The position numbers were made by a program, and so were the translations under genes. Below are positions 1-64,000 of a stretch of 64,000 nt of DNA, in pieces. The notes under the pieces were generated by a model that was not told the origin of the DNA, did not search any database, and was given only the letters and a program-made list of their open reading frames with translations. Numbering within the stretch: the first letter of the stretch is position 1; the number at the start of each line of letters is the position of its first letter. This stretch comes from a virus: positions 62,001 through 126,000 of the IMG/VR virus record IMGVR_UViG_3300015360_000024. One strand, 5' to 3'.

Positions 1-707
1 TCGGTCTTCAGGTCCCGCTCACAGTCAAGCAGGACCCCAAAGACGACAACGTCTTCTATTTGGTCGTTGGGTTCAGACGTCACGAGGCAATTCGTCAGAT
101 TCGAGAGTCTGATCCGAACGCCTTCAAGACTGTCGAGGTCAAGAAATTCAAAGGCTCCTTTGCGGAGGCCCAGGTTCTCAACATCACAGAGAACATTCAA
201 CGATCTGAGCTGACTCCTATGGAGATCTGCAAGAGCGTAGAGATTCTCATGAACCTTAGCTACAAGCAGAAGGATGTAGCCGAGAAGATTGGAAAGTCCC
301 AAACGTGGGTTTCCAATGCGATGCAATTCCGTCGACAGGCCACACCGCAACTTCAAGAGGCCGTTCGGTCAGGTGATATCCCCTATGGATTTGCTAGGGA
401 TTTAGCAACTCTCACAGATAGCGAGCAGAGGGATAAGGTCAAGGGCCTGAAGAAGCCCAGCACTAATTCCCAGGATGAGGTAGAAGGGCGACCCAGGCCA
501 AACAAAGTGGTTGACCCCCAAGTGCGCAAAACAGTCAGAGAATCGTCTGGGAGGGTAATTAGGCCCTCAACGGCTGAAGTTCGCCACGAGGTGATGCGCA
601 TTGGTCAGGACAACAAGGGCACGTCGGACGAGTTCGAACGCGGGATTCTAATCGCGCTGGAGTGGACTCTTGGGGAGCGAAAGACGCTCAGGCGGCCCGA
701 TAGATGA
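1..707 (+). CDS. ParB-like protein with central HTH, 5' partial
   Basis: The frame is open from base 3 and enters from the left edge, so the start is missing. Residues encoded just before base 100 contain the ParB N-terminal signature YLVVGFRRHEAIR, the arginine-rich box that binds CTP in ParB proteins. A helix-turn-helix follows (KQKDVAEKIGKSQTWVSN), like the central DNA-binding domain of ParB/KorB. The basic C-terminal half lacks a clear dimerisation motif. Family members bind parS-like palindromes and act in partition, regulation or, in some phages, as nucleases. No ParA is visible nearby. Role inferred; the domain call is strong. Confidence 0.85.
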   Translation, partial: GLQVPLTVKQDPKDDNVFYLVVGFRRHEAIRQIRESDPNAFKTVEVKKFKGSFAEAQVLNITENIQRSELTPMEICKSVEILMNLSYKQKDVAEKIGKSQTWVSNAMQFRRQATPQLQEAVRSGDIPYGFARDLATLTDSEQRDKVKGLKKPSTNSQDEVEGRPRPNKVVDPQVRKTVRESSGRVIRPSTAEVRHEVMRIGQDNKGTSDEFERGILIALEWTLGERKTLRRPDR

Positions 708-719
708 TTGGAGAATGCG

Positions 720-1358
720 ATGATTGGATGGTTCTTTTTTCCGTTGGTGATCAGGGCTTGCTTGGCTTGGTTGCTTATTTGGTCTCCCAACGCAGACGCT
801 AATCAACCAGCGATCATCCCGGAAGAGACGGTGGCCTACGCTAACATCGTCGCAACTGACCGCAGTATATCGTTGCCATCGGCGACGGACGAACACGGAA
901 TAGCCACTCGCTACGGAAGCCCTGGCGATAAATTCGCTCAACAGGGAACGGCATGCAAGCCGCACAATAAGATCAACGACGTAGAGCACATCTGTGCGCA
1001 TCGTTGGTATCCGTGCGGCACTCTTCTGATCGTCGAGAACCAGAAGACTGGCGAACGAAACTGGTGCGAGGTCAAGGACCGAGGGCCGTACGGCGCAAGT
1101 GTTTTCGCGGCCAACGGATCCAAGGTGATGAATGGTTCTCGTCAGGGTTGGTACATCAAGATCCGAGCAGGAGATCTCCCTCCTGACGATCTCTGTCCAG
1201 ACGGTGGATGTGTAGGTAAGTGGCGAGGCGTCCTAGACATGAGCCCAGCCGTTAGCAAAGGTATGGGTCACACAGGCTGGGGAACGGTGAAAGTATGGCG
1301 ACTCAAGCGAGTCGTGGATCACCAGAAGTATCTTGCCAAGAAGAAGCCCCTCAGCTGA
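720..1358 (+). CDS. Secreted RlpA-like double-psi beta-barrel protein
   Basis: 212 residues. The ATG at 720 is chosen because GGAG lies six bases before it and it opens a signal-peptide-like stretch (MIGWFFFPLVIRACLAWLL) ending near NADANQ; an in-frame TTG at 708 has no such support. The mature part matches the RlpA/DPBB fold: GIATRYG, then WYPCGTLLIVEN, then the hallmark VKDRGPYGA, then LDMSPAVSKGMG. Bacterial RlpA binds or cleaves denuded peptidoglycan, so this protein may act in the periplasm or wall on host peptidoglycan. Several cysteines (C-K-P-H, I-C-A-H, W-C-E, DLC, GGC) could form disulphides, consistent with export. Fold confident, activity inferred. Confidence 0.75.
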   Translation: MIGWFFFPLVIRACLAWLLIWSPNADANQPAIIPEETVAYANIVATDRSISLPSATDEHGIATRYGSPGDKFAQQGTACKPHNKINDVEHICAHRWYPCGTLLIVENQKTGERNWCEVKDRGPYGASVFAANGSKVMNGSRQGWYIKIRAGDLPPDDLCPDGGCVGKWRGVLDMSPAVSKGMGHTGWGTVKVWRLKRVVDHQKYLAKKKPLS

Positions 1359-1361
1359 CGC

Positions 1362-1778
1362 TTGAATCAGCCTCTCGACCTTGGTACCTTCCCAAGCTCC
1401 ATGCTGACGTCGCCACCTCCCAACGAAAGCCTGGCTATCGTGGTTGGGATGATGAACGACTGTAGCGGCTTATGGGAGGTCACCGAGAGTCGGGTCTCGG
1501 TTATTCGTGAGAGGTTATCCGTACTCTCACAGAGAACCCTGCCGGCTGCTCAGGAAATGCTCTCCATCGCTGATGGTGGCGCCAGGTTTTGGCCTACCAA
1601 AGCCGAATACTACGCTGCTATCTCTGAAATGCGGAAGGACGCCGTGCTGGTTAGTAAAGCACAGGTCGACGCCGTAATCGAAGCGGTCTTCAAAGGGGCA
1701 AGGCTGGACAACGTCTCCGACAAGATGTGGGTCAAGCAGGCCTTGGATATCCTCACCAGGGTTTCCAAGGAAAAGTAA
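1362..1778 (+). CDS. Hypothetical protein
   Basis: 138 residues if the TTG at 1362 is used. It lies three bases after the stop of the RlpA-like gene; an ATG at 1401 would give 125 residues. The product is mixed alpha-helical, ends in a lysine-rich tail, and shows no motif I recognise. No membrane segment or signal peptide is visible. The close spacing puts it in one operon with its neighbours. The start codon is uncertain. Confidence 0.55.
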   Translation: MNQPLDLGTFPSSMLTSPPPNESLAIVVGMMNDCSGLWEVTESRVSVIRERLSVLSQRTLPAAQEMLSIADGGARFWPTKAEYYAAISEMRKDAVLVSKAQVDAVIEAVFKGARLDNVSDKMWVKQALDILTRVSKEK

Positions 1779-1788
1779 CAAATTGACA

Positions 1789-2037
1789 ATGCGCTCGGAT
1801 AGCTCGATGGTCTCAAAGAGACAAATAAAACAGGAGTTCGTACGGCATCCGTACACAAAACAGAAACTCCGCGTTATTGATACATTCGACCCGAGCGAGG
1901 TTACGCCGTGTCCTGGTTGCATGGGTGGAGTCGTTAAACAGATAAAGGTAGTTGAGTCCGAATATCGTGGGGGTGTTCGGTACAATATTATTGCCTGCGA
2001 CACATGTGAACAACCCGTTTGGGTTGTTCCTAGCTGA
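1789..2037 (+). CDS. Small zinc-ribbon protein
   Basis: 82 residues from ATG 1789; ATG 1807 is an alternative and neither has a strong Shine-Dalgarno. Two CxxC pairs, CPGC (near residue 43) and CDTC (near residue 74), are separated by a short beta-rich stretch, as in a single zinc ribbon. The basic N-terminus (SKRQIKQEF) suits nucleic-acid contact. It is one of many small Cys4 proteins in this window. Function not known. Confidence 0.6.
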   Translation: MRSDSSMVSKRQIKQEFVRHPYTKQKLRVIDTFDPSEVTPCPGCMGGVVKQIKVVESEYRGGVRYNIIACDTCEQPVWVVPS

Positions 2038-2047
2038 TGGGTGAACG

Positions 2048-2236
2048 ATGGCTGCGAAGAACATTGTCGAGAAGGCGATTGGTGCGCTCCAATTGGAAAA
2101 CGATGGTCTCAAAAAGACCGTCGAGTCCTTGAAGGCTACCAATGCCGAACAGCTCAAACGGCTAGTTGCCTCGGAGCTACTAAGAGACCGCGTGCGCGAG
2201 CTTGAACAGCAGCTCGCCGACAAGAAAGGCAAGTGA
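2048..2236 (+). CDS. Small coiled-coil protein
   Basis: 62 residues, almost entirely a predicted charged alpha-helical coiled coil, with leucine/isoleucine heptads such as LQLENDGLKKTVESLKA and LRDRVRELEQQL. The start ATG at 2048 has a weak GGGTGA upstream. It sits directly before the phosphatase gene with a three-base gap, so the two are probably co-translated. It may serve as a dimerisation or adaptor peptide; no specific function can be assigned. Confidence 0.6.
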   Translation: MAAKNIVEKAIGALQLENDGLKKTVESLKATNAEQLKRLVASELLRDRVRELEQQLADKKGK

Positions 2237-2239
2237 CCG

Positions 2240-2848
2240 ATGGGCGCTCTCCTGGCTTTCCCTTCCGTTTTTCGTGATTACACCGACAACTTCAAGGAGT
2301 GGAAGCAGCAGACGTTCAGCTCGCTGCCAGCCCTTATGAAGGCGGTCATCACGAAGCATGAGAAGTCGTGGAACGCGAAGCTCGCAGAGAACCTCACGAG
2401 GCCTCTGGCTGTAATGGAGCGACCCAACCAGGTTCATCCTGGTGTCTGGATAGGAAGCTACGAGTCGGTCGTTAACGACGACCTGATGGACAACAGCATC
2501 GACGTCGTCCTCAATATGGCGATCGAGTGTGATTACGCACTCAAGCAGCCCAAGACGCAGCTCGTGAAGATCGGCATCGAGGACGGTCGTCTAACGAACT
2601 GCGGCGTCTTCAAGAAGGCCGCTGAGGTCATCTACAATGCAAAAAAGAACGGACAGTCCGTCCTCTCTCATTGCGCCGCAGGGGTCAGTAGGAGCGCGAC
2701 TGCAGTGCTCTCGTACTTGATGATCTACGAAGGTATTGGGTGGGCCGACGGGCTCGCTTACGTGCAGCGTAGTCGGCCATGCGTAAATCCACACCCCTTG
2801 CTGGTGAGGTCTGTAATCCGAGATCTTGGATCTGACTTCATCTCGTAG
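2240..2848 (+). CDS. Dual-specificity (cysteine) protein phosphatase
   Basis: 202 residues. The catalytic P-loop HCAAGVSR is at residues 144-151: Cys145 is the nucleophile and Arg151 the phosphate binder of the HC(X5)R family, followed by SATAVLSYLM as in dual-specificity phosphatases. The general-acid loop is probably the aspartate in IEDGRLT, about 30 residues earlier. The upstream VHPGVWIGSYESV resembles the DSP core start (G-L-y-I-G). About 75 N-terminal residues are extra to the core and of unknown role. It would remove phosphate from phosphotyrosine, phosphoserine or another phosphorylated host or phage target. It is last in its operon, just before a palindrome and terminator. Confidence 0.85.
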   Translation: MGALLAFPSVFRDYTDNFKEWKQQTFSSLPALMKAVITKHEKSWNAKLAENLTRPLAVMERPNQVHPGVWIGSYESVVNDDLMDNSIDVVLNMAIECDYALKQPKTQLVKIGIEDGRLTNCGVFKKAAEVIYNAKKNGQSVLSHCAAGVSRSATAVLSYLMIYEGIGWADGLAYVQRSRPCVNPHPLLVRSVIRDLGSDFIS

Positions 2849-2864
2849 TGTCTTAGATCTAGAT

Positions 2865-2880
2865 CCACCACTAGTGGTGG
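2865..2880. repeat. Perfect 16-bp palindrome
   Basis: CCACCACTAGTGGTGG is a perfect palindrome between the phosphatase stop and the terminator. With no loop it is a better double-stranded operator than an RNA hairpin. It lies about 40 bases upstream of the -35 box of the next promoter, so it could bind a regulator of the replication operon. Confidence 0.5.
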
Positions 2881-2890
2881 GATGAAGACG

Positions 2891-2914
2891 GCGAGCTATG
2901 TGCTCGCTTTTTTT
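2891..2914 (+). terminator. Rho-independent terminator
   Basis: A GCGAGC/GCTCGC stem with a five-base loop is followed at once by seven T residues. It closes the operon ending with the phosphatase. Confidence 0.85.
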
Positions 2915-2921
2915 CGTTTCA

Positions 2922-2950
2922 TTGACATTAACCTACCTCTCCGTTAGCGT
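2922..2950 (+). promoter_or_regulatory. Sigma70-like promoter of the initiator gene
   Basis: Perfect -35 TTGACA at 2922-2927, 17-base spacer, then TAGCGT at 2945-2950. It follows the terminator and precedes the initiator start at 2993, so it probably drives the replication operon. Confidence 0.6.
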
Positions 2951-2992
2951 CCGCGACCGTCAACCCTGACGAGGATCTTGGGAGATGCCACG

Positions 2993-4237
2993 ATGACGGA
3001 GAATCCAGTATCGGAAGTCGTAAACGCGGATTGGGAATTCGATGTCGTCCGGACATATGTGCTTGGTGTTGAAATTCTCGATCAGAGACTTTCAGACGGC
3101 GAGTACAGGTTGCTTCACCTGCTTCGCCTGCGGGCCTCAGGTGGACGAAACAACTTCGTCTCGTATGAGTCTCTAGCGAAGGATCTCGGCATCCACGCAA
3201 AGACGATCGCCACTCGCATGGCCAACCTCAAGGTCAACGGGTACGTCACCTGTCAGAAGCGTGGGCTCAACGCGCCGACTCTCAAAACCATCGCCTCCAT
3301 GGTTGAGAGATATGACGACGGGATCTTGAAGATGTCGCGAAAGGACATGTTCGGGAAGGACCGATCAGATGACGTCCTTAAGCGACTTCATCACATTGAC
3401 AATACATCCCAAGACCCAATAGGAGCGAAAACGCTCCCACCGGAAATCACAGGGGAAAACGACTCACGTAGGGAGCGAAAACGCTCCCTCGTAGGGAGTG
3501 AAAACGCTCCCTCGGAGGGAGTGAAAACGCTCCCTGAAGTAAATCAAGAGCAAGTAAATCTGGCCGAAAGAGATGTCACTCGCTTTGCTCGTGATTCGAC
3601 GCCTACGGCGCCGAAGAACCATTCCGGATTCCGGAAGTCAGAAAGAGAAGATGTAGAGTTAGGGACTACCGTCGTTACCGAAAGTTCAGATCTAGTCCGG
3701 ACGAAATCCTTCGACGCGGAAGCTGATGCCCGTCAGGCCAAGGCTCAGGAGCTGGCGAGGAAGGCCATGGAGGATGCCACCAGGCTGTCCACGGTCGCGC
3801 GTAAGAAGCGCAACGACAAGCGGCGACAGGAGGACGCCGACGGAACGACCGAGGAGAAAGAGAAGCTCAAGAAGATGACCGCCCGCGAGCGGATGACGTC
3901 CGGATCGCGTTTCTATCAGTGGGCGAAGAACGAGTACGAGCTGTTCTTCCCCGAGGAGAACTTGAAGTTCCCCGAGTGGGAGCCGAAGGAATTCGCGTTC
4001 CTGAAGCGACTGCTTGAGATCTATCACCAGGACGAGAAGGTGATCAGGGGCGCCTGGGGCTTCATGTGCGAGAACTGGGACGAGGTGAGGAAGAAGTTGA
4101 AAATAGCCGATGTGACTCCTACCATCGGGCTCTTCTACTTCCTCCGGGGTCGTATCTTTCCGCTCGCGGCAGAGCGCAAGACGAACCGTCAGATCGCGGA
4201 GCAAAAGCCAGTCAACAACAAACAGGGCGAATGGTAG
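2993..4237 (+). CDS. Replication initiator with winged-helix domain (lambda O-like layout)
   Basis: 414 residues from ATG 2993, eight bases after GGGAG. Residues about 35-95 form a winged helix-turn-helix (LSDGEYRLLHLLRL, SYESLAKDLGIHAKTIATRM, LKVNGYVTCQKRG) like phage replisome organisers. The middle (residues 143-181) is encoded by palindromic iterons, giving repeated GAKTLP / GVKTLP and SENAPS segments. A charged linker leads to a C-terminal helical domain from about residue 295, rich in Trp and Phe, presumably the helicase-loader contact. A DnaC-like ATPase and a DnaB-like helicase follow directly. Lambda O has the same order: DNA-binding N-terminus, iterons inside the gene, partner-binding C-terminus. 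Function inferred from domain and context. Confidence 0.75.
   Translation: MTENPVSEVVNADWEFDVVRTYVLGVEILDQRLSDGEYRLLHLLRLRASGGRNNFVSYESLAKDLGIHAKTIATRMANLKVNGYVTCQKRGLNAPTLKTIASMVERYDDGILKMSRKDMFGKDRSDDVLKRLHHIDNTSQDPIGAKTLPPEITGENDSRRERKRSLVGSENAPSEGVKTLPEVNQEQVNLAERDVTRFARDSTPTAPKNHSGFRKSEREDVELGTTVVTESSDLVRTKSFDAEADARQAKAQELARKAMEDATRLSTVARKKRNDKRRQEDADGTTEEKEKLKKMTARERMTSGSRFYQWAKNEYELFFPEENLKFPEWEPKEFAFLKRLLEIYHQDEKVIRGAWGFMCENWDEVRKKLKIADVTPTIGLFYFLRGRIFPLAAERKTNRQIAEQKPVNNKQGEW
3421..3534. repeat. Iteron cluster, probable replication origin
   Basis: Four 18-bp copies of GGGAGYGAAAACGCTCCC lie at 3421-3438 (first base A), 3471-3488, 3494-3511 and 3517-3534. The last three are spaced exactly 23 bp apart. 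A decayed fifth copy lies at 3451-3467 with its AAAACG core near the expected phase. Each copy has arms GGAGYG/CGCTCC around AAAA. The set lies inside the initiator gene, as the lambda origin lies inside gene O, and is followed by AT-rich DNA. Confidence 0.75.
3537..3560. other. AT-rich direct repeats beside iterons (candidate unwinding element)
   Basis: AAGTAAATC occurs twice, at 3537-3545 and 3552-3560, immediately after the last iteron. The stretch is visibly richer in A and T than its surroundings, as expected of the first-melted part of an iteron origin. Confidence 0.45.
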
Positions 4238-4923
4238 CCGCGCAAGTGCTTGCGCGACAGATGATCAAGATGGAAGACGCAGACTCAAGCCCAACGTCGC
4301 CACGAAGGAAGGTCACCGAGGCCGATCTTCGCCGCGTGAACCTTGGCAGGAACTTCTGGTCCGCTCGAACTGACCGGATTCAGGTCGAGGCCGTTAGGAA
4401 GTTAGTCTTCAGATATCGAAAAGATATCATGAAGATGGCCTCAAAGGGGAGTGGAATTATCTTCTCTGGACCTCTTGGTGTTGGGAAGACAGCAGCAGCG
4501 GCATGCGTGCTGAAGGAGGCGATCAGCGCAGGACTGACGACGTACTTCGTCACGCAACCAGAGCTGCGCGAACTTCGTTTCGAGAAGAAAGATTCCATGT
4601 TTGGCAACGGGCAGGATGGAATCACGATCCGCAAGAGGATCGATACGGCTCAGTTCCTAGTGTTGGACGGGTTCAACGAGAACTTTTTCACGGACAACGC
4701 CTTCGGAACTCAGCAGCTTGAAGAGCTACTGATCAGGAGAATATCGGGGAAGCTTGTTACGATCATGACGACTCGATCGCTTCCAACCTTCAAAAAGGAA
4801 GAGCACGCCGACCTGCACGACATCGTCAGCCAGTGCATGTTTCCTATGAAGTTGTTCGGCAAGAACATGAGGGACGACGCACGCGATGAGATCAAGGATC
4901 TCGTTGGGGGCGATGATATCTAA
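4231..4923 (+). CDS. DnaC/IstB-like helicase loader ATPase
   Basis: 230 residues from ATG 4231, overlapping the initiator stop; ATG 4261 or 4270 are alternatives and none has a good Shine-Dalgarno. Walker A is GPLGVGKTA near residue 80 and Walker B is FLVLDGFN about 70 residues later. The Walker B aspartate is kept, but the usual second acidic residue is Gly. MTTRSLPTF fits sensor 1. The protein would be an AAA+ ATPase that places the DnaB-like helicase at the origin, the job of DnaC or lambda P. It sits between initiator and helicase. A dispersed palindrome overlaps its first codons. Confidence 0.75.
   Translation: MVAAQVLARQMIKMEDADSSPTSPRRKVTEADLRRVNLGRNFWSARTDRIQVEAVRKLVFRYRKDIMKMASKGSGIIFSGPLGVGKTAAAACVLKEAISAGLTTYFVTQPELRELRFEKKDSMFGNGQDGITIRKRIDTAQFLVLDGFNENFFTDNAFGTQQLEELLIRRISGKLVTIMTTRSLPTFKKEEHADLHDIVSQCMFPMKLFGKNMRDDARDEIKDLVGGDDI
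4240..4255. repeat. Dispersed palindrome, site A
   Basis: GCGCAAGTGCTTGCGC, with arms GCGCAA/TTGCGC around four bases. One of five strong copies in the window (also near 19.4, 20.4, 27.4 and 55.0 kb). It starts three bases after the initiator stop and overlaps the first codons of the loader if ATG 4231 is used. It shares 17 identical bases with the copy at 55011-55027. Confidence 0.7.
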
Positions 4924-5228
4924 TGGCCGCCCCGCTGGACGATCTCATGTTTTTGTGTGAACTCTGCGGCCAGCTGGTTGGTCCCGGTGATAGTGCAGCT
5001 CGGATCTTGGCTGAGACTTGTTTGAGCGACGGATGCGGCGGGGCGATCAGGACAGAGGCTGATGAGGAAATTGTTCTGGCTGTGTTTCATGCTGCCTGCG
5101 TAGCCGAGACACGCCAGCAACGCGGGTGCGATGTTGTGCCGTACGTTGAAGAGGCCAGGGAAGTTGTTTCTGGCGAGTCAGACGAGCAGCGTCCGCGCCT
5201 CGTCGTTTACCGAGGCGGACTGGCCTAA
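4923..5228 (+). CDS. Hypothetical cysteine-rich protein
   Basis: 101 residues. ATG 4923 overlaps the loader stop (TAATG) and the stop overlaps the helicase start, so the three genes are translationally coupled. Cysteines at CELC and CLSDGC, with H-A-A-C later, may bind zinc. Many acidic residues in the C-terminal half. No family recognised. The position between loader and helicase suggests a replication accessory role, which is inference only. Confidence 0.65.
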   Translation: MAAPLDDLMFLCELCGQLVGPGDSAARILAETCLSDGCGGAIRTEADEEIVLAVFHAACVAETRQQRGCDVVPYVEEAREVVSGESDEQRPRLVVYRGGLA

Positions 5229-6571
5229 TGGATATCGACAAGGAGTTCATCCGTTCTGTGGTTCGCGGCGGCAAGGTTGCCGTGCTGGCAGCGATGGATC
5301 GCAACATCGACAAGGAGTTCGATGTTGGCAAGGAGAAGGGGACTTACCTCGTCGGCGACGGCAAGAAGGCCTGGGAATGGCTGCGCAAGTATTTTGTCGA
5401 GTACGACCGCGTTCCGCCCATCGACCTCATCGAGCAAGCTGTCGGCGTAGATCTCAGTGGAACGCTGGAGGAACCACACGATTTCTTTCTGAACGAGATC
5501 TCTAAGCGACGTCTATTTCAGCTCCAGCGGTTTGGCACCAAGGGTGTAGCCGAGAAGCTGGAGGCCAGAGATCCTCAGGGCGCAGCTGAGGTCTGGACCG
5601 AAATCCATCGGAAGATTCAGGAAGAGGCCCTTACGGTCCGTAAGGTCGAGTCGCTGCTTGGTCTCGGCAAGCAACTGATCCAGGACTACAAGGACGCCAA
5701 GGCTGGCAAGCGTGGCATCCCAACGCCATGGCCATCCATGGACAACATGACGCTGGGCTGGTGGCCAGAAGACCTGATCTTGTTCGTTGGTCGTCTTGGT
5801 GTCGGCAAGACGTGGTCGCTTGTGATTTGCGCCCATAGGGCCTGGATGGCAGGTCATAAGGTCTTGGTTATCTCGACGGAGATGAACAAGATGCAAATGG
5901 CTCGTCGTTTCTTTGCCCTGCACCTGAGGCTTCCGTATGACGAGATTCGCAGGGGTAAGCTCGGTGAGTTCGTTGAGAGTAAGTTCTTTCAGGGCGTTGA
6001 AGAGATCATGGGCGCCGAGGGCGTTAATATCGTTGCCGGTGACTTCGACTACTCCATTGAGAATATTGGTTCGGTGCTTTCAGATACGAGGCCGCATCTG
6101 CTTTGTCTCGACGGGCCGTACCTGATCAAAAACTCCGGCAAGGATCGCCACGAGCGTGTGTCGAACAACTTTGACGACTTCAAGAAGCTCGGAAAGCGGT
6201 ATCAGCACGCCACGATCACTAATCTCCAGTTCAACCGTTCTGCGAAGACTGGTCAGTCGCAGACGATCGCAGCCGACAATATCGGCATCACGGACGTTGC
6301 CGGCTGGAACGCCGATGCTGCATTTGGTCTCCTGCAGAGCGAGGACATGCTGGCTGCCTGGGAGATGGGCCTCAAGGGCCTCAAGGTTCGCGAAGGTATG
6401 CCCAGCGAGTTCAAGATCCACTGGAACCACGGCGCGATGGATTTCACTGAGATTGGCGCAGTGACCACACCGCTGGTTGACGCAACGAAGACCACGGCGA
6501 TCGTTCAGGGGGCAGGATCTGACAGCTCGTTTGCTATCGAGGAGGACGGCTTCGACGATGTCCCCTTCTGA
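5228..6571 (+). CDS. DnaB-like replicative helicase
   Basis: 447 residues. The N-terminal 150 residues are helical and match a DnaB N-domain only loosely. The RecA-like motor has Walker A GRLGVGKTW near residue 187, motif VLVISTEMNKMQMARRFF (DnaB H2-like), Walker B LLCLDGPYLI, and NLQFNRSAKTG near the DnaB H4 arginine region. It would be the hexameric fork helicase. Unusually it ends in EEDGFDDVPF, the acidic-aromatic tail normally found on SSB proteins, and the phage SSB-like protein at 9878 ends in the same DDVPF. Preceded by its likely loader. Confidence 0.85.
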   Translation: MDIDKEFIRSVVRGGKVAVLAAMDRNIDKEFDVGKEKGTYLVGDGKKAWEWLRKYFVEYDRVPPIDLIEQAVGVDLSGTLEEPHDFFLNEISKRRLFQLQRFGTKGVAEKLEARDPQGAAEVWTEIHRKIQEEALTVRKVESLLGLGKQLIQDYKDAKAGKRGIPTPWPSMDNMTLGWWPEDLILFVGRLGVGKTWSLVICAHRAWMAGHKVLVISTEMNKMQMARRFFALHLRLPYDEIRRGKLGEFVESKFFQGVEEIMGAEGVNIVAGDFDYSIENIGSVLSDTRPHLLCLDGPYLIKNSGKDRHERVSNNFDDFKKLGKRYQHATITNLQFNRSAKTGQSQTIAADNIGITDVAGWNADAAFGLLQSEDMLAAWEMGLKGLKVREGMPSEFKIHWNHGAMDFTEIGAVTTPLVDATKTTAIVQGAGSDSSFAIEEDGFDDVPF

Positions 6572-6827
6572 TCCAGCAGAGCGAATCTGCCCTCGATGCG
6601 GAGGCCCGGTGAACTGGGAATCCGCCTTCGCTGTCCACGTTTGGGCAGAAGGTGAGGAGCTTCTTTACGATGTCGTTTTCGCGAAAAATACCCACGAAAA
6701 CGGTGTGCTGATGCACATGTCTGCTGATCGACAATGCAAAGGTGAAATTTCTGGATACATAGGCAAGCTACTAATAAAATTAGGGCTTTCGACCGACTGT
6801 GATACCTCTGAATTGGACCGCCTTTAG
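6558..6827 (+). CDS. Small zinc-finger protein
   Basis: 89 residues. ATG 6558 overlaps the helicase 3' end by 14 bases in another frame. CPRCGGP near residue 11 is half of a zinc ribbon; later cysteines (QCKGE, DCDTSE) could complete it. No family recognised. Last gene of the initiator-loader-helicase block, just before a new promoter. Confidence 0.6.
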   Translation: MSPSDPAERICPRCGGPVNWESAFAVHVWAEGEELLYDVVFAKNTHENGVLMHMSADRQCKGEISGYIGKLLIKLGLSTDCDTSELDRL

Positions 6828-6831
6828 AGGT

Positions 6832-6860
6832 TTGACAATCGCAGCATTACCTCTTAGATT
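6832..6860 (+). promoter_or_regulatory. Sigma70-like promoter
   Basis: TTGACA at 6832-6837, 17-base spacer, TAGATT at 6855-6860. A second possible -10, TATAGT, lies at 6878-6883. It serves the gene at 6915, which has the Shine-Dalgarno GAGGTAATT just before its ATG. The 6828-6914 gap holds nothing else clear. Confidence 0.55.
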
Positions 6861-6914
6861 TGCTTCGTAAACCGCGCTATAGTAAGCGTCTGGTTCAAGG
6901 CAAACGAGGTAATT

Positions 6915-7301
6915 ATGGCGTCCAGGCGTATTCAGGAAATCGTGGATCGGTTCGTCGCTGAGATTCAGGTTGCCTCAGAAGAAGAGGCGGCTGAGGCGCT
7001 GCACGATCGACTGCGAGACGTACTCGGTTCGACGGCGGGCCTGGAGCTGGCCCCTGTGAAGCGTCGCAAGACGACGAAGGGCTACACGGTTCTCCGTCCG
7101 TGTCCGATCCCCGGCTGCGGAAAGGTAGCGGCTCCTCGTTACCAGATGGTCTGCAAGGGGCACAGCACGTTGCCGCGTGAGGAGATCCTGGTGGCTCGCG
7201 ACAACGCCACGAAGGAGGGCGGCGTCTGGTTTGACCTGACGCCTGGGAAGCCGTGGAATGGCCTCAAGGCAGCCCTGGCGAAGTCCAAGAAGGCGGGCTG
7301 A
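6915..7301 (+). CDS. Hypothetical protein with a C2HC-type motif
   Basis: 128 residues, ATG preceded by GAGG. The N-terminal half is helical and acidic (VASEEEAAEALHDRLRDVL). A basic linker (VKRRKTTKGY) leads to CPIPGCGK and CKGH, a likely zinc knuckle, and the C-terminus is lysine-rich. This could be a small DNA-associated protein. First gene after a strong TTGACA promoter, so likely expressed early. No family recognised. Confidence 0.65.
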   Translation: MASRRIQEIVDRFVAEIQVASEEEAAEALHDRLRDVLGSTAGLELAPVKRRKTTKGYTVLRPCPIPGCGKVAAPRYQMVCKGHSTLPREEILVARDNATKEGGVWFDLTPGKPWNGLKAALAKSKKAG

Positions 7302-7302
7302 G

Positions 7303-7584
7303 GTGGTGGCGGCCAAGAAGAAGCCTAAGGCCAAAACCAAGGCCGACAAGAAGACGAGGACCGAAGAGGAATACCAGGAGCTGCGTAAGGCGACCTGGGC
7401 GCTCGCTAATTGTGCGGTCCTGACGCTTGCCAGTAATGGCAAGCTCGGTGCCGGATCAGGGATGACCATCGATCTGAAAACGCGCGAGATCAGTCACTGG
7501 TCAACGCAGTTCTTCGACGCGCTCGATATGGTTGGAATCTCCTATGATCGCGACGCTTACTTCGAGAAGAAGCGCAAGCGTTGA
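7303..7584 (+). CDS. Hypothetical protein with lysine-rich N-terminus
   Basis: 93 residues from GTG 7303 (GTG 7306 also possible), one base after the previous stop. The N-terminal 20 residues are almost all Lys/Ala (KKKPKAKTKADKK), then a compact domain with LANCAVLTLASNGKLG and a C-terminal KKRKR. Probably co-translated with the gene before it. No known family. Confidence 0.55.
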   Translation: MVAAKKKPKAKTKADKKTRTEEEYQELRKATWALANCAVLTLASNGKLGAGSGMTIDLKTREISHWSTQFFDALDMVGISYDRDAYFEKKRKR

Positions 7585-7587
7585 CCG

Positions 7588-7596
7588 TGGTATCCT
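7588..7596 (+). promoter_or_regulatory. Extended -10 for a leaderless start
   Basis: TGG followed by TATCCT (7591-7596), then exactly six bases to the ATG at 7603. No Shine-Dalgarno is present. It fits the TGNTANNNT-N6-ATG pattern seen before several other genes here. Confidence 0.5.
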
Positions 7597-7602
7597 AGGC
7601 GC

Positions 7603-8031
7603 ATGAAATGGCAGGACATCCCTGCGCTTGTGCGTCATTCGACGTTGGCGATCTACAACAAGTCGACGGGCGGCGGCGCCGATGGTTTCATCAAGGCGCT
7701 GCGCATCTCGCGCGACACCTTGGCGAAGCAGGGCTACGTGTACCACGGTCAAAAAAAGGCCATCCTCGAAGACATTAAGCTGACCGCCAAGGGCTGGATC
7801 AGGAACAAGCAGCACGAACAAGAAGGGCGGTCCGGCCATGACAAGGATCGCGCGTTCGCTTCGCTATGGAAGATGATTGAGCCACGAGTACCGGAGTTGG
7901 ATGGGCCGAGCGGCCAGAAGGCCGAGAAGCCGAAGAACTCCGAGGAGGCTGCAGCTCGCGAAAAGCGAGACCCAAGGCCTGGCGAGAAGCTCGACAATAG
8001 CCGTGGTCATGTCTACCCTCCGCCGAAGTAG
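7603..8031 (+). CDS. Hypothetical protein, probably from leaderless mRNA
   Basis: 142 residues. The N-terminal 65 residues look folded and helical (MKWQDIPALVRHSTLAIYNK), and the second half is a long charged tail rich in Glu, Lys and Arg, probably disordered. No recognised family. It has no Shine-Dalgarno but has an extended -10 box ending seven bases before the ATG. It lies between the zinc-knuckle genes and the primase. Confidence 0.65.
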   Translation: MKWQDIPALVRHSTLAIYNKSTGGGADGFIKALRISRDTLAKQGYVYHGQKKAILEDIKLTAKGWIRNKQHEQEGRSGHDKDRAFASLWKMIEPRVPELDGPSGQKAEKPKNSEEAAAREKRDPRPGEKLDNSRGHVYPPPK

Positions 8032-8049
8032 CTCGGGCGCTGCTTTGCG

Positions 8050-9129
8050 ATGAAGGCAGAACACATTGAGAAGCTGCTGGGTTGGCTCGGATGCGAGAAG
8101 ATCCGCGTGGCTGGCAACAAGGTCAGGAGCACCTGTCCGCTTGCGCCATGGAAGCATGGCGGAGGCAAGGACGAGCATCCGTCGTTGGCTGTTTTCATCA
8201 CCGACAACGACGCCAGCGGCGCGAACTGCATGAGTGGTCGTTGTGGCTTTCATGGAAGCCTTACAGATTTGCTCTATAGGCTGCAGAGGTTATCTGGGCG
8301 TGATCTATCTAAGCATCTGACGTTTGTGTACGAGAACAATGCGCCCAGTTGCGACATGCAAATGAGTCGCATCGACGCCAATGCAGGGCACTACGCGATG
8401 CCCGAAATGTCTTCAAGCACACCTGCCTCCATGTCAGGAGGGAAGGACTACTCAGATCCTCTAGTCCGTGCCTCGATGAGTCCGGCGCTCCCCGAGTCGG
8501 CCGTCGAAGTAATGGAGAAGATGCGAACATGGATAGACGACGAGGCTGCGGCGTACCTGCACGGCCCAGATCGTCGACTGACTGATGCGACGATCCAGAA
8601 GTGGAAAATCGGATGGCACCCTCAGCATCGGCGCGTGTCGGTTCCTCAATATGATCGGCTAGGGCGACTCGTAAATCTGTCGGGGCGCCATGTTTCGTAT
8701 TGGCCAAAATGTGTCCCGATGTCCGACCGTGAAGAGAAGGCACCGAAGTGGATGCACTCGAAGGGTTTCGACCGAGAGCTATTCTTGTTCGGCGAGGATT
8801 GGCTGGAGGTCGCCGAAGACGGCCGAGGTACCATCTTCATTTGTGAGGGTGCGTTCGATGTGATTTTCATGGATCAGTGCGGCCTGAAGAACGTGGCAGG
8901 AATCAACGGATCCCACATCAATGATACGCAGGTGGATAAGATCCTAAAGTGGTTCGACTCTGCCGTTTTGCTCATGGATGGAGATCCGGCAGGCATCGAG
9001 GCTGCCCAAAAAATCGAGGGCCGTCTTGCGCGCCGCATGCACGTGACCACGCACATAATTCCTGATGGAAGAGATCCAAATCAGATGGAGATGCACGAGG
9101 TTGAGGATCTCAAGATCCGGTTCCGCTAA
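8050..9129 (+). CDS. DNA primase (DnaG/T7 gp4-type, Toprim)
   Basis: 359 residues. An N-terminal zinc-binding domain has STCPLAPWKH and NCMSGRCGFHG (Cys/His ligands). A middle RNA-polymerase-like part follows (WKIGWHPQHRRVSVPQYDRLGRLV in segments). The Toprim domain has the catalytic glutamate in ICEGAFDVI near residue 266 and the metal-binding DxD in LLMDGDPAG near residue 310, ending with IPDGRDPNQM as in DnaG-family primases. It has no helicase domain, so it would work with the separate DnaB-like helicase. Its 3' end overlaps the opposite-strand endonuclease by 20 bases. Confidence 0.88.
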   Translation: MKAEHIEKLLGWLGCEKIRVAGNKVRSTCPLAPWKHGGGKDEHPSLAVFITDNDASGANCMSGRCGFHGSLTDLLYRLQRLSGRDLSKHLTFVYENNAPSCDMQMSRIDANAGHYAMPEMSSSTPASMSGGKDYSDPLVRASMSPALPESAVEVMEKMRTWIDDEAAAYLHGPDRRLTDATIQKWKIGWHPQHRRVSVPQYDRLGRLVNLSGRHVSYWPKCVPMSDREEKAPKWMHSKGFDRELFLFGEDWLEVAEDGRGTIFICEGAFDVIFMDQCGLKNVAGINGSHINDTQVDKILKWFDSAVLLMDGDPAGIEAAQKIEGRLARRMHVTTHIIPDGRDPNQMEMHEVEDLKIRFR

Positions 9130-9718
9130 CGGACGCTGCCCGCCTTCCGTAAGCGGCTGCTTCCTCTTTTTTCTTGGGGTCATTCCAGGCTCTGCGAATG
9201 GCGTTTATGTGTTCGCTTGATTTCGGTCCAGTTCCCTTCCCTTTCCTCCCATCGCTAATTCTCTTGATGGTTTCAGGGGAGCGCTTAACCCCTGAGCGCA
9301 GCTTGCTCATGCGAAGCTTATGCGCCTCGGTATGAGCGGTCCCCTTTTTTCCTGTGCGAGCCCGAGAGATCTTTTTCCGTGTCTCGTCGGATACGACTAG
9401 GCCGGCAACCCCTTCGCCTCCGTCGGTTGCGTTGACGAGATTGAATCCCATTGATCGATAATGAGCGATGGCGAGTATTTCCAGAATTACTACGCTTTCT
9501 GGATTTTCCGCCACCTCAAGAATAGTAAATTCTGGCTTGACGCCACGGCTTATTACAGATTTTATCCAGTTGGTTCGGTGATTTCTAGCGATCAGATGTG
9601 ACGGTCTAAAATGTTCAAAGATGCGCTTTAGCCCGCGCGTGCTTTTTCCGATGTACCTAATCTCGCCAGTCTCTGGATCCATGAGGGCGTAGACGATGAA
9701 CCTGTTTTCGTTTGTCAT
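9110..9718 (-). CDS. GIY-YIG homing endonuclease
   Basis: 202 residues on the minus strand, the only minus-strand gene in the window. Start ATG is the complement of 9716-9718; the frame stays open further upstream, but that part resembles nothing. VYALMDPETG followed by EIRYIGKS is the GIY-YIG signature, with Arg and Glu expected later in the nuclease fold. The C-terminal half carries repeated SDETRKKISRARTGK and SPETIKRISDGRKGK segments typical of NUMOD3 DNA-binding repeats. It is a free-standing selfish element inserted between primase and SSB-like genes. Confidence 0.85.
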   Translation of the reverse strand: MTNENRFIVYALMDPETGEIRYIGKSTRGLKRIFEHFRPSHLIARNHRTNWIKSVISRGVKPEFTILEVAENPESVVILEILAIAHYRSMGFNLVNATDGGEGVAGLVVSDETRKKISRARTGKKGTAHTEAHKLRMSKLRSGVKRSPETIKRISDGRKGKGTGPKSSEHINAIRRAWNDPKKKEEAAAYGRRAASVSGTGS

Positions 9719-9877
9719 GTGGGTCCAGGATGAGATCGACGTTACCACGAAGATCTTCCACTCTTTGCTGGATCTTAGACGACACCCGTTGACTATGTCA
9801 GACCCCATTGGTAGTGGTGAACGGTCGCCGATAAGGCGCGTTGCGGATCGACAAGGTCCATCACAGGAGAAATTTCC

Positions 9878-10666
9878 ATGGGTAAGTCTTGGTATGAAAC
9901 GGGTTACGAGGGTGCTGGCAAGGAGCAGGAGCGACGGTCGCTGGGGTATCCGCCTGATCGCTTCTGGCTGAAGGCCGGAACCTCGAAGGAGATCATCTTC
10001 GTTGGGGATGATCCCTTCTGCATTCGTGAGCACACATGGCGCGACAGCGAGGGCAACTGGCACAGCGCCACTTGCACGGCGAGCATCAACGACAACGGAT
10101 GTGGCGGTTGCGGTCAGACTGGCGTGAGCCGAGCTGACTACGTCGGCCACTACACGATCGTCGATGTCACCGGGTATACAAACAAGGACGGCGTCGACTT
10201 CAAAAACCAGCTGAAGTTGCTACCCGCCAAGACCAAGGTGCTCAACAAGTTCAAGCTGAAGAAGGAGAATCGGGGTTCTCTTCTTGGCCAGCTGTGGACG
10301 ATCACTCGCGCCGACTCCAACGCGCCGAATACTGGTGATGATCTCGACCACGTTCGCGAGATCAAGGCTGACCGTCTCCTCGAAGCCGTGACTTACAAGG
10401 GTAAGTCGCTCAAGGAGATGATCGAGCAGGCTAACGGGACCGGCGGCGATGCGGAGAAGACGAGGAAGTACCTCTCGCATCACTTCCAGATCCCGAAGGA
10501 AGGCGCGATCCCGCTCAAGGTCCCGCAGTTCAACTACCCCGACTTGATGGCCCCGATGGAGTTCGGAGTCCTGCGTGCTGCTGTTGCTGACGCTCAGCCG
10601 TTCAACAACGCTGGCAAGGGCAAGACCGGCGGCGAGGGCAGCTCGACCGACGACGTTCCGTTCTGA
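9878..10666 (+). CDS. Putative single-stranded DNA-binding protein (gp32/gp2.5 type)
   Basis: 262 residues, ATG 9878 with AGGAGA upstream. Cysteines in TCTASINDNGCGGCGQTG may bind zinc as in T4 gp32. The middle is beta-rich with basic patches (KLLPAKTKVLNKFKLKKEN), plausible as an OB fold. It ends GGEGSSTDDVPF, an acidic tail with terminal Pro-Phe as in SSB proteins. The position after the primase supports a fork SSB. Identification rests on the tail, cysteines and context, not on a full family match. A possible weak promoter (TTGACT-N17-TAGTGG) lies at 9789-9817. Confidence 0.65.
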   Translation: MGKSWYETGYEGAGKEQERRSLGYPPDRFWLKAGTSKEIIFVGDDPFCIREHTWRDSEGNWHSATCTASINDNGCGGCGQTGVSRADYVGHYTIVDVTGYTNKDGVDFKNQLKLLPAKTKVLNKFKLKKENRGSLLGQLWTITRADSNAPNTGDDLDHVREIKADRLLEAVTYKGKSLKEMIEQANGTGGDAEKTRKYLSHHFQIPKEGAIPLKVPQFNYPDLMAPMEFGVLRAAVADAQPFNNAGKGKTGGEGSSTDDVPF

Positions 10667-10691
10667 TCTAGGGCGACCTAGTCGATGGATA

Positions 10692-10736
10692 GCGGAGGCC
10701 GGGCTGTTGCGCCTGGCCTCCGCATACGTTTTTTTT
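10692..10736 (+). terminator. Rho-independent terminator
   Basis: A nine-base perfect stem GCGGAGGCC/GGCCTCCGC with a 14-base loop, then five bases and eight T residues. It ends the unit containing the SSB-like gene; the next gene starts 12 bases later. Confidence 0.75.
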
Positions 10737-10747
10737 GCGGGGAGCCG

Positions 10748-12169
10748 ATGAACATCAAAGTCGATGGGTGGTCGTGGATTAAGCTCGATGAAATGGGCGA
10801 TGCCACTGCGAGCGTCATGCGCAGACGGCTTACGCTCGTTGAGTCGATTAAGAGATCTGCGTTCACACATCGCGCCTTCCAGGAGAAGGATGGTCTGCTT
10901 GGTGTTCCACGCTCGTTCTTCAGATCATCAGCGACCGTAAATCACAACGTCGTCTATAAAACCTCAAGCGGACTGCAGTGGCCAGACAGGGTGAAGGCTG
11001 GCCCAGAAGATCCGTGGGCTGCAGCTCAAGACGGTGATGTCGACGAGCTAGTTCTAGCGGATGCCTTCACGGGCGAGAAGTCGGAAGACTTTTTTTCGAA
11101 GAACCAGAAGTATGGTATCGGCGAGATCTTGAGGGCGCTTGGTGGTTCGACGGTTGGCGATGGGATGGCGATCTTCACGTCGGAACACGCTGCCGCCAAG
11201 GTCTGCTTGTCACTCATCAAGGCCCTCAAGATGCGGACGCTGGTCCTTACGCCACCTGGTGCGCCCCTGGCGATGTGGCGCACCGTGGCCGGTCAGTATC
11301 TGCCGGACGCCAAGATCGGAACGATGCGTCAAGGGGAGAGGGATGAGGCCGATGCTCACATCACCGTAACGACCCTCGATGACGCCAGGGATTTCATCAC
11401 GCACGGCAAGATACAGAGCGACGAATTCGGCTTCATCATCTCCCATCAGATCCACAAGATGGACCCGATGACGTGGGTCAAGGTGGTGCCGTTCTTCTCG
11501 GCCGCTAAGCGACTTGGGCTTGTAGACCCCGAGGCGTCGTTCACCACTGGGCTATCGAGGGTGTATCGGTATCACCTCGGTGAGCCGGTCTTCTGTGCAG
11601 ATCCAGAGCTTGAGACGCCGAAGATACGCAGGGTCTGGTCGACGTGGAAGATCAGCAACTGGGCCAAGGTTAACCCAGCGTTTGTCTCCAAGCAGACGTT
11701 GCTCGATCACATGGGCACGAGCACGGTCTACAACCAGCAGCTCGTTGAGCAGATCGTCCAGGCACTCGTGGCCAACCGGAAGGTCGTTGTCGTGAGCGAG
11801 CGAGTTCCGCATCTCCAAATGCTGAAGAAGCAGATCGAGACGGCGTGGTCCGGAGCGGCCAAGGTAGTGGACTTCATGATCCATGGGATGCACTCCGAGG
11901 ACGTTGCCAAAGCCGCAGAAGCTAACGTCATCTTGACAACGTATGCTTACGTTAAATCTCTCCCTGAGATGCCAACTGTGGATACCGTCGTTCTGGCCTC
12001 TCCGGTACGAGACCCCTTACCAATCGTAATGGTTTGTTTATCTAGGCATGAATCAAAAAAGCCACCTGTTATCGTAGACATGCGCTGCGATGACATCCCG
12101 GTCTGCAAGGACTACGGAAAGTCTAGGGACGACGCGTACAGGTCGTCGTTTGGATCCAGTAACACTTGA
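10748..12169 (+). CDS. SF2 helicase-like protein with decayed ATPase motifs
   Basis: 473 residues from ATG 10748 with GGGGAG just upstream. The layout resembles UvsW/RecG-type SF2 helicases: VLTPPGAPLAMWRTVA (motif Ia-like), ITVTTLDDARDFI, SDEFGFIISHQIHKM where DEAH is expected, FTTGLSRVYR (motif III-like), then a second RecA-like lobe (VVVVSERVPHLQML, NVILTTYAYVKSL). The Walker A position reads GSTVGDGMAIFTSEH, with no GK[ST], so ATP hydrolysis is doubtful. It may be a structural relic or a DNA-remodelling cofactor. Family assignment moderate. Confidence 0.6.
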   Translation: MNIKVDGWSWIKLDEMGDATASVMRRRLTLVESIKRSAFTHRAFQEKDGLLGVPRSFFRSSATVNHNVVYKTSSGLQWPDRVKAGPEDPWAAAQDGDVDELVLADAFTGEKSEDFFSKNQKYGIGEILRALGGSTVGDGMAIFTSEHAAAKVCLSLIKALKMRTLVLTPPGAPLAMWRTVAGQYLPDAKIGTMRQGERDEADAHITVTTLDDARDFITHGKIQSDEFGFIISHQIHKMDPMTWVKVVPFFSAAKRLGLVDPEASFTTGLSRVYRYHLGEPVFCADPELETPKIRRVWSTWKISNWAKVNPAFVSKQTLLDHMGTSTVYNQQLVEQIVQALVANRKVVVVSERVPHLQMLKKQIETAWSGAAKVVDFMIHGMHSEDVAKAAEANVILTTYAYVKSLPEMPTVDTVVLASPVRDPLPIVMVCLSRHESKKPPVIVDMRCDDIPVCKDYGKSRDDAYRSSFGSSNT

Positions 12170-12176
12170 CGGAAGA

Positions 12177-12203
12177 TTGACAGTCGCGGATCTATTATAT
12201 AGT
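12177..12203 (+). promoter_or_regulatory. Probable promoter
   Basis: TTGACA at 12177-12182 and TATAGT at 12198-12203 with a short 15-base spacer, in a visibly AT-rich gap just before the MerR-like gene. Confidence 0.5.
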
Positions 12204-12226
12204 TTGATCGATTGATGGGGGCTCAG

Positions 12227-12793
12227 ATGAACGAAAACGACAAGACCAGCGGCCAATCAAATGGAAAGGCTGCGGCTCCCAAAACCGAATGGACGTATCG
12301 CGGCTGGTACGAAGAGAATAAGGCTGCGCTCTCAAAGAGACGCAAAGAGCGCTACCACAAGGACAAGGAATACCGCGAAAAGGTCTTAGAGCAGAATAAG
12401 GATTACCGAGCAAAGAAGGCTCAGGATAAGCCACAGACGTCGAAGACCAAGGTTCGTACTCCCAAGCATCGCAAGCCCGTCTCCATGAAGGTGAAGATCG
12501 GCGGCAAGTCTCAGGAGGTCAATATGGTCCACGTTGGTGCATTTGCTCGTGCGATCGGACGCAGTGTCCCTACGATTCATCAGTGGGAGCGTGTTGGACT
12601 TCTGCCGAGGACGCCGTTTAACCTGAACGGAAAAAACAAACAGGAACGGCTCTACACCGCCGAGATGATCGGCGTGGTTCGTGATGTCCTGAAGACACGC
12701 GGGGCGACTGTCTCTGCATCGGACACTGCGTTCCGGATGGAAATTGAGAACGGGTGGTGCGGCCTCGGTATCGTCATCAAGGAAGAATCATGA
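12227..12793 (+). CDS. MerR-like helix-turn-helix protein
   Basis: 188 residues from ATG 12227 (GGGGG about six bases upstream). The N-terminal 80 residues are very charged and probably helical/disordered (KRRKERYHKDKEYREKV). The second half has a MerR-type winged helix: VGAFARAIGRSVPTIHQWER, VGLLPRTPF, and RLYTAEMIGVVRDVL. It has no C-terminal coiled coil like classic MerR sensors. Likely a phage transcription regulator starting a new unit behind its own promoter; it overlaps the next gene by ATGA. Confidence 0.7.
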   Translation: MNENDKTSGQSNGKAAAPKTEWTYRGWYEENKAALSKRRKERYHKDKEYREKVLEQNKDYRAKKAQDKPQTSKTKVRTPKHRKPVSMKVKIGGKSQEVNMVHVGAFARAIGRSVPTIHQWERVGLLPRTPFNLNGKNKQERLYTAEMIGVVRDVLKTRGATVSASDTAFRMEIENGWCGLGIVIKEES

Positions 12794-13116
12794 GATCTGA
12801 GAAGTCGGTCAACTCGAAGATTTTCGTCACAAGGACTATTGGAACAAAGGGTAATGTCTCATCCAGCACCGAGGACGAAGACGTCATTGCCGTGCATAAA
12901 TTCGAGACAGAGCCTGCCAAGGTTATGGTCGACTATGCGTTAACGATTAACCTTGGAAATTTCGAATCGGCGAAGATCGGCGTGTCTGTCACAGTGCCGT
13001 GCTACGTCGAGGAAGTAGATAAGGCCTATGAGTTCGCTCAGGCCTGGGCCGAGGAACGTCTGACCAAGGAACGTGACATGGTCACCTCGGGTCGCAACGG
13101 ACAGAGCCCACTCTAG
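12790..13116 (+). CDS. Conserved-looking hypothetical protein
   Basis: 108 residues, ATG overlapping the MerR-like stop (ATGA). Beta-rich N-terminus, then a helix ending in AYEFAQAWAEERLTKERDMV. It looks like a small single-domain protein, perhaps DNA-binding or a recombination accessory since it directly precedes RecA. No motif recognised. Confidence 0.65.
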   Translation: MRSEKSVNSKIFVTRTIGTKGNVSSSTEDEDVIAVHKFETEPAKVMVDYALTINLGNFESAKIGVSVTVPCYVEEVDKAYEFAQAWAEERLTKERDMVTSGRNGQSPL

Positions 13117-13123
13117 GAGTCGT

Positions 13124-14302
13124 ATGGCGAAGAAGACCAAAGAAGAAGAGAAGCCGAAGATCGCCGACGACCGAGACGAACAACTCGGCCTGTACTTCAA
13201 GCAGGCCGAGAAGAACTACGGCAAAGGCGCCGTACAGTTTGCCATCGATCACGGCCATGAGAACATGCCAAGGATCACGACGGGCGTGATGCCACTCGAC
13301 GTGAGCCTCGGCGGCGGCCTTCCTGTCGGTCGCGTGTCGATGTTCTATGGGCCGAAGTCTTCGTCGAAGACGACGTGTTTCCTTCGTTCTCTTGGTCGCG
13401 CACAGAGGATGTGCTCGAACTGCTGGACGGCTGCCTTTCCGATTTGGAAGGTCGACGTGTCCGGGCTTAAGCCGAAGTGCGAGTGTGGCGAATACCGCAA
13501 GGTCAATGCTGCATGGCTGGACGTCGAAGGCGTATGGGATCCGGTGTGGTCCAGGAAGTTCCTGGATATCGAACGAATCGTCTTCTCGTCGCCTGAGACC
13601 GGCGAGCAGGCATGTGATATCGCTGACTCGTTGCTCAGGTCAGGCGCGGTTGACATCATCGTGATCGACTCCGTTGCCTTCATGACGGCGGTAGCCGAGA
13701 TCGAGCGCTCGTCGACTGAGCCAACAATGGGAACCCAGGCGAGACTCCTGGGGACGATGTTCCGCAAGCTGGTCTCTGGAACAAACGCGGTTAATCAGCG
13801 TGACGGGCGTCGTCCGACTGTGTGGTTCACGAACCAGATCCGAAACAAGATCGGCGTGATGTTCGGTAACCCGGAGACAGTCCCGGGCGGCTACGCGCAG
13901 GGTTTTGCAACGTCTACCGAGACGAGGTTCTCCGCAGGTAAATACGCCGAGGACAAGGAGACAAAGATTATAACCAGTGCGGAGATGAAATTCCGCAATG
14001 AGAAGAACAAGACCGGCGTGGCCAAGATGGAGGGCGAGTACAAGCTCGTGCTCCACGATACCGAGGTGAAGAAGGTTGGCGACGTGATCGATGAGGACTA
14101 CACGATGAAGATGGGCGCGCAGTGCGGCCTTGTTGAATTCGGTCGCGGTCGGGCAGCGACTGTCTGGGAGGGCCAGGAGTTCGATGGTCGCTCGCTGCTG
14201 GAGCGTCACTGGATGGTCAACCGCGATGAGTACGAGGCGTTCAAGCTGAAGCTGCTCAATCACGTCAGGACTGTCGTTATCGAGCACGAGGCTCAGCTTT
14301 GA
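13124..14302 (+). CDS. RecA/UvsX-like recombinase with zinc-ribbon insertion
   Basis: 392 residues from ATG 13124, behind AGGAGT. RecA core motifs are clear: DVSLGGGLPVGRVSMFYG, Walker A GPKSSSKT (residues 76-83), Walker B IIVIDSVAF (near residue 177), MGTQARLLGTMFRKL, and NQIRNKIGVMFGNPETVPGG in the DNA-binding loop region. Two features differ from ordinary RecA: the Gly before the P-loop Lys is Ser, and CSNC...CECG (about residues 96-121) inserts a likely zinc ribbon between the Walker motifs. It would catalyse strand exchange for recombination-dependent replication and repair. Confidence 0.88.
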   Translation: MAKKTKEEEKPKIADDRDEQLGLYFKQAEKNYGKGAVQFAIDHGHENMPRITTGVMPLDVSLGGGLPVGRVSMFYGPKSSSKTTCFLRSLGRAQRMCSNCWTAAFPIWKVDVSGLKPKCECGEYRKVNAAWLDVEGVWDPVWSRKFLDIERIVFSSPETGEQACDIADSLLRSGAVDIIVIDSVAFMTAVAEIERSSTEPTMGTQARLLGTMFRKLVSGTNAVNQRDGRRPTVWFTNQIRNKIGVMFGNPETVPGGYAQGFATSTETRFSAGKYAEDKETKIITSAEMKFRNEKNKTGVAKMEGEYKLVLHDTEVKKVGDVIDEDYTMKMGAQCGLVEFGRGRAATVWEGQEFDGRSLLERHWMVNRDEYEAFKLKLLNHVRTVVIEHEAQL

Positions 14303-14688
14303 ACGAGGAGGTCCCAAAGCCTCGTATGCCGGCGTACTTCGATGGTCGCGAGAAGAAGAAGATCCGTGCGAAGTCGATCGCTCAGGAAAAGCGTATCGCC
14401 AAGAATACTGGCGGTCGCCGGCAGAAGGCGTCTGGGGCCCTCCCTGGTTCGAAGGGGGACGTTCGGGCCGTAGAGCTGCTTGCGGAGTGCAAGCGTACAG
14501 ACAAGAAGTCCATATCGATTACGATCGAGTACCTGGCCAAGATCACCCAAGAGGCGGGCTTCTATAACAAGATCCCGTGCGTGGCGATCGAGATAGACAA
14601 TCCGCCGAAGTTCGTCAATAGAGACTGGGTGCTGCTCCCAGCTGGATTCGTGCAGGAATTGCTAGAGGTCTATCGTGGAGGAAAATAG
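14299..14688 (+). CDS. PD-(D/E)XK nuclease, Hjc-like putative Holliday junction resolvase
   Basis: 129 residues from TTG 14299 overlapping the RecA stop, with GAGG seven bases upstream; ATG 14326 is a less supported alternative. The pattern matches Hjc-type resolvases: QEKRIAKNTGGRR (helix with Glu), SGALPGSKGDVRA (catalytic Asp), LLAECKRTDKKSISI (ExK), then a helix IEYLAKITQEAG. It would cut recombination junctions; the place after RecA fits. A RuvC-like gene lies 3 kb downstream, so two resolvase types may coexist. Confidence 0.65.
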   Translation: MNEEVPKPRMPAYFDGREKKKIRAKSIAQEKRIAKNTGGRRQKASGALPGSKGDVRAVELLAECKRTDKKSISITIEYLAKITQEAGFYNKIPCVAIEIDNPPKFVNRDWVLLPAGFVQELLEVYRGGK

Positions 14689-15133
14689 CGTTAGCGAGCC
14701 AGTTGAGCCGGTTCGTCCGCCGCCGCTTCCAGTTTCCGAGAATGAGCTGGCGGCGATCGATGAAGTGATCACCCACGTGGCCAAGATCGGCAAGGAGCGG
14801 GGGGTGACGTGCGAGACCTTACGCCAGGTTCATGAGAATGCTGGGCTGTGCAGGCGTGCGGATGAACTGATCGCCGAAACGCTGACGTCGCTCAGGAAGG
14901 GCGTCCCCGATGATACAGCCGAGAAGTTCTTTGAGCGTCTAACGAAGGTTGTCGACGACTGGCGGGATCGCGACGAGCAGATGACACTGGGTGTCGTGTT
15001 TATCCGATTTATGGACACGATGACCTATATGATCGCCTACAAGCAGAAGTTTCGAGGCGTCGCCAGGACGTCATCTATCTCAAAGGCTGATGCCCTGGCG
15101 GTCCTCAAAGAGCGCGGTCTTACGAAAAGGTAA
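14675..15133 (+). CDS. Hypothetical alpha-helical protein
   Basis: 152 residues from GTG 14675, overlapping the resolvase 3' end by 14 bases. The N-terminus is proline-rich (VEPVRPPPLPVS), then several helices with many charged residues and a Met-rich segment (FMDTMTYMIAYKQKF). No family recognised. Its coupling to the nuclease suggests a shared operon. Confidence 0.6.
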   Translation: MEENSVSEPVEPVRPPPLPVSENELAAIDEVITHVAKIGKERGVTCETLRQVHENAGLCRRADELIAETLTSLRKGVPDDTAEKFFERLTKVVDDWRDRDEQMTLGVVFIRFMDTMTYMIAYKQKFRGVARTSSISKADALAVLKERGLTKR

Positions 15134-15137
15134 TCAG

Positions 15138-15401
15138 ATGAAGAGTAGAATTCAGATGGCAGGCGTGGCGCACGGTTCCCAGGAGAATGTGATCTGGAAG
15201 GGTGCCCTTCCGGTGCTCTCCGGGATTCCTGGCATGCGATTCACATTGCACACGCCGCCAGGCGATGACACCAAGGAAGCCGTAAACGCTTTCACCTTCA
15301 AGCAGGTGACGTGGGAGATCAATACTGTTACTGGCGAAACAGAACAGGTTATTTATGTCGCTAAGGTCGATCGCTCAACCAAGCAAGAGCTGACGGAATA
15401 G
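15138..15401 (+). CDS. Hypothetical protein
   Basis: 87 residues from ATG 15138 with AAAGG upstream. Beta-rich, with no cysteines or membrane segments. No motif recognised. It lies in the run of small genes between the two resolvases. Confidence 0.6.
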   Translation: MKSRIQMAGVAHGSQENVIWKGALPVLSGIPGMRFTLHTPPGDDTKEAVNAFTFKQVTWEINTVTGETEQVIYVAKVDRSTKQELTE

Positions 15402-15433
15402 CGCATGTGCTTGGCTGGCTCCGGCGGAAGAGG

Positions 15434-15694
15434 ATGATCAATCAGCAGCACTCCATCGAAGAGGCCCTGCTTCAGCAGGCGGCTGTCTCGTTGCGTGATG
15501 GCAGTAGATTCCAGTTCCGTGTGGCTGAAATCGGCGAGGGCGCTGATGAGATCAGAAGGTTCGTTGTCAAGCTGACAACCACCCTCGGGGAATGCGTTCG
15601 AGCCAGTTGCGCTCACGGTCTACTTACCGTTTACCTGGACAACGACAAAGACGGAACGTCAGTGGTGACTGCTACCGTTGAGCGTCCTAGATAG
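15434..15694 (+). CDS. Hypothetical protein
   Basis: 86 residues if ATG 15434 is used; a GTG at 15407 would add MLGWLRRKR at the front. Mixed alpha/beta, with VSLRDGSRFQFRVAEI and LLTVYLDNDKDG segments. No family recognised. Confidence 0.5.
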   Translation: MINQQHSIEEALLQQAAVSLRDGSRFQFRVAEIGEGADEIRRFVVKLTTTLGECVRASCAHGLLTVYLDNDKDGTSVVTATVERPR

Positions 15695-15702
15695 ACGAAT
15701 CC

Positions 15703-16044
15703 ATGGCGTATCTCGTAGCAAATAGGAAGAAGTTCACACTGCCAGCGGACGGCGCAGTGGAGATCCGGGTGGAATTGGCTGGAGACCTCGCTCCGATCCC
15801 TAGGGTTTGGTTGCAGTGCAATCCATGTGGTGACGAACTTCAGGAGGCGCAGCGCTCGATGTTCGAGTGCCCAGGATGTGGCTACGAGTTGACCTCAAAT
15901 GAGGCCGGGTTACTGGCTCAGAGGCATGTAGATGCACTTCGCGCCAGATTTGACATGCCGGACCTGAAAATCAAAAGGGGGCTGTTGTGGCGCTTTCTAG
16001 GCTTGTTCGCAAACAGAAAAAGACTTCCAGCGCCAAAGAGTTGA
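15703..16044 (+). CDS. Zinc-ribbon protein
   Basis: 113 residues. CNPCGDE (near residue 39) and CPGCGYE (near residue 57) form a clear Cys4 ribbon after a beta-rich N-terminus, followed by a basic tail (KIKRGLLWRFLGLFANRKR). Its last 58 bases overlap the start of the Cas4-like nuclease. Possibly a DNA-contacting partner of that nuclease; not demonstrated. Confidence 0.6.
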   Translation: MAYLVANRKKFTLPADGAVEIRVELAGDLAPIPRVWLQCNPCGDELQEAQRSMFECPGCGYELTSNEAGLLAQRHVDALRARFDMPDLKIKRGLLWRFLGLFANRKRLPAPKS

Positions 16045-16883
16045 TTGAGGCTGCCATGCGTCAGGCCATCGCGGAATTTCCGCCGATGAAGCCGGACGAC
16101 TGGTTCAGGATCTCATCGATCGGCGGAATCTGTCCACGGGCCGAGGTGTTGAGGGCTCGCCTGAACGTCCCAAGGCGAGCTGGTATCGATCCGAATCTCG
16201 GGCTGACGTTCGAGTTCGGTCATGACGTGCATCACCTGATGCAGAACAAGGTTATGGCGGCAACCGGCAGGATTATTGGATCCTGGCGTTGCACCTGGTG
16301 CGGCGAGGTCTACGGCTCATTGGCTGAGGGCCTGGTTCCGCGTCCAGAACAATGTATCCGATGCGGTGGCGTTGCCGGCGAGGCCAGGCGCGTTCATAAC
16401 CGGCCAATCGCAACTGAGCGTACCGAGTCGTTCTGGTTCACCGAGGAGTGGGTCGGGAACGCTGAGTATATGATCGGGGGCAGCCCAGACGGGTATTTCG
16501 TCGACGGAGACCTGGCCAAGTACACCAACGACGACATCGTGGTTCTGGAGTTTAAGAGCTGCTCGGAGAACAACTTCGCGAAGTACGTGAAGGCGCCGGA
16601 CTTCATGCACGTGATCCAGTGTCAGTGCTATATGTGGCTCACCGGGTTCAAGAGGGCCAAGATCTTGTACATCAACAAGGGCGTATTTGGCTTAGATGGT
16701 CTCGTCGAGCACGACATCAAGTACGATGCGGAAACGATCTCCATGGTACAGAGAGGGCTGAAGCAGATCCGGTCTGGGCTGACGGGCGGGGAGGTGCCTC
16801 CTCGTGAACTGTGTAGCGATGCGGGATGTCCCAGAGCGAATGGATGCGAAGTGTCAAAGGCGTGTTTCTCTGGAGGTCTCTGA
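15987..16883 (+). CDS. Cas4/RecB-like PD-(D/E)XK exonuclease with Fe-S cysteines
   Basis: 298 residues from GTG 15987. The nuclease core is seen in GGSPDGYFV (Asp near 167) and VVLEFKS (Glu-x-Lys near 188-190). A cysteine in IGGICPRAEV near the N-terminus and a C-terminal cluster LCSDAGCPRANGC with a later Cys match the Cas4/AddB arrangement that holds a 4Fe-4S cluster. An inserted CTWC...CIRCGG zinc ribbon precedes the core. Such enzymes trim DNA ends to make 3' overhangs for recombination. There is no CRISPR nearby, so a recombination role is most likely. Confidence 0.75.
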   Translation: MALSRLVRKQKKTSSAKELIEAAMRQAIAEFPPMKPDDWFRISSIGGICPRAEVLRARLNVPRRAGIDPNLGLTFEFGHDVHHLMQNKVMAATGRIIGSWRCTWCGEVYGSLAEGLVPRPEQCIRCGGVAGEARRVHNRPIATERTESFWFTEEWVGNAEYMIGGSPDGYFVDGDLAKYTNDDIVVLEFKSCSENNFAKYVKAPDFMHVIQCQCYMWLTGFKRAKILYINKGVFGLDGLVEHDIKYDAETISMVQRGLKQIRSGLTGGEVPPRELCSDAGCPRANGCEVSKACFSGGL

Positions 16884-17242
16884 TGCAGAAACCGATCATC
16901 CTCAATACCGAGTGGGTTAGGCCGTTCGACGCCGGGTCGAGCACTCAGCCGTGCATGACCTGTTCAGGGAACAGCGCGCGGTGGATCGTCGGTAAGGCGC
17001 CTAATGCATACTTTTCGTGTGCCAGGTGCTTCCTCTACACGAGCCCGTGGGGCAAGGAACACAAGCTGCACATTCAGGAGTTCGTGGCGGAGGTTGAGGA
17101 GTCGATCAATAAGAAGATTTCAGACGAAGGCGTCGTCTGGTCGACTGAGGCTGATCGCATCCTGTCCTCAATCGTCGCGGTGTCTGGAATTGCCAAGGCA
17201 CGCTCTCAGCGGAGGCTCAGGGATGAAGGTACTGGGTCTTGA
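16883..17242 (+). CDS. Hypothetical zinc-finger protein
   Basis: 119 residues from ATG 16883, overlapping the nuclease stop (TGATG) with GGAGG upstream. CMTCSGNSARW and CARCFLYTS form a Cys4 ribbon in the first 60 residues; the rest is helical. Its last 20 bases overlap the RuvC-like gene. No family recognised. Confidence 0.6.
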   Translation: MQKPIILNTEWVRPFDAGSSTQPCMTCSGNSARWIVGKAPNAYFSCARCFLYTSPWGKEHKLHIQEFVAEVEESINKKISDEGVVWSTEADRILSSIVAVSGIAKARSQRRLRDEGTGS

Positions 17243-17843
17243 TCTAAGTCTTCGCGGCACCGGGATCTGCGTTCTGGAGGGAGATCCTGGTCAGGAGCCG
17301 AAGATGCGGACCGAGCTGGTTCCCCAGCCGGAAGCAAAGACCGTTGAGGAGCGCGTCCTCCGGCTCGTGAAGATCACCGAGCGCATCGTCAGTCTCATCA
17401 ACGGCGAAGAGCCCGATCACATCATCATCGAGGCCCCGACAAAAGGCCAAGTCTGGCAACAAGCCGCCATCGGTGAGATCCACGGAGTCGTTAAGGTCCA
17501 GGTCTACCTAGCTAGCGGCAAGTTCCCGATGGTCAAGGAGGCCACGGAGATGCGTAAGGTCGTCGTTGGAACGATCAAACAGGTCTTCGTTACCTACGAA
17601 GATCGGAACGGCAAGAAGAAGCGCAGGGTGTCCCACGGCGAGATCCAAGGTGCCAACGGCAAGAAGAAACGAGCGACCGTCAAGGATGTCATCGAGGGGA
17701 GGCTGAGGGAGCGTGGGTTGACGTTTCCGAGCCAGGACGAGATGGACGCCTATGTCGCTGCAAGGTTTTGCTGGGGTAAGGTCACGCCCTCTCCGAGAGG
17801 CGGATCTGATGACCCAAAAGAAACGAAGGATGGGCAGTCATAA
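17223..17843 (+). CDS. RuvC-like Holliday junction resolvase
   Basis: 206 residues from ATG 17223, behind GGAGG. The RNase H-fold catalytic acids are visible: GLDLSLRGTG (Asp7), IIIEAPTKG (Glu near 70) and DEMDAYVAARF near the C-terminus. Compared with bacterial RuvC there is a basic insertion (KKKRRVSHGEIQGANGKKKR) before the last acid. It would resolve four-way junctions before packaging. Confidence 0.8.
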   Translation: MKVLGLDLSLRGTGICVLEGDPGQEPKMRTELVPQPEAKTVEERVLRLVKITERIVSLINGEEPDHIIIEAPTKGQVWQQAAIGEIHGVVKVQVYLASGKFPMVKEATEMRKVVVGTIKQVFVTYEDRNGKKKRRVSHGEIQGANGKKKRATVKDVIEGRLRERGLTFPSQDEMDAYVAARFCWGKVTPSPRGGSDDPKETKDGQS

Positions 17844-18177
17844 TCAGGTGCTCATCAGCGGTTATGTTGATGGCCGCGTTCTTTCTGGAAACACTGGAGA
17901 TGGCGGAGAAGCGTGCTCTTTTTCGGTTGCATCTGGCGATGCCGGACAGAAGGTTACGCGCGTTAGAGTTAACGCCTACGGATCTGTTGCCACGCAATGC
18001 GAACAAGAAAGCCGTGTTGGCGCGTACTGCGTAATCACTGGAGAATTGATGAATCGTCCCGGCAAGTTCGGGAAGCTCACAGAGATTAGGGCGAAAAAAG
18101 TGGAGTTCGTAGTCAACGTTGACAATGACGACCAAGGAGCATCAGATGCCGGACAAGAAAACCGAAAAGAAGACTGA
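17809..18177 (+). CDS. Bacterial-type SSB-like OB-fold protein
   Basis: 122 residues from ATG 17809 (GAGG upstream), overlapping the RuvC-like gene. The strand pattern fits bacterial SSB: NQVLISGYVDGRV, ACSFSVASG, TRVRVNAYGSVA, GAYCVITGELMNR, and EIRAKKVEFVV. The tail is acidic but lacks the Pro-Phe end. The window therefore has two candidate ssDNA-binding proteins, and this one may serve recombination or priming while the 9878 product serves the fork; that division is inference. Confidence 0.7.
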   Translation: MTQKKRRMGSHNQVLISGYVDGRVLSGNTGDGGEACSFSVASGDAGQKVTRVRVNAYGSVATQCEQESRVGAYCVITGELMNRPGKFGKLTEIRAKKVEFVVNVDNDDQGASDAGQENRKED

Positions 18178-18292
18178 GGACACGGGTTGCAGATCCTGTG
18201 GCGACAAGCGAGTGATGCTTTCGGAGGAGAAAGACTCTCCCGCCCGGTGCGCTGGCTGTGGTAAGGCTGTCCACCGACCTCAGACGAACTGA
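18146..18292 (+). CDS. Small double-CxxC zinc-ribbon protein
   Basis: 48 residues, ATG 18146 with AAGGAG seven bases upstream, overlapping the SSB-like 3' end. CRSCGDKR and CAGCGKAVHR form a compact zinc ribbon spanning most of the protein. Too small for most gene finders, but the ribosome-binding site and cysteine spacing support it. Confidence 0.6.
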   Translation: MPDKKTEKKTEDTGCRSCGDKRVMLSEEKDSPARCAGCGKAVHRPQTN

Positions 18293-18310
18293 ACCACCAG
18301 GGGGATCCAG

Positions 18311-19276
18311 ATGGGCACGACGACGCTTCGAGTAGTTGGCAACGGAGAGAAGAATACTGTCGGCGCCGGCAAGGTATCCGAAGAGGATCTTCTCAAATCC
18401 GAAACCCAACTTCGCAACGAGGCGAGGACCCTAGTTCGAGAGATCTCCCACAAGTATTGGGATCTTGGTCGCGTTCTCTACGACGTCTACGATGGCGTTC
18501 CTGGCGGTTACCGCGCACTGATGTCTGGTGACGGCTCGATGCGCGAGCGCACTTCGCTATTCGCGAAGTGGGGTTACGGCACCTTCGGTGACTATTGCGA
18601 GCAGGAAGTCGGGATCCAGAAGAGGACCGCCGAGAACCTACGCTACGCGTACTACTACTTCGCGATCCAGAACGAGCTACCGGAGTCGGCGATCAGTGAA
18701 CTGATCACCATCGGCCGCTCGAAGGTTTATCTGTTGGCTGGTCTCGCCACCAGAGACAGCATCGGGATCTGGGTAGAGAAGGCGAAGGAGCTGACCTTCG
18801 AGGAGCTAAAGAAGGTCGTCAAGGCTGCCAAGGCGGTTGCGGCTGGCAAGAATGTCGACACCGAGGAGCGCGATCAGGACCAGACGTCCATGTTCGACGA
18901 TCCGCGTCCGTCGTCGGAGCCAAAGTCTCCTGAGGCAAGTGCTGCGAAGCCACTCCAGAAGCCCGAGGAATGGCACACCGTCAGCGCTCAGATGGCCGAC
19001 TCGCAGTTCGAGACGTGGCAGACCGCCTTCAAGAAGGCGCAGAGCCTGTCCAACTCCGAGAAGGTTGGTCACAACCTGGAGCTGATCTGCCAGGACTTCC
19101 TCTCGAACAACGACTTCTCGAAGGTCAAAGATAAGGACCGCAGCGCTTACATCGCAAAGATGGAGCGTCGCCTTGGCGTTCTTGTCATCGCCATCGATCC
19201 AAACACCGGCAAGCCGGTTCACGGTCGCGATCTCCTCCACCGGATGATGAGCGCCAAAGAAGATCTGGAGAAGTAG
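18311..19276 (+). CDS. Phage protein of unknown function, helical N-domain
   Basis: 321 residues from ATG 18311. The N-domain has EISHKYWDLGRVLYDVYDG and a segment KWGYGTFGDYCEQEVGI, resembling phage proteins that carry a helix-turn-helix-like fold. A helical middle, a disordered acidic linker (residues about 195-230, Asp/Glu/Ser/Pro) and a helical C-domain follow. It may be a regulator or DNA-associated protein. No firm family. Confidence 0.6.
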   Translation: MGTTTLRVVGNGEKNTVGAGKVSEEDLLKSETQLRNEARTLVREISHKYWDLGRVLYDVYDGVPGGYRALMSGDGSMRERTSLFAKWGYGTFGDYCEQEVGIQKRTAENLRYAYYYFAIQNELPESAISELITIGRSKVYLLAGLATRDSIGIWVEKAKELTFEELKKVVKAAKAVAAGKNVDTEERDQDQTSMFDDPRPSSEPKSPEASAAKPLQKPEEWHTVSAQMADSQFETWQTAFKKAQSLSNSEKVGHNLELICQDFLSNNDFSKVKDKDRSAYIAKMERRLGVLVIAIDPNTGKPVHGRDLLHRMMSAKEDLEK

Positions 19277-19750
19277 ATGGGGTTCGGTACGAAGAAGCGA
19301 CAGGTCCGAGAGGCCATCGCGAAGTGGGAATGCTTTGGATACCTCGGGTATGGCCAGGGTCGAAGCGTGGCTCAGTTCGGCGAGGACTATATGCCGGGCA
19401 GATCTGCCTGCATGGATATCTGTACCCGCGCAAGTGCTTGCAGGGCAGAGCACAACATCAAGATGAACCAACGGTACCCGCAGCTTGCGGTGCTCGTAAA
19501 AAATGCAGCCGGAATCGCGGAAGCGAGACATCTGGATGTCGTCGCAGAAGTCGTCTCGGCGATGACTCACGCTGTTGATCTTGGTCTTGATGAGGCTGCC
19601 GAGGTGAAACGTATCCTCGGTATCTTCAAGATCAACACGATGACCGACCACCACCGCTGTGGTCAGTTCGAGAACATCCAGGACGGCCTGAATAAGGTTC
19701 CTCCTGGATCCCGCAGTGCCGTAGGCGAGATGCTCGCCAAGGCGTCCTAA
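19277..19750 (+). CDS. Hypothetical cysteine-containing protein
   Basis: 157 residues, starting one base after the previous stop. Cysteines WECFGY, SACMDIC, ASACRAEH and HRCGQ near residues 18-55 and 127 could bind a metal or Fe-S cluster. The remainder is helical. The codons for TRASACR contain a copy of the dispersed palindrome. No family recognised. Confidence 0.6.
   Translation: MGFGTKKRQVREAIAKWECFGYLGYGQGRSVAQFGEDYMPGRSACMDICTRASACRAEHNIKMNQRYPQLAVLVKNAAGIAEARHLDVVAEVVSAMTHAVDLGLDEAAEVKRILGIFKINTMTDHHRCGQFENIQDGLNKVPPGSRSAVGEMLAKAS
19428..19443. repeat. Dispersed palindrome, site B
   Basis: GCGCAAGTGCTTGCAG, inside a coding region. It shares 16 identical bases (CCGCGCAAGTGCTTGC) with sites A and F but is read in a different frame from site A, so the conservation is at DNA level. 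Confidence 0.6.
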
Positions 19751-19766
19751 CGACTAGATGGAGTAG

Positions 19767-20345
19767 ATGATGTCGTCACTGTTGAACGCTCAAGGAATGC
19801 CGATCGGCCGGGTTGGCCAAAGCCTCGTCCCTGACAAGGTTGGTGGTCTCGATTTCGGAGATCTGGAGCGTCTCTACGAAGTGGTGATGCAGCGTGCGAG
19901 GTCCAATAAGGGCGTCGCTGCGATCGAGAAGCGGGTCTACGTCCAACCGCAGAAGGTGGATGCGGCAATCGCATTCTGGAAACCCATTTACTTCAACACC
20001 ACGATCGACGGTCGTCTCATCAACGGCATCGAGGCTTTCGAGCTTGGTGATCCGGTGAAGACCCCCAGCGTGAAGTGCGACAAGGGTCCGTACATCGCCA
20101 TGTGCAATCTGATGGCTCTAGAGGCCATCAAAATCATGGGCGAGCAGATGCCGACAGCCGAGAAGGCCGTGCTCCTGGCGTTCGCCTCCGACCGCGAGAA
20201 AGAGATCGCTGTCTTCTGGAAGGAGATGTTCGCTCCAACCGAGTTCCAGGCCCAGTGGGCATGGGCGGCGGTCCTGGCGGTACTCGTCGGGAACCCAGGG
20301 GCCGCCTCTGAGCTGCTGGACAAGTATCGGGAACAGCTTACTTAA
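19767..20345 (+). CDS. Hypothetical protein
   Basis: 192 residues from ATG 19767 or 19770, with GGAG upstream. Mixed N-terminus, then a helical C-terminal half including a hydrophobic, Ala/Val-rich helix (QWAWAAVLAVLVGNPGAA) that is not obviously a membrane segment. Last gene before a strong terminator, so it ends the recombination-to-regulation unit. No family recognised. Confidence 0.6.
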   Translation: MMSSLLNAQGMPIGRVGQSLVPDKVGGLDFGDLERLYEVVMQRARSNKGVAAIEKRVYVQPQKVDAAIAFWKPIYFNTTIDGRLINGIEAFELGDPVKTPSVKCDKGPYIAMCNLMALEAIKIMGEQMPTAEKAVLLAFASDREKEIAVFWKEMFAPTEFQAQWAWAAVLAVLVGNPGAASELLDKYREQLT

Positions 20346-20362
20346 TACTTTTTCCGGAGTTA

Positions 20363-20398
20363 GCCCGCATGTTTACCTTTTGGTAACTGCGGGCTTTT
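20363..20398 (+). terminator. Rho-independent terminator
   Basis: Stem GCCCGCA/TGCGGGC with an inner helix TTACC/GGTAA around TTTT, followed by TTTT and more T-rich bases. Confidence 0.85.
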
Positions 20399-20414
20399 GT
20401 TTGTCCAGATCTTT

Positions 20415-20430
20415 ACGCAAACATTTGCGC
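20415..20430. repeat. Dispersed palindrome, site C
   Basis: ACGCAAACATTTGCGC. Its right arm TTGCGC coincides with the -35 position of the next promoter, the arrangement expected of an operator. Confidence 0.65.
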
Positions 20431-20453
20431 GATGATCGGATCGCCCATAGTAT
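20425..20453 (+). promoter_or_regulatory. Probable promoter overlapped by palindrome
   Basis: TTGCGC (20425-20430) as -35, 17-base spacer, TAGTAT (20448-20453) as -10, then eight bases to ATG 20462. It implies a nearly leaderless mRNA for the SANT/Myb-like gene. Confidence 0.5.
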
Positions 20454-20461
20454 CCGTCGAT

Positions 20462-21220
20462 ATGGGGGACACTATTCCAGGCAAAAAGCGCTGGACGATC
20501 GAAGAGGAGTCTCTCCTTCGCAAGTTATGGGGTACCCAGCGGGACTCCGAGCTTGCAGACAAGCTGGGGAAGACCGTTAAATCAATCAGGTCGAAGGCGA
20601 CCGAGATGAATGTTCGGGCCGAGAAGGGGCGCCGGACGGTCTGTAGATCTGGTCGAGTCGCCTATCCATGGCAATCCGATGAGGATCTTGTTCTCGTCAA
20701 GAACGTAGGGCACCTGAGCATATTCGAGCTGATGGGACTGCTGCCGCGCAGGAATAGGCTGGCGATCGAGCGCAGGTGCTACGAGCTTGGTTTCTCGCCG
20801 ACGCAGGGGACGCACACGCGTCTTCAGATTGAACGTGAGACCGGCTACAACTGGAGGCAGATCCAGCGTGCTCGTGATGCCCTTGGTCAGGTCTGGAAGC
20901 GGTACGGCACCAGGAAGTACATGATCACTTTCGATCAGGTACAGGACATGATCGAGTACCTCAGGACAGAGACAAGGAAATGGTCTCTGCACTATGGACT
21001 TGATGGCTGCCTGATCTGCGGTGCTTCAGGCGGCGAAGAAAGAACGCGTCACTCAGGTGATGGGCTCTGTAAGCGCTGCTGGGATTTCAGACGGCACGGC
21101 AGGGTTCAGGTCGTCGATGCTCTTAAAAAGGGTAAGATGACGATTCTTACCGAAGAAATCTGGCACGCGTATATTCGCGACGAACCGATGGTTGAACAGG
21201 CCATCGCCGTCTCTGCTTGA
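20462..21220 (+). CDS. SANT/Myb-like DNA-binding regulator with C-terminal zinc finger
   Basis: 252 residues from ATG 20462; ATG 20432 is in frame, but the promoter geometry favours 20462. KRWTIEEESLLRKLWG, then SELADKLGKTVKSIRSKATEM, is a SANT/Myb-type three-helix domain, also seen in GcrA-like regulators. A second similar unit may follow (WQSDEDLVLVKN, ELMGLLPRRNRLAIERRCYEL). The C-terminal part has CLICGAS and CKRCWDFRRHGR, a zinc finger. Probably a phage transcription regulator, possibly of its own palindrome-bearing promoter. Confidence 0.65.
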   Translation: MGDTIPGKKRWTIEEESLLRKLWGTQRDSELADKLGKTVKSIRSKATEMNVRAEKGRRTVCRSGRVAYPWQSDEDLVLVKNVGHLSIFELMGLLPRRNRLAIERRCYELGFSPTQGTHTRLQIERETGYNWRQIQRARDALGQVWKRYGTRKYMITFDQVQDMIEYLRTETRKWSLHYGLDGCLICGASGGEERTRHSGDGLCKRCWDFRRHGRVQVVDALKKGKMTILTEEIWHAYIRDEPMVEQAIAVSA

Positions 21221-21234
21221 ACCAGGAGACAACA

Positions 21235-21324
21235 ATGAAGAAGATCGAATGGGCATGCTGGCCGCACTTCTGTGGCTTCCTTGGCGGTCTCGTTGGTGGA
21301 CGGATCATCGGCAAGGGCTTCTAA
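21235..21324 (+). CDS. Tiny hydrophobic protein
   Basis: 29 residues, ATG 21235 with a strong AGGAG. The sequence contains a short hydrophobic glycine-rich helix (FCGFLGGLVGGRIIG) with GxxxG spacing, typical of a small membrane peptide. It could be a real small protein or a leader peptide. Confidence 0.4.
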   Translation: MKKIEWACWPHFCGFLGGLVGGRIIGKGF

Positions 21325-21351
21325 CCTCTGGCATAACTCCAGTGTGATAGG

Positions 21352-21357
21352 TAGGAT
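21352..21357 (+). promoter_or_regulatory. -10 box for a leaderless start
   Basis: TAGGAT followed by exactly six bases and ATG 21364. The upstream TGTGATAGG may be an overlapping extended -10. No Shine-Dalgarno. Confidence 0.45.
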
Positions 21358-21363
21358 GCCGGC

Positions 21364-21579
21364 ATGCCGATGAGGATCCAGCCCGATACGATGAGGTCGG
21401 AGATCGACCAAGTGATGGCCATACTCGCTGCCTGGAAAGAGCGACTTGAGGCAGGCGTCCCGGGCGACGAGCTTCCGGCGAACGATCTGAACTCGGAGAT
21501 TTTTCAGTTTCAGTTGCGCGGTGAGCTTCAACTTGCCGGTGAGCGTCTAATGGCGCTTGTTGAGGTTATGGAGCCATGA
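21364..21579 (+). CDS. Small helical protein before the ParB-like gene
   Basis: 71 residues, probably from a leaderless mRNA. Almost all helical (IDQVMAILAAWKERLEAG, LRGELQLAGERLMALVEVM). Its stop overlaps the start of the ParB-like gene, so the two are coupled. No known family. Confidence 0.6.
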   Translation: MPMRIQPDTMRSEIDQVMAILAAWKERLEAGVPGDELPANDLNSEIFQFQLRGELQLAGERLMALVEVMEP

Positions 21580-22352
21580 AGTCAGTTCCACTGAAAACAG
21601 ACCTGGACATCGCTCGAATTGAGGTGGATCCGAATATTCTCGTGGGCGCCGAATGGAACCCTAACGAGATGGAGCAGGCCGAGTTCACATTGCTTAAGCA
21701 GCAGATGGGCGAGGTCGGGTTCATCGATCCGCCAACCGTTGCCGAGGTTGAAGACGCCAAGGGCAAGAGGTTCTATCGCATCATCGGCGGGCATAATCGC
21801 GTCGCTGCCGCCAAGGAGCTTGGCATCAAGCTGATCCCCGTCGACGTACTTCAGGGCGAGCGCTGGAAGGATGAAGACCTTCAGAAGTTGCAGACCGTTC
21901 GCCTGAACGTCCTGCATGGCAAGACCAACCCAGAGAAGATGGTGGCTCTCTACAACGAGATGGCGACCAAATACGGGGCTGCTGTCACGAGCATGCTCGG
22001 TTACACGACCGACCACGGGCTCAAAAAGATGATCAAGCAGGTCAAGGGAGACCTGGCAAAGGCACTTCCGCCAGATCTCCAGGAGCAGTTCAAGGAGCAG
22101 GCGAAGGAAGCCAAGACGGTCTCCGACCTGGAGAAGATCATCAAGCGCCTAATGGATGAGGGTGGAGATACAGCGAAGCATGGCTTCGTGGTCTTCTCGT
22201 GGGGAGGTAAGGAACACATTTACGTCACGATGTCTGATAAGACGCGCGAGGCGATGAAGCGTATTGTCAGAGCTTCCAGGGACAAGAAGGTCGACGTCAA
22301 CGAGATCATCGAAGAGGCCGTCGTGGATGCTGCGAGAGGCCTCAATAACTAG
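21576..22352 (+). CDS. ParB/Srx-fold nuclease-like protein
   Basis: 258 residues. The N-terminal ParB-like domain contains the conserved box YRIIGGHNRVAAAKELG followed by IPVDVL; the GxxR motif is kept. Unlike the protein at the left edge it has no clear HTH; the rest is helical (VSDLEKIIKRLMDEGG) with a small beta region (GFVVFSWGGKEHIYVTM). Such proteins act in partition, as ParB-type nucleases, or as CTP switches. It stands just before the kinase-fold cassette, three bases upstream of the first gene. Confidence 0.75.
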   Translation: MKSVPLKTDLDIARIEVDPNILVGAEWNPNEMEQAEFTLLKQQMGEVGFIDPPTVAEVEDAKGKRFYRIIGGHNRVAAAKELGIKLIPVDVLQGERWKDEDLQKLQTVRLNVLHGKTNPEKMVALYNEMATKYGAAVTSMLGYTTDHGLKKMIKQVKGDLAKALPPDLQEQFKEQAKEAKTVSDLEKIIKRLMDEGGDTAKHGFVVFSWGGKEHIYVTMSDKTREAMKRIVRASRDKKVDVNEIIEEAVVDAARGLNN

Positions 22353-22354
22353 CC

Positions 22355-22669
22355 ATGGCGAACAACGAAGACGATACGACTGGGGACCCACCCGGGCTGC
22401 CTGACGATATCGTCGGAGACTCCAGGCGTATTCGTCTAATCAGCATCGATCCCACCACCGGGCACGACAAATCGATGGTTGGTGAGGCGTGGCAGGATCC
22501 GGATGGCAGTCTTCGTGGAACCGGGATCGCCGCCGTGATGCTGTTTGAACCGCTCTCGAATGAGAAGTACCGCCAGGCGTCTGTGGCGAAGGATATTTCT
22601 CCGCTCTCGGTGTTGTACGCGAGACTCGCTCGGAGTTCGTTCATTCGGGTGGAGCTGGTGGAAAAATGA
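22355..22669 (+). CDS. Small protein, paralogue of the 24266 product
   Basis: 104 residues. SRRIRLISIDPTTG, then GEAWQDPDGSLRGTG, then LARSSFIRVELVEK, align with SRRIRIKTVNLING, DAWQEEDGKLVLSG and IQTFPFIVMEIYD of the second small protein. Each copy overlaps the start of a kinase-fold gene. The conserved spacing suggests a partner or chaperone role for the following kinase-like protein; that is inference. No known family. Confidence 0.6.
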   Translation: MANNEDDTTGDPPGLPDDIVGDSRRIRLISIDPTTGHDKSMVGEAWQDPDGSLRGTGIAAVMLFEPLSNEKYRQASVAKDISPLSVLYARLARSSFIRVELVEK

Positions 22670-24282
22670 CCAGAGACATCGACGAGGCCGCGTTTGGAGC
22701 TGGACTGACGAGGGTCGTTAAGAAGGTCAAGCGTGGTGACAAGACGGTAGATCAGGCCTTCCACGTTAAGAAGGCTGCGCCAGACGATAAGTATGCGGCA
22801 AACAAGCCGTCAGAGATGAAGGTACCCAAGAAGGCAGCTGCGCCAGAGCAAGCACAAGAGCCCGAGGTAGTTCCGCCTGCTGTGAATCAGACCGTCGATC
22901 AGCTGGATGACATGACCGGCGAGGTGCCAGAGCAGGCGGCTCCGACGCGGATTATGGTTCGTACGCGCGAGATTCCCTGGGTCAAGAGGAAGACCGGCAA
23001 GGAAGATGAAGATCCAATCCCGAAGGAGCTGCGCCGGAGATTCGACAAGCGGAGCAAGAAGTCGATCTCAGTGATGGCAAATCCGGCGGTGACTGGGTCG
23101 CCGATCATGACGGTCGTGCCGACGGATAGGATTTTCTGGGGTGCGGACGAGCCCGACCTCCTGATGTCGTTGCGTCACGGCGACATCAAGAAAATGCGCC
23201 TGGTTGGCGGCAGTAACGGGTTGATGATCGCGAAGATTGAGTCTCGCGGCGGCGGCTCGTTCTACGGTTTTATGTGGATGGAGTCGTTGCGCTGCTCGCT
23301 CATCAGGCAACTCTGGGGAGGGGTCATCGACTTCGTGACTGAGGATGGGCCTCTGTCCAGGCGGGCTACCTGCGCCTATGAAGTCTCCAAGGCCTGCGGC
23401 CTGGATGATCTGACGCCGCCAACCGTGCATCGAATCGATGACGACGGCGATATCATGGGGATGTTGCCAGACTCTCTGATTGAGCAAGCGAACGAGTGGG
23501 TTTCGCGCACGACCGGCAAGGATCCGCAGACGGTACGAGAGAAGCTTGGCGCACACGCCACCGTTCAGCTCATTCGTGATGAGCCATGGCCGATCGAATC
23601 GGAGAACTGGTTCAGGGACCTGTTTGGTAGGCCTTCGAACGCTCTCAATAACATCTGGGAAGTAATGCCGCCAGATCGTCGGGTCGGCTTCCTGAGAATC
23701 GCAGCCCTGGATTTTGCAATTGGTTGCCTTGACCGTTCCTGGGGTGACATCGCGTTCTCGAACAACCCAAGGCATCCAGTGATGGTGTTCGGCGGCGAGC
23801 TGTCGATTACTTGCCCGAGGACAATCGGTATCGAGTACGCCACCGGAAACTACGGTAGCTACTCCGATGACGTTCCAGGAACGTTGCCTTTGCTCTGGAG
23901 TGAAGCGCTCACGATGCTGGTGGTTCGAGGCGGGGATGAAGAGATCGCCGGCTTCGAGGAGATCGGTATCAACATCGCCACCCGAATGAAGGACAACCGA
24001 GCGGTTGAGTTGGCGAGGTCATTACTGGAGCACAAGGCAACTCCACTGCAGATCTGCGGTGTTCTGAGCCGCATCTGGATGATGATGACCTGGTCAAAGG
24101 ACATCGCAAAGGACCCGTATTTTGCGGCGCGGTATTACGCTGCCGTGGTTTCCGGTGGAGCCAATCAGATTTTCAAGGGCGTGGAAGACTTCGTTAACAA
24201 CACGATGCACCAGGTGCTCGTGAGGGATTTCGATTTCTACACGGAGATGGAGTCAGGAGGTCCCGATGCAAGCGATCTCTGA
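22666..24282 (+). CDS. Kinase-fold protein with decayed catalytic motifs (PI3/4K-HipA-like)
   Basis: 538 residues. The first 150 are basic and probably disordered. The later part follows the phage PI3/4-kinase/HipA-like pattern: ACAYEVSKACGLDDLTPP, then LRIAALDFAIGCLDRSWGD near residue 354 where D-R-H-x-x-N is expected, then PVMVFGGELSI where the metal-binding D-x-G/D is expected. His is replaced by Ser and the Asn by Asp, and the second Asp is lost, so catalysis is unlikely. It probably serves as a pseudokinase. It is coupled to the small gene before it and overlaps the next. Confidence 0.55.
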   Translation: MTRDIDEAAFGAGLTRVVKKVKRGDKTVDQAFHVKKAAPDDKYAANKPSEMKVPKKAAAPEQAQEPEVVPPAVNQTVDQLDDMTGEVPEQAAPTRIMVRTREIPWVKRKTGKEDEDPIPKELRRRFDKRSKKSISVMANPAVTGSPIMTVVPTDRIFWGADEPDLLMSLRHGDIKKMRLVGGSNGLMIAKIESRGGGSFYGFMWMESLRCSLIRQLWGGVIDFVTEDGPLSRRATCAYEVSKACGLDDLTPPTVHRIDDDGDIMGMLPDSLIEQANEWVSRTTGKDPQTVREKLGAHATVQLIRDEPWPIESENWFRDLFGRPSNALNNIWEVMPPDRRVGFLRIAALDFAIGCLDRSWGDIAFSNNPRHPVMVFGGELSITCPRTIGIEYATGNYGSYSDDVPGTLPLLWSEALTMLVVRGGDEEIAGFEEIGINIATRMKDNRAVELARSLLEHKATPLQICGVLSRIWMMMTWSKDIAKDPYFAARYYAAVVSGGANQIFKGVEDFVNNTMHQVLVRDFDFYTEMESGGPDASDL

Positions 24283-24526
24283 TTCACGGCGAATTCGCAT
24301 CAAGACGGTCAATTTGATCAACGGCGAGCTTGTGCCATCTCAGGCTGCCGATGCTTGGCAAGAGGAAGACGGCAAGCTTGTTCTGAGTGGGCTCTGGGCG
24401 GATCTCGTTCCGTTCGTAGACGAAGATCATGCTTTGGTCGCGGCCGAGCTTGGTGTTTCCCAGCTGGAGTGGCTGCGTATGCGCATCCAGACGTTCCCGT
24501 TTATCGTCATGGAGATCTACGACTAA
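24266..24526 (+). CDS. Small protein, paralogue of the 22355 product
   Basis: 86 residues, overlapping the pseudokinase 3' end by 17 bases and the next kinase gene by one (TAATG). The alignment with the 22355 product spans most of its length (SRRIR start, AWQEEDG middle, FPFIVMEI end). A duplicated gene in front of a duplicated kinase-fold gene points to tandem duplication of a two-gene unit. Confidence 0.6.
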   Translation: MQAISDSRRIRIKTVNLINGELVPSQAADAWQEEDGKLVLSGLWADLVPFVDEDHALVAAELGVSQLEWLRMRIQTFPFIVMEIYD

Positions 24527-25809
24527 TGTCCGGCAGGAAGTCATGGTTGAATCCAAGCGACCTGCTGAAGCCAGGGCGGCTTGCGGCGTTATTCTCTGAG
24601 GACGACAAAACCGCTGTTCTTCCAGTTCCAGCTCCTGGTTTGCAAGCCAAGATAGAGCCGCCGCCGAATGCGGCGCCGTCCATGGCTGGACCGGCGAATG
24701 CTGGCACAGCTCCGTCTGCTCCAGCAGCTTCAGATCACGTAGCGCACTGGTCACCGATGCCGAAGAGGTCCGAGGTCGCCCACGACGAGCCGAGCCTGGC
24801 TTATCGAACCAGGCCAGACCTGGCGTCGCCAGCAGACCGTCATAAAGAGTTCTATGACGCCTACCACAATAAGGGCGCCACCAATAAGACTCTCAGACAG
24901 CACAAGAAGGGCAGCCTCAACGTTGTCTTCCATGGGCAGATGAACACCGGGCATCAGTACATCGCGAAGCCGCACGAAGGCATCGGTCATCGCGATCTGG
25001 ATACGCTGACACCGGAGACCCTGCAGTCGTTGAAGGCCGATGCGATGGATGCCGGCGCCCGGCATGACGCTACCTACGAGTTGATGTCAGCGATGGGCGC
25101 GCACCATATGGTCGTCCCAGGAGCGACGACGAACATGCACGGTCGTCATCAATTCAAGGGTCCAGATCCGGATGCCGACGATAGTCCAAGCAAGCGCCTG
25201 ACGATGGCCGCGCACCACGCCAGAGAGCAGGCGCACATTCAGGAATTCGTTCCAGGAGCGCTCAATGTTCACGACGCGACACCGGAACAGCTGGACAAGG
25301 TCGATGGTGAACACCGACTTCACGGCGTGGTTTCTCACTTGCTGTTCGGAGCCCAGGATGGCCACAGCGGAAACGTGATGATTCATCCTGCAGGTCATCC
25401 GGTCATGATCGACCACGACATGACATTGGCCACTCCGCAGGCCAGCGTAAACAAAGATGTTTTAGGAAAAGAGGCGATACGGTCAGCGTTTGCGCCTGGG
25501 TCGAAACTTGACTATCAAGCCAAATTACCTAAGGATAGTGCAGGTCAAGTGATTCCAGTCGGCAACAACTTCCCTCCTCGGATGCGCGAGACGCTTCAGC
25601 GTGTCGCCGAGGGGTACTACGGGAAAGGCCACGGGTCTCTTGGTCTTTCTGAAAAAGACCATGCCGCACTTCAGAAGAACGCCCGCGAGCTGCTTCTGTA
25701 CGGCATTGAGGGCACCCTGGATCGTCGCGTCAATATCGATACGGTCATGCGCGACAAGAAGGCTGCGAAGGAAGCGCTCAACAGCCAGATCGACGGAGCG
25801 AAATCCTAG
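24526..25809 (+). CDS. PI3/4-kinase-HipA-like kinase with intact motifs
   Basis: 427 residues from ATG 24526. A proline/alanine-rich N-terminus precedes the kinase. The catalytic loop AQDGHSGNVMI (from about residue 276) keeps D-x-H-x-x-N, and VMIDHDMTL (from about residue 291) keeps the metal-binding Asp. A nucleotide-binding Lys may be in GHQYIAKPHEG. These are the motifs of atypical kinases of the PI3/4K-HipA clan, which phosphorylate proteins or lipids. It sits between two decayed relatives. Target unknown; a phosphatase at 2240 is a possible counterpart. Confidence 0.65.
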   Translation: MSGRKSWLNPSDLLKPGRLAALFSEDDKTAVLPVPAPGLQAKIEPPPNAAPSMAGPANAGTAPSAPAASDHVAHWSPMPKRSEVAHDEPSLAYRTRPDLASPADRHKEFYDAYHNKGATNKTLRQHKKGSLNVVFHGQMNTGHQYIAKPHEGIGHRDLDTLTPETLQSLKADAMDAGARHDATYELMSAMGAHHMVVPGATTNMHGRHQFKGPDPDADDSPSKRLTMAAHHAREQAHIQEFVPGALNVHDATPEQLDKVDGEHRLHGVVSHLLFGAQDGHSGNVMIHPAGHPVMIDHDMTLATPQASVNKDVLGKEAIRSAFAPGSKLDYQAKLPKDSAGQVIPVGNNFPPRMRETLQRVAEGYYGKGHGSLGLSEKDHAALQKNARELLLYGIEGTLDRRVNIDTVMRDKKAAKEALNSQIDGAKS

Positions 25810-26114
25810 TGCTGGTCATTTTTGTATTCGATGGAGATCGCGACCGTGTTCGCGAGGTCATCTGGCAAAAGGCAGAGAACCTGGTCGTGTCCAAGCACTG
25901 GTTCCAAGATGGAACCGTCAAGGACGAGGTGCTCGCTGCGGACAACCTCCTTCAGGCACTCGACGAGCGTGGTGGCATATACTCGGTGTGTCACCCGGCC
26001 GAGGTTGGCGATCTGCGCTCAGCGTTCAAGTACCTTGGCAAGTCTGCGGACCTAGTGGAGACTCTGCCAGATGTCGACCTCACCACAGCAATCCAGCCTA
26101 GCGTCGCTCCGTAA
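25809..26114 (+). CDS. Hypothetical protein coupled to the kinase
   Basis: 101 residues from GTG 25809, overlapping the kinase stop by one base and the next gene by 44. It starts with a hydrophobic strand (VLVIFVFDGDRDR), followed by alternating helices and strands. It is not visibly related to the two paralogous small proteins, although its position before the third kinase-fold gene is the same. No family recognised. Confidence 0.55.
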   Translation: MLVIFVFDGDRDRVREVIWQKAENLVVSKHWFQDGTVKDEVLAADNLLQALDERGGIYSVCHPAEVGDLRSAFKYLGKSADLVETLPDVDLTTAIQPSVAP

Positions 26115-27420
26115 GGTCTTCGGATCGCTGTCGCAGCGCAAGCCGAAGCCATCCAAACGCGAGGCCGACCTACCGTCATTTGACGATGCCGCTTTGGTGC
26201 CGGAGCAGTTGCCGGCACAGGCGATGCCACACGAGAAGACCGGAATCGTGTTGGTGCCTTCGCGCCGCATCGACGGATCAGACCTAGATGCGCCATGGAA
26301 TGGTTCGGAGCAAACCATCTGGAACTGGCTGCGAACCACGCCAATTGAGTTCATCGAGGAGCGTGTCCTCACCGGCCTGGATGGAACTTTCTGGGCCCGG
26401 TGTAGGAACGACGAAGGCCGGCTGAGGAGCACGCTGCTGCGTTTCGATACGATCGGTCTAGAAGACCTCTACAAGCTCTGGGGTGTGGAGTATGGGATCG
26501 CGGCGGAGAACCACGACATCCTCAGACGCGAGCAGGCGGCGTACGAGATAGCTAAGGGCCTTGGTTGCGAAGACATGGTTCCTCCGTTGGCGGTGCGGAC
26601 GCTCAATCTGGTTCCGCTGATCTCGGATGCTGTTCGAGAGAAGGTGGCCGCGAAGTATGGAATCGACCCGATTCTCGTCGATGAAACCTACGGGGTCGTG
26701 GGAGCGCTACAGCTTGTTCCGTTGAACGCTCGAAGCTTTGTTGACCACTGGGCCATGCTTGGGCCTGACCCGGCCAGTAGGTTCGCCAGGGCGTCGTCGG
26801 CGCTCAGGTACAGCATGTACCGGCTTATCGCGCTGGACTTCGTGTTGGGTACTGGAAATCGCACGATCGCCAACCTGTTGTTCAACGAGTCCACTGGTTC
26901 CCTGGCGGTTGTCGGCTTTGGTGTAACGCTGGCCAATCCGATGACGGCGGCAGACCATTACCTTGCGCAACGGGCACAGGGCTGGGGTCGGCATATTCCT
27001 GGACCACTGGAAGATCCGGCTCCAGGGGCCCCGCCGTCCGGGACTGATTCGATTTACCTCGCGAACGGTTTCACGGACAGGGAACGCGAGGAGTGCCTGG
27101 CTACGTTCAGGCAGATGTCCGAGGCAACCGACGAGAGAACCGTGGTTCTGCTTTGCCAGATCATGGAGGAGATCGGCATCCCTCGTGAGTGCATCGCAGG
27201 CTTCGTGTCGAGACTGGTGTTCCTCCAGGAGGATCCTGACGCAGTTATCGATAACCCGACCGACCACACCCGCAGCATCCTCGTTCCACTACGCCGTGGG
27301 TTCGCCTTCGACGAGGGCCGCAACCTGAAGGTGGTCGAGACGACGAATCAGATCCTAACGGCAGCAACGGCAGAGGGATTCGACTTTACCTCTGCAATGC
27401 AAGCTCAGCCGGCTCAGTAG
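26071..27420 (+). CDS. Kinase-fold protein with decayed catalytic motifs
   Basis: 449 residues. REQAAYEIAKGLGCEDMVPP matches the helix before the active site in the first family member. The active-site region reads ALDFVLGTGNRTIANLLFN near residue 260 and LAVVGFGVTL where D-R-H-x-x-N and the metal Asp are expected. Asp becomes Asn, His is absent, only the Asn of the loop remains, and the second Asp is missing. Another probable pseudokinase. It ends the cassette just before a palindrome and the terminase promoter. Confidence 0.55.
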   Translation: MSTSPQQSSLASLRKVFGSLSQRKPKPSKREADLPSFDDAALVPEQLPAQAMPHEKTGIVLVPSRRIDGSDLDAPWNGSEQTIWNWLRTTPIEFIEERVLTGLDGTFWARCRNDEGRLRSTLLRFDTIGLEDLYKLWGVEYGIAAENHDILRREQAAYEIAKGLGCEDMVPPLAVRTLNLVPLISDAVREKVAAKYGIDPILVDETYGVVGALQLVPLNARSFVDHWAMLGPDPASRFARASSALRYSMYRLIALDFVLGTGNRTIANLLFNESTGSLAVVGFGVTLANPMTAADHYLAQRAQGWGRHIPGPLEDPAPGAPPSGTDSIYLANGFTDREREECLATFRQMSEATDERTVVLLCQIMEEIGIPRECIAGFVSRLVFLQEDPDAVIDNPTDHTRSILVPLRRGFAFDEGRNLKVVETTNQILTAATAEGFDFTSAMQAQPAQ

Positions 27421-27422
27421 CC

Positions 27423-27438
27423 GCGCAAACACTTGCGC
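27423..27438. repeat. Dispersed palindrome, site D
   Basis: GCGCAAACACTTGCGC, beginning two bases after the stop of the third kinase-fold gene, as site A follows a stop codon. It lies about 30 bases upstream of the putative terminase promoter, whose -35 TTGCGC repeats half of the palindrome. Confidence 0.65.
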
Positions 27439-27465
27439 CAGTATCCCAAGCTACCTTTTGGATGT

Positions 27466-27495
27466 TTGCGCGTGATCAGCTGTTTCGGCTAATAT
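27466..27495 (+). promoter_or_regulatory. Probable promoter of the terminase operon
   Basis: TTGCGC (27466-27471), 18-base spacer, TAATAT (27490-27495); ATG 27507 follows after 11 bases with no Shine-Dalgarno. It has the same TTGCGC -35 as the promoter at 20425. Confidence 0.5.
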
Positions 27496-27506
27496 CTGCG
27501 TAGCTT

Positions 27507-28253
27507 ATGTCGAGCACCACGAGACGTCCGCCGATCCGTCCGGTCAGTAGGGAACCGAAGAAGGCTGCCGCCAGCCTGCAGGAATGCAGATGTTTCGATG
27601 AGGTCGAGCGCAGGCTAAGGCTCGGGTGGTCGGCGCCAGACCTTGTGAAGTTCATCCAAGAGGAAAGCGGGGAGTTGACACACCTGAGCGCTACGTATGT
27701 TCAGAAGATGATCAACGAGTTCAGGAGCACGATTCCTCCGGCCGAGTTGCTGCTGACGACGCAGAACACGAGCGTTGCGGTCCACACGGCTCAGAGGCTC
27801 GCGAACGGCATGTACGAGCTTGAGAAGCTCAACGAGCTGTACGACCTCCAGATGGATCGAATCAAGATCGACGTCGAGAACGAGAAGAAGATCAATAAGC
27901 TCTTCCCGTCGACCGGACGCGAGATTTTCTACGCGATGAAGATTTTGAACCAGGCTTCCGAACTGAAGATGAACCTTGGCATCGCCAAGAGACAGTTGGG
28001 CGAGGTCTCAGTGACCGGAGCGGCGGCCGTGCAGATTGCCGATCGGTACTCCGATGGAGTCGGCAAGGTAATGTCCGACCCAGATAGTCGCCGGAAAGTC
28101 CTCGGCATGGTTGAGACCCTGATGATGGTGGGGGCGCGGGCAAAGCTCGATGCGACTGAGATCATCGCCAGCGCAGCGCATTACGCTGACAGCAAGGTCA
28201 TCGACGTCGACCCTGAGCCTGTGGAGCCGTTTCCCGAGCCCGTGGACGAGTAG
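27507..28253 (+). CDS. Putative terminase small subunit
   Basis: 248 residues, directly before the large terminase (2-base gap). The N-terminal part has a likely DNA-binding helical domain (CFDEVERRLRLGWSAPDLVKF, then LSATYVQKMINEFRST in segments), followed by long helices suited to oligomerisation (LANGMYELEKLNELYDLQMD) and an acidic C-terminal tail rich in Pro, Glu and Asp. No sequence family is recognised. The role is inferred from position, size and domain order: recognise phage DNA and present it to TerL. Confidence 0.6.
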   Translation: MSSTTRRPPIRPVSREPKKAAASLQECRCFDEVERRLRLGWSAPDLVKFIQEESGELTHLSATYVQKMINEFRSTIPPAELLLTTQNTSVAVHTAQRLANGMYELEKLNELYDLQMDRIKIDVENEKKINKLFPSTGREIFYAMKILNQASELKMNLGIAKRQLGEVSVTGAAAVQIADRYSDGVGKVMSDPDSRRKVLGMVETLMMVGARAKLDATEIIASAAHYADSKVIDVDPEPVEPFPEPVDE

Positions 28254-28255
28254 TC

Positions 28256-30262
28256 ATGGCGATTATCGATCTCGGCGGTCGCGTCAGGAGCGAGCAGACC
28301 AAGGAAGAGTTGGTCCGCATGCTCAGTAAGGAGTTCGCGAACCTCTCCGACGACGAGAAACAGGCGGTGATGCTCTGTCTGCGCGAGATGGATGATCCAG
28401 CCTTCAATGAGCTGGAGGAGAAGGGCGAGGTTGTACCAACCCGTATCTATGATGTCCTGACTGATGCCGAGTACATTCGCAAGCCCGTCGACATGGAGAC
28501 GTTCGTCCGGGATCCGTACTACCTCGGCAAGACCTGCGACGTTCTCTATCCAAAGCTGATGGAAGACATGAACGAGCTATTCGCTGGTAACTACCGCGAA
28601 ACCATTCTGTCAGGGTCGATTGGTTGGGGTAAGTCGTTCTTTGCGTCCATTGCAGCCTGTCGAATCATCTACGAGCTGTCGTGTATGCGCGATCCGCATA
28701 AGAGCTTCGGCATCGGTAAGGGCTCTGATATTTCCTTCGTCGTGCTCTCGGTCAAGGAAGACCTCGCCATCAAGGTCGCCTTTGAGAACATCGCGAACAA
28801 GATCAAGGAGAGCGACTACTTCAAGGATAATTTCGCATTCAAGCCGATGAAGAAGGAGATTATTTTCCCAAATCACATCCAGGTGGCAGCGCGTGCGTCA
28901 ACCGATAGCGCTGCCCTTGGTTTGAACGTCTTCTCCGCATGGATCGATGAGTCGAACTTCCTGGCCCCTATGAAGAAGAAGGGATCTATTGAGAGCCGGG
29001 TCGGCAATACAGACAGGGCTTCGTTTCTCTACGACCAGCTCATCCGTCGTATGAAGTCGCGCTTCCAGCGTCACGGGAAGCTGCCAGGTATGATGATCGT
29101 TGTCTCGTCGAAGCAGACCAGGGACGACTTCACCGCCAAGCGCATTCGTGAGTCGAAGGACGACCCGACGGTGTTCGTTCGCGACTACGCCACCTGGCAC
29201 GTCAAGCCGGATGGGATTTTCTCAAAAGAGGTCTTCCACGTTCTGGTTGGTAACGACCTCATTCCTTCGAAGGTGCTCGATCCTGAAGAGGTGCCCATAC
29301 TGCGCGAGAAGCTACAGGAGGGAATGCTCATCATCGAGGTCCCGATCGACTTCAAGAACGACTTCGTCAACAACGTCGAAGACTCGATTCGCGATATCGC
29401 CGGCATTGAGACGGTCTCCATCTCGCCGTTCATCCAGCAGCGCAATAAGATCGTTCCAAACATTGACATCAACCGCTCGCACCCGTTCACTACGGAGGCG
29501 TGGGTGCAGACCGAGGGTGGCCGATTCATCTGGTCGAAGCTTGCCCATCAGATTGAAACACGCGAAGGGGCGTCACTCGTTCGCGAGTGGCAGCCGCTGT
29601 TCCATGCTGGTTCAGCAAGGCACGTCCATATCGACCCGTCGCTGAACGACGACTCGACTGGTTTCGCCGTTGGCTGCGTGACCGGCTATAAGATGGTGTC
29701 TCGCAGAGATCCTGAGACACAGGAACTATTCACGGAGCGCGCACCGGAGATCTGGGTCGATTTCCTTCTGCGTATCAGCCCGCCCGTCGGTGGCGAAATC
29801 GACCAAGCAGGATTGAGGTCGCTCATCTACCAGTTTCAAGCGAAGGGCTTCTCTGTCAGCTTCGTCTCGGCAGATCAGTTCAACTCAGCCGACACCCTGC
29901 AGCAGCTTGCTCGGAAGGGGCTGACGACTGAGCGAATCTCTGTCGACAAGCCGATGGACGCCTACGACATCCTCAAGCAAGCCCTCTATGAGAACCGGCT
30001 GAGCTTCTACGATTACCGACCACTTCTCGATGAGTTGAAGTGGATCCAGAAGGACAACATCCGCAACAAGGTCGACCACCCAGCTGGTAAATCGAAGGAT
30101 GTGGCCGACGCCTTGGCAGGCATCGTCTTCACGTTGACGACGATGTATCACGGCGCCCCGATGGGGGTGTACAAGGGGTTGTCGCAGCACTCAGATCCAC
30201 AGCAAGAGGAACAGCGCGAGATTGTGGACGACGATGGACCACTGCCTTTCTTGATAGGATGA
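28256..30262 (+). CDS. terL: Terminase large subunit
   Basis: 668 residues. ATPase: Walker A SGSIGWGKS near residues 118-126 and Walker B VFSAWIDES with the Asp-Glu pair near 229-230; the coupling motif is probably in MMIVVSSKQT. RNase H-like nuclease: HIDPSLNDDSTGFAVG (first Asp near 459), VSADQFNSAD, and the final acids in KSKDVADALAG. It drives DNA into the prohead and cuts the concatemer. The full length and all acids suggest an active enzyme. Followed at once by a leaderless-type start signal. Confidence 0.93.
   Translation: MAIIDLGGRVRSEQTKEELVRMLSKEFANLSDDEKQAVMLCLREMDDPAFNELEEKGEVVPTRIYDVLTDAEYIRKPVDMETFVRDPYYLGKTCDVLYPKLMEDMNELFAGNYRETILSGSIGWGKSFFASIAACRIIYELSCMRDPHKSFGIGKGSDISFVVLSVKEDLAIKVAFENIANKIKESDYFKDNFAFKPMKKEIIFPNHIQVAARASTDSAALGLNVFSAWIDESNFLAPMKKKGSIESRVGNTDRASFLYDQLIRRMKSRFQRHGKLPGMMIVVSSKQTRDDFTAKRIRESKDDPTVFVRDYATWHVKPDGIFSKEVFHVLVGNDLIPSKVLDPEEVPILREKLQEGMLIIEVPIDFKNDFVNNVEDSIRDIAGIETVSISPFIQQRNKIVPNIDINRSHPFTTEAWVQTEGGRFIWSKLAHQIETREGASLVREWQPLFHAGSARHVHIDPSLNDDSTGFAVGCVTGYKMVSRRDPETQELFTERAPEIWVDFLLRISPPVGGEIDQAGLRSLIYQFQAKGFSVSFVSADQFNSADTLQQLARKGLTTERISVDKPMDAYDILKQALYENRLSFYDYRPLLDELKWIQKDNIRNKVDHPAGKSKDVADALAGIVFTLTTMYHGAPMGVYKGLSQHSDPQQEEQREIVDDDGPLPFLIG
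30252..30260 (+). promoter_or_regulatory. Extended -10 for a leaderless start
   Basis: TGA followed by TAGGAT (30255-30260), then exactly six bases to ATG 30267. It overlaps the 3' end of terL. No Shine-Dalgarno. Confidence 0.55.
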
Positions 30263-30266
30263 CCCC

Positions 30267-30989
30267 ATGGCGGAGACCAAGAAGCACAAGAAACGCAAGA
30301 AGCGGAAGCGCGTTTTGTCTGTGTTTCCGATAATCTACCCTTCTAGAATCGGAACTCCGTACACCTACCGCCCCGGATCTGGAAACGATTCGGGTGGAGC
30401 ACCCGCAGAAGCTCCTCCGGCGCCTCCTTCTCCAGGTTCGGGAATAGGCGAGGCACTGAACGTCAAACCATCTAGGGCCAGGGTGCTGCACGAAATGCGT
30501 CGCGCGCTTGGCCTGAAGCCTGGAAGTGATCGAGCGAACGAGGGCGGCGACGCGTTCCCTCAGGGACCAAGGATGCGTTTGGTGCGGACCGCATTGGTTG
30601 AGTACTTTAACGACGCACCGAACGTTGCGATGGGCGGCTACCAGCTGCCAAGCTTTTCATCGGTGCCGATGCGTGTCGGCGGTCCAGTGATTGGCGGTCC
30701 CGGGTTTCAACACGACGGCAATGGAGAAGGCGGTCGGTACGACTTCAGGAAGTCACCTGGCCTTGGATTCAGGACGGAGATGGCCTGGCGAGTCTGGGAG
30801 AAGGCGATGGACGTTATGGACAAGGAGAAGGGGATGGCAAAGCATTCAATTCTCCTGAGGGCCCTGTCCAAGGCTGGCGTTCATCGCGGACAGATAGATC
30901 CGGCCGAGTATCGTCTCCTTGAGATGGGCATCGAGTGGTACCTCAGCGATGCTGGCGCACTTGGTGCCAGCAAGAGCGTTTTCTATTAG
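30267..30989 (+). CDS. Hypothetical basic/Pro-Gly-rich protein
   Basis: 240 residues. The first 15 residues are almost all Lys/Arg (KKHKKRKKRKR), then a Pro/Gly/Ala-rich linker, then a domain with FRTEMAWRVWEKAMDVMDKE and a helical C-terminus. The basic head could bind DNA or be cleaved in the prohead. No known family. Probably translated from a leaderless mRNA starting at its own -10 box. Confidence 0.6.
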   Translation: MAETKKHKKRKKRKRVLSVFPIIYPSRIGTPYTYRPGSGNDSGGAPAEAPPAPPSPGSGIGEALNVKPSRARVLHEMRRALGLKPGSDRANEGGDAFPQGPRMRLVRTALVEYFNDAPNVAMGGYQLPSFSSVPMRVGGPVIGGPGFQHDGNGEGGRYDFRKSPGLGFRTEMAWRVWEKAMDVMDKEKGMAKHSILLRALSKAGVHRGQIDPAEYRLLEMGIEWYLSDAGALGASKSVFY

Positions 30990-31021
30990 AAATGTTCAGA
31001 TCTTAGGATATTCAAAGTAAT

Positions 31022-31294
31022 ATGAACAGGATACGACCAGAACCCAAGGACGATGCATCCAATGCCCTTGGAGACGCTCCAGAGGAGGAATACACGTTTC
31101 TTCTCGTGCCGGTAGGCGTCTATACGCAGGTGGCTCAGATTGCTCGCCAGCAGGGATGCTCGGTGGGCGAGGTGTTCCAAAGATCGCTTTTGGCGTATGT
31201 TCAGGCCGCCGAGACGGGTGCGGATAAACAGCCTGATCGACAGCCATCCAGGCCACCGCCTGACATGGTCGTCAAACGTAAAAGGAGTCCATGA
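31022..31294 (+). CDS. Ribbon-helix-helix-like small protein
   Basis: 90 residues. EYTFLLVPVGVYTQVAQIA followed by GCSVGEVFQRSLLAYVQAA fits a ribbon-helix-helix fold (strand, helix A, helix B) as in Arc/CopG regulators, flanked by acidic and Pro/Arg-rich tails. It overlaps the holin-like gene by four bases. It may regulate lysis or late genes; that is inference. A TAGGAT box lies 12 bases before its ATG. Confidence 0.55.
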   Translation: MNRIRPEPKDDASNALGDAPEEEYTFLLVPVGVYTQVAQIARQQGCSVGEVFQRSLLAYVQAAETGADKQPDRQPSRPPPDMVVKRKRSP

Positions 31295-31746
31295 TGTGGC
31301 AGACGGTACTTGAGAACATGATTCCGGTGATCTTCATGATCATCACGCCCGTGGCTACGTTGTTTGTGAGCCTCCTTCTCCGCAAGCTGGCGAAGAAGTG
31401 GCATCTCGAAGGCGCTCTTCAGTATGACCAGAAGGTTGACGAGCTAGTCATCAAGGGTATCAAGGCTGTTGAGCAAAGGAGCATCGCGGCCGTGAAAAAG
31501 GGCCGCGACATGACGCCCGGCGAGCAGAAGCTGGACGAGGCGATGAAGTTCGTCAATGCACAGCTGATCGCCATGAAGCTTCCAGAGAAGGCTACCACCG
31601 AGCTGTCGATGCTCATCGAATCTAAGCTGTTCGATGGCGTGAAGGAGCCCGTCACTCAAGTTGTCGCAGTCACCCCAGTCATGGCGACTGGTGGCACGGC
31701 CGTGTCAGTTACGCCGACGACGCCCGTTACGCCGACGACGCCCTAA
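31291..31746 (+). CDS. LL-H-type holin-like membrane protein
   Basis: 151 residues with AGGAG upstream. One N-terminal membrane segment (PVIFMIITPVATLFVSLLL) is followed by a charged helical domain, with AVEQRSIAAVKKGRDM and DEAMKFVNAQLIAMKLPE, ending in IESKL. This order matches the LL-H phage holin family. A Thr/Pro/Val-rich tail with PTTPVTPTTP is encoded by a short direct DNA repeat. It may form the lysis pore; no endolysin lies next to it. Confidence 0.6.
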   Translation: MMWQTVLENMIPVIFMIITPVATLFVSLLLRKLAKKWHLEGALQYDQKVDELVIKGIKAVEQRSIAAVKKGRDMTPGEQKLDEAMKFVNAQLIAMKLPEKATTELSMLIESKLFDGVKEPVTQVVAVTPVMATGGTAVSVTPTTPVTPTTP

Positions 31747-31748
31747 GG

Positions 31749-31754
31749 TAGGAT
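31749..31754 (+). promoter_or_regulatory. -10 box for a leaderless start
   Basis: TAGGAT followed by exactly six bases and ATG 31761, identical in hexamer and spacing to the boxes at 21352 and 30255. No Shine-Dalgarno. Confidence 0.5.
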
Positions 31755-31760
31755 CCCGCC

Positions 31761-32087
31761 ATGGCCGTTGAGACTCCTACATTCCCGGCAACACTGCCGT
31801 CGAGCATTAAGTCGATCCGCTTCTATCAAACAGGAGCGGCCACGGCGAACTACGCCGACAACAAGTGGCCGTTCGTGAAGGCGAACCCGGCAGATCCGCT
31901 GGTGCCAGAGCAAGGTTGGTCTCACAGTATTGCCGTGAGAGCGGTAGGCGGTGATCTGCGGATCTCATTCGACGGAACGATCGACCACGGCTTCATTCTG
32001 TCTGGCACCGAACGCATCTATGAGAAACGGCACGAAGGTGGAATTGCCGTAAAGGGTGCTGGTACGTTTCACATAGAGGCCTGGTAG
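31761..32087 (+). CDS. Small beta-rich protein, possible virion component
   Basis: 108 residues, beta-rich with no cysteines. HSIAVRAVGGDLRISFDGT and FHIEAW at the end resemble small head or neck decoration proteins of phages, but no family match is certain. It sits between terminase and portal in the structural region. Leaderless start likely. Confidence 0.55.
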   Translation: MAVETPTFPATLPSSIKSIRFYQTGAATANYADNKWPFVKANPADPLVPEQGWSHSIAVRAVGGDLRISFDGTIDHGFILSGTERIYEKRHEGGIAVKGAGTFHIEAW

Positions 32088-32105
32088 TTCAGTCGCAGAT
32101 CCGTG

Positions 32106-32114
32106 TGATAGTCT
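32106..32114 (+). promoter_or_regulatory. Extended -10 for a leaderless start
   Basis: TGA followed by TAGTCT (32109-32114), then seven bases to ATG 32122. No Shine-Dalgarno. Confidence 0.5.
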
Positions 32115-32121
32115 GCGCTCA

Positions 32122-32493
32122 ATGTCGATTGAGCGCGAACAGGACGAGGCCACGTCTCTTGATCCCAACGATGGGAGCGAAGAGCGTGGTCTTTCTGTTT
32201 TGGATCATGTGACCGAAGATGTTGGAGAAATCCAAAAATCCGATACATCTCGCATGGAGAACGAACTCATGCGAAGTGCTTTGGCTTTTATGAAAACGTC
32301 AGACTCGAAATGGGCTGACGCTCGAAGCAAGGGTCCAAGCCCTGCTGACTTCGGCGACCACCAACCGATCCCGATCGACTCGGTTTGTCTTTCTCCGGTG
32401 CTGGCCACCGACGAGAAAGTAATCGACGATGTTCCAGAGACAGTAGAAGAACTAGAACAGGATCTCAGATCCGAGAGGAGAACTCATGGTTGA
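32122..32493 (+). CDS. Hypothetical acidic protein
   Basis: 123 residues, strongly acidic and rich in Ser/Asp/Glu, probably mostly disordered with one or two helices (MENELMRSALAFMKTSDS). No family recognised. Its last eight bases overlap a tiny downstream gene. Confidence 0.55.
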   Translation: MSIEREQDEATSLDPNDGSEERGLSVLDHVTEDVGEIQKSDTSRMENELMRSALAFMKTSDSKWADARSKGPSPADFGDHQPIPIDSVCLSPVLATDEKVIDDVPETVEELEQDLRSERRTHG

Positions 32494-32560
32494 ATTTACA
32501 ACGCCACGCAAGCGCATGATCCGTCCCGTCCGTCGGTGCAAGAACGGCTGCTTACTTTAG
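32486..32560 (+). CDS. Tiny basic peptide
   Basis: 24 residues, with GAGGAG five bases before ATG 32486. Very basic (TPRKRMIRPVRRCKNGCLL) with two cysteines. The strong ribosome-binding site argues that it is translated; function unknown. A CCGGG/CCCGG hairpin follows at 32561-32582. Confidence 0.4.
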   Translation: MVEFTTPRKRMIRPVRRCKNGCLL

Positions 32561-32590
32561 CCGGGCACTGTCGGTGACCCGGCATTCGAT

Positions 32591-32887
32591 ATGACTAACC
32601 TAATTTGCTTTATTCTTTCCTGCTACGGGGTTACGAACATCGTAACCAGCGGGAAGATCTTCAAGTGGCTTCGGGACTTTCTTTGTCCGATTCCAGTTCT
32701 CGGCTACTGGATAATGTGCCCGATGTGCCTTAGCGTGCCCGTGGGGATTGGTTGGTTCCTGCTTGGGCTAAGTCCTCAAATCGACGCGCCGTTTTTAGTT
32801 TCAGCAGCATCATGCGGGATGATATCAAGCGGATCTTGTTGGATTATTCGCGTGGCGCTTCACCGCCTTGGAGAGGATGAACTGTAG
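32591..32887 (+). CDS. Small membrane protein
   Basis: 98 residues with two or three hydrophobic segments (LICFILSCYGVTNIV, VPVGIGWFLLGL, PFLVSAASCGMISSGSCWI). A WIMCPMCLS motif lies between the first two and resembles a phage inner-membrane protein type with CxxC. The charged C-terminus (HRLGEDEL) is probably cytoplasmic. Possibly lysis- or entry-related; not determined. No clear Shine-Dalgarno. Confidence 0.6.
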   Translation: MTNLICFILSCYGVTNIVTSGKIFKWLRDFLCPIPVLGYWIMCPMCLSVPVGIGWFLLGLSPQIDAPFLVSAASCGMISSGSCWIIRVALHRLGEDEL

Positions 32888-33718
32888 ATGCATCTGGTCG
32901 GCAGCAAGGAGTGGCGAGACGAGAAGCGCTTGGCGATGCCGCCGGGTGTTTGCTCGAATTTTCCATACTGCAGCCGGCTCGCCGCTAGCGGAAAGAAGCG
33001 CTGCCACTCCTGCCTGGAACGACTCGGCAAGTGGCGTCGAGCCAAGAGAGCCGTCGAGGTTAAGACGCCAGACGTTTGCAGCGTTCATGAATGCGGCAAG
33101 TTGATCGAGGCACCGCACAAGATGTGCGCGGCCTGTCGAGCCGTCTCGAACGACGGGGTCAAGAAACGGAACCGTCTCCTCAAGGAGGAGGTTCTGGTCG
33201 CCTATGGCAGTAAGTGCGCTTGTTGTTCCGAGGCCGGCCGGTCGTTCTTGTCCATCGATCACGTCAACGGTTACGACGGCACTGGACCAAGGAAGAGCCA
33301 GCCGCTGTACAGGTGGCTGAAGAAGAACGGATACCCGACCGGATTCCAGGTTCTCTGCATGAATTGCAATGGCTCTCGTGGTTACTACGGATACTGTTCG
33401 CATCGGCGTAGGGAGGCTGCAAACGATCGATTCGACAAAGATCGAACTAAATCATTTGCTCGAAAACGTGCAGTATTCGACCGATATGGCGGTTCCGCTT
33501 GCGCGTGCTGCAATGAGCAGACGTTTGAGTTCCTTTGCCTGGATCACGTCAACGGCAATGGGGCCGAGCATAGGCGTGAGATCGGCGCTGGAGTATCCAT
33601 GATTTCATGGGTCGCGATTAATGGTTACCCGGCAGGATTCCAGGTTCTTTGTATCAACTGCAATTTTGCCAAAAGAGACGGCGAGAGTTGCTCGCACTCC
33701 AAGGCTAAGGTAGCGTAA
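32888..33718 (+). CDS. Tandem-HNH homing endonuclease-like protein
   Basis: 276 residues. Two copies of an HNH-type zinc nuclease unit follow each other. Copy one has CACCSEAG, SIDHVNG and FQVLCMNCN (residues about 112-170); copy two has CACCNEQ, CLDHVNG and FQVLCINCN (residues about 205-260). Before them are two smaller Cys-rich units (CSNFPYC...CHSC and CSVHEC...CAAC). Both HNH copies keep the Asp-His pair and the final Asn, so both may be active. It sits immediately upstream of the portal gene, a typical place for a phage homing nuclease. Confidence 0.7.
   Translation: MHLVGSKEWRDEKRLAMPPGVCSNFPYCSRLAASGKKRCHSCLERLGKWRRAKRAVEVKTPDVCSVHECGKLIEAPHKMCAACRAVSNDGVKKRNRLLKEEVLVAYGSKCACCSEAGRSFLSIDHVNGYDGTGPRKSQPLYRWLKKNGYPTGFQVLCMNCNGSRGYYGYCSHRRREAANDRFDKDRTKSFARKRAVFDRYGGSACACCNEQTFEFLCLDHVNGNGAEHRREIGAGVSMISWVAINGYPAGFQVLCINCNFAKRDGESCSHSKAKVA
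33688..33716 (+). promoter_or_regulatory. Probable portal promoter, leaderless type
   Basis: TTGCTC (33688-33693), 17-base spacer, TAGCGT (33711-33716), then exactly six bases to portal ATG 33723. It overlaps the stop of the preceding gene. No Shine-Dalgarno. Confidence 0.5.
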
Positions 33719-33722
33719 TTCC

Positions 33723-35525
33723 ATGGGATTCTGGGGCGATATCGGTCACCGCGTAAGAGGGATGCTCCGCTTCGACAAGGAGCAGATCGTCCTCAACCTC
33801 GCTAAGGGCGGGACCAACTCTGGATATCCCCAGACGGGTTTCGATCTACTTCAGTCCTACGGCCAGGACATCCTCAGCGACTACCTCAAGCTCGAACACG
33901 ACCTGATGGCCAGGTTTGTCGACTACGAGGAAATGGACGACTACCCGGAGCTAGCCAGCGCGATCGATATCTACGCTGACGACGCGACCCAAGTGGAGTC
34001 GTTGATGAACAAGGTCTGCTGGGTCGACAGCCCGGACAAGACCGTTCAGGCGATCCTGGAAGACCTTCTATGGAAGAGACTTCGCGTTGACGAAGAGGTC
34101 TGGGAGATCTGCCGTACTCTCGTCAAGTACGGCAACGACTACGAAGAGCTTCTCGTCACTGGAGACGGTCTCGTAGGAATGAACTTCCTACCTCCGCCAA
34201 CAATGCGTCGCATTGAAGGTCGTCGAGGCGAGCTGTTTGGCTTCGTCCAGGACTACAAGGGTCGCTTCGGATACAGCCCAGAGGAATTCAAGCAGCTCCT
34301 CGCGCAGCGCGCGTCAGGCAGTAACAATCCTCAGTACAAGTACGCCGCACTTGAGGACTGGGAAGTTGTCCACTATCGACTCCGCTCGAAGCATCGCCGC
34401 TCGATCTATGGCTACTCAGTTCTTGAGCCAGCTCGCTGGATCTGGAAGCGCCTCATGCTTCTTGAGGATGCTGCGATGGTGTACCGGCTGCAGCGCGCTC
34501 CACAGCGCTACGCATTCTACATTGACGTTGGTGACATGCCGCCGAAGGAAGCGATGGGCTTCCTTCACAAGATGCGGCAGCAGTACAAGAAGACGAAGTT
34601 CTACAACCCGCAGACCGGCAAACTCGATCTCAAGTACAACCCGCTCTCGCAGGACGAGGACTTCTTTGTTCCTGTCCGCAAGGGTGTTCAGGCAACGAAG
34701 ATCGACGTCGTGGGCTCGCCGTCCTGGCAGCACATGGAGGACATCGAGTACTTCAAGCTGAAGCTCTATGCTGCGATAAAAGTGCCCAAGGTCTACCTCG
34801 GATCCGAGGCCCCTCGCGCCAAGGGCGTGCTTTCGCAAGAGGATGTGCGCTTCGCCAGAACCGTCCTGCGTATTCAACGCGAAGTGAGGAACGGTCTGAA
34901 GAAGAAGTGCCGTATCCACCTCGCGGCCCTCGGTATTGATCCATCGAAGGTCGACTTCGAGGTCTACATGACGACCCCGAGTTCGATCTTCGAGCTGGCT
35001 CAGCTTGAGGTTCGAAACGCGAAGGCGGACTTCGCGGGACGCATGAGTCAGTTCGTGTCACTGCACTGGATTCTCCAGAAGGTGTTTGGACTTAGCGACG
35101 AAGAGATCGAGTACATCATCAAGGAGCGCCACCAAGAGCAGCTCGCCGATGCTGAGATCCAGGCCAAGGCGATGGGTCTCAATATGGACGTTCAAAACAA
35201 GTCAGCACTGCAGCAGCAGGCGGCACAAACACATCTTCAGCAGCAGCAGGCCGCGCAAGTCCAGCCGGGCACGCAAGCAGCAGAAGACCTGCGCAAACAC
35301 ATTCGCTCCGTGGGCAGTCTGTCCTCTATGTGGCCACAAATGAGACAGCGCCTTGGATATCGCCAGATATCCGAACAAGAGTTATTCCATGGCAATCGCG
35401 AGCACGAGAAATTGGTTGGCGACAATCTCGAAAAGATCCTCGCGTCGAACACAGGATTGGCCAGGAGACTCGATGAGTTGGGTCAGCTCGTTGAGGAACT
35501 GAGGCATAGTATGCCTGGCAGGTAA
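33723..35525 (+). CDS. Portal protein (T4 gp20-like)
   Basis: 600 residues. Gp20-family signatures include DYEEMDDYPELASAIDIYAD near the start, VVHYRLRSKHRRSIYGYSVL, RAPQRYAFYIDVGDMPP, VKGDxQ-like segments and IKVPKVYLGSE. The C-terminal 130 residues are Gln-rich and helical. It forms the dodecameric ring through which DNA enters and to which the neck attaches. A decayed copy of the dispersed palindrome (GCGCAAACACATTCGC) lies at 35291 within it. Confidence 0.88.
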   Translation: MGFWGDIGHRVRGMLRFDKEQIVLNLAKGGTNSGYPQTGFDLLQSYGQDILSDYLKLEHDLMARFVDYEEMDDYPELASAIDIYADDATQVESLMNKVCWVDSPDKTVQAILEDLLWKRLRVDEEVWEICRTLVKYGNDYEELLVTGDGLVGMNFLPPPTMRRIEGRRGELFGFVQDYKGRFGYSPEEFKQLLAQRASGSNNPQYKYAALEDWEVVHYRLRSKHRRSIYGYSVLEPARWIWKRLMLLEDAAMVYRLQRAPQRYAFYIDVGDMPPKEAMGFLHKMRQQYKKTKFYNPQTGKLDLKYNPLSQDEDFFVPVRKGVQATKIDVVGSPSWQHMEDIEYFKLKLYAAIKVPKVYLGSEAPRAKGVLSQEDVRFARTVLRIQREVRNGLKKKCRIHLAALGIDPSKVDFEVYMTTPSSIFELAQLEVRNAKADFAGRMSQFVSLHWILQKVFGLSDEEIEYIIKERHQEQLADAEIQAKAMGLNMDVQNKSALQQQAAQTHLQQQQAAQVQPGTQAAEDLRKHIRSVGSLSSMWPQMRQRLGYRQISEQELFHGNREHEKLVGDNLEKILASNTGLARRLDELGQLVEELRHSMPGR

Positions 35526-35554
35526 ATCCATTTACTCAACGGATCTGCCATTGC

Positions 35555-35583
35555 TTGACACACGCGATCCTTTGCACCAGTAT
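35555..35583 (+). promoter_or_regulatory. Possible promoter
   Basis: TTGACA at 35555-35560 with CAGTAT at 35578-35583 after 17 bases; the -10 is poor. TTGACACACG here recurs at 53482. The next gene has an ordinary Shine-Dalgarno (AAAGG). Confidence 0.3.
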
Positions 35584-35606
35584 CCGCTCAACAAAGGTCA
35601 GATCTG

Positions 35607-36560
35607 GTGGCAAAGAACCAAACCTCTGCGGCTCGGATTGTTTCCGTAGACGCAATCAAGACCCTCATTGAGGGCTCGCATGAGCATCTCGGTGTGGCTC
35701 TGGATGAGGCTCTACACAAGAGCCGCTCTGTCTTTGCTAAGGATAGTGAAGAGGTCACACGAATGGCGACGTTCAGCGATCGAATGATCGTTGGGACGTC
35801 GTCCGGTGATTACTTCAGTGTCAAGTTTGAGCACAACAATGGTGAACTGACACTTCTCTCTCCAGAGAAGGTTGATGTCCCGGTTGTTAGCTCTTCAAAT
35901 GCGACGAAGTCCGTCAAGGAGTTCTCTCTCAGTGCGGTTGATGCGTTGATGTCTGAGAGCAAGGACGCAGTCGGTAAGATTTTGGTTCTCGCAGATCTGC
36001 AGGAGCAACAGCAGGTGTCTGAAGCGCGCGACTACCCTGCGGAAGCGCAGGCTGCTGTGACTTCTGGACGGCCGTGGCGTGAAGCCCTCTCCACCCAGTG
36101 GAAGGAAATCAGCCGCCAAGTCGTCGACAGGCTTGAGTCAATTCGGGGTGCAGCCCTCGAAGCGAAGTACAAGCCGATGTACGAGACCGACGAGATCCCG
36201 GAAGAGAAGTTCGAGACGTACAGGGGCATGGCCGAGAGCGATCTCGGGGTGCTTGCAGAGCGTCTTCGTGCTCTTCATGAGGCCGTCGAAGCCGCGTACC
36301 TCCCATTCAAAGATTCCATCAGCAAGGATGAGTTGGACGAGTCTGAGGAAGACGTCCTGTCTCATTTTTGCTTCTTCTCTGAGGATCTAATCTCAGATCT
36401 TGCGGAGATCCGGTCGTTGGTTGCCGACACGATCGAAAACGAGCAGTGTGTTATGTGCCTTGGGCAGGTCTACGACACCATCGCTGAGTCGCTAACGGAC
36501 TGTGAGATTGCCGGAAGCTTCGTCCAGCGTATGGCTGGCGCACTCGACGATGCGGCGTAG
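35607..36560 (+). CDS. Hypothetical virion-region protein
   Basis: 317 residues from GTG 35607 with AAAGG upstream. A beta-rich N-domain (FSDRMIVGTSSGDYFSVKF) is followed by a long helical C-domain that contains CFFSEDLISDLAEI and CVMCLGQVYDTI. No family recognised. Placed between portal and the acidic core-like protein, so a head or internal protein is plausible. Confidence 0.6.
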   Translation: MAKNQTSAARIVSVDAIKTLIEGSHEHLGVALDEALHKSRSVFAKDSEEVTRMATFSDRMIVGTSSGDYFSVKFEHNNGELTLLSPEKVDVPVVSSSNATKSVKEFSLSAVDALMSESKDAVGKILVLADLQEQQQVSEARDYPAEAQAAVTSGRPWREALSTQWKEISRQVVDRLESIRGAALEAKYKPMYETDEIPEEKFETYRGMAESDLGVLAERLRALHEAVEAAYLPFKDSISKDELDESEEDVLSHFCFFSEDLISDLAEIRSLVADTIENEQCVMCLGQVYDTIAESLTDCEIAGSFVQRMAGALDDAA

Positions 36561-36595
36561 GGCCGGAAACCTCGACGGACTATAGGAGAAGCCAA

Positions 36596-37615
36596 ATGAT
36601 TCACCGTTACCCAATCCAGCTCACGACCCTCGAAGAGGATTTCCGCGCCATCGGCCTTCTCCCCGCGAAGGACACGCAGGAGATCTCCGAGACCGACGAC
36701 TCGGCATCTCCGCGTGACATCCCGTCGCCGGATCCGAGCACGGCCGCCGGTAATGACGATAGCCAGGCTACGCCGGCTCGTCACAAGTACGCCAAGCAGC
36801 TCAAGCCGAAGCAGTCTCCAGACGACGGCAATGGTGAGTACGACATCGATTCCGATGGCGGCTCCCAGAAGGGCAAGGGCGGCGGATCGTACTCGCCTCC
36901 TCACGGCGGCAAGGAGTCCCGCGTCAAGTCCGAGGACGGTCACGTCAACGCTGGCTACAAGCTCCTCAAGAGCAAGATCATGAAGAACGTCAAGGACAAG
37001 GGTCAGGCTCCGGCCGTCGCCCAGGGCCGTGCGCCGGTCAAGAGCATCGCCGGCATGAAGAAGGAAGGCGCCAACCTCAGCCGCGCTGCTGAGCTGGTCA
37101 GCGAAGTTGAGGCCCTCCTCAATGGTTCGCAGATGGACGAGGAGTTCAACGGCCTTGTCCATGGCTTCAACCTCATCGGTGAGAACTGTTCGCTGTTGGC
37201 GAACCGCCTCGTCGACATCGCCGAGCACTACAACGTCGACAAGGCGATCTCTGCGATGGAGAGCCTCTACAACAACGCCATCGAGGCGGTTGGCATCCTT
37301 GAGGATACCGCGAAGGCCAAGGAAGACGAGGAAGACGAGGAAGATCTCGATCTGGAGTCCGTCAAGGACGCTTTCCGCCAGATGACGCTGACCCTCATGG
37401 ACGCCGTCGAAGCGTACGATGCCACCATCTCCGAGATGAAGAAGGACGATGATGACGACAAGGACGACGACGATGATTCGGATGACGACGACTCGGACGA
37501 CGATGACGATGATGACTCGGACGACGATGATGACGACTCGGACGACGACAAGGGTGGAATCGCCGCCCGCATGGCGAAGCTGAAGGCAGGCAAGAAGGGC
37601 CCTTTCGGCAAGTAG
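36596..37615 (+). CDS. Acidic protein with poly-Asp tail, possible prohead core protein
   Basis: 339 residues, GGAG upstream. A disordered first half precedes a helical domain (AELVSEVEALLNG, YNVDKAISAMESLYNN), then about 40 residues of Asp/Ser repeats and a basic end (RMAKLKAGKKGPFGK). LVSE and similar sites fit the (L/I)-x-E rule of T4 gp21 protease, so it may be a core protein cut during maturation. Position just before the protease supports this. Not proven. Confidence 0.55.
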   Translation: MIHRYPIQLTTLEEDFRAIGLLPAKDTQEISETDDSASPRDIPSPDPSTAAGNDDSQATPARHKYAKQLKPKQSPDDGNGEYDIDSDGGSQKGKGGGSYSPPHGGKESRVKSEDGHVNAGYKLLKSKIMKNVKDKGQAPAVAQGRAPVKSIAGMKKEGANLSRAAELVSEVEALLNGSQMDEEFNGLVHGFNLIGENCSLLANRLVDIAEHYNVDKAISAMESLYNNAIEAVGILEDTAKAKEDEEDEEDLDLESVKDAFRQMTLTLMDAVEAYDATISEMKKDDDDDKDDDDDSDDDDSDDDDDDDSDDDDDDSDDDKGGIAARMAKLKAGKKGPFGK

Positions 37616-37674
37616 GGCTCAAGACTGAGGAGCCCAGGGCCAGACGTACGGCCTATTCATCAGGACGCCGCGAG

Positions 37675-37842
37675 ATGGCGTTTGGAATCGAACCCAGAGA
37701 CGGTCTAGGAGGAAAATCGACGAGGAACCCAAAGAGACGAAAAGCGCAGTCAGGACTCGGTTTCGAGTACGACGTCGGCTTTAAGTCTCCTTTGAGCGCC
37801 AGATCGGATTTTCGCGGGACCTTCAGGTGGCTGAGAAGATAA
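37675..37842 (+). CDS. Small basic protein coupled to protease
   Basis: 55 residues from ATG 37675 with AGGA nine bases upstream; the stop overlaps the protease ATG (TAATG). Basic and glycine-rich (GKSTRNPKRRKAQSGLGFEY). In T4 small core proteins gp67/gp68 stand just before gp21, so this may be an analogue. It fills most of the 37616-37841 gap. Confidence 0.5.
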   Translation: MAFGIEPRDGLGGKSTRNPKRRKAQSGLGFEYDVGFKSPLSARSDFRGTFRWLRR

Positions 37843-39434
37843 TGAGCAAATCAAAACTACTCGTCGATACGCTGACCTTCAGGGCCACAACCCTGGAGGA
37901 GAGCAAGTCGGGTCCAGGCAAGTTCATTGCCAGGGGTGAGTTCGCTCGTTCGGATCGCGCCACCGAGAACAAGCGTCTCTACCCGGCCACGCTCTGGGAG
38001 CGTGAGATCGGTCGCCTCGCGAAGGCGATGAAGGAAATGAAGGTCTACGGCGAGCTGGACCATCCAATGGATGGACGCACCCAGCTCAAGCGCGTCAGCC
38101 ACATCATTTCCGACCTGCACATGGAAGGCGATGTCGTTGTCGGCACCGCTCACATCCTCGATACCGACGAGGGCCGCAACCTCAAGGCAATCATCGAGGC
38201 CGGTGGTGCAGTTGGTGTTTCGTCTCGTGGGTTCGGCACCACGAAGCCAAATCTCAAGGGCGAAGAAGTCGTTCAGGCGGACTACCGCTTGATGACGTTC
38301 GACTTCGTTGCTGAGCCCGCACAGCAGAGCGCGTACCCAGAAATCAACGTCGAGAGCGCTCCGGCGCCTCGCGCAGTGGAGGCAGCTTCTATGGATGAGA
38401 ACATGACCTGGGAAGAGTTCAAGGCGGCTCATCCGCAGCTTGCCGAGCACTTCACTGACGATGCTGAGCGCGAGTACGAGAAGCGTGCCGCCGAGATCTG
38501 GGCCAAGAAGATCCTTGGCGCCAAGCAGGAGGCGGCTACCAATCTTCGTGGCGAATTCGCCGAGAAGCTTGCGACTGCCGTTGCTGACGCCAAGAAGGAG
38601 ATGGAGAAGGCCGTCACTGAGCGCCTCACCAACGATCCTGCCGTTGCCGGCGCGAAGAAGACGCTTGCCGAGCTGAAGGATCTACTCCGTCCGTGGATCA
38701 TCCCAGCTGACGTTGAGTCGGTCGTCAAGGCGAAGGAAGAGGAAGTTGCGCAGCTGGAGTCCCAGCTGGCCGCCAAGGATCTGGAGATCGCGAATCTCAA
38801 GACCGAAGCCCTCAAGCTCGCCGCCATCGCCAAGGAAGCCGGCTACAGGTATCACCTGGAGCAGCGCCTCAACGACATTGGCCACGCGGACGAGATCCGC
38901 GCCATGGTCGGCGACGTCAAGCAGTTCAAGACCCTCAAGGAGTTGGACAAGCAGATCGTCGTGATCGCTGAGTCCATCATTGCCAGGGATTCCGAGGTCG
39001 CCAAGCGCGACACGGAGATGACTTCCCTCAAGGAAGAGGTTGCTCGCCAGAAGGAAATCGCCGAGAAGGCGCTGGAAGCGACCAAGCACCTCGCAGCCCA
39101 GGTCTACCTGGAGCAGCGCCTCGCAAATCACCCGAACCAGGAGTACGCACGTACCCTGACGGAGGCATCGCGCCCGTCGACCAAGGAAGAGGTCGACTCG
39201 CTGATGACTAAGACCCTGCCGAGGGCTTCGGTAAACGAAGACATCGAGGCCGCTCGCGCGCGAGTTCGTCAGTTGACGAACAGCAACACACGCGAGTATC
39301 TGCAGGAGCAGGAAGAGGGATCCCAGAGAGGCGCCAATAATGGTGCCGCTCGCGATTACAACGGGCTCGGAGCGAATCTCGATGAGATCCGTGCCCTATC
39401 GGGGCTGCCGGACAAGGGCACTCAGAGCAACTAG
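37842..39434 (+). CDS. Prohead protease fused to scaffold domain (gp21-like)
   Basis: 530 residues from ATG 37842; a GTG at 37827 is possible, but the TAATG overlap favours the ATG. The protease half has GELDHPMDGRT (catalytic His near 73) and GVSSRGFGTT (catalytic Ser near 127), with TFDFVAEPA after it, as in the T4 gp21 / herpes assemblin-like family. From about residue 200 the protein becomes a long charged coiled coil (AKEEEVAQLESQLAAKDLEI), a scaffold. Fusion of protease and scaffold replaces the separate T4 genes 21 and 22. Confidence 0.8.
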   Translation: MSKSKLLVDTLTFRATTLEESKSGPGKFIARGEFARSDRATENKRLYPATLWEREIGRLAKAMKEMKVYGELDHPMDGRTQLKRVSHIISDLHMEGDVVVGTAHILDTDEGRNLKAIIEAGGAVGVSSRGFGTTKPNLKGEEVVQADYRLMTFDFVAEPAQQSAYPEINVESAPAPRAVEAASMDENMTWEEFKAAHPQLAEHFTDDAEREYEKRAAEIWAKKILGAKQEAATNLRGEFAEKLATAVADAKKEMEKAVTERLTNDPAVAGAKKTLAELKDLLRPWIIPADVESVVKAKEEEVAQLESQLAAKDLEIANLKTEALKLAAIAKEAGYRYHLEQRLNDIGHADEIRAMVGDVKQFKTLKELDKQIVVIAESIIARDSEVAKRDTEMTSLKEEVARQKEIAEKALEATKHLAAQVYLEQRLANHPNQEYARTLTEASRPSTKEEVDSLMTKTLPRASVNEDIEAARARVRQLTNSNTREYLQEQEEGSQRGANNGAARDYNGLGANLDEIRALSGLPDKGTQSN

Positions 39435-39449
39435 AGCACGGAGGATTTT

Positions 39450-40931
39450 ATGGAAGCGAGACAGCTAATGTTGACTGAGAACCGGCGGTCGATTGCCGAC
39501 AAGGGGTTCATTCAGTCCCTCATTGGAAAATGGGGAGAACTTCTTGAGGGGATCGACAACCCCTACACCCGTGGTGTCACGGCGATGCTCATGGAAAATG
39601 AGTCGCAGTGGCTCCAGAACATGGAGGAGGAGACCAAGACGCTCAACGTCGGCTCCTTCACCAAGTTCATCTTTCCGGTTCTCCGGAGGGTGTTCCCGAA
39701 CCTGATCGCCAACGAGATCGTCTCGGTTCAGCCGATGACGGCCCCGATCGGCGCGGTGTTCTTCTTCGACTACAAGTACGGGTCGAACAAGGGCTCCACC
39801 CAGGCTGGCGCGGTGTTCCCGCGCGACTTCGATCGCGACTACTCCTCGGAGTTCGTGCGCGACGAGCAGCTGGCCCTCGGCGACGGCGCTGCCTACGGTG
39901 GTGCTGGCGCGGCTCTCGCGGCCGTTCTCTCGTGGACTCCGGTCCGCCCGCTGAACGCGTCGCTGGGCTTCTCGGTTCAGATCCTGGAACTCAACCCGAC
40001 CACGGGTGCGATCGTCCAGACTGGTACCGACAACGGCTCCGGTGGCTTCACCGGCGCCGTCACGGCCGGCGCGGTCAACTACGGCTCGGGTGCGGTCACG
40101 GCGTTCAAGTTCACGACGGCCCCCGTCCTGAACAACAAGATCGTCGCCCGTTACTTCTACGACGGCGAGCTGAACACCAAGATCCCGCAGGTCAACCTCG
40201 ACATCACCAAGCAGCCCATCGAAGCGATCCCGCGTCGCCTCAAGGCTCTTTGGTCGTCGGAAGCGGCCGAGGATCTGCGCGCGTTCCACGGTCTCGACGC
40301 AGAGACCGAGCTGGTCTCGGGTATCGCTCAGGAGATCGCTCTTGAGATCGACCGCGAGATCATCAACGACCTGTACGTGACGTCGGCCTCGGGCCGCACG
40401 GACACCTTCTCGCTCACGCCGCCCGCCGGCATCAGCGAGCTGGATCACCTCCGGTCGATGATCACCACGATCAGCAAGATCTCGAACTTCATCCACAAGG
40501 ACACCCTTCGCGCCCCCGCGAACTTCCTTGTGACGTCGCCCGAGGTCTCGGCTCGTCTGGCGCAGCTCACCACCCATGGCGACTTCCGTCCGCTCTGGGT
40601 CTCCGGTGGCGCGAGCCCGTACGGCCCGGCTGACATGCCGCGTCCTCTGACGCAGCACGGCCAGTTCGGTATCTACAAGGTCGGCACCCTCATGAACAAG
40701 TGGGTGGTCTACGAGGATCCGTTCTTCGAGTCGGACAAGATGCTTGTCGGTCTCAAGGGCGCGAGCTTCCTGGATGCCGGCTACGTGTGGGCGCCGTACA
40801 TCCCGCTGCAGGTCACGCCGACGTTCCTCGATCCGGCGGACTTCTCCTACCGTAAGGGTCTCCGTACCCGATACGGCAAGAAGGTTCTCCGTAGCGAGTA
40901 CTACGGCCGGATCACCTTCACGGGTCTCTAA
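39450..40931 (+). CDS. Major capsid protein (T4 gp23-like)
   Basis: 493 residues, GGAGG upstream of ATG 39450. Gp23-type motifs: DNPYTRGVTAMLMENESQ, NVGSFTKFIFPVLRRVFPN, IVSVQPMTAPIGAVFF, then FLVTSPEVSARLAQL and PYIPLQVTP near the end. ELLEG near residue 33 could be a protease site of the (L/I)-x-E type. Residues about 165-235 form an inserted beta module with INYxTGAVT-like sequence (VNYGSGAVTAFKFTTAP) that recurs in the tail sheath. It builds the HK97-fold shell and ends with a terminator. Confidence 0.92.
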   Translation: MEARQLMLTENRRSIADKGFIQSLIGKWGELLEGIDNPYTRGVTAMLMENESQWLQNMEEETKTLNVGSFTKFIFPVLRRVFPNLIANEIVSVQPMTAPIGAVFFFDYKYGSNKGSTQAGAVFPRDFDRDYSSEFVRDEQLALGDGAAYGGAGAALAAVLSWTPVRPLNASLGFSVQILELNPTTGAIVQTGTDNGSGGFTGAVTAGAVNYGSGAVTAFKFTTAPVLNNKIVARYFYDGELNTKIPQVNLDITKQPIEAIPRRLKALWSSEAAEDLRAFHGLDAETELVSGIAQEIALEIDREIINDLYVTSASGRTDTFSLTPPAGISELDHLRSMITTISKISNFIHKDTLRAPANFLVTSPEVSARLAQLTTHGDFRPLWVSGGASPYGPADMPRPLTQHGQFGIYKVGTLMNKWVVYEDPFFESDKMLVGLKGASFLDAGYVWAPYIPLQVTPTFLDPADFSYRKGLRTRYGKKVLRSEYYGRITFTGL

Positions 40932-40970
40932 GCAACAGCCCCAGTGATTGGGGCGCTGAGAGTTACACTG

Positions 40971-40998
40971 AGCCCAGGCTAACACCTGGGCTTTTTGT
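40971..40998 (+). terminator. Rho-independent terminator after the capsid gene
   Basis: Perfect eight-base stem AGCCCAGG/CCTGGGCT with a seven-base loop and a T-rich tract. A second hairpin GCCCC/GGGGC lies just upstream at 40938-40954. It probably separates head transcripts from the neck/tail unit. Confidence 0.85.
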
Positions 40999-41097
40999 TT
41001 TTGTTATCATAGGTATGCCGCTTCTATTCTTTGGTTTTATACAATGGATAATGGCAGTAGCCTAGTGATGTTGATGCGTTACCCAAAGGAGACGATG

Positions 41098-41370
41098 ATG
41101 CCAGCCTTACCGGATGCTCTCGCGGAGAGAAGAATGTTTGGGCTCGATGTTACGGATTCAGATCCTCCGGGAAGGCACTCAAGGCCGCGCAACGGCATCA
41201 ACAGCGAACACGATGATATCGCTCATGACAGACAGGCGATAAACGAGATCGGTCTAATGGCCGACCGGATGAGTTCTCTGCTACAAGAGACTCGCAACAA
41301 TACCGTGGAGGCCGACGAACGCCTTCGCCGAGTTGAGGAAGACCTCAAGTTGATCGCCCTGGAGAAATGA
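41098..41370 (+). CDS. Small coiled-coil protein
   Basis: 90 residues from ATG 41098, chosen because AGGAG lies six bases upstream; ATG 41095 and 41044 are in frame. The second half is a helical coiled coil (MSSLLQETRNNTVEADERLR). Position after the capsid gene and before the neck genes suggests a head-completion or accessory role; no family recognised. Confidence 0.55.
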   Translation: MPALPDALAERRMFGLDVTDSDPPGRHSRPRNGINSEHDDIAHDRQAINEIGLMADRMSSLLQETRNNTVEADERLRRVEEDLKLIALEK

Positions 41371-41371
41371 A

Positions 41372-41719
41372 ATGGCCAAGTATCAGAAGGTGAAGAATTG
41401 CGGTCCGGTTCCATACCCAGACCGTTCTGGCAAGTTCCTCTTGGACGGCGAGACCGCAGAGGGCGACGACTGGGAGCCGCTGGTGGCTCTTGGCTTCATC
41501 GTGAAGGTTGAGGAGGCTGCTGCTCCGGCGAAGGCAGATCCACCGAAGATCGAGGAGCCGAAGGCTGCTATCCTCCCAGAGGAAACTGCCAAGGGAGCAA
41601 GCGATGGCGAGATGCAGCGCAATGACGGAGGCGGAGTTGAAGAAGTGGATCCTCCGCCGGCTGGGTCAGCCAGTGACGAGGGTCTGTCTGGACGCGCTGC
41701 AACTAGACGACGCCGTTGA
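41372..41719 (+). CDS. Hypothetical protein overlapping the neck gene
   Basis: 115 residues from ATG 41372, GGAG upstream. A small beta domain (PYPDRSGKFLLDGETAEGDDW) is followed by an Ala/Pro/Glu-rich linker. Its last 116 bases run inside the next gene in another frame, ending in an Arg-rich tail. The fold of the first 50 residues resembles that of the 47824 product (short basic/beta head with disordered tail). Function unknown. Confidence 0.5.
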   Translation: MAKYQKVKNCGPVPYPDRSGKFLLDGETAEGDDWEPLVALGFIVKVEEAAAPAKADPPKIEEPKAAILPEETAKGASDGEMQRNDGGGVEEVDPPPAGSASDEGLSGRAATRRRR

Positions 41720-42341
41720 GGAGGCGATCCGCTGGTTCGCCGCGAAGAAGGGTGTAGATCGCGACATCACCATGGACCTGTACGCAGGTCAGGTTGAGTA
41801 CAAGATGCCTGAGGACTGCGACATGGTTTGCGATGTCGCGTTTCAGGTGAATCCTCTCGATGTCTCGATGATCTTTGCGCCGTACAACATCGCGCAGGAC
41901 GAGAAGGTCCCGTACAGCGTGTTTACGGCCGGATCATCGGGTGGGCTTTACAGCTCGCTTCTGCAGTCCATGCAGTACGTCGAGATGGCCAAGAGGATGA
42001 TCAACGCCGAGAAGAACTGGTTGTACTTCCAGCACAAGAACACCCTTCTTCTGCTTCCAGATCCGAAGGGCGGCGGCAAGGTGTTCGTCGAGTACAAGAG
42101 CTGCTGCGCCAACATCGAACAGCTTCCTGAGAGAGATCAGCTCCTTGTCCGTCGATACGCCCTTGCTTGGGCGAAGCAGGACTTAGGGATCATCTACTCC
42201 AAGTACAGCACGTGGCCTACAGCCCAGGGCAACGTGTCGCTAAACGGCGATACGTTGATGGCGCAGGCAAGGGCTGAAATGGACAAGCTTGAGGATGAGA
42301 TCTACGAGAGCGCCAAGCCGATGGCGTTCTTCACCCAGTAA
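41604..42341 (+). CDS. Neck protein (T4 gp13-like head completion)
   Basis: 245 residues from ATG 41604 with GGGAG seven bases upstream; ATG 41622 also possible. The N-terminus ELKKWILRRLGQPV, then LDDAVEEAIRWFAAK, is typical of gp13-like neck proteins, and ITMDLYAGQVEYKMP with a helical C-terminus containing YALAWAKQDLGI fits too. It would bind the portal after packaging to seal the head and receive the tail. Next gene is the gp14-like partner. Confidence 0.7.
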   Translation: MARCSAMTEAELKKWILRRLGQPVTRVCLDALQLDDAVEEAIRWFAAKKGVDRDITMDLYAGQVEYKMPEDCDMVCDVAFQVNPLDVSMIFAPYNIAQDEKVPYSVFTAGSSGGLYSSLLQSMQYVEMAKRMINAEKNWLYFQHKNTLLLLPDPKGGGKVFVEYKSCCANIEQLPERDQLLVRRYALAWAKQDLGIIYSKYSTWPTAQGNVSLNGDTLMAQARAEMDKLEDEIYESAKPMAFFTQ

Positions 42342-42377
42342 CCGCAAGCCTGTGATATCTATCCCTAGCGATTATCC

Positions 42378-42881
42378 ATGGGTAAGGTTCTCGACGATAG
42401 CGAGCTTGAACTCTTCGACTGCATCAATCAGGACCTGATTGAGCTGACTGGCGAAGAGATCAATTACTACGCCCACGATGCGTCGAGCATCCCAAACCGC
42501 TCGAAGATAGATCCGCTTTACGGCGAGCCAACCGAACGCGTGATTAACGGTCCGAACCGAATCATGGCGGTGCTTAAGTATCCCGAATACGAGTTCCTTA
42601 CGGAAGAGACCGGATACAGCCGTGAGTGGGATGCCAAGGTAATTATCAGTCGAGCGCATCTCGACGAGAAGAACCTGCCATACCCATCCGAAGGCGACAT
42701 CATCGAGATGTGGCGGACGCCGTATCATGATCGTTGGTCGATGGGAAAAGGCTTGTTCTTTGATGTGACCAAGACAAAGAACGATGGCCACATCAATATG
42801 TCGCCAACGTTTACTCAGTTCGAACTCACCCTTAAGAGGCGCACGCAGTTCGGGGCGGAACGCCGGATCACCCCACCGTAG
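42378..42881 (+). CDS. Neck protein (T4 gp14-like)
   Basis: 167 residues. IDPLYGEPTERVI, then EYEFLTEETGYSREWDAKV, then ISRAHLDEKNLPYPSEGD and FFDVTKTKN, follow the order seen in T4 gp14-like head-tail connectors. It would join the gp13-like collar to the tail. A TGTGATATC extended -10-like element lies about 25 bases before the ATG; no clear Shine-Dalgarno. Confidence 0.65.
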   Translation: MGKVLDDSELELFDCINQDLIELTGEEINYYAHDASSIPNRSKIDPLYGEPTERVINGPNRIMAVLKYPEYEFLTEETGYSREWDAKVIISRAHLDEKNLPYPSEGDIIEMWRTPYHDRWSMGKGLFFDVTKTKNDGHINMSPTFTQFELTLKRRTQFGAERRITPP

Positions 42882-42890
42882 GAGATTCAG

Positions 42891-45206
42891 ATGCCAGGCA
42901 AGCACACCAACAAAGCAAAGCGCTTCAGCAAGCGCGTCAACGAGTCTTCGGCCTGGCTGTTCGCTGGTCCCGGAAACCCCGTGTACATGGGTAACCCAGA
43001 TCCGGTGAGCCAGTTCAACCCAAGCGGCCAGGTGTCGCCAGGTGCGGGCTATATCCCTGACGAGGTCGCCAAGATGCTCGTCAAGGAGAGCGGCCTCAGG
43101 AAGTCCGACACGATCCCCAAGAGGGTCATCGAGAGCTACCTGGAGTCGATGCGGCTATCCAAGGGCCTTGCTGTCGATGTTGCCAGGGTTCTTCGTGACG
43201 TCTACGGCATCACACCGACATTCGACGAATCGTCACTCTACGCCATATCCGGTTCGCTTATTGAGGAGCTGACCGGGGCGATGAACGAGAGCTTCCCGAT
43301 GCCGTTCGCGTTCGATGATGAGCCCAGGATCTTGAACGAGGTCGACCTGGTCGGCTCGTTCATTCAACGCGAGTTCATGGAATCGACGGACGAGAACTAC
43401 GATCTCGTTCTCGGAACCCTGGCGCTGCTCCCTTACCGGGAGTTCTGCGATGTCGTTGACTTCCATGAGTGGGTTGGCGAAGACGCCTTCAACCAGATCG
43501 AAGATCTCGCCATCAATGGTCCAGACGGCATGGCCGAGATGGTGCTCGAAGGCCTCTGCTGGCCGAGTCGCATCAAGCTCATGCCGGAGCATGTCCAGGA
43601 TCTATTCGAGGACGCTGCGGATGACGTCATCAAGGCAGGGACGGCGAAGCTGAAGAGCAGGATGCCGGCGATTCCGCCTGTTCCGAAGGGTGGCCCAGCG
43701 AAGCCTGCTCTTAAGAGCGCTTCCGGTAAGCCAGGGATGAAGATACCAGCGATCAAGGCTAAGCCAACGGTCCCTTCGTTCAAGAAGCAGATGGCCAAAC
43801 ACGGCAAGGATATGGCCAGCGATCCACTTGCTGCCAAGAAGCCTGGCGCTGCCCTCGCGGCACACCGTGAGAAACAGGACAAGGACTGGGATGCCGCGCA
43901 TGCAGCTGCGAAGGCGCGACACGCTGATGAACCCGAGAAGACGGTTCCGAAGGGTAGCCGCCTAAAGAAGGCAGGGACTGCCGCCATCGGCGCGATGAAG
44001 AAGGTCGGCGGCGCCTTCAAGAAGGCCAGCGACTTCCTTCATGCCCCCGGCAAAGCGGTCAGCCACGCAGCGAAGAGCGTCGCTAAGGGCACCGCCAAGG
44101 TTGGCGGTGGACTCGTCACCGGAGCGCTCAAGGCGGTCGGTCACGTTGGCGGTACTCTCGCCAAGGGTGTGGTTGGTGGCTTTACTGGTAAGAGCCACTC
44201 GAATTCTGGTTCGGACCACGACTCCGACGACGGCGACTCGAAACCAGAGAAGAAGAAGGGCCCAGGCGTTCTCGGTCACATCGGCCGGGCTATCGGCAAG
44301 TTTGCTGGTCACGTCAAGAAGGGCTTCAAAGATGCATCTCCTGGCATCGCGCACGTTGCCGGTAGTGGCAAGGAGCCTGAGAAGGCAAAGGAGCCAGAGG
44401 CCGAACCGAAGAAGAAGAAGCGGATGACCACCTCGCAGGTTGGTCAGGAGTCCGTTTATGCGAGCGGATCTCTTATCGGCGAGGTTGAGGCCATGCTTGG
44501 CGGTCAGTCCATCGAGGACGAGACAGAGGAAGAGGAGACAGTTCGTTCACCTGCTGAGGTCGTGGACACGCTGGAAGCTACTTCGGTTGTAGACCAGGCG
44601 GTCTGCGAGGCCCTGTCCGAGATGGACTGGGACGGCGTGGCCAAGATGGCCGGTTTCATGATGCTCGTGCCACAGCGGTTCCTCGGTCTCGTTCAGTCCT
44701 TCAAGGAGGGAACGGACGAGTTCAGGGCTGAGTGGCATGAGCTTGAGGAGAGCGGCTCGAAGCCGAGCTGGATGAACATTGGTTCGTTCGTGACGCTCGC
44801 GAAGCTCTCGCTGGACGAGGGTGTGATCCCGAGGATTGTCTACTTCGCTGGCAAGGCGCTCCAAGCAGCAGACGAGGCCGTGGCCGCACATGTCAACGAG
44901 AGCTATCCGGAGCTTGGTCAGACGGTCTACGGACCGGCAGGAGATCCCAAGGAGGGTCCTCAGCTGGCGAAGTCTTATCTGACCCCTCAGCCGACTGGAA
45001 CGATGACCCCGACCAAGAGTGATTGCACGACGCGGATGTTCTCGGATCCTGCGGACCGCGAGAAGGCACGCAAGGCGAAGCTCTCCGACGTCATGGACGT
45101 TCTCAATGGAATGCGTAGCGCTGCGGCGGCGGCCGGCGTTGCTCCTGAGGGAATGTTCCTGAACCTCTATCGCGACATGCACCGAGAGAAGGTTCGGTAC
45201 AGCTAA
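42891..45206 (+). CDS. Large modular protein with Lys/Ala/Gly-rich centre
   Basis: 771 residues, AGGAG upstream. Folded N-domain (residues 1-240), a Lys/Ala/Pro linker, then about 130 residues of amphipathic Lys/Ala/Gly-rich repeats (GAMKKVGGAFKKAS, KSVAKGTAKVGGGLVTGALK, GGTLAKGVVGGFTGK) resembling histone-like or membrane-active sequence, an acidic/basic linker, and a C-domain. Short SLIEEL, SLIGEVEAML and similar (L/I)-x-E sites fit gp21-type protease cleavage. It may be an internal virion protein delivered with DNA; that is inference. It overlaps a truncated gene at its stop. Confidence 0.5.
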   Translation: MPGKHTNKAKRFSKRVNESSAWLFAGPGNPVYMGNPDPVSQFNPSGQVSPGAGYIPDEVAKMLVKESGLRKSDTIPKRVIESYLESMRLSKGLAVDVARVLRDVYGITPTFDESSLYAISGSLIEELTGAMNESFPMPFAFDDEPRILNEVDLVGSFIQREFMESTDENYDLVLGTLALLPYREFCDVVDFHEWVGEDAFNQIEDLAINGPDGMAEMVLEGLCWPSRIKLMPEHVQDLFEDAADDVIKAGTAKLKSRMPAIPPVPKGGPAKPALKSASGKPGMKIPAIKAKPTVPSFKKQMAKHGKDMASDPLAAKKPGAALAAHREKQDKDWDAAHAAAKARHADEPEKTVPKGSRLKKAGTAAIGAMKKVGGAFKKASDFLHAPGKAVSHAAKSVAKGTAKVGGGLVTGALKAVGHVGGTLAKGVVGGFTGKSHSNSGSDHDSDDGDSKPEKKKGPGVLGHIGRAIGKFAGHVKKGFKDASPGIAHVAGSGKEPEKAKEPEAEPKKKKRMTTSQVGQESVYASGSLIGEVEAMLGGQSIEDETEEEETVRSPAEVVDTLEATSVVDQAVCEALSEMDWDGVAKMAGFMMLVPQRFLGLVQSFKEGTDEFRAEWHELEESGSKPSWMNIGSFVTLAKLSLDEGVIPRIVYFAGKALQAADEAVAAHVNESYPELGQTVYGPAGDPKEGPQLAKSYLTPQPTGTMTPTKSDCTTRMFSDPADREKARKAKLSDVMDVLNGMRSAAAAAGVAPEGMFLNLYRDMHREKVRYS

Positions 45207-45286
45207 TGGTGATGGATCCGGCCAAGATTGCCGTGGCGGTTTCCAGTGGCCTTAGCATCGTCTGCGCGCTCGATTTATGGATCTGA
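45206..45286 (+). pseudogene. Truncated duplicate of the 45815 gene start
   Basis: 26 codons from ATG 45206 (TAATG overlap with the preceding stop). MDPAKIAVAVSSGLSIVCA aligns with MDSTKIAAAVASGLSIVCA, the start of the 45815 gene, then runs into unrelated sequence and a stop. The endonuclease gene lies exactly between fragment and full copy. Likely a relic of the homing-nuclease insertion. Confidence 0.7.
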
Positions 45287-45292
45287 TACTAT
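45284..45292 (+). promoter_or_regulatory. Extended -10 before the endonuclease gene
   Basis: TGA followed by TACTAT (45287-45292), then ten bases to ATG 45303. It overlaps the fragment's stop and lacks a Shine-Dalgarno. If used, the mRNA would be almost leaderless and favour ATG 45303 over ATG 45291. Confidence 0.4.
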
Positions 45293-45302
45293 GTCCCTTC
45301 AG

Positions 45303-45818
45303 ATGCCATTCAAAAACATCGATGACAAGCGAGCGAATGCTCGTAGGTATTGGGCAGAGAACAAGACTCGTCTGTATGTTGCGCAGAGAGAATACGTAGC
45401 GAAGCGGAATGAGTCAGATCCTGAGTTCAGGAAGCAGACGCTCGATCGTCAGGCGGAATGGGCTCGACGAAATCCAGAAAAGAAAAAGGCCATCCAGGCA
45501 AGGAATGAAGCCAAGAACGGCGAGAGAAACGCAAGAAGCCGTAGAAATGCAAAGCTGAAGCACGATCACGGAATCACCGTGGATGAGTACGAGGCGATTC
45601 TAGAGAATCAGTCTGGTGGATGTGCCATCTGTGGATCTAGGTCAGCCAACAATGGTTCGAGAACCAACCTCTTCGTCGATCACTGCCATGAGACGTCTGC
45701 AGTAAGGGGATTGCTTTGCAATCCGTGCAATCTCGGTCTTGGTAACTTCATGGATAATCCTGAATTACTGATCAAGGCTGCCAACTACGTCGATAAATCA
45801 AGGCGGACGACACCATGA
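45303..45818 (+). CDS. Endonuclease VII-type homing nuclease
   Basis: 171 residues (175 from ATG 45291). A long basic helical N-terminus (Arg/Lys/Glu-rich) precedes the Endo VII core: EYEAILENQSGGCAICGSRS, then FVDHCHETSAVRGLLCNPCN and LGLGNFMDNPE. The CxxC...CxxC zinc site and the DHCH metal site are intact. Such proteins cut DNA and spread by homing; T4 gp49 uses the fold to resolve junctions. Here it separates a truncated gene start from its full homologue, which marks it as an insertion. Confidence 0.8.
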   Translation: MPFKNIDDKRANARRYWAENKTRLYVAQREYVAKRNESDPEFRKQTLDRQAEWARRNPEKKKAIQARNEAKNGERNARSRRNAKLKHDHGITVDEYEAILENQSGGCAICGSRSANNGSRTNLFVDHCHETSAVRGLLCNPCNLGLGNFMDNPELLIKAANYVDKSRRTTP

Positions 45819-46231
45819 TGGATTCAACGAAGATTGCAGCAGCTGTTGCCAGCGGATTGTCGATTGTGTGTGCGACCTGCGAGAAGTACTGGGAAGCAAG
45901 GGACAGGGGAGTCCCTGACGACAGATGTCTCGCGGTAGACGGCTGCGGGTCTCCTATTGCCGGTGACGTGTTCCACGAATATCGCGGGCCGATGACTCAG
46001 TTCGACCAATTCTGCTTTCGTTGTGGAGATCGGGCTACGCATGCGGTGCGCGTGGATAACAGCGTCAGGGTGATCGGCGTCTGTTCGGCTCACGTCGAAA
46101 TGATCAAGACGCTGAAACCTGAAGGCAAACGTGCGCCGAACGTCGTCCTTATCTCCAAGGATGGCGAGAAACAAATCACAGATAAAGACGCCCCGCAGAG
46201 ACGCCAATCTCTCCTCAAGTTGAAGTGGTAA
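45815..46231 (+). CDS. Hypothetical multi-cysteine protein
   Basis: 138 residues from ATG 45815 (or 45818), overlapping the endonuclease 3' end by four bases. SIVCATCEKYW and later CLAVDGCG, then CFRCGDRATH and GVCSAH, give two probable zinc sites. No family recognised. Its first 19 residues recur in the truncated fragment at 45206, showing that the original gene once followed the 771-residue protein directly. Confidence 0.6.
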   Translation: MMDSTKIAAAVASGLSIVCATCEKYWEARDRGVPDDRCLAVDGCGSPIAGDVFHEYRGPMTQFDQFCFRCGDRATHAVRVDNSVRVIGVCSAHVEMIKTLKPEGKRAPNVVLISKDGEKQITDKDAPQRRQSLLKLKW

Positions 46232-46234
46232 GAG

Positions 46235-47074
46235 ATGGGCCTCAATAAGTTCGTCGATATCCGTCAGACGCCAAAGACATCAGGGAACTGGCGGCTGGCG
46301 ACGGAGGAGCTTGTTGAGCGAGGCGAGGCGATGGCGAGGATGATCTCCTACGCCGTTGCTAAGGAGGCCTTTGACGCTCTACTTGAGGAGATCCCAGCGA
46401 CCAACGACTACGAGGAGCTGAGGCAGTCGCTGAAGCTTGTTGAGGTCGGCGCCGGGAAGAAGGGGAAGGAAGCTGCCTTCGCGATTCACATCCCTTCGAA
46501 GGGTCGCAATATCAAGAAAATCGACGCCTCAAAGACGGTGATTTCGATTATCCCAAAGAAGGGAAATCAGCCGGCCGGCGAGGATGTTTTGATCTTGGAG
46601 CGCAACGGCCCTTGGACAGCGGACACGATTCCGTTTTTGCCGAAGAAGAGCGAAGGGGTCGTTGTTCAACGGAAAACGACGACAAGGGAAACTGAGAAGA
46701 TCTCGAATGAGAAGTGGAAAATACTTGACCGAGTTCTCAGGGAGTTGAAGGAGGCCGGTCGCAGTATCAAGCCGTACAAGCCCGGGACGCCTGGGCGCAT
46801 CAAGAGAAACGCTAAGGCGGTACCAGATCTGGCAATGCAGGCGCTGAACCTGGAATTCGGTAGCGGTGGAGCCAGAGGTAAGCCGGTTTTCAGGAAAGTC
46901 TTCGGGTCCATCAAGCGGACGGTCGCTGGACTTGCGAACAGGTTCGATGAGATCAAGAACGCGATGACCGACCCGAACTCGAAGACGTACAAGAATTGGC
47001 CGAAGAGAATGAGTACGATCTCCTCTGGTCAGGCTTCTAAGTACATGGGATTCCAGAAGAGGCTTGGTCTCTGA
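46235..47074 (+). CDS. Probable tail/neck assembly protein
   Basis: 279 residues. The N-terminal helix (ERGEAMARMISYAVAKEAFDA) and a middle basic region are followed by a helical C-terminus (RMSTISSGQASKYMGF). It resembles the general size and order of head-tail joining proteins that precede the tail terminator, but no family match is clear. It overlaps the next start by one base. Confidence 0.5.
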   Translation: MGLNKFVDIRQTPKTSGNWRLATEELVERGEAMARMISYAVAKEAFDALLEEIPATNDYEELRQSLKLVEVGAGKKGKEAAFAIHIPSKGRNIKKIDASKTVISIIPKKGNQPAGEDVLILERNGPWTADTIPFLPKKSEGVVVQRKTTTRETEKISNEKWKILDRVLRELKEAGRSIKPYKPGTPGRIKRNAKAVPDLAMQALNLEFGSGGARGKPVFRKVFGSIKRTVAGLANRFDEIKNAMTDPNSKTYKNWPKRMSTISSGQASKYMGFQKRLGL

Positions 47075-47802
47075 TGTCGAGTCATATCCTGTCCAAGGAT
47101 AACGCCAGGACCGGCGACGTCTGGCTGAGCGACTTCGATCGTGGCGTCATCACGACGCTTGGCGGGGTCGTGAACACGGTTGGAGATATGTACGTCGTCC
47201 AGATCTCTGGAGTGTCGGCACCGCCGGAGACCGGGAACATTGCGTTCGAAGGAATTCCGATTTACTTCGCTTTCCCGGATGAGGTGATCGATCCAAAGAT
47301 CCTTCCGTCGATTGTAGTTCGCAGGGATTCAATGGACCCGGCGATGAGTCGCTGGCACCTGGGAAACCAGCAGTACTTCATTCCAGCCCCTGGGTCTCAT
47401 CTCGTGACGTGGACGCATCCAATCACGGGTGAGGTATTTACCCTTGGATCTGACGCCTACGAGGATAAGGCACAGGCCGTACCTTTTGACATTCTCTACA
47501 CAATTCAGATTCGTGCCCGGTATCGCAACAATCTCAAGGTGGAGGCTATGGCGATGCTGAGACACACCTTGAAGAAGTACCCGCCGTACACGACGGTATA
47601 CATCAAGGACAGCTTGGGCGATCTCCGAAGCTACACGGCTTTCATGGAGACTCCGTCACCACTCGATACCAAGCCAGATGTTGCTGGTCGAGAGACGAAC
47701 TTCAACGTCACCCTCAGGGTTGAGGCTGAACTAGATCTGAACGATCCGGTTATCCGTCAGGCGCCTTCTGGAATGCCGACGTTCAACTACCTGCTTCCGT
47801 AG
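47074..47802 (+). CDS. Putative tail terminator/completion protein (gp15/gp3 position)
   Basis: 242 residues. VPFDILYTIQIRARYRNN followed by AMAMLRHTLKKYPPYTTVYI suggests the alpha/beta fold of tail terminators that cap the tube and sheath. It lies just before the sheath gene, where T4 has gp3/gp15. Role inferred from place and pattern. Confidence 0.5.
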   Translation: MSSHILSKDNARTGDVWLSDFDRGVITTLGGVVNTVGDMYVVQISGVSAPPETGNIAFEGIPIYFAFPDEVIDPKILPSIVVRRDSMDPAMSRWHLGNQQYFIPAPGSHLVTWTHPITGEVFTLGSDAYEDKAQAVPFDILYTIQIRARYRNNLKVEAMAMLRHTLKKYPPYTTVYIKDSLGDLRSYTAFMETPSPLDTKPDVAGRETNFNVTLRVEAELDLNDPVIRQAPSGMPTFNYLLP

Positions 47803-47823
47803 TAAAACCGAGAGGATGGCCAG

Positions 47824-48273
47824 ATGCCATGGATCTACAACCCAACCAGAGATGTTCTTCAAGTCACGCTCCAGGACGGGCTTCGTAACGGGTTCCTGCC
47901 GCGTAAGAAGATTTTCGTCCAGCTGGACAAGATGAGCGCAGAGGTATGGCGCCTGGTCCAGGCCGGGAAGCTTGTCAATATGGGTGGTGATCCAACTGTC
48001 CAGCCTTCTCAGGTTACCCAGGCAAAGGCAGATACGACTCCGCAGGTCCAGCCTTCGAAACCGGATACTTCCAGCACTCATCATTCAGCGGGTGCTAGGG
48101 TCGCCGTCGACTCATCAAGTGCTCTAGACGGCGAAAAAGAATCGAAAGCCGTTAAAAAGCAGGACGATGATCTCGAAAAAGCAACTTCCGTAAAGCCGGA
48201 AGCTGATCCGGATCTCAAGAAACACGACACCAAAACGGAAAAACGAAACGAGCGCTCTCGCAAGAGAACGTAA
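47824..48273 (+). CDS. Hypothetical protein with disordered tail
   Basis: 149 residues, AGGA upstream. About 55 folded residues (PWIYNPTRDVLQVTLQDG, FVQLDKMSAEVWRLVQAG) are followed by a long Ser/Lys/Asp/Thr-rich tail with no order. It may be a small adaptor of the tail. No family recognised. Confidence 0.55.
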   Translation: MPWIYNPTRDVLQVTLQDGLRNGFLPRKKIFVQLDKMSAEVWRLVQAGKLVNMGGDPTVQPSQVTQAKADTTPQVQPSKPDTSSTHHSAGARVAVDSSSALDGEKESKAVKKQDDDLEKATSVKPEADPDLKKHDTKTEKRNERSRKRT

Positions 48274-48315
48274 GTATCGTTCGGAAGTTGCACCGACCAC
48301 TAGGGGAGACGAAAA

Positions 48316-51141
48316 ATGGCCGAGTTTCTCAGCCCAGGCATTTTCATCGAAGAAGTCAACACCAGTGGTCAGCAGGTGGAGGCCGTTGGCACGTCCACCA
48401 TGGCGACTGTTGGGTGGACCGAGCGTGGTCCAGTCGACACCGCAACGGTCGTGACAGGTATCGACGACTTCCAGAGGAAGTTCGGCGAGTACACCAATCA
48501 GTCCCGCGTTCCGATCTCCATCCAGGCGTTCTTCGTCAATAGCGGATCTCGGGCCTACGTCGTGCGTGTTGTCCCGACCGATTCGGTCGAGGGTGAGTCG
48601 TGCATCACGGATCTCGTCTCCGGCGAGACGATTACCGGCGCCGGCACTGGTATTAGCCCGCAGACGATGACCGATACGCTTCTCAACATCCCGGTCTTCA
48701 AGGGCTCGGTTGTCGTCAAGTGGCGGAATAACCCAGCCGGCACGATCGTGGCCGAGAATCCTGTCTTCGCTCCGGCCGAGGGCGAATCGCTGGTTGGTCC
48801 GTTCCTGGCCACGCTGGCCAACACGCCGATCATTGATGGCGCCATTACGATCAACTGGACCGAGGCCATTCAGGCTATCGGCACGCTGACGCTGACTGGT
48901 AACGCTCTTACTACCGAGACGGTCACCATCGGCGCCAAGACGTACACGTTCCAGACCGTTCTTACGAACGTCAATGGCAACGTGCTCATCGGCGGTACGG
49001 CGTCGGGTTCGCTCGATAATCTAATCGCTGCAATCACTCTGGGTACCGGGTCTGGCACCTTGTACGCGGCGGCGACCACGGCTCACCCGACGGTGCTTGC
49101 TGTGGCTGGTGCTGGCGACACAATGATTGCGTACGCGATCCTCGGTGGCGTTGCCGGCAATGCGATCACCACGACGCAGACGCTTACCAACGGCACGTGG
49201 GGCGGCGCGACCCTTGCTGGTGGCCTGGCTGCGGCGGCTCGCACGGCGACGATCACTGGCACGAGTACTCTCGGCGGCGCCAATGCGGCCCGCCTTTCGG
49301 CCGGTAGCATTAACCGTACGACTGGCGCTCTGAGCTTGACGTACGTGACTCGCACGATCGGCACCAATAACGGTCCCGGCACGAACTCCATCACGGTCGA
49401 CTACGATTCGGGTGGCGCTCTCCAGACGGTTACCGACAACGGCGCAGGCGCTTTTGCGGCTACGACAGCTGGCGGTACGACTGTTACTGGAACGATCGAC
49501 TACACCACTGGCGCTCTTTCGATCACGTTCACTGGTGGCACTGATCAGCCATACGCTGGCAATATCCTCGTCGCCGACTACAGGCACTGCCAGTGGGAGA
49601 TGACGGCATCGAACCCCGGTGCGTGGTCTGGTCGTCTGACCATGCGCATTGCTGGCAATGCGAGCTTCTTTACCTACGGCACGCAGGCGACTGCGGGCGT
49701 AGGCGAGTACTCGAAATTCAACGTCCAGGTTCTCCTGGAAAACACGTTGACGGGCGAGGACGAGATCAAGGAGACCTACGAAGAGGTCGTGTTCTCCGAC
49801 GCGGACGACGCGGTCTACTTCCCGAACATCCTGAACGACAATTCGGACTTCATCGAGGTTACGGACTCGGGCACGCTCGACGTTCCGGCGACCTTCAAGG
49901 GCGTTGATCGGAACCAGGTCATGGGGACTGGCGACAGCCTTCTGATGCTGTTTACCGGCACGCTGCTGAACTTCCCGATCGTCAAGACGTCGATTGTGAT
50001 CACGTACACGCCGATCGTCGGCGCGCTGCGTACGCTGGCTGTCGACGTCAACGGCAACATCACGGGCACTGGTCTGGATACGACCAAGACCAACAGCGTC
50101 AACTACACCACTGGTGTGTTCACACTGAACTTCCTCGGTGGCAACGATCGCCCGCTTACGACGACCACCATCGATGCGGCGTACATCTCGATGCCAGCGA
50201 CGTCGTTCGTGGACTACGTGTTCACGGGCGGATCTGACGGCACGCTGACCGGCGTCACGTTCGACCGTGGCGTCTTCACCAGCCCGGTTCTGACGGCATC
50301 CAAGCGTGGCATGTTCGCGCTGAGCCGCATCGACGAGGTGATGCAGCTCATCATCCCGGACTTCGCTGGCGATACCACGGTGGCTGGCGATCAGCTGGAC
50401 TACGCGGAGAGCCGCAAGGACATCTTCGTCATCCTGACCACGCCATCCGGCTTCGAGTCGCAGGAAACCGCTGACTACCGGGCGATCACGTTCAACAGGA
50501 AGTCGAAGTTCTCGGCCATGTACTGGCCGTGGATTAAGGTCACGGATCCGCTGAACTCGGCCAAGACGCTGACGGTCCCACCTCTGGGCTGGGTCGCTGG
50601 CGTGTACGCCCGCACGGATCAGTCGCGCAACGTCGGCAAGGCGCCAGGCGGTACGATCGATGGTGCGCTGCGCTTCCTGACTGGTCTAGAGCTGAAGCCC
50701 GACAAGGGCGACCGCGACCTGGTCTACCCGCTTCGCGTCAACCCATTGATCGACACGACTCAGACGGGTCTGGCGATCTGGGGTGTTCGGACGCTGTCGG
50801 CGACCAACGACGTGCTTCGGTACGTCAACGCGGTTCGTCTGTTCCAGTTCGTGGAGAAGTCGATCTTCAACTCGACGTTCAACTTCGTATTCGAGTCGAT
50901 CACCGCGAACCTGTACGGCCAGCTCAAGAGCGCCTGCGACAGCTTCCTGCTGAATCTCTACACGACAGGCCACTTCGCTGGAGATTCGCCGACCCAGGCG
51001 TTCTTCGTCATCTGCGACGAGACCAACAACCCTCCAGAGGTTGCGAACGCTGGACAGGTCGTCGTGGACATCGGTATTGCTCCCAACCGCCCGGGTGAGT
51101 TCATCCGGTTCCGGTTCAGCCAGAAGACGCTGACGGCGTAG
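48316..51141 (+). CDS. Tail sheath protein with large beta insertions
   Basis: 941 residues, GGGGAG before ATG 48316. Standard sheath ends: FLSPGIFIEEVNTSGQQVEA at the N-terminus and DIGIAPNRPGEFIRFRFSQK at the C-terminus, plus SNPGAWSGRLTMRI (near residue 427) from the middle domain. Two extra beta-rich blocks, residues about 95-420 and 535-640, contain repeats such as LLNIPVFKGSVVVKW, LANTPIIDGAITINW, DYTTGALSITFTGG and NYTTGVFTLNFLGG. One part (TVTIGAKTYTFQTVLTN) is a known phage surface module. The sheath contracts to drive the tube through the envelope; the insertions probably decorate its outside. Confidence 0.9.
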   Translation: MAEFLSPGIFIEEVNTSGQQVEAVGTSTMATVGWTERGPVDTATVVTGIDDFQRKFGEYTNQSRVPISIQAFFVNSGSRAYVVRVVPTDSVEGESCITDLVSGETITGAGTGISPQTMTDTLLNIPVFKGSVVVKWRNNPAGTIVAENPVFAPAEGESLVGPFLATLANTPIIDGAITINWTEAIQAIGTLTLTGNALTTETVTIGAKTYTFQTVLTNVNGNVLIGGTASGSLDNLIAAITLGTGSGTLYAAATTAHPTVLAVAGAGDTMIAYAILGGVAGNAITTTQTLTNGTWGGATLAGGLAAAARTATITGTSTLGGANAARLSAGSINRTTGALSLTYVTRTIGTNNGPGTNSITVDYDSGGALQTVTDNGAGAFAATTAGGTTVTGTIDYTTGALSITFTGGTDQPYAGNILVADYRHCQWEMTASNPGAWSGRLTMRIAGNASFFTYGTQATAGVGEYSKFNVQVLLENTLTGEDEIKETYEEVVFSDADDAVYFPNILNDNSDFIEVTDSGTLDVPATFKGVDRNQVMGTGDSLLMLFTGTLLNFPIVKTSIVITYTPIVGALRTLAVDVNGNITGTGLDTTKTNSVNYTTGVFTLNFLGGNDRPLTTTTIDAAYISMPATSFVDYVFTGGSDGTLTGVTFDRGVFTSPVLTASKRGMFALSRIDEVMQLIIPDFAGDTTVAGDQLDYAESRKDIFVILTTPSGFESQETADYRAITFNRKSKFSAMYWPWIKVTDPLNSAKTLTVPPLGWVAGVYARTDQSRNVGKAPGGTIDGALRFLTGLELKPDKGDRDLVYPLRVNPLIDTTQTGLAIWGVRTLSATNDVLRYVNAVRLFQFVEKSIFNSTFNFVFESITANLYGQLKSACDSFLLNLYTTGHFAGDSPTQAFFVICDETNNPPEVANAGQVVVDIGIAPNRPGEFIRFRFSQKTLTA

Positions 51142-51186
51142 CCAACGCCTCAACAATCCCCAGGTCAATAACTCGGAGGCATGGAT

Positions 51187-51669
51187 ATGTCGGTATCAGT
51201 TCTCATCACGAATCTCACGGCCAACAAGGTCACCATCAACGAGCTGTACACCACCCTTGGTGCTGCTGGATCCGCGACGGCGGCGGTCACGATCTCGCGC
51301 TCTGTCGCCCAGCTCGACTCGATGCTGGAGTTAAAGGCCCTTGTTAACGCCGCGACGGTTAGCGTTGTTGCGACGAACTCTGCTGACAACGCAGATCTGC
51401 TCAGCATCCCGATGGAGCAGCACGGCGTTGTGCCGCTCGTCAGTGTTGCCGTGGCGACCGAGGTTCTATCGGTCGTTACCTTCGCTAAGCCGTTCCCGGC
51501 TGGCGTTGTTCCGGTTGTGACCGTCACGATCGACAAAAGCCTTGGTCTTCTATCGCTCGGTAACGCCTACGTTCAGTCGATTACCAACACCGGATGCACG
51601 ATCGCTCTAGTTGTGACGACGCTGCAGGCGGCTTCCACAGTTCAGTTGAACTGGCAGGCGAGCTACTAA
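51187..51669 (+). CDS. Small beta-sandwich protein between sheath and tube
   Basis: 160 residues from ATG 51187, seven bases after GGAGG; an ATG at 51181 is too close to it. Entirely beta-rich; the second half (KPFPAGVVPVVTVTIDKS, then TLQAASTVQLNWQASY) resembles H-type lectin-like beta sandwiches. It may decorate the tail or bind a surface glycan. Function not established. Confidence 0.55.
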   Translation: MSVSVLITNLTANKVTINELYTTLGAAGSATAAVTISRSVAQLDSMLELKALVNAATVSVVATNSADNADLLSIPMEQHGVVPLVSVAVATEVLSVVTFAKPFPAGVVPVVTVTIDKSLGLLSLGNAYVQSITNTGCTIALVVTTLQAASTVQLNWQASY

Positions 51670-51687
51670 GCAACGCTATCTCCAGCG

Positions 51688-51696
51688 TGATATAGT
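51688..51696 (+). promoter_or_regulatory. Extended -10 promoter of the tail tube gene
   Basis: TGA followed by TATAGT (51691-51696). The tube gene also has a Shine-Dalgarno (GAGG) and a normal-length leader. Confidence 0.5.
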
Positions 51697-51727
51697 AGAT
51701 CTAAGAAATCGAACCTGAGAGGCGATC

Positions 51728-52282
51728 ATGGCCAGGCCAAAAAGCACCGACTTCCTGCACAACTTCCGGTTCCACGTGATCGTCACTGGGTTCGGTGGCG
51801 GCAACAATAACCAGTTGGGCAGTGCTGCAACGGACGGAACCGTGACCGCCGGCTTCAACACGTGTTCGACACCTGAGGCAACTCAGGAGGCTGTCGAGTA
51901 CCGCGAGGGTCACTACATCTACACGCAGAAGTACAGCGGTCTGCCGACCATCAGCGACATCTCTTTGTCGCGTGGTGTGGCCAAGGCCGATGGAACGTTC
52001 TGGCAGTGGATGAAGTCGGTCATCGAAGGCAATGAGGAGTATCGGGCGAACCTCAGCATCCTGCACTTCCATCGCGATTCGAAGCCGGCAACGTCGTCGA
52101 CTCCTGGTGCGCCGAACGTCCACCAGAAGGCGCTTGAGGCTGGATCAATCGAGTACAAGTGCCATGAGGCGTTCCCGATTCGTCACAAGGTTTCGTCGGA
52201 TCTCGACGCGACCGGCAGTGAGGTCTCGATCCAGGAACTCGACCTCGCCATCGAACACTTCGACGTCATCGAGCACACGTAA
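51728..52282 (+). CDS. Tail tube protein (T4 gp19-like)
   Basis: 184 residues, GAGG upstream. FRFHVIVTGFGGG, then AVEYREGHYIYTQKYSG, then TFWQWMKSVIEGNEEY, and IQELDLAIEHFDVIE near the end are typical of gp19-type tube proteins. It polymerises as hexamers inside the sheath. A second tube-like gene follows. Confidence 0.85.
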   Translation: MARPKSTDFLHNFRFHVIVTGFGGGNNNQLGSAATDGTVTAGFNTCSTPEATQEAVEYREGHYIYTQKYSGLPTISDISLSRGVAKADGTFWQWMKSVIEGNEEYRANLSILHFHRDSKPATSSTPGAPNVHQKALEAGSIEYKCHEAFPIRHKVSSDLDATGSEVSIQELDLAIEHFDVIEHT

Positions 52283-52294
52283 CCAGCTTGGTTC

Positions 52295-52303
52295 TGGTAC
52301 GCT
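52295..52303 (+). promoter_or_regulatory. Extended -10 for a leaderless start
   Basis: TGG followed by TACGCT (52298-52303), then exactly six bases to GTG 52310. No Shine-Dalgarno. Confidence 0.45.
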
Positions 52304-52309
52304 TGCGCT

Positions 52310-53026
52310 GTGCCCCGTCGGCGTCTATTCGATGTGCTGCATAGCCACCTGTTTTGGGCGTTCGACGCGTCCAACTCGGGTGTGCCTGTGTTTAACCCGT
52401 TGTTTGGGTTCTCTAAGATCTCGGCACCGCAGATCAATGCCGAGATCGAGATGTTCAAGGACGGCACATTTATTTACAACCGGGCGGTTGTAAAGGGCGG
52501 GTCAGTTGGTCAGATCCTGTTCGAGCGAGCGACGTCGATGTTCGACGCCGATTTCTACGACTGGATCATGTTTACCTTGCACGGTAACAAGGACTTCGAA
52601 GAGGGTGGAACGCTTGGTAAGATTGCCAGCTTCCTGACCGGAAGCGGTCGATCTTCTCCGAGGCGCAGCCTGTTGATTGTTCAATTCACGAACATCAACA
52701 TTGCTGGCGGCGGCAGTGATCGTGACATCGCCTTGCGTGTTGCCGGCACGGCTGCGCTTGCAGCCATCACGGCTGGCTTGGCCAGCAGTAGTGTCGCCGG
52801 AGCTGCGATTGCCGGAGCTGCAGTTGGTGGTGCGGTTGCGTACGGCATCGGGCCGTTTGAGTTCGCCACCAGGATTCCGGCGCGTGCCTGGCTTCTTCAT
52901 GACTGCTTGCCAGTCAGATACAAGGCTGGCTCTGATTTCGATGCTGGAAATGCAGCGATCTCCCTCCAGGAGCTAGAGGTTCAGCCGGAACACATCGAGG
53001 AATTCTCGCTGGGAATCAAACCGTGA
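52310..53026 (+). CDS. Second tail tube-like protein with hydrophobic insertion
   Basis: 238 residues from GTG 52310. The start (LHSHLFWAFDAS), SAPQINAEIEMFKDGTFIYN, FYDWIMFTLHGNKDF and the end (ISLQELEVQPEHIEEF) parallel the tube protein. Between the domains is an Ala/Gly/Val-rich hydrophobic stretch (residues about 140-180, including ASSSVAGAAIAGAAVGGAVA) not expected in a tube subunit. It may be a tube-initiator or tip protein joining tube to baseplate, or a membrane-contacting variant. Confidence 0.65.
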   Translation: MPRRRLFDVLHSHLFWAFDASNSGVPVFNPLFGFSKISAPQINAEIEMFKDGTFIYNRAVVKGGSVGQILFERATSMFDADFYDWIMFTLHGNKDFEEGGTLGKIASFLTGSGRSSPRRSLLIVQFTNINIAGGGSDRDIALRVAGTAALAAITAGLASSSVAGAAIAGAAVGGAVAYGIGPFEFATRIPARAWLLHDCLPVRYKAGSDFDAGNAAISLQELEVQPEHIEEFSLGIKP

Positions 53027-53033
53027 GGCGCTG

Positions 53034-53258
53034 ATGCCAAGAGGTAACGACGAAATGCTTCAGATCCCTCTCAGCGACTCTGAGAGTCTGGACATCATCC
53101 GCTTGGAGGATATGACGGTGCTGATCGTCATATCTGAACGGCGAGGAGTTCAGCACAGGACGGTCGCCAAGATTGATGGCAATGCCGCCATTAAGATCGC
53201 CAAGTTCCTCGTTGGAATCAAGGGAGGCAAAGATGGATCCGAAGACGCCGGAGACTGA
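53034..53258 (+). CDS. Hypothetical small protein
   Basis: 74 residues. Beta strands around EDMTVLIVISERRG followed by an AIKIAKFLVGIKGG helix. Small tail-region protein of unknown role; it overlaps the next gene by 26 bases. Confidence 0.55.
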   Translation: MPRGNDEMLQIPLSDSESLDIIRLEDMTVLIVISERRGVQHRTVAKIDGNAAIKIAKFLVGIKGGKDGSEDAGD

Positions 53259-53469
53259 CAACTGGAGCGTGGCGGATATCGCCGCAATGCTTACGGGCCG
53301 GGATGACCGGAACGCGTCGACGCCTTCCAGCTATGAACTGCCTGTCGAACTTAGCCCTGGATTCCATCCAGGTGAAGGTGAATACGTCATAGATCCAGAC
53401 TACATGGAGCTTTTGGGAATCACGGACCCAGCTGAACTTATTCAGCGCAAAGGATCTACCTCCAGGTAG
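53233..53469 (+). CDS. Hypothetical small protein
   Basis: 78 residues from ATG 53233 with GGGAGG upstream. DNWSVADIAAMLTGRDD is helical; the C-terminal part is acidic with a Pro-rich middle. No family recognised. Tail operon. Confidence 0.55.
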   Translation: MDPKTPETDNWSVADIAAMLTGRDDRNASTPSSYELPVELSPGFHPGEGEYVIDPDYMELLGITDPAELIQRKGSTSR

Positions 53470-53519
53470 ACGTAGGATCCATTGACACACGTAGCTTAGT
53501 AGAGGTAAACAGTTGGAGC

Positions 53520-54086
53520 GTGAACGATCGAAGATCTAGTTCAGCTCCAACGGCGGAGATTGCAGGCCTCTCCGATTGGAAGGCTAAAGTATTGGCTCGG
53601 GACGCCAAGGCCTGCGTCAATTGCAGCAGCGAGGACAAGGTTGCTGCCTGCTTCGTTGTTCCTGTTGAGGTTGGCGGCAACCTCCGGGTCAGTAACGGTG
53701 TGACCGTTTGTCGAGAGTGTAGGATCGCTGCTGAGAGCAGCCGTGTTCTTCCCCAGCGCATCGATAACAAGACACCGATCAACTTCCTCATCAGCGACGG
53801 CCTGCATAGGGTCGTCAATCAATACGTTCACAACGGGTCGAAGTTCGGTAGCGTGTCGGCGCTAATGAGGTCGATGATCTCGGCGTACATCACACAGCCT
53901 GAGCTGTACGAAGACCTCCAGAACTGGCAGGACGCTGGTTCCGATGTGAAGGTAAACGGCTGGGTCGACGGTCTCCAGTATCAGGTGTTCAAAGGGATGT
54001 GTCGGAACAAGGGTATCAGCTACACGGACGCCCTAAAGGCGTTGCTGCTCGTGGCTATTGACGGCTACGAGCCAGAAAAACACTAG
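53520..54086 (+). CDS. HNH-like zinc domain plus two RHH-like units
   Basis: 188 residues from GTG 53520. The first third reads VLARDAKACVNCSSEDKV, then VPVEVGGNLRVSNGVTVC and REC, the HNH zinc scaffold without the catalytic Asp-His. Two similar helical units follow: NFLISDGLHRVVNQYVHNGS with SVSALMRSMISAYI, and GWVDGLQYQVFKGMCRNKG with TDALKALLLVAIDGY, each like a ribbon-helix-helix. The likely role is DNA binding, not cutting. TTGACA at 53482-53487 hints at an own promoter. Unusual place for a regulator, within the tail genes. Confidence 0.5.
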   Translation: MNDRRSSSAPTAEIAGLSDWKAKVLARDAKACVNCSSEDKVAACFVVPVEVGGNLRVSNGVTVCRECRIAAESSRVLPQRIDNKTPINFLISDGLHRVVNQYVHNGSKFGSVSALMRSMISAYITQPELYEDLQNWQDAGSDVKVNGWVDGLQYQVFKGMCRNKGISYTDALKALLLVAIDGYEPEKH

Positions 54087-54095
54087 GGGTTAGTA

Positions 54096-54872
54096 ATGGA
54101 TCCGCAGATTGAAATTCCAAAGGCGCCGATTGATTCGTACGAGCTTCCCTGCGGCCACGTGGACCAGGATGGCGGCGTGCATACGCTGGTGACTGTTCGC
54201 GAGATGACTGGCGAGGACGAAGAAATCCTCGCGGCTCGCAACATGCCGACCACGAAGAAGATCAACAAGATCTTGACTCGCTGCACGGAGTCCATCGGTC
54301 CGTTCAGTGGCCAGGCGCTACAGTTCATTATCCCCGAGCTGACACAGGGCGACCGCATCTACTTGCTTATGGCGATTCGTCGCGCATCCCTCGGCGACGA
54401 GATGCCGTTCCAGACGACGTGCCCATCGTGCAAGGAGGAGGCTCGGTTCATCGTCGATCTCAACGATCTTGAGACCAAGAAGATGGCGAACCCAGCGCTT
54501 CGCCACTACGACGTCGTGCTACCGAAGTCCAAGCACAAGGTTCGGATGAAGGTGTTGACCGGCAAGGGCGAGGAGGCGATTAGTAAGGCCGCCATCAAGG
54601 GCCAGGACATCATCTCGACGGCGATCTTTGCTCGCATCGAGTCGATGAACGACAAGCCAGTTACCATTCCGGATCTGAAAGGTCTTGCGTTGAGCGACCG
54701 CAACTTCCTGCGTGGGGCATGGGAGGAACACGAAGGCGGCGTGGATACCGAGATCCAGGTGGACTGCCCGAGCTGCGGTGTTGCTTACGAAAGTGAGTTG
54801 GACATTTCCCAGCAAGGTTTTTTCAACCCCTCGGCAACATTGAGCAACTGGAAGAAGAAATATTCTTTCTGA
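54096..54872 (+). CDS. Baseplate hub/tail assembly chaperone with zinc ribbon
   Basis: 258 residues, AGGGG upstream. IIPELTQGDRIYLLMAIRRA followed by CPSCKEEARFIVDLNDL and a second CPSCGVAYESEL pair is the pattern of the T4-family baseplate hub assembly chaperones found between tube and tape measure. It would help assemble the hub or wrap the tape measure. Its stop overlaps the start of a small following gene. Confidence 0.65.
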   Translation: MDPQIEIPKAPIDSYELPCGHVDQDGGVHTLVTVREMTGEDEEILAARNMPTTKKINKILTRCTESIGPFSGQALQFIIPELTQGDRIYLLMAIRRASLGDEMPFQTTCPSCKEEARFIVDLNDLETKKMANPALRHYDVVLPKSKHKVRMKVLTGKGEEAISKAAIKGQDIISTAIFARIESMNDKPVTIPDLKGLALSDRNFLRGAWEEHEGGVDTEIQVDCPSCGVAYESELDISQQGFFNPSATLSNWKKKYSF

Positions 54873-55009
54873 TGGAATGCTGGCGGGGGCTTGGTCGCAG
54901 GGAGATCTTGGACTGGCCATCAACCTTCAGGATTAGAATGATCCTCAAGAAGTCAGATCTAGAGAAAGAGCGGCAGCGTAGAGAGGAACGAGCCGGAAGA
55001 CGGAGATGA
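54872..55009 (+). CDS. Small basic protein coupled to the chaperone
   Basis: 45 residues; ATG 54872 overlaps the chaperone stop (TGATG). MECWRGLGRREILDWP is followed by a basic helical tail with KERQRREERAGRRR. In many phages a second small chaperone reading frame sits here before the tape measure, often made by frameshift. I see no slippery sequence, so coupled re-initiation is more likely. Confidence 0.5.
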   Translation: MECWRGLGRREILDWPSTFRIRMILKKSDLEKERQRREERAGRRR

Positions 55010-55012
55010 GCC

Positions 55013-55028
55013 GCGCAAGTGCTTGCGT
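55013..55028. repeat. Dispersed palindrome, site F
   Basis: GCGCAAGTGCTTGCGT, three bases after the small chaperone stop and 17-base identical to the DNA around site A. It begins the leader in front of the tape measure gene. Confidence 0.65.
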
Positions 55029-55033
55029 TGCAG

Positions 55034-55077
55034 ATGGGGTGCTGGGTTGATCTCCGCACCCCATTGCCTTATGGGGT
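55034..55077 (+). promoter_or_regulatory. Alternative hairpins in the tape-measure leader
   Basis: ATGGGGTGC (55034-55042) pairs perfectly with GCACCCCAT (55056-55064); the same ACCCCAT (55058-55064) also pairs with ATGGGGT (55071-55077). The two hairpins exclude each other, the classic form of an attenuator or RNA switch. No T-tract follows, so it is not a simple terminator. The rest of 55078-55226 holds only a weak 35-codon frame from 55116. Confidence 0.5.
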
Positions 55078-55226
55078 CGGTGGTGAAGATCTTCGTATTT
55101 TTGTAGAGTAAGCCGATGATGATGCCTGCAGATACCCACCGTACTTCGAGCATGGCGGTTGACCGCTGCGCTTCATCGGTGAATCTTTGGGTTTATTCTG
55201 TTTCAACCAAGGATATCAGGTAGTTT

Positions 55227-58200
55227 ATGGGCCTGAATTTCCTAGGACTTGGCTTCTCTCTGGGAGCCGAAGACAAGGGCCTGGCGTCGGCGATTAAAAC
55301 GACGTCGAGCGGCCTGATGGATATCTCCAAGTCCGTCGTCGGGATTGGCCTGGCGTCCGCGAAGATGGTCTTCAAGGCCCCCGACTTTGGGCCTGCCAAG
55401 GATCTCGTGAAGACCCTGGCTGGCGACGTCAAGACGACCACGACGGCCCTTGAGGCCTATGGGGTTGCAGCCTCTAAGACCACCTCCGCTGGCCTCGCCG
55501 GATTGAACCTGACCGAGAAACAGTTCAGGAAGGCACAGGGTCTCGTTTCTAGTGTCGCCTTCTCGATGAATACAGACGTCGGCGGGGTGACGAAGTCGTT
55601 CGTTGCTCTGCAGCAGGCTGGCGTTGACGTCAACAGTAAGGGCTTCAAGAAGATGTTCGGTAGTTTTGAGGACTACCAGAAGTTTATCGAAGTCAGCGGC
55701 ACGAACACCGAAGCATTTGCTGCATCGCTTGGCGTGATGGAAAAGCAGATGGGCATGAGCGGTGACCAGATCAACGACTCCGTGAAGGCAGTCGCTGCCA
55801 TCGGCAAGAAGTTCAACATCGGACGCGAATCCATTGCCGCGATGTCGGACACGGTGAAGATCCTAAACGAGAACGCCAACAAGCTGCCCCAGAACTGGGG
55901 ACCTGACCGGATGCAGAAGTTCCTCAAGGGAACTGCAATCGTTCAGGGTGCGCTGACCAGTGTCGGTCTGACTGCCGATGAGGCAATCGCTGCTTCGAAG
56001 GGTCTGACCTCCGCCCTATTGAAGGGCGAAGAGGGCATGGCTGGTCTATATTCTGGCATTGCAAAGGATATCCCGAAGGGCATGGATATCCTGACCCAGA
56101 ATCTTGGATCGCTGCCGGACGCGTTCAAGATGATGCAGGAGAGTCCCGATCAATTCATGCTCAAGATGGGCGGGATGATCGATCAGGTCAACTCGATGAA
56201 CCTGAAGCCAGAGGCGCTGGATCGCTTCAGGCTGCAGATGGATCAGACCTTTGGTCCCGATATCATGGCTGCCTTCAATAAGAAGGGATTCGGAACGATC
56301 GGACCGGCGCTTAAGAAGGCCCAGGATCCAATCGCTGACCAGGATAAAGCCCTGCAGAACCTCTCGAAGCGCTACCAGGACGGCCGCACGCACGCGGAGC
56401 GTTTCGCCTTAGCCCAGGACAGGGTTCAAACTGAGCTAAAGAAGGTCCACGGTGTCATGAGCGACACCAAGTACCTGGCCGAGTACAACCGTCAGTCGAA
56501 GAACTTCATCGGCGACATGAAGCAACTCGCTGACAAGGGCGGCATCGTTGGCAAGGCAACGTCCATGCTCATCGATTTCAAGATGCGTGGCGTCGGTGGC
56601 GCGATTGCAGCGCACGGCAAGTGGGGCTTCGCGCTGTCTGAGGGCATGAAGGTCATGCAGCCGTTCATGGCCTACTTGCCAGCTCTGAAAGTCGCCTTCA
56701 TGGCGCTTATGAGTCCTATCGGTATGGTTGCCGCTGCGGTCGCCGGTTTGTTCTTCGTGTTCAGGGATCTCGGCAAGGGCGAGAACAGCGTCATTCGTCC
56801 GATGCTGGATAAGCTAATGGCGGAGGCTCCTGTCTTCCTCGCTAAGATCTGGGCCACGATGCAGGAGGTCTTCCAGACGGTATGGAAGGTTCTCTCCAGC
56901 GTGGACTGGGGCAAGGTGATGAAGACGGTCGGCGATGCGCTGACCAAGGTGTTCAACGTTATCTTCCAGGTGATCGACATGATCGACTGGAATAAGGTTG
57001 GCCAGGTTCTCGGTGCGATCTTGTCCAAGGCGGCGGAGGTTGCACTCATCATCCTTAGGGGTGCCATCAAGCTCGGAGAGAAGCTGCTGATGTGGCTCGA
57101 CGGCATCGACTGGGGTGCGATCGGAAAGAAGATCGGCTACTTCTTTGCGGAGCTTGGTGCGATTGCAATCGGCGCGATTATCAAGGTGGTCCAGAACCTA
57201 CCGGAGATCATGGTCAAGATCTTCCAACATGCCGTCAGTCTCATCGTGGGCGTCCTCGATGGCATTAGGGATTACCTCGTCAAGAAATTCCCTGAAGCGG
57301 CCAAGCCGATCACCTTCATCTTCGAGATGATCAAAGCAGCGGTGAAAATCGTCGGCGGTGCATTCCAGCTGGCCTGGAAGATCATCGGCGGAATCCTCAG
57401 CGGAATCTGGAGCATTCTCAAGGGCGTCTTCAGTGTCATCGGCACGATTGTTAGCGTCGTTGCCGGTGGATTGAAGGCGGCGTTCGGTCTCATCAAAGAC
57501 GCCGTTATGTTCGTCTGGGACAAGATAAAGGCCGTTGGCAGTGCCATCGGTAGTGTCGTGAGTGGAATCGGCGGCGCGATCGGAAAGGTCACCGGCTTGT
57601 TCAGCGGTATCGGTGGCGGCATTTCTGACTTCTTTAGTTCGACCAAGAAGCAGGCGGGGCAGTCGACAGCCGACATGATCGCCAAGCAAGTCGAGATGAA
57701 TAAGAAGATCACGGAAGAGGCCAAGAAGCGGAATATCGAGCTTGCCAAGCAGGGCAACGAACGAGCGATGGCCGAGGAGGGTTACGTTAGAACCACCGAA
57801 GGCCAGATCATGAAGTCGGCTGACACGATCTATAAGTACGTGCAGACGGTCAGCGGCGGCATCCAGAAGGTCTTCATGGACACCGCGAAGATGTCGAAGG
57901 CGATCGTCGGTGGCGAAGCGTTCGACTACATGAACAAGATGCAGGACGAGATTCGCGCGACGAACGAGATCGCTCAGCACAGCGCGAAGAGCGGCTCAGA
58001 TGAGTGGAACGCGAATATGGACGCGGCCATCGAATCAGCCAGCCAGGCTCACCAGGAGTACTTCAAGAAGTTCGGCGTTCGTTGGGGCATCATGTACGAC
58101 CGCAACGAGCAGCTTGCTGCCCAGTATTCTGTTGAGAACAGCATCATGGAAAAGGCCAAGTCTGTCGGCGTTGGCTATTACGCTGCGATGCAGGCAAATC

Positions 58201-59576
58201 AGACCAAGCTCGCTGAGGTTGCCGGCGCTGACATCCTGCGTCTTGAGCAGCTGATGCAGGCAGGCAAGATCACGCAGGACCAGTTCAACAAGCAGAACGA
58301 CGAAATCAATGCTCGGATGGCCAAAGATATGGTCAAGCTGGGCGAGACCACGGAGATTCTGGCCGGAAATTTCACGAAGGTTTTTGAGAAATACTCAGGG
58401 AACGCCGAGCAGATGGCGATGTTTGCAGAGCGCGCCTCGTATCAGATGGCTGCAGCATTCAAGGCGAACGGCGACGAGATCTTGACCCACCTACCGAAGG
58501 CAGCCGAGAAGTCTCGTGATGCCATGAAGTCGGCGTTTGACGAGCTTGGAGATCTCCAGGAGAGGGAGATTCGCGCTCTGATTGCTGGCGGTCAGTACAC
58601 CGGCAAGGCACTTGAAGAGCAGGTCAGGGCGACACAGAAGAAGTACTCGGACTTCCAGAAGGAGTACACGGACGCTCAGCTGAAGTACAACGACAACCTC
58701 ATTGCAGGGTCTGAGACTGGATTTCTTGAGGCCACCAAGAAGATCAAGGCGGGCCAGGACAGTCTGCTCAATGCCGTGAAGGCGAAGACGGCAGAGGCAG
58801 CAGGAGAGATTCAGAAGACATTCGGTGTCACTGGTGACGCCGCACTTGAGTCAGTGAACCAGATCGCCGCCGTCGACCCGAAGATCTTCAGGAAGAACAT
58901 GGCGGTCGTGAAGGAATCGTTCATGGGGTTCCTCAAGGAGATGGACGCCAGAGGCAGGGCGCTGCTCGACAACACAACAAAGTCGTTCAATACGCTCTGG
59001 TCGACGATGGACGAGGGTTGGAAGAAGAACAGGAAGCTGATGGAGGACTTCGGCTCCGGCGCCGACAAGTTCATGTCTGCATTCTGGAAGATGGTCGTCG
59101 ACAAGGCGGCCATTGCGACCACTCAGCTCGTGGCCATGTCGAAGGGGATTGAAACGAGCATGAAGGCGATGGCCAGGTCCATCAACCTTCTGGACCTACT
59201 CACTTCCCCGGATCAAATCACCGCATGGGCTGCGTCCGTTGTTTCAGCGCTGGCAACAGCAATGCGCGGTGGAGCAGTTGCGGATTCGCTGCTCTCGTCG
59301 TCGTACACGAAGGCGCTGGCGATGGCAGGGGAGATTCAGAAGGCCACGCCGGACGGGGCGAGCATGACGAACCCGGCGCAGACCAGCGGGGCTTCGTCTG
59401 CTGCTACGACGCTGCTGGCATCCATCAACCACCCGGCATGGACGGACAAGAAGGAATACATCCCGGCGAAGCTTGAGGAGATCAATATAAACCTGCTTAA
59501 CGCCCTCAAGGCGATGGGCGAGGTCGCACGTGGCAAGGCAGTAACCGCGCCCAAGGCGCCACAGCCGAAGCACTAA
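55227..59576 (+). CDS. Tail tape measure protein
   Basis: 1449 residues, the longest gene. Mainly helical, with hydrophobic segments in the middle (VAFMALMSPIGMVAAAVAGL near residues 490-510, further ones to about 800) and many Lys/Ala-rich coiled-coil stretches, typical of tape measures. Its length sets the tail length and it may open the membrane for DNA. I see no lysozyme or peptidase domain. Start ATG 55227 follows AGG. Confidence 0.9.
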   Translation: MGLNFLGLGFSLGAEDKGLASAIKTTSSGLMDISKSVVGIGLASAKMVFKAPDFGPAKDLVKTLAGDVKTTTTALEAYGVAASKTTSAGLAGLNLTEKQFRKAQGLVSSVAFSMNTDVGGVTKSFVALQQAGVDVNSKGFKKMFGSFEDYQKFIEVSGTNTEAFAASLGVMEKQMGMSGDQINDSVKAVAAIGKKFNIGRESIAAMSDTVKILNENANKLPQNWGPDRMQKFLKGTAIVQGALTSVGLTADEAIAASKGLTSALLKGEEGMAGLYSGIAKDIPKGMDILTQNLGSLPDAFKMMQESPDQFMLKMGGMIDQVNSMNLKPEALDRFRLQMDQTFGPDIMAAFNKKGFGTIGPALKKAQDPIADQDKALQNLSKRYQDGRTHAERFALAQDRVQTELKKVHGVMSDTKYLAEYNRQSKNFIGDMKQLADKGGIVGKATSMLIDFKMRGVGGAIAAHGKWGFALSEGMKVMQPFMAYLPALKVAFMALMSPIGMVAAAVAGLFFVFRDLGKGENSVIRPMLDKLMAEAPVFLAKIWATMQEVFQTVWKVLSSVDWGKVMKTVGDALTKVFNVIFQVIDMIDWNKVGQVLGAILSKAAEVALIILRGAIKLGEKLLMWLDGIDWGAIGKKIGYFFAELGAIAIGAIIKVVQNLPEIMVKIFQHAVSLIVGVLDGIRDYLVKKFPEAAKPITFIFEMIKAAVKIVGGAFQLAWKIIGGILSGIWSILKGVFSVIGTIVSVVAGGLKAAFGLIKDAVMFVWDKIKAVGSAIGSVVSGIGGAIGKVTGLFSGIGGGISDFFSSTKKQAGQSTADMIAKQVEMNKKITEEAKKRNIELAKQGNERAMAEEGYVRTTEGQIMKSADTIYKYVQTVSGGIQKVFMDTAKMSKAIVGGEAFDYMNKMQDEIRATNEIAQHSAKSGSDEWNANMDAAIESASQAHQEYFKKFGVRWGIMYDRNEQLAAQYSVENSIMEKAKSVGVGYYAAMQANQTKLAEVAGADILRLEQLMQAGKITQDQFNKQNDEINARMAKDMVKLGETTEILAGNFTKVFEKYSGNAEQMAMFAERASYQMAAAFKANGDEILTHLPKAAEKSRDAMKSAFDELGDLQEREIRALIAGGQYTGKALEEQVRATQKKYSDFQKEYTDAQLKYNDNLIAGSETGFLEATKKIKAGQDSLLNAVKAKTAEAAGEIQKTFGVTGDAALESVNQIAAVDPKIFRKNMAVVKESFMGFLKEMDARGRALLDNTTKSFNTLWSTMDEGWKKNRKLMEDFGSGADKFMSAFWKMVVDKAAIATTQLVAMSKGIETSMKAMARSINLLDLLTSPDQITAWAASVVSALATAMRGGAVADSLLSSSYTKALAMAGEIQKATPDGASMTNPAQTSGASSAATTLLASINHPAWTDKKEYIPAKLEEININLLNALKAMGEVARGKAVTAPKAPQPKH

Positions 59577-59579
59577 ACC

Positions 59580-59900
59580 ATGTCAGTCGATGTCAAAAAC
59601 AGCTCCAGGCTGCAGTTCACGGACCTGCTCATCGTCAATGGCGTTGAGTTCTGGGACACGCTCGCCTTGCCTGACGCCGTGCCCAGACAGGACGACATCC
59701 AGCATATCGTCACCGGAAGCGATCGGATCGATTTGCTTGCAGATCAGTACTACCAGGACGTTGGTTTATGGTGGGTTATCGCATGGGCCAACGACCTCGA
59801 CATCCTTCCGACGGATCTCAAGGAGAACGCTCAAATCAGAATTCCATCCAAGAATTACGTGATCAATGAATTGATTCGGAAGTCTGTAAGGAGGGCCTAG
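59580..59900 (+). CDS. Baseplate wedge/LysM-like protein (gp53-like)
   Basis: 106 residues. VTGSDRIDLLADQYYQD, then LWWVIAWANDLDILPTDL, then IRIPSKNYVINEL fits the gp53/LysM-like baseplate protein also known as tail protein X. It would bind the baseplate wedge or hub. Follows the tape measure directly. Confidence 0.75.
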   Translation: MSVDVKNSSRLQFTDLLIVNGVEFWDTLALPDAVPRQDDIQHIVTGSDRIDLLADQYYQDVGLWWVIAWANDLDILPTDLKENAQIRIPSKNYVINELIRKSVRRA

Positions 59901-61409
59901 GTGGCCGTTGATTTCTTTGGCGTGCGGCTGGCGGGTAGGATTCGTCAGTTCGTTGCGGGCGACGGCCAGGGTCCCGGCAAAGTGGTTGAGCTTTGGACCG
60001 AGAATCAAAGCTCCGAGCTAACGCACGACCTTGGCGCCTTGGCGTTCGTGTCGGAGATTGATGTCAAACTGAAGATGGGAGAGAACGCCGAGATCTCTCT
60101 GGTTCTGACGCCGCCGTTCGAAGATGCCCTGACGTTCATGCAGTCCGAGTTGATCCGCTTTGGCAATGGGCGACTCGAAGTAGAACTTGGTTACACCACC
60201 GGAACTGACTCAGGTGGTGGAGAGACGTCGTTTAGTACGCTGGCGTTCTCTGGATTTCTTCAGAAGCCAGACGTTAACATTGGCTCAGATATCACAATCA
60301 CCCTGCATGGACTTGGCGTCGGCTACCAAATGAACGTGGTCGGCGGTGTTAAGTCTGAGGTGTTCCCTGATAACACGACATACGCCGACGCAGTACTGAA
60401 AACCCTGTTGAAGTACGTGACCAGTGACGGGTCGGCCAGTGGGCTAAAGGTGTCTAGGGACTCGTTGTACAAATTCGTCCCAGCCGAGAAGCAGAAGGGC
60501 GAATCTGCTGACGCGTTCTTCAAGGTTCCTCCGCCAAATACCGTGACCAGTGGTTCCAGCCAGCTGCCAGACGCTAAGGTGATTTCTGGCGTCATCAGTA
60601 AGGGCCCGCGTAACGACTGGTGGTTCGTCAAAGAGACGATCCAGAGCTTCGGATATGACCTGTTTATCCAGGGAAACGAGATCTACATCGCAACCAAGTC
60701 GCAGTGGATCGACGGCGGGATTGGGCAGGGTCGCTCACGAAAGCAATTCCTGCTGCGTGGCGTCGTAGATCCGACCAGGGATATGTATCCGATCTTGTCG
60801 TTCCAGTCGCCAACCGAAGCCGTTTGGCTCCAGCCCGGCGTTGGTAAAATGGTTGCTAGCGACGTTGACCCGAACAAGGTGGCACCTGCCGTCGATCATC
60901 AAGCGTCAGGTGACAGGACAAGCATCGCTCGCGGCAAGAAGAGTGCCGATCCGAAGGATGTTGGTGCCGTTGGCATTGATGCGAATGATATCGCATCACG
61001 TCCATTTCCTGGCGATGCGAGCGATCCAGAGATCAAGAGGAAGGTTGACGCTCATTGGACTGACATGAACATGGACGCTGGTATCCAGGGTCAGTTCACG
61101 ACGCTTGGAATTCCAAGTCTGACGCCAGGGGAAATTATCCAGGCCGACGGATTTCATCCGTTAAAAAGCGCAGGCAACCCGGAGAAGGCAATTTTCAATG
61201 GGGTCTATGGCGTGGTGGAGGTGAACCACAAGGTCGGCATTGGCGGGTGGGAGACCGCGTTCCTCGGGATCATGAATTACTTCCCAGAGGTCATCAATAA
61301 AATCGCGAAGGAACAGGCGACTAAGTCTGTGGCGAATGTGGCCAAGAGCGTCCCGATGCCTGAAGAGGACTTTCTGGGGCGGCGACGCATGTCGCCGATT
61401 AAGTACTAA
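59901..61409 (+). CDS. Baseplate hub protein (gp27/gpD-like)
   Basis: 502 residues from GTG 59901 with GGAGGG upstream. The N-terminal beta domain (NAEISLVLTPPFEDALTFM, FSGFLQKPDVNIGSDITITL), the middle NDWWFVKETIQSFGYDLFIQ and the EIIQADGFHP region match the hub family that forms the trimeric platform on which the spike sits. The order wedge, hub, spike supports it. Confidence 0.8.
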   Translation: MAVDFFGVRLAGRIRQFVAGDGQGPGKVVELWTENQSSELTHDLGALAFVSEIDVKLKMGENAEISLVLTPPFEDALTFMQSELIRFGNGRLEVELGYTTGTDSGGGETSFSTLAFSGFLQKPDVNIGSDITITLHGLGVGYQMNVVGGVKSEVFPDNTTYADAVLKTLLKYVTSDGSASGLKVSRDSLYKFVPAEKQKGESADAFFKVPPPNTVTSGSSQLPDAKVISGVISKGPRNDWWFVKETIQSFGYDLFIQGNEIYIATKSQWIDGGIGQGRSRKQFLLRGVVDPTRDMYPILSFQSPTEAVWLQPGVGKMVASDVDPNKVAPAVDHQASGDRTSIARGKKSADPKDVGAVGIDANDIASRPFPGDASDPEIKRKVDAHWTDMNMDAGIQGQFTTLGIPSLTPGEIIQADGFHPLKSAGNPEKAIFNGVYGVVEVNHKVGIGGWETAFLGIMNYFPEVINKIAKEQATKSVANVAKSVPMPEEDFLGRRRMSPIKY

Positions 61410-61412
61410 ACG

Positions 61413-62069
61413 ATGCCATTCTTCGAAGACAAGCTTACGGAGTTCATGGATTACCTGGTCCGGTTCGGGCTTGAGTACTATCGTCGCTACTACGGTCCGT
61501 ATCGCGCCCGTGTGATCAGTAACAAAGATCCGGAAGGCCTTGGTCGCGTCACAGTCGAGGTTCCGCGAGCAAAGCTTCACCGGCTAAACGCCAAGTGGGT
61601 CTTTCCCATGATGCACGGCGCCGGCAAGGAACACGGCGTTTTCTGGCCGCCGGAGGAGAACGATTTCGTCTTCGTGTTCTTCGATAACGGAGATCCGGAG
61701 CGTCCACTTGGCTACATGGGCGGGTGGTATGCCGAGAAGGAAGTCCACAAAGAGCTGAGCCCTGAGAGCGACGGGACCATCAAGAAGCGTGGCTTCAGAA
61801 CTCCAGGCGGCCATCTCATCGCGATGTCCGACGTTGGCGGCAAGGAGAAGATCCTCATTCGCCACAAGGATGGGACAATCGTCGAGTGGACCGACGACAA
61901 GAAGGTCAAGATCGGCAAGGAGGGCGGATCATTCGAGCCGATGATGAAGGGCAGTACTGTCAAAAAGTGGCTAGAGAGCCACACGCATCCGCACTCGTGG
62001 GGCCCCACTGGGCCGCCGATCCAGCCATTCCCTGTCAAAGGGCTTAGCGATGATGTCGAGGGGACCTGA
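61413..62069 (+). CDS. Baseplate spike (gp5/gpV-like OB domain)
   Basis: 218 residues. GPYRARVISNKDPEGLGRVT is the OB fold of gp5/gpV spikes, followed by GVFWPPEENDFVFVFFDNGD and PLGYMGGWY. The C-terminal end LESHTHPHSWGPTGPP resembles the His-rich tip where such spikes bind a metal ion. No lysozyme domain is present, unlike T4 gp5. Confidence 0.8.
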   Translation: MPFFEDKLTEFMDYLVRFGLEYYRRYYGPYRARVISNKDPEGLGRVTVEVPRAKLHRLNAKWVFPMMHGAGKEHGVFWPPEENDFVFVFFDNGDPERPLGYMGGWYAEKEVHKELSPESDGTIKKRGFRTPGGHLIAMSDVGGKEKILIRHKDGTIVEWTDDKKVKIGKEGGSFEPMMKGSTVKKWLESHTHPHSWGPTGPPIQPFPVKGLSDDVEGT

Positions 62070-62530
62070 TGGCCCTCAACGTCGGACAGCTGCGTAGCCA
62101 GATTCAGGGCGTCTTTGACCAGCGCCTGGAGAGCATTCCGCAGATCGCCAGCAAGATCGCCAGGGCGTACCAGGCCTACGCTACGGCTGCCCAGGCTCCT
62201 CCTGGCGCCCCGGTAATCCTGAAGGGGTCAGAGAGCCGCCTCCTGGAGGTTGCTCTCTCCAACCTCATGCAGGGCCGTCTGCCGGCGCCACAGGCAGCGC
62301 AGGCGCTCGGAAGCGCGATTGCGTCATTCTGGTTGGTGCCTCCTGTCACGACCGGATCTGGCGGGGTCTGCACGGCAGTCGTCCCTCAGGCGGCGGTTGC
62401 GAAGATGGCGGCAACCAAGGTATCAGCATCGTCACAGGCTGCGATGTCATTGGCTCAGGCCTTTGATCTGATGACGAGGACCGTAATCGTCACCAACCCT
62501 CCGCCGCTTCCTCCAGGACCACTGTTTTAG
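62069..62530 (+). CDS. Hypothetical baseplate-region protein
   Basis: 153 residues, GAGGGG upstream, overlapping the spike stop by one base. Helical and Ala/Gln-rich (ASKIARAYQAYATAAQ, PQAAQALGSAIASFWL) with a Pro-rich end. No known family; its place between spike and gp25-like gene suggests a baseplate part. Confidence 0.55.
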   Translation: MALNVGQLRSQIQGVFDQRLESIPQIASKIARAYQAYATAAQAPPGAPVILKGSESRLLEVALSNLMQGRLPAPQAAQALGSAIASFWLVPPVTTGSGGVCTAVVPQAAVAKMAATKVSASSQAAMSLAQAFDLMTRTVIVTNPPPLPPGPLF

Positions 62531-62532
62531 CC

Positions 62533-62916
62533 ATGGCGAATTCACGGATCAGATCCTTCGCGTTTCCATTTCGGAAGGGGGAACTTGCGTTCCCGAAGTC
62601 CGCTACGGACACGGACGCGATCAAGGCGTCCGTGATACAGATCGTCACCACGCAACGTGGCGAGAGGGTTATGCGACCGGATTTCGGGTGCAACGCGTTC
62701 TCGTATGTGTTCGAGAATAATGGCCAGGAATTTAGAGTGAACGCAGAACGCGAGATTCGCCAGGCCCTATCCAAGTGGGAACGCAGGATCCGAGTGGACA
62801 CAGTAGAAATCACGTCCGACGATATCACTGAGCCAGGCCAGATCCTGATCGACATTTCGTACACGATTCTGTCCACCGGAGAAGTTGCGACCACGACGGT
62901 GGCTGGAGGGGTCTAA
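62533..62916 (+). CDS. Baseplate wedge protein (gp25/gpW-like)
   Basis: 127 residues. TDAIKASVIQIVTTQRGERV, then RPDFGCNAFSYVFE, then INxREIRQALxxWE-like EREIRQALSKWERRIRV, is the gp25/W lysozyme-like baseplate fold. It nucleates sheath assembly on the baseplate. One base overlaps the next gene. Confidence 0.85.
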   Translation: MANSRIRSFAFPFRKGELAFPKSATDTDAIKASVIQIVTTQRGERVMRPDFGCNAFSYVFENNGQEFRVNAEREIRQALSKWERRIRVDTVEITSDDITEPGQILIDISYTILSTGEVATTTVAGGV

Positions 62917-64000
62917 TGGCAACGAATACGCTTACACGAGTACGCTATGCAGGCCTCGATTTCGATACGCACGAGGATGAGATCCTTGCGCGACTTCAGG
63001 TCAAGTTCGCGTCGGTGTTCAACGACTTTGCGGTCTCGTCGCTCGGGATCATGCTGGTCGACATCTTCTCGTTTGGCCTGGATACCCTGTCGTTTTATCT
63101 GGATCGTCGGGCCACTGACAATTTCATGGTTACGACGCGGACGAGGTCGTCTGCTGCAAGGCTCGCGAGACAGCTCGGTTATCGTCCTGGTCCTGCCAGC
63201 GCGTCGAGCGTTGACATTGATGTGTCGCTTGGCGCCGTTTATCCATTCGCGGTGACGGTTCCTATCGGATTTCAGTTCAACGGTCCAAATGGGTTGATCT
63301 TTGAAGCACAAGAGTCGCTGGCGTTCTCGCCAGGAGATCTAACCGTCAAGACGCTCACAGCCTCGGAAGGTGAGACGTTGACCGCCGTGTTCTTCTCGAA
63401 CGCAGAGGCCAACCAGGTTTACGATGTCGGCAACGTTCCGTCTGGTAAATTCATCGTTGGCAAGGGTACGGCCGGACAATCCAGAACTCTCGTTGAGGTT
63501 GACGGCAATAACTGGGTAGAGCAGGAATTCCTCCAGTTCGGAGACACCGAGCAGTTCGAGATGGGGTACGTCGACGCTCCTCCGACTGTCCGGTTCGGTG
63601 ACGGCATTGCCGGATCGATTCCTGATAACGGCGCCGAAGTCAAGGTTACATACTTCGCTTCGACTGGCGTCAACGGTGCTGCGACGGCCGGCACGATCAC
63701 TAAGGCAACTCGTCCGCTAGTCATTAGCTTCCAGCAGATCTCCCTAGTCATCAACAATCAAGAGGGGACCAGCGGTGGCTCGGATCCAGAGTCGCTGTCC
63801 AGCATTAAGGCGAACGCGCCGGCTGTCTTCAAGAGCCGGAACGTCAACGTCACCCTGGAGGACTACGAGGCGAGGTCTCAGTCGTTCGTGGATCCTGTTT
63901 TCGGCGCGATTGCAGTTGCTAGGGCAATCAATGTTCGTGGGGCGTCGGATGATGCATTCCTGTCGTCGCTGTTGACGACGATTAATACACAGTCCGGTAG
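62916..64000 (+). CDS. Baseplate J / gp6-like protein, 3' partial
   Basis: At least 361 residues, open to the right edge; ATG 62916 overlaps the gp25-like stop with GGAGGGG upstream. LGIMLVDIFSFGLDTLSFYL and TRSSAARLARQLGYRPGPAS at the start, and ESLSSIKANAPAVFKSRNV followed by TLEDYEA later, are the standard baseplate J/gp6 signatures. It forms the outer wedge ring of the baseplate. The C-terminal part lies beyond the window. Confidence 0.88.
   Translation, partial: MATNTLTRVRYAGLDFDTHEDEILARLQVKFASVFNDFAVSSLGIMLVDIFSFGLDTLSFYLDRRATDNFMVTTRTRSSAARLARQLGYRPGPASASSVDIDVSLGAVYPFAVTVPIGFQFNGPNGLIFEAQESLAFSPGDLTVKTLTASEGETLTAVFFSNAEANQVYDVGNVPSGKFIVGKGTAGQSRTLVEVDGNNWVEQEFLQFGDTEQFEMGYVDAPPTVRFGDGIAGSIPDNGAEVKVTYFASTGVNGAATAGTITKATRPLVISFQQISLVINNQEGTSGGSDPESLSSIKANAPAVFKSRNVNVTLEDYEARSQSFVDPVFGAIAVARAINVRGASDDAFLSSLLTTINTQSG

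What the first reader, a model, noticed from the sequence alone, without database searches (positions are those of the whole stretch)
22355..27420. Tandem cassette of one intact and two decayed kinase-fold proteins with small partners
Three genes share a PI3/4K-HipA-like layout. The middle one (24526) keeps D-x-H-x-x-N (AQDGHSGNV) and IDHD. The first has LDRSWGD with FGGE, and the third has GNRTIAN with VGFG, so both should be catalytically dead. They form one overlapping operon behind a ParB-like gene and directly before the terminase. An active kinase flanked by two pseudokinases could form a hetero-complex that modifies a host or virion target. I know no described phage system with this organisation, but I cannot search for one.
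Basis: partly seen in the sequence, partly recalled or inferred. Interest (0 to 1): 0.8.

Follow-up and report, generated by a model that had tools for sequence, protein, structure and literature searches.

The report
Phage pseudokinase pair with optional kinase
A group of uncultured, roughly 200-kb tailed phages carries, beside its DNA-packaging genes, two conserved catalytically dead relatives of a kinase, each paired with a small partner gene, and usually a third, intact kinase that can be lost together with its own small partner; no phage system of this make-up turned up in the cultured-phage records or papers searched.

Summary
The window is 64 kb of a 194-kb uncultured phage record (IMG/VR). 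Six overlapping genes at 22355-27420 encode three large and three small proteins. Profiles from eight or nine relatives show that all three large proteins are homologous and kinase-fold (closest: PI3/4-kinases; HipA itself not supported). The 24526 product keeps Lys, Asp, Asn and the DFG-position Asp in 8/8 phages. The other two (pk1, pk2) lack the catalytic His in 18/18 sequences and the DFG-Asp in 17/18, yet are under strong purifying selection: conserved pseudokinases, not decaying genes.

pk1 and pk2 are paralogs, and so are small1 and small2: the backbone is a duplicated (small + pseudokinase) module. Kinase plus small3 is a separate two-gene unit sitting inside it. One relative (L036), sister to a kinase carrier, has the backbone but neither kinase nor small3. 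Kinase and small3 also evolve fastest. A 3.3-kb small2-kinase-small3-pk2 block was swapped recently between two diverged phages.

Nine IMG/VR records carry the full set in fixed order before TerS/TerL. No match was found in 50,697 cultured-phage records. Function and complex formation remain inferred.

The parts
21576..22352 (+). ParB-like protein (258 aa), conserved upstream neighbour
   Evidence: phrog_26387 E 2e-51; adjacent to the cassette wherever the locus reaches that far
22355..22669 (+). small1 (104 aa), paralog of small2
   Evidence: hhalign small1 vs small2 E 2.8e-13; conserved in 9 phages
22666..24282 (+). pk1, pseudokinase (538 aa)
   Evidence: paralog of pk2 (hhalign E 9e-29); catalytic His lost 9/9, DFG-Asp replaced by Gly 9/9
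24266..24526 (+). small2 (86 aa), paralog of small1; directly precedes pk2 in the kinase-less phage L036
24526..25809 (+). kinase (427 aa), PI3/4-kinase-like; K148, D278, H280, N283, D296
   Evidence: K, D, N and DFG-D in 8/8 relatives, H in 7/8; PF00454 in 4/4 close members; Foldseek hits dominated by PI3K/PI4K, though E>=0.039 on a low-confidence model
25809..26114 (+). small3 (101 aa, GTG start); kinase-linked, not detectably related to small1/small2
   Evidence: absent together with the kinase in L036; hhalign not significant vs small1/2
26071..27420 (+). pk2, pseudokinase (449 aa)
   Evidence: homologous to the kinase (hhalign 41.7, 0/300 shuffles); His lost 9/9, DFG-Asp lost 8/9; PF00454 E 0.0046
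27507..28253 (+). candidate small terminase subunit (248 aa), by position and conservation
   Evidence: conserved just before TerL in nearly all related loci; no functional family hit
28256..30262 (+). terminase large subunit (668 aa)
   Evidence: phrog_2 E 1.5e-6; 360 phage records by tblastn

Best explanation
The cassette is a duplicated two-gene module, (small1 + pk1) and (small2 + pk2), whose large proteins are pseudokinases that kept the kinase fold as a binding scaffold, with an intact PI3/4-kinase-like enzyme and its own small partner (small3) sitting between small2 and pk2. Most likely mechanism: pk1 and pk2 assemble with small1 and small2 into a scaffold made at the same time as the packaging proteins; the kinase binds that scaffold through contacts between the related folds, as in known kinase-pseudokinase pairs, and small3 controls or targets it, so that phosphorylation of a host or phage protein is confined to that complex. 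The scaffold also has a role of its own, because it persists where kinase and small3 are gone. Shown: gene content, homology, fold class, loss of catalytic residues, purifying selection, kinase-small3 linkage, fixed synteny with ParB and TerS-TerL. Inferred: complex formation, catalytic activity, substrate, timing of expression.
For: Homology of all three large proteins: pk1-pk2 hhalign E 9e-29; kinase-pk2 score 41.7 vs maximum 25.5 in 300 shuffles, with alpha-C helix and catalytic loop in register. Kinase class: PF00454 in 11/26 members, also DUF4135 and ABC1. Catalytic residues: kinase K/D/N/DFG-D 8/8; pseudokinases His 0/18, DFG-D 1/18. Pseudokinases constrained: dN/dS 0.04-0.16. L036 lacks kinase and small3 but keeps small1-pk1-small2-pk2 and is sister to kinase-bearing L026 with 99/98 support, so loss is the simplest reading. 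Kinase and small3 have the highest dN of the cassette genes in the L027-L030 pair and, within the exchanged block, in the L022-L029 pair. Recent exchange of small2-kinase-small3-pk2 as one block between L002 and L003: dS 0.22-0.35 inside vs 1.6-3.9 in flanking genes, edges near gene boundaries. Fixed gene order before TerS and TerL in 9 records.
Against: No direct evidence of any physical complex. The kinase can be dispensed with while the pseudokinases persist, which also fits two unrelated functions. The alpha-C Glu is kept in 18/18 pseudokinases but only 3/8 kinases, so kinase activity is not certain. Both AlphaFold models are of low confidence (pLDDT 49 and 53), and Foldseek gave no hit at E<=0.001. 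The exchanged block is one event and could be an ordinary recombination tract.
Confidence: 0.4

Rival explanations
1. The pseudokinases and small1/small2 are purely structural or packaging proteins (for example internal virion proteins or packaging-complex subunits next to ParB, TerS and TerL). The kinase + small3 pair has a separate function and does not work through them.
For: Strict synteny next to TerS/TerL in all carriers; the backbone survives without the kinase; strong constraint on pk1/pk2.
Against: The kinase is itself homologous to pk2, so it is not a random passenger by descent; kinase and pk2 moved together in the exchanged block.
Confidence: 0.3
2. Kinase + small3 act as an independent effector with its regulator (host takeover, superinfection exclusion, or a toxin-antitoxin-like pair), without needing the pseudokinases.
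For: Kinase and small3 are absent together in L036 and both evolve fastest, small3 with dN/dS 0.68 between L022 and L029. Precedents: the T7 and 933W kinases and the HipA-family kinase of 'Gratiaviridae' (PMC8008677).
Against: The kinase lies inside the pseudokinase module in every carrier, with conserved gene overlaps; small3 has no antitoxin or DNA-binding family hit.
Confidence: 0.2
3. The three large proteins are not kinase-fold; the motif resemblance is coincidental.
For: The window proteins' Pfam hits are below the curated cut-off and the structure models are weak.
Against: Kinase-pk2 homology is significant against shuffles and unrelated families; PF00454 is by far the commonest hit across 26 members; Foldseek hits of the kinase model are mainly PI3K/PI4K; four key residues are conserved in 8/8 kinases.
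Confidence: 0.06

Closest known systems
PI3/PI4-kinase family (PF00454)
   Same: Catalytic D-x-H-x-x-N loop followed by an Asp-containing metal motif (IDHD) in the kinase; the matched stretches of kinase and pk2 fall on the same part of the Pfam profile
   Different: The window proteins score below the family cut-off (14.8 and 17.4 vs 27.1 bits); no sequence match to any solved structure; a lipid substrate is unlikely in a phage of bacteria (own knowledge)
HipA-family kinase of 'Gratiaviridae' phages (PMC8008677)
   Same: Phage-encoded kinase placed among late head genes
   Different: A single kinase with an ATPase and a glycosyltransferase as neighbours, no pseudokinase paralogs described; our proteins have no HipA Pfam hit
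Fam20A-Fam20C and ROP5-ROP18 kinase-pseudokinase pairs (PMC5413348, PMC3493473)
   Same: An active kinase accompanied by pseudokinases; the ROP pair acts on a host
   Different: Eukaryotic, no sequence relation shown; here the pseudokinases persist without the kinase
T7 protein kinase gp0.7
   Same: Phage kinase; precedent for phosphorylation of host proteins
   Different: A single kinase acting early in infection (PMC8008677), not linked to packaging genes
Polyvalent proteins with kinase domains (PMC5512222)
   Same: Phage kinase domains predicted to act on host proteins, in phages with portal-terminase packaging
   Different: Those are a distinct truncated protein-kinase group in large multidomain proteins; ours are separate genes with pseudokinase paralogs

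Membership tests
PI3/PI4-kinase (PF00454) | Curated Pfam gathering score reached | tested here: not met
   Window proteins score 14.8 and 17.4 bits vs 27.1
PI3/PI4-kinase (PF00454) | Catalytic Asp, His, Asn and metal-binding Asp | tested here: met
   Kinase D 8/8, N 8/8, DFG-D 8/8, H 7/8; not met by pk1/pk2
PI3/PI4-kinase (PF00454) | Bilobal PI3K/PI4K fold | tested here: inconclusive
   Models pLDDT 49 and 53; best Foldseek hits PI3K/PI4K at E 0.04-0.18
HipA kinase / hipBA toxin-antitoxin | HipA Pfam domains in the kinase | tested here: not met
   No HipA family listed at E<=1 among 26 members
HipA kinase / hipBA toxin-antitoxin | Upstream HTH antitoxin (HipB) | tested here: not met
   No DNA-binding family in small1, small2 or small3
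Pseudokinase | Common descent with an active-looking kinase | tested here: met
   kinase-pk2 0/300 shuffles; pk1-pk2 E 9e-29
Pseudokinase | Loss of catalytic and metal-binding residues | tested here: met
   His lost 18/18, DFG-Asp lost 17/18, Asn lost 17/18
Pseudokinase | No phosphotransfer activity | not testable with these tools
   Needs an assay
Kinase-pseudokinase complex (Fam20A-Fam20C, ROP5-ROP18 type) | Direct physical pairing and allosteric control | not testable with these tools
   Needs co-purification or a complex structure

The most novel reading that the evidence does not exclude
A phage packaging or virion-assembly module built on a duplicated pseudokinase scaffold, with an exchangeable kinase that phosphorylates a target presented by the scaffold: a kinase-pseudokinase signalling complex working inside phage morphogenesis or host takeover.
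Probability: 0.25. Interest if true: 0.8.

Novelty: new variant of a known kind. Interest (0 to 1): 0.55.

Why it matters
Few phage kinases have been characterised (PMC8008677 counts two), and the searches made here found no description of phage pseudokinases that evolved as a conserved set beside an active paralog. The kinase-less phage is a natural deletion: it makes testable whether pseudokinases work as scaffolds independently of the kinase, and the exchanged block is a natural swap. If linked to packaging, the cassette would add a regulatory layer to a well-studied machine.

Tried and rejected
HipA/HipBA reading: rejected, no HipA or HTH family hits. Reading the place before TerS as a general effector slot in distant relatives: rejected; of the proteins checked there, five look like family-A DNA polymerases by inspection. 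Small3 as a third member of the small1/small2 family: not supported. Cassette homologs in cultured phages: P0001, P0002, P0003 and two divergent relatives gave no match; a profile search of seven annotated phages with related TerL was also empty. Two scans of genome contigs (GTDB species genomes) found none. PDB profile searches with A11 and A12 gave only chance hits. Sigma-70 promoters in the region: none found, fewer than in shuffles. Rfam: nothing. Viral fold library for pk2: no meaningful match. A first kinase-pseudokinase profile comparison with few sequences was not significant and became so only with the added relatives. Literature searches for phage pseudokinases or PI-kinase-like proteins near terminase: none.

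Full report
What is there. The window is G000:C1:62001-126000 of a 193,958-bp IMG/VR virus record. It encodes replication and recombination genes upstream (DnaB-like helicase, primase, UvsX-like recombinase, exonuclease, RuvC-like resolvase), then the cassette, then a TerS-like gene, TerL, portal, head protease, major head protein and tail sheath: a myovirus. The six cassette genes overlap one another and begin 2 nt after a ParB-like gene.

Relatives. Protein and profile scans of IMG/VR found the same gene set in eight further records: L002/L022, L003/L029, L018/L023, L019/L028 (near-identical to L018), L024, L026, L027/L068 and L030, that is seven distinct further phages. One record, L036 (on a 42-kb contig), has ParB-small1-pk1-small2-pk2-TerS and no kinase or small3 anywhere on that contig; small2 and pk2 overlap directly there. 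A TerL tree puts L036 sister to L026, which has both genes, with 99/98 support, so loss of a two-gene unit is the simplest reading. L036 is a fragment, so a kinase elsewhere in its genome cannot be excluded. More distant relatives (TerL about 47% identical) show no cassette homolog by HMM.

Fold and homology. pk1 and pk2 are paralogs (hhalign E 9e-29), and so are small1 and small2 (E 2.8e-13). With eight kinases and nine pk2 proteins the kinase-pk2 comparison scores 41.7; 300 column shuffles reach at most 25.5, a reversed control 17.6, and unrelated families of the same phages 13-17. Kinase-pk1 is weaker (6 of 300 shuffles reach it) but follows through pk2. Pfam scanning of 26 members gives PF00454 in 11, DUF4135 in 3, ABC1 in 2, and single weak hits otherwise. 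In the window proteins the PF00454 matches cover profile positions 138-176 (kinase residues 268-305) and 123-177 (pk2 residues 238-292); counting along them puts kinase D278/H280/N283/D296 and pk2 N263/T265/N268/G282 on about the same columns (inference from coordinates). The AlphaFold models were weak (pLDDT 49 and 53), but the Foldseek list for the kinase is dominated by PI3K/PI4K chains, and the two best for pk2 are PIK3C3. All these E-values are above 0.001, so this is supporting evidence only.

Catalytic residues. Kinase: beta-3 Lys 8/8, catalytic Asp 8/8, His 7/8, Asn 8/8, DFG-position Asp 8/8; alpha-C Glu only 3/8. pk1: His 0/9, Asn replaced by Asp 9/9, DFG-Asp replaced by Gly 9/9. pk2: His 0/9, Asn 1/9 (the window's own), DFG-Asp 1/9 (L024). 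The alpha-C Glu is kept in all 18 pseudokinases, so part of the fold core is conserved while the chemistry is lost.

Selection and modularity. pk1 and pk2 have dN/dS of 0.04-0.16 where dS can be estimated; in the L027-L030 pair dN is 0.13 for pk1 and pk2 and 0.30 for kinase and small3. Between L002 and L003, nucleotide identity is about 70% in pk1, rises to about 95% at the start of small2 and falls to about 60% just after pk2; it dips inside the block, mainly within the kinase gene. dS is 0.22-0.35 in small2, kinase, small3 and pk2, and 1.6-3.9 in ParB, small1, pk1 and TerS. A block of roughly 3.3 kb was thus exchanged recently as a unit. It is one event, and saturated dS values are imprecise.

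Mechanism. The data fit a scaffold of two pseudokinases with two related small proteins, to which a kinase and its own partner small3 are an optional, faster-evolving addition. By analogy with Fam20A-Fam20C and ROP5-ROP18 (PMC5413348, PMC3493473) the pseudokinases could activate or place the kinase, but their persistence in L036 means they should also act without it. The position before TerS/TerL suggests expression with the packaging genes; the promoter scan neither supports nor refutes this.

What is known. PMC8008677 describes a HipA-family kinase among the head genes of 'Gratiaviridae' and states that only two phage protein kinases had been characterised. Polyvalent proteins include another kinase group (PMC5512222). 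Neither describes kinase and pseudokinase paralogs together. The literature searched is an open-access library only, so a description elsewhere cannot be excluded.

Noticed in passing
L003:12161-16552; L036:8411-11659; L020:10722-13688: TerL genes in several relatives carry intein-like insertions at different places (two in L003), while the window TerL is uninterrupted.
   Followed up: partly
L020:4894-9498 and L059:2710-7134: In two distant relatives a 1475-1534-aa multidomain protein lies just before TerS. It has an HD-x-FGAN ... GVDKE motif that looks kinase-like by eye and a C-terminus that looks ART-like by eye; no Pfam or PHROG hit for the L020 protein.
   Followed up: partly
L002:9660-13000 against L003: Sharp-edged recombination tract of about 3.3 kb covering small2-kinase-small3-pk2 between two otherwise diverged phages.
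   Followed up: yes
window 27422-27472: Perfect 10-bp inverted repeat CGCGCAAACA/TGTTTGCGCG with a 31-nt spacer in the gap between pk2 and TerS; not found in the same form in three relatives.
   Followed up: partly
L024:4034-5395: pk2 of this phage still has Lys, Asp and DFG-Asp at the active-site positions, with His and Asn lost: possibly an intermediate stage of loss.
   Followed up: no
L003:8001-9650 and L002:9912-11504, C-terminal parts: The kinases of L002 and L003 have a long Ala/Pro/Lys-rich tail ending in a repeated SVQ(R/K)AL motif, absent from the window kinase.
   Followed up: no
window 32888-33718: 276-aa protein with two similar Cys-rich HNH-like halves just before the portal gene (by inspection).
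   Followed up: no
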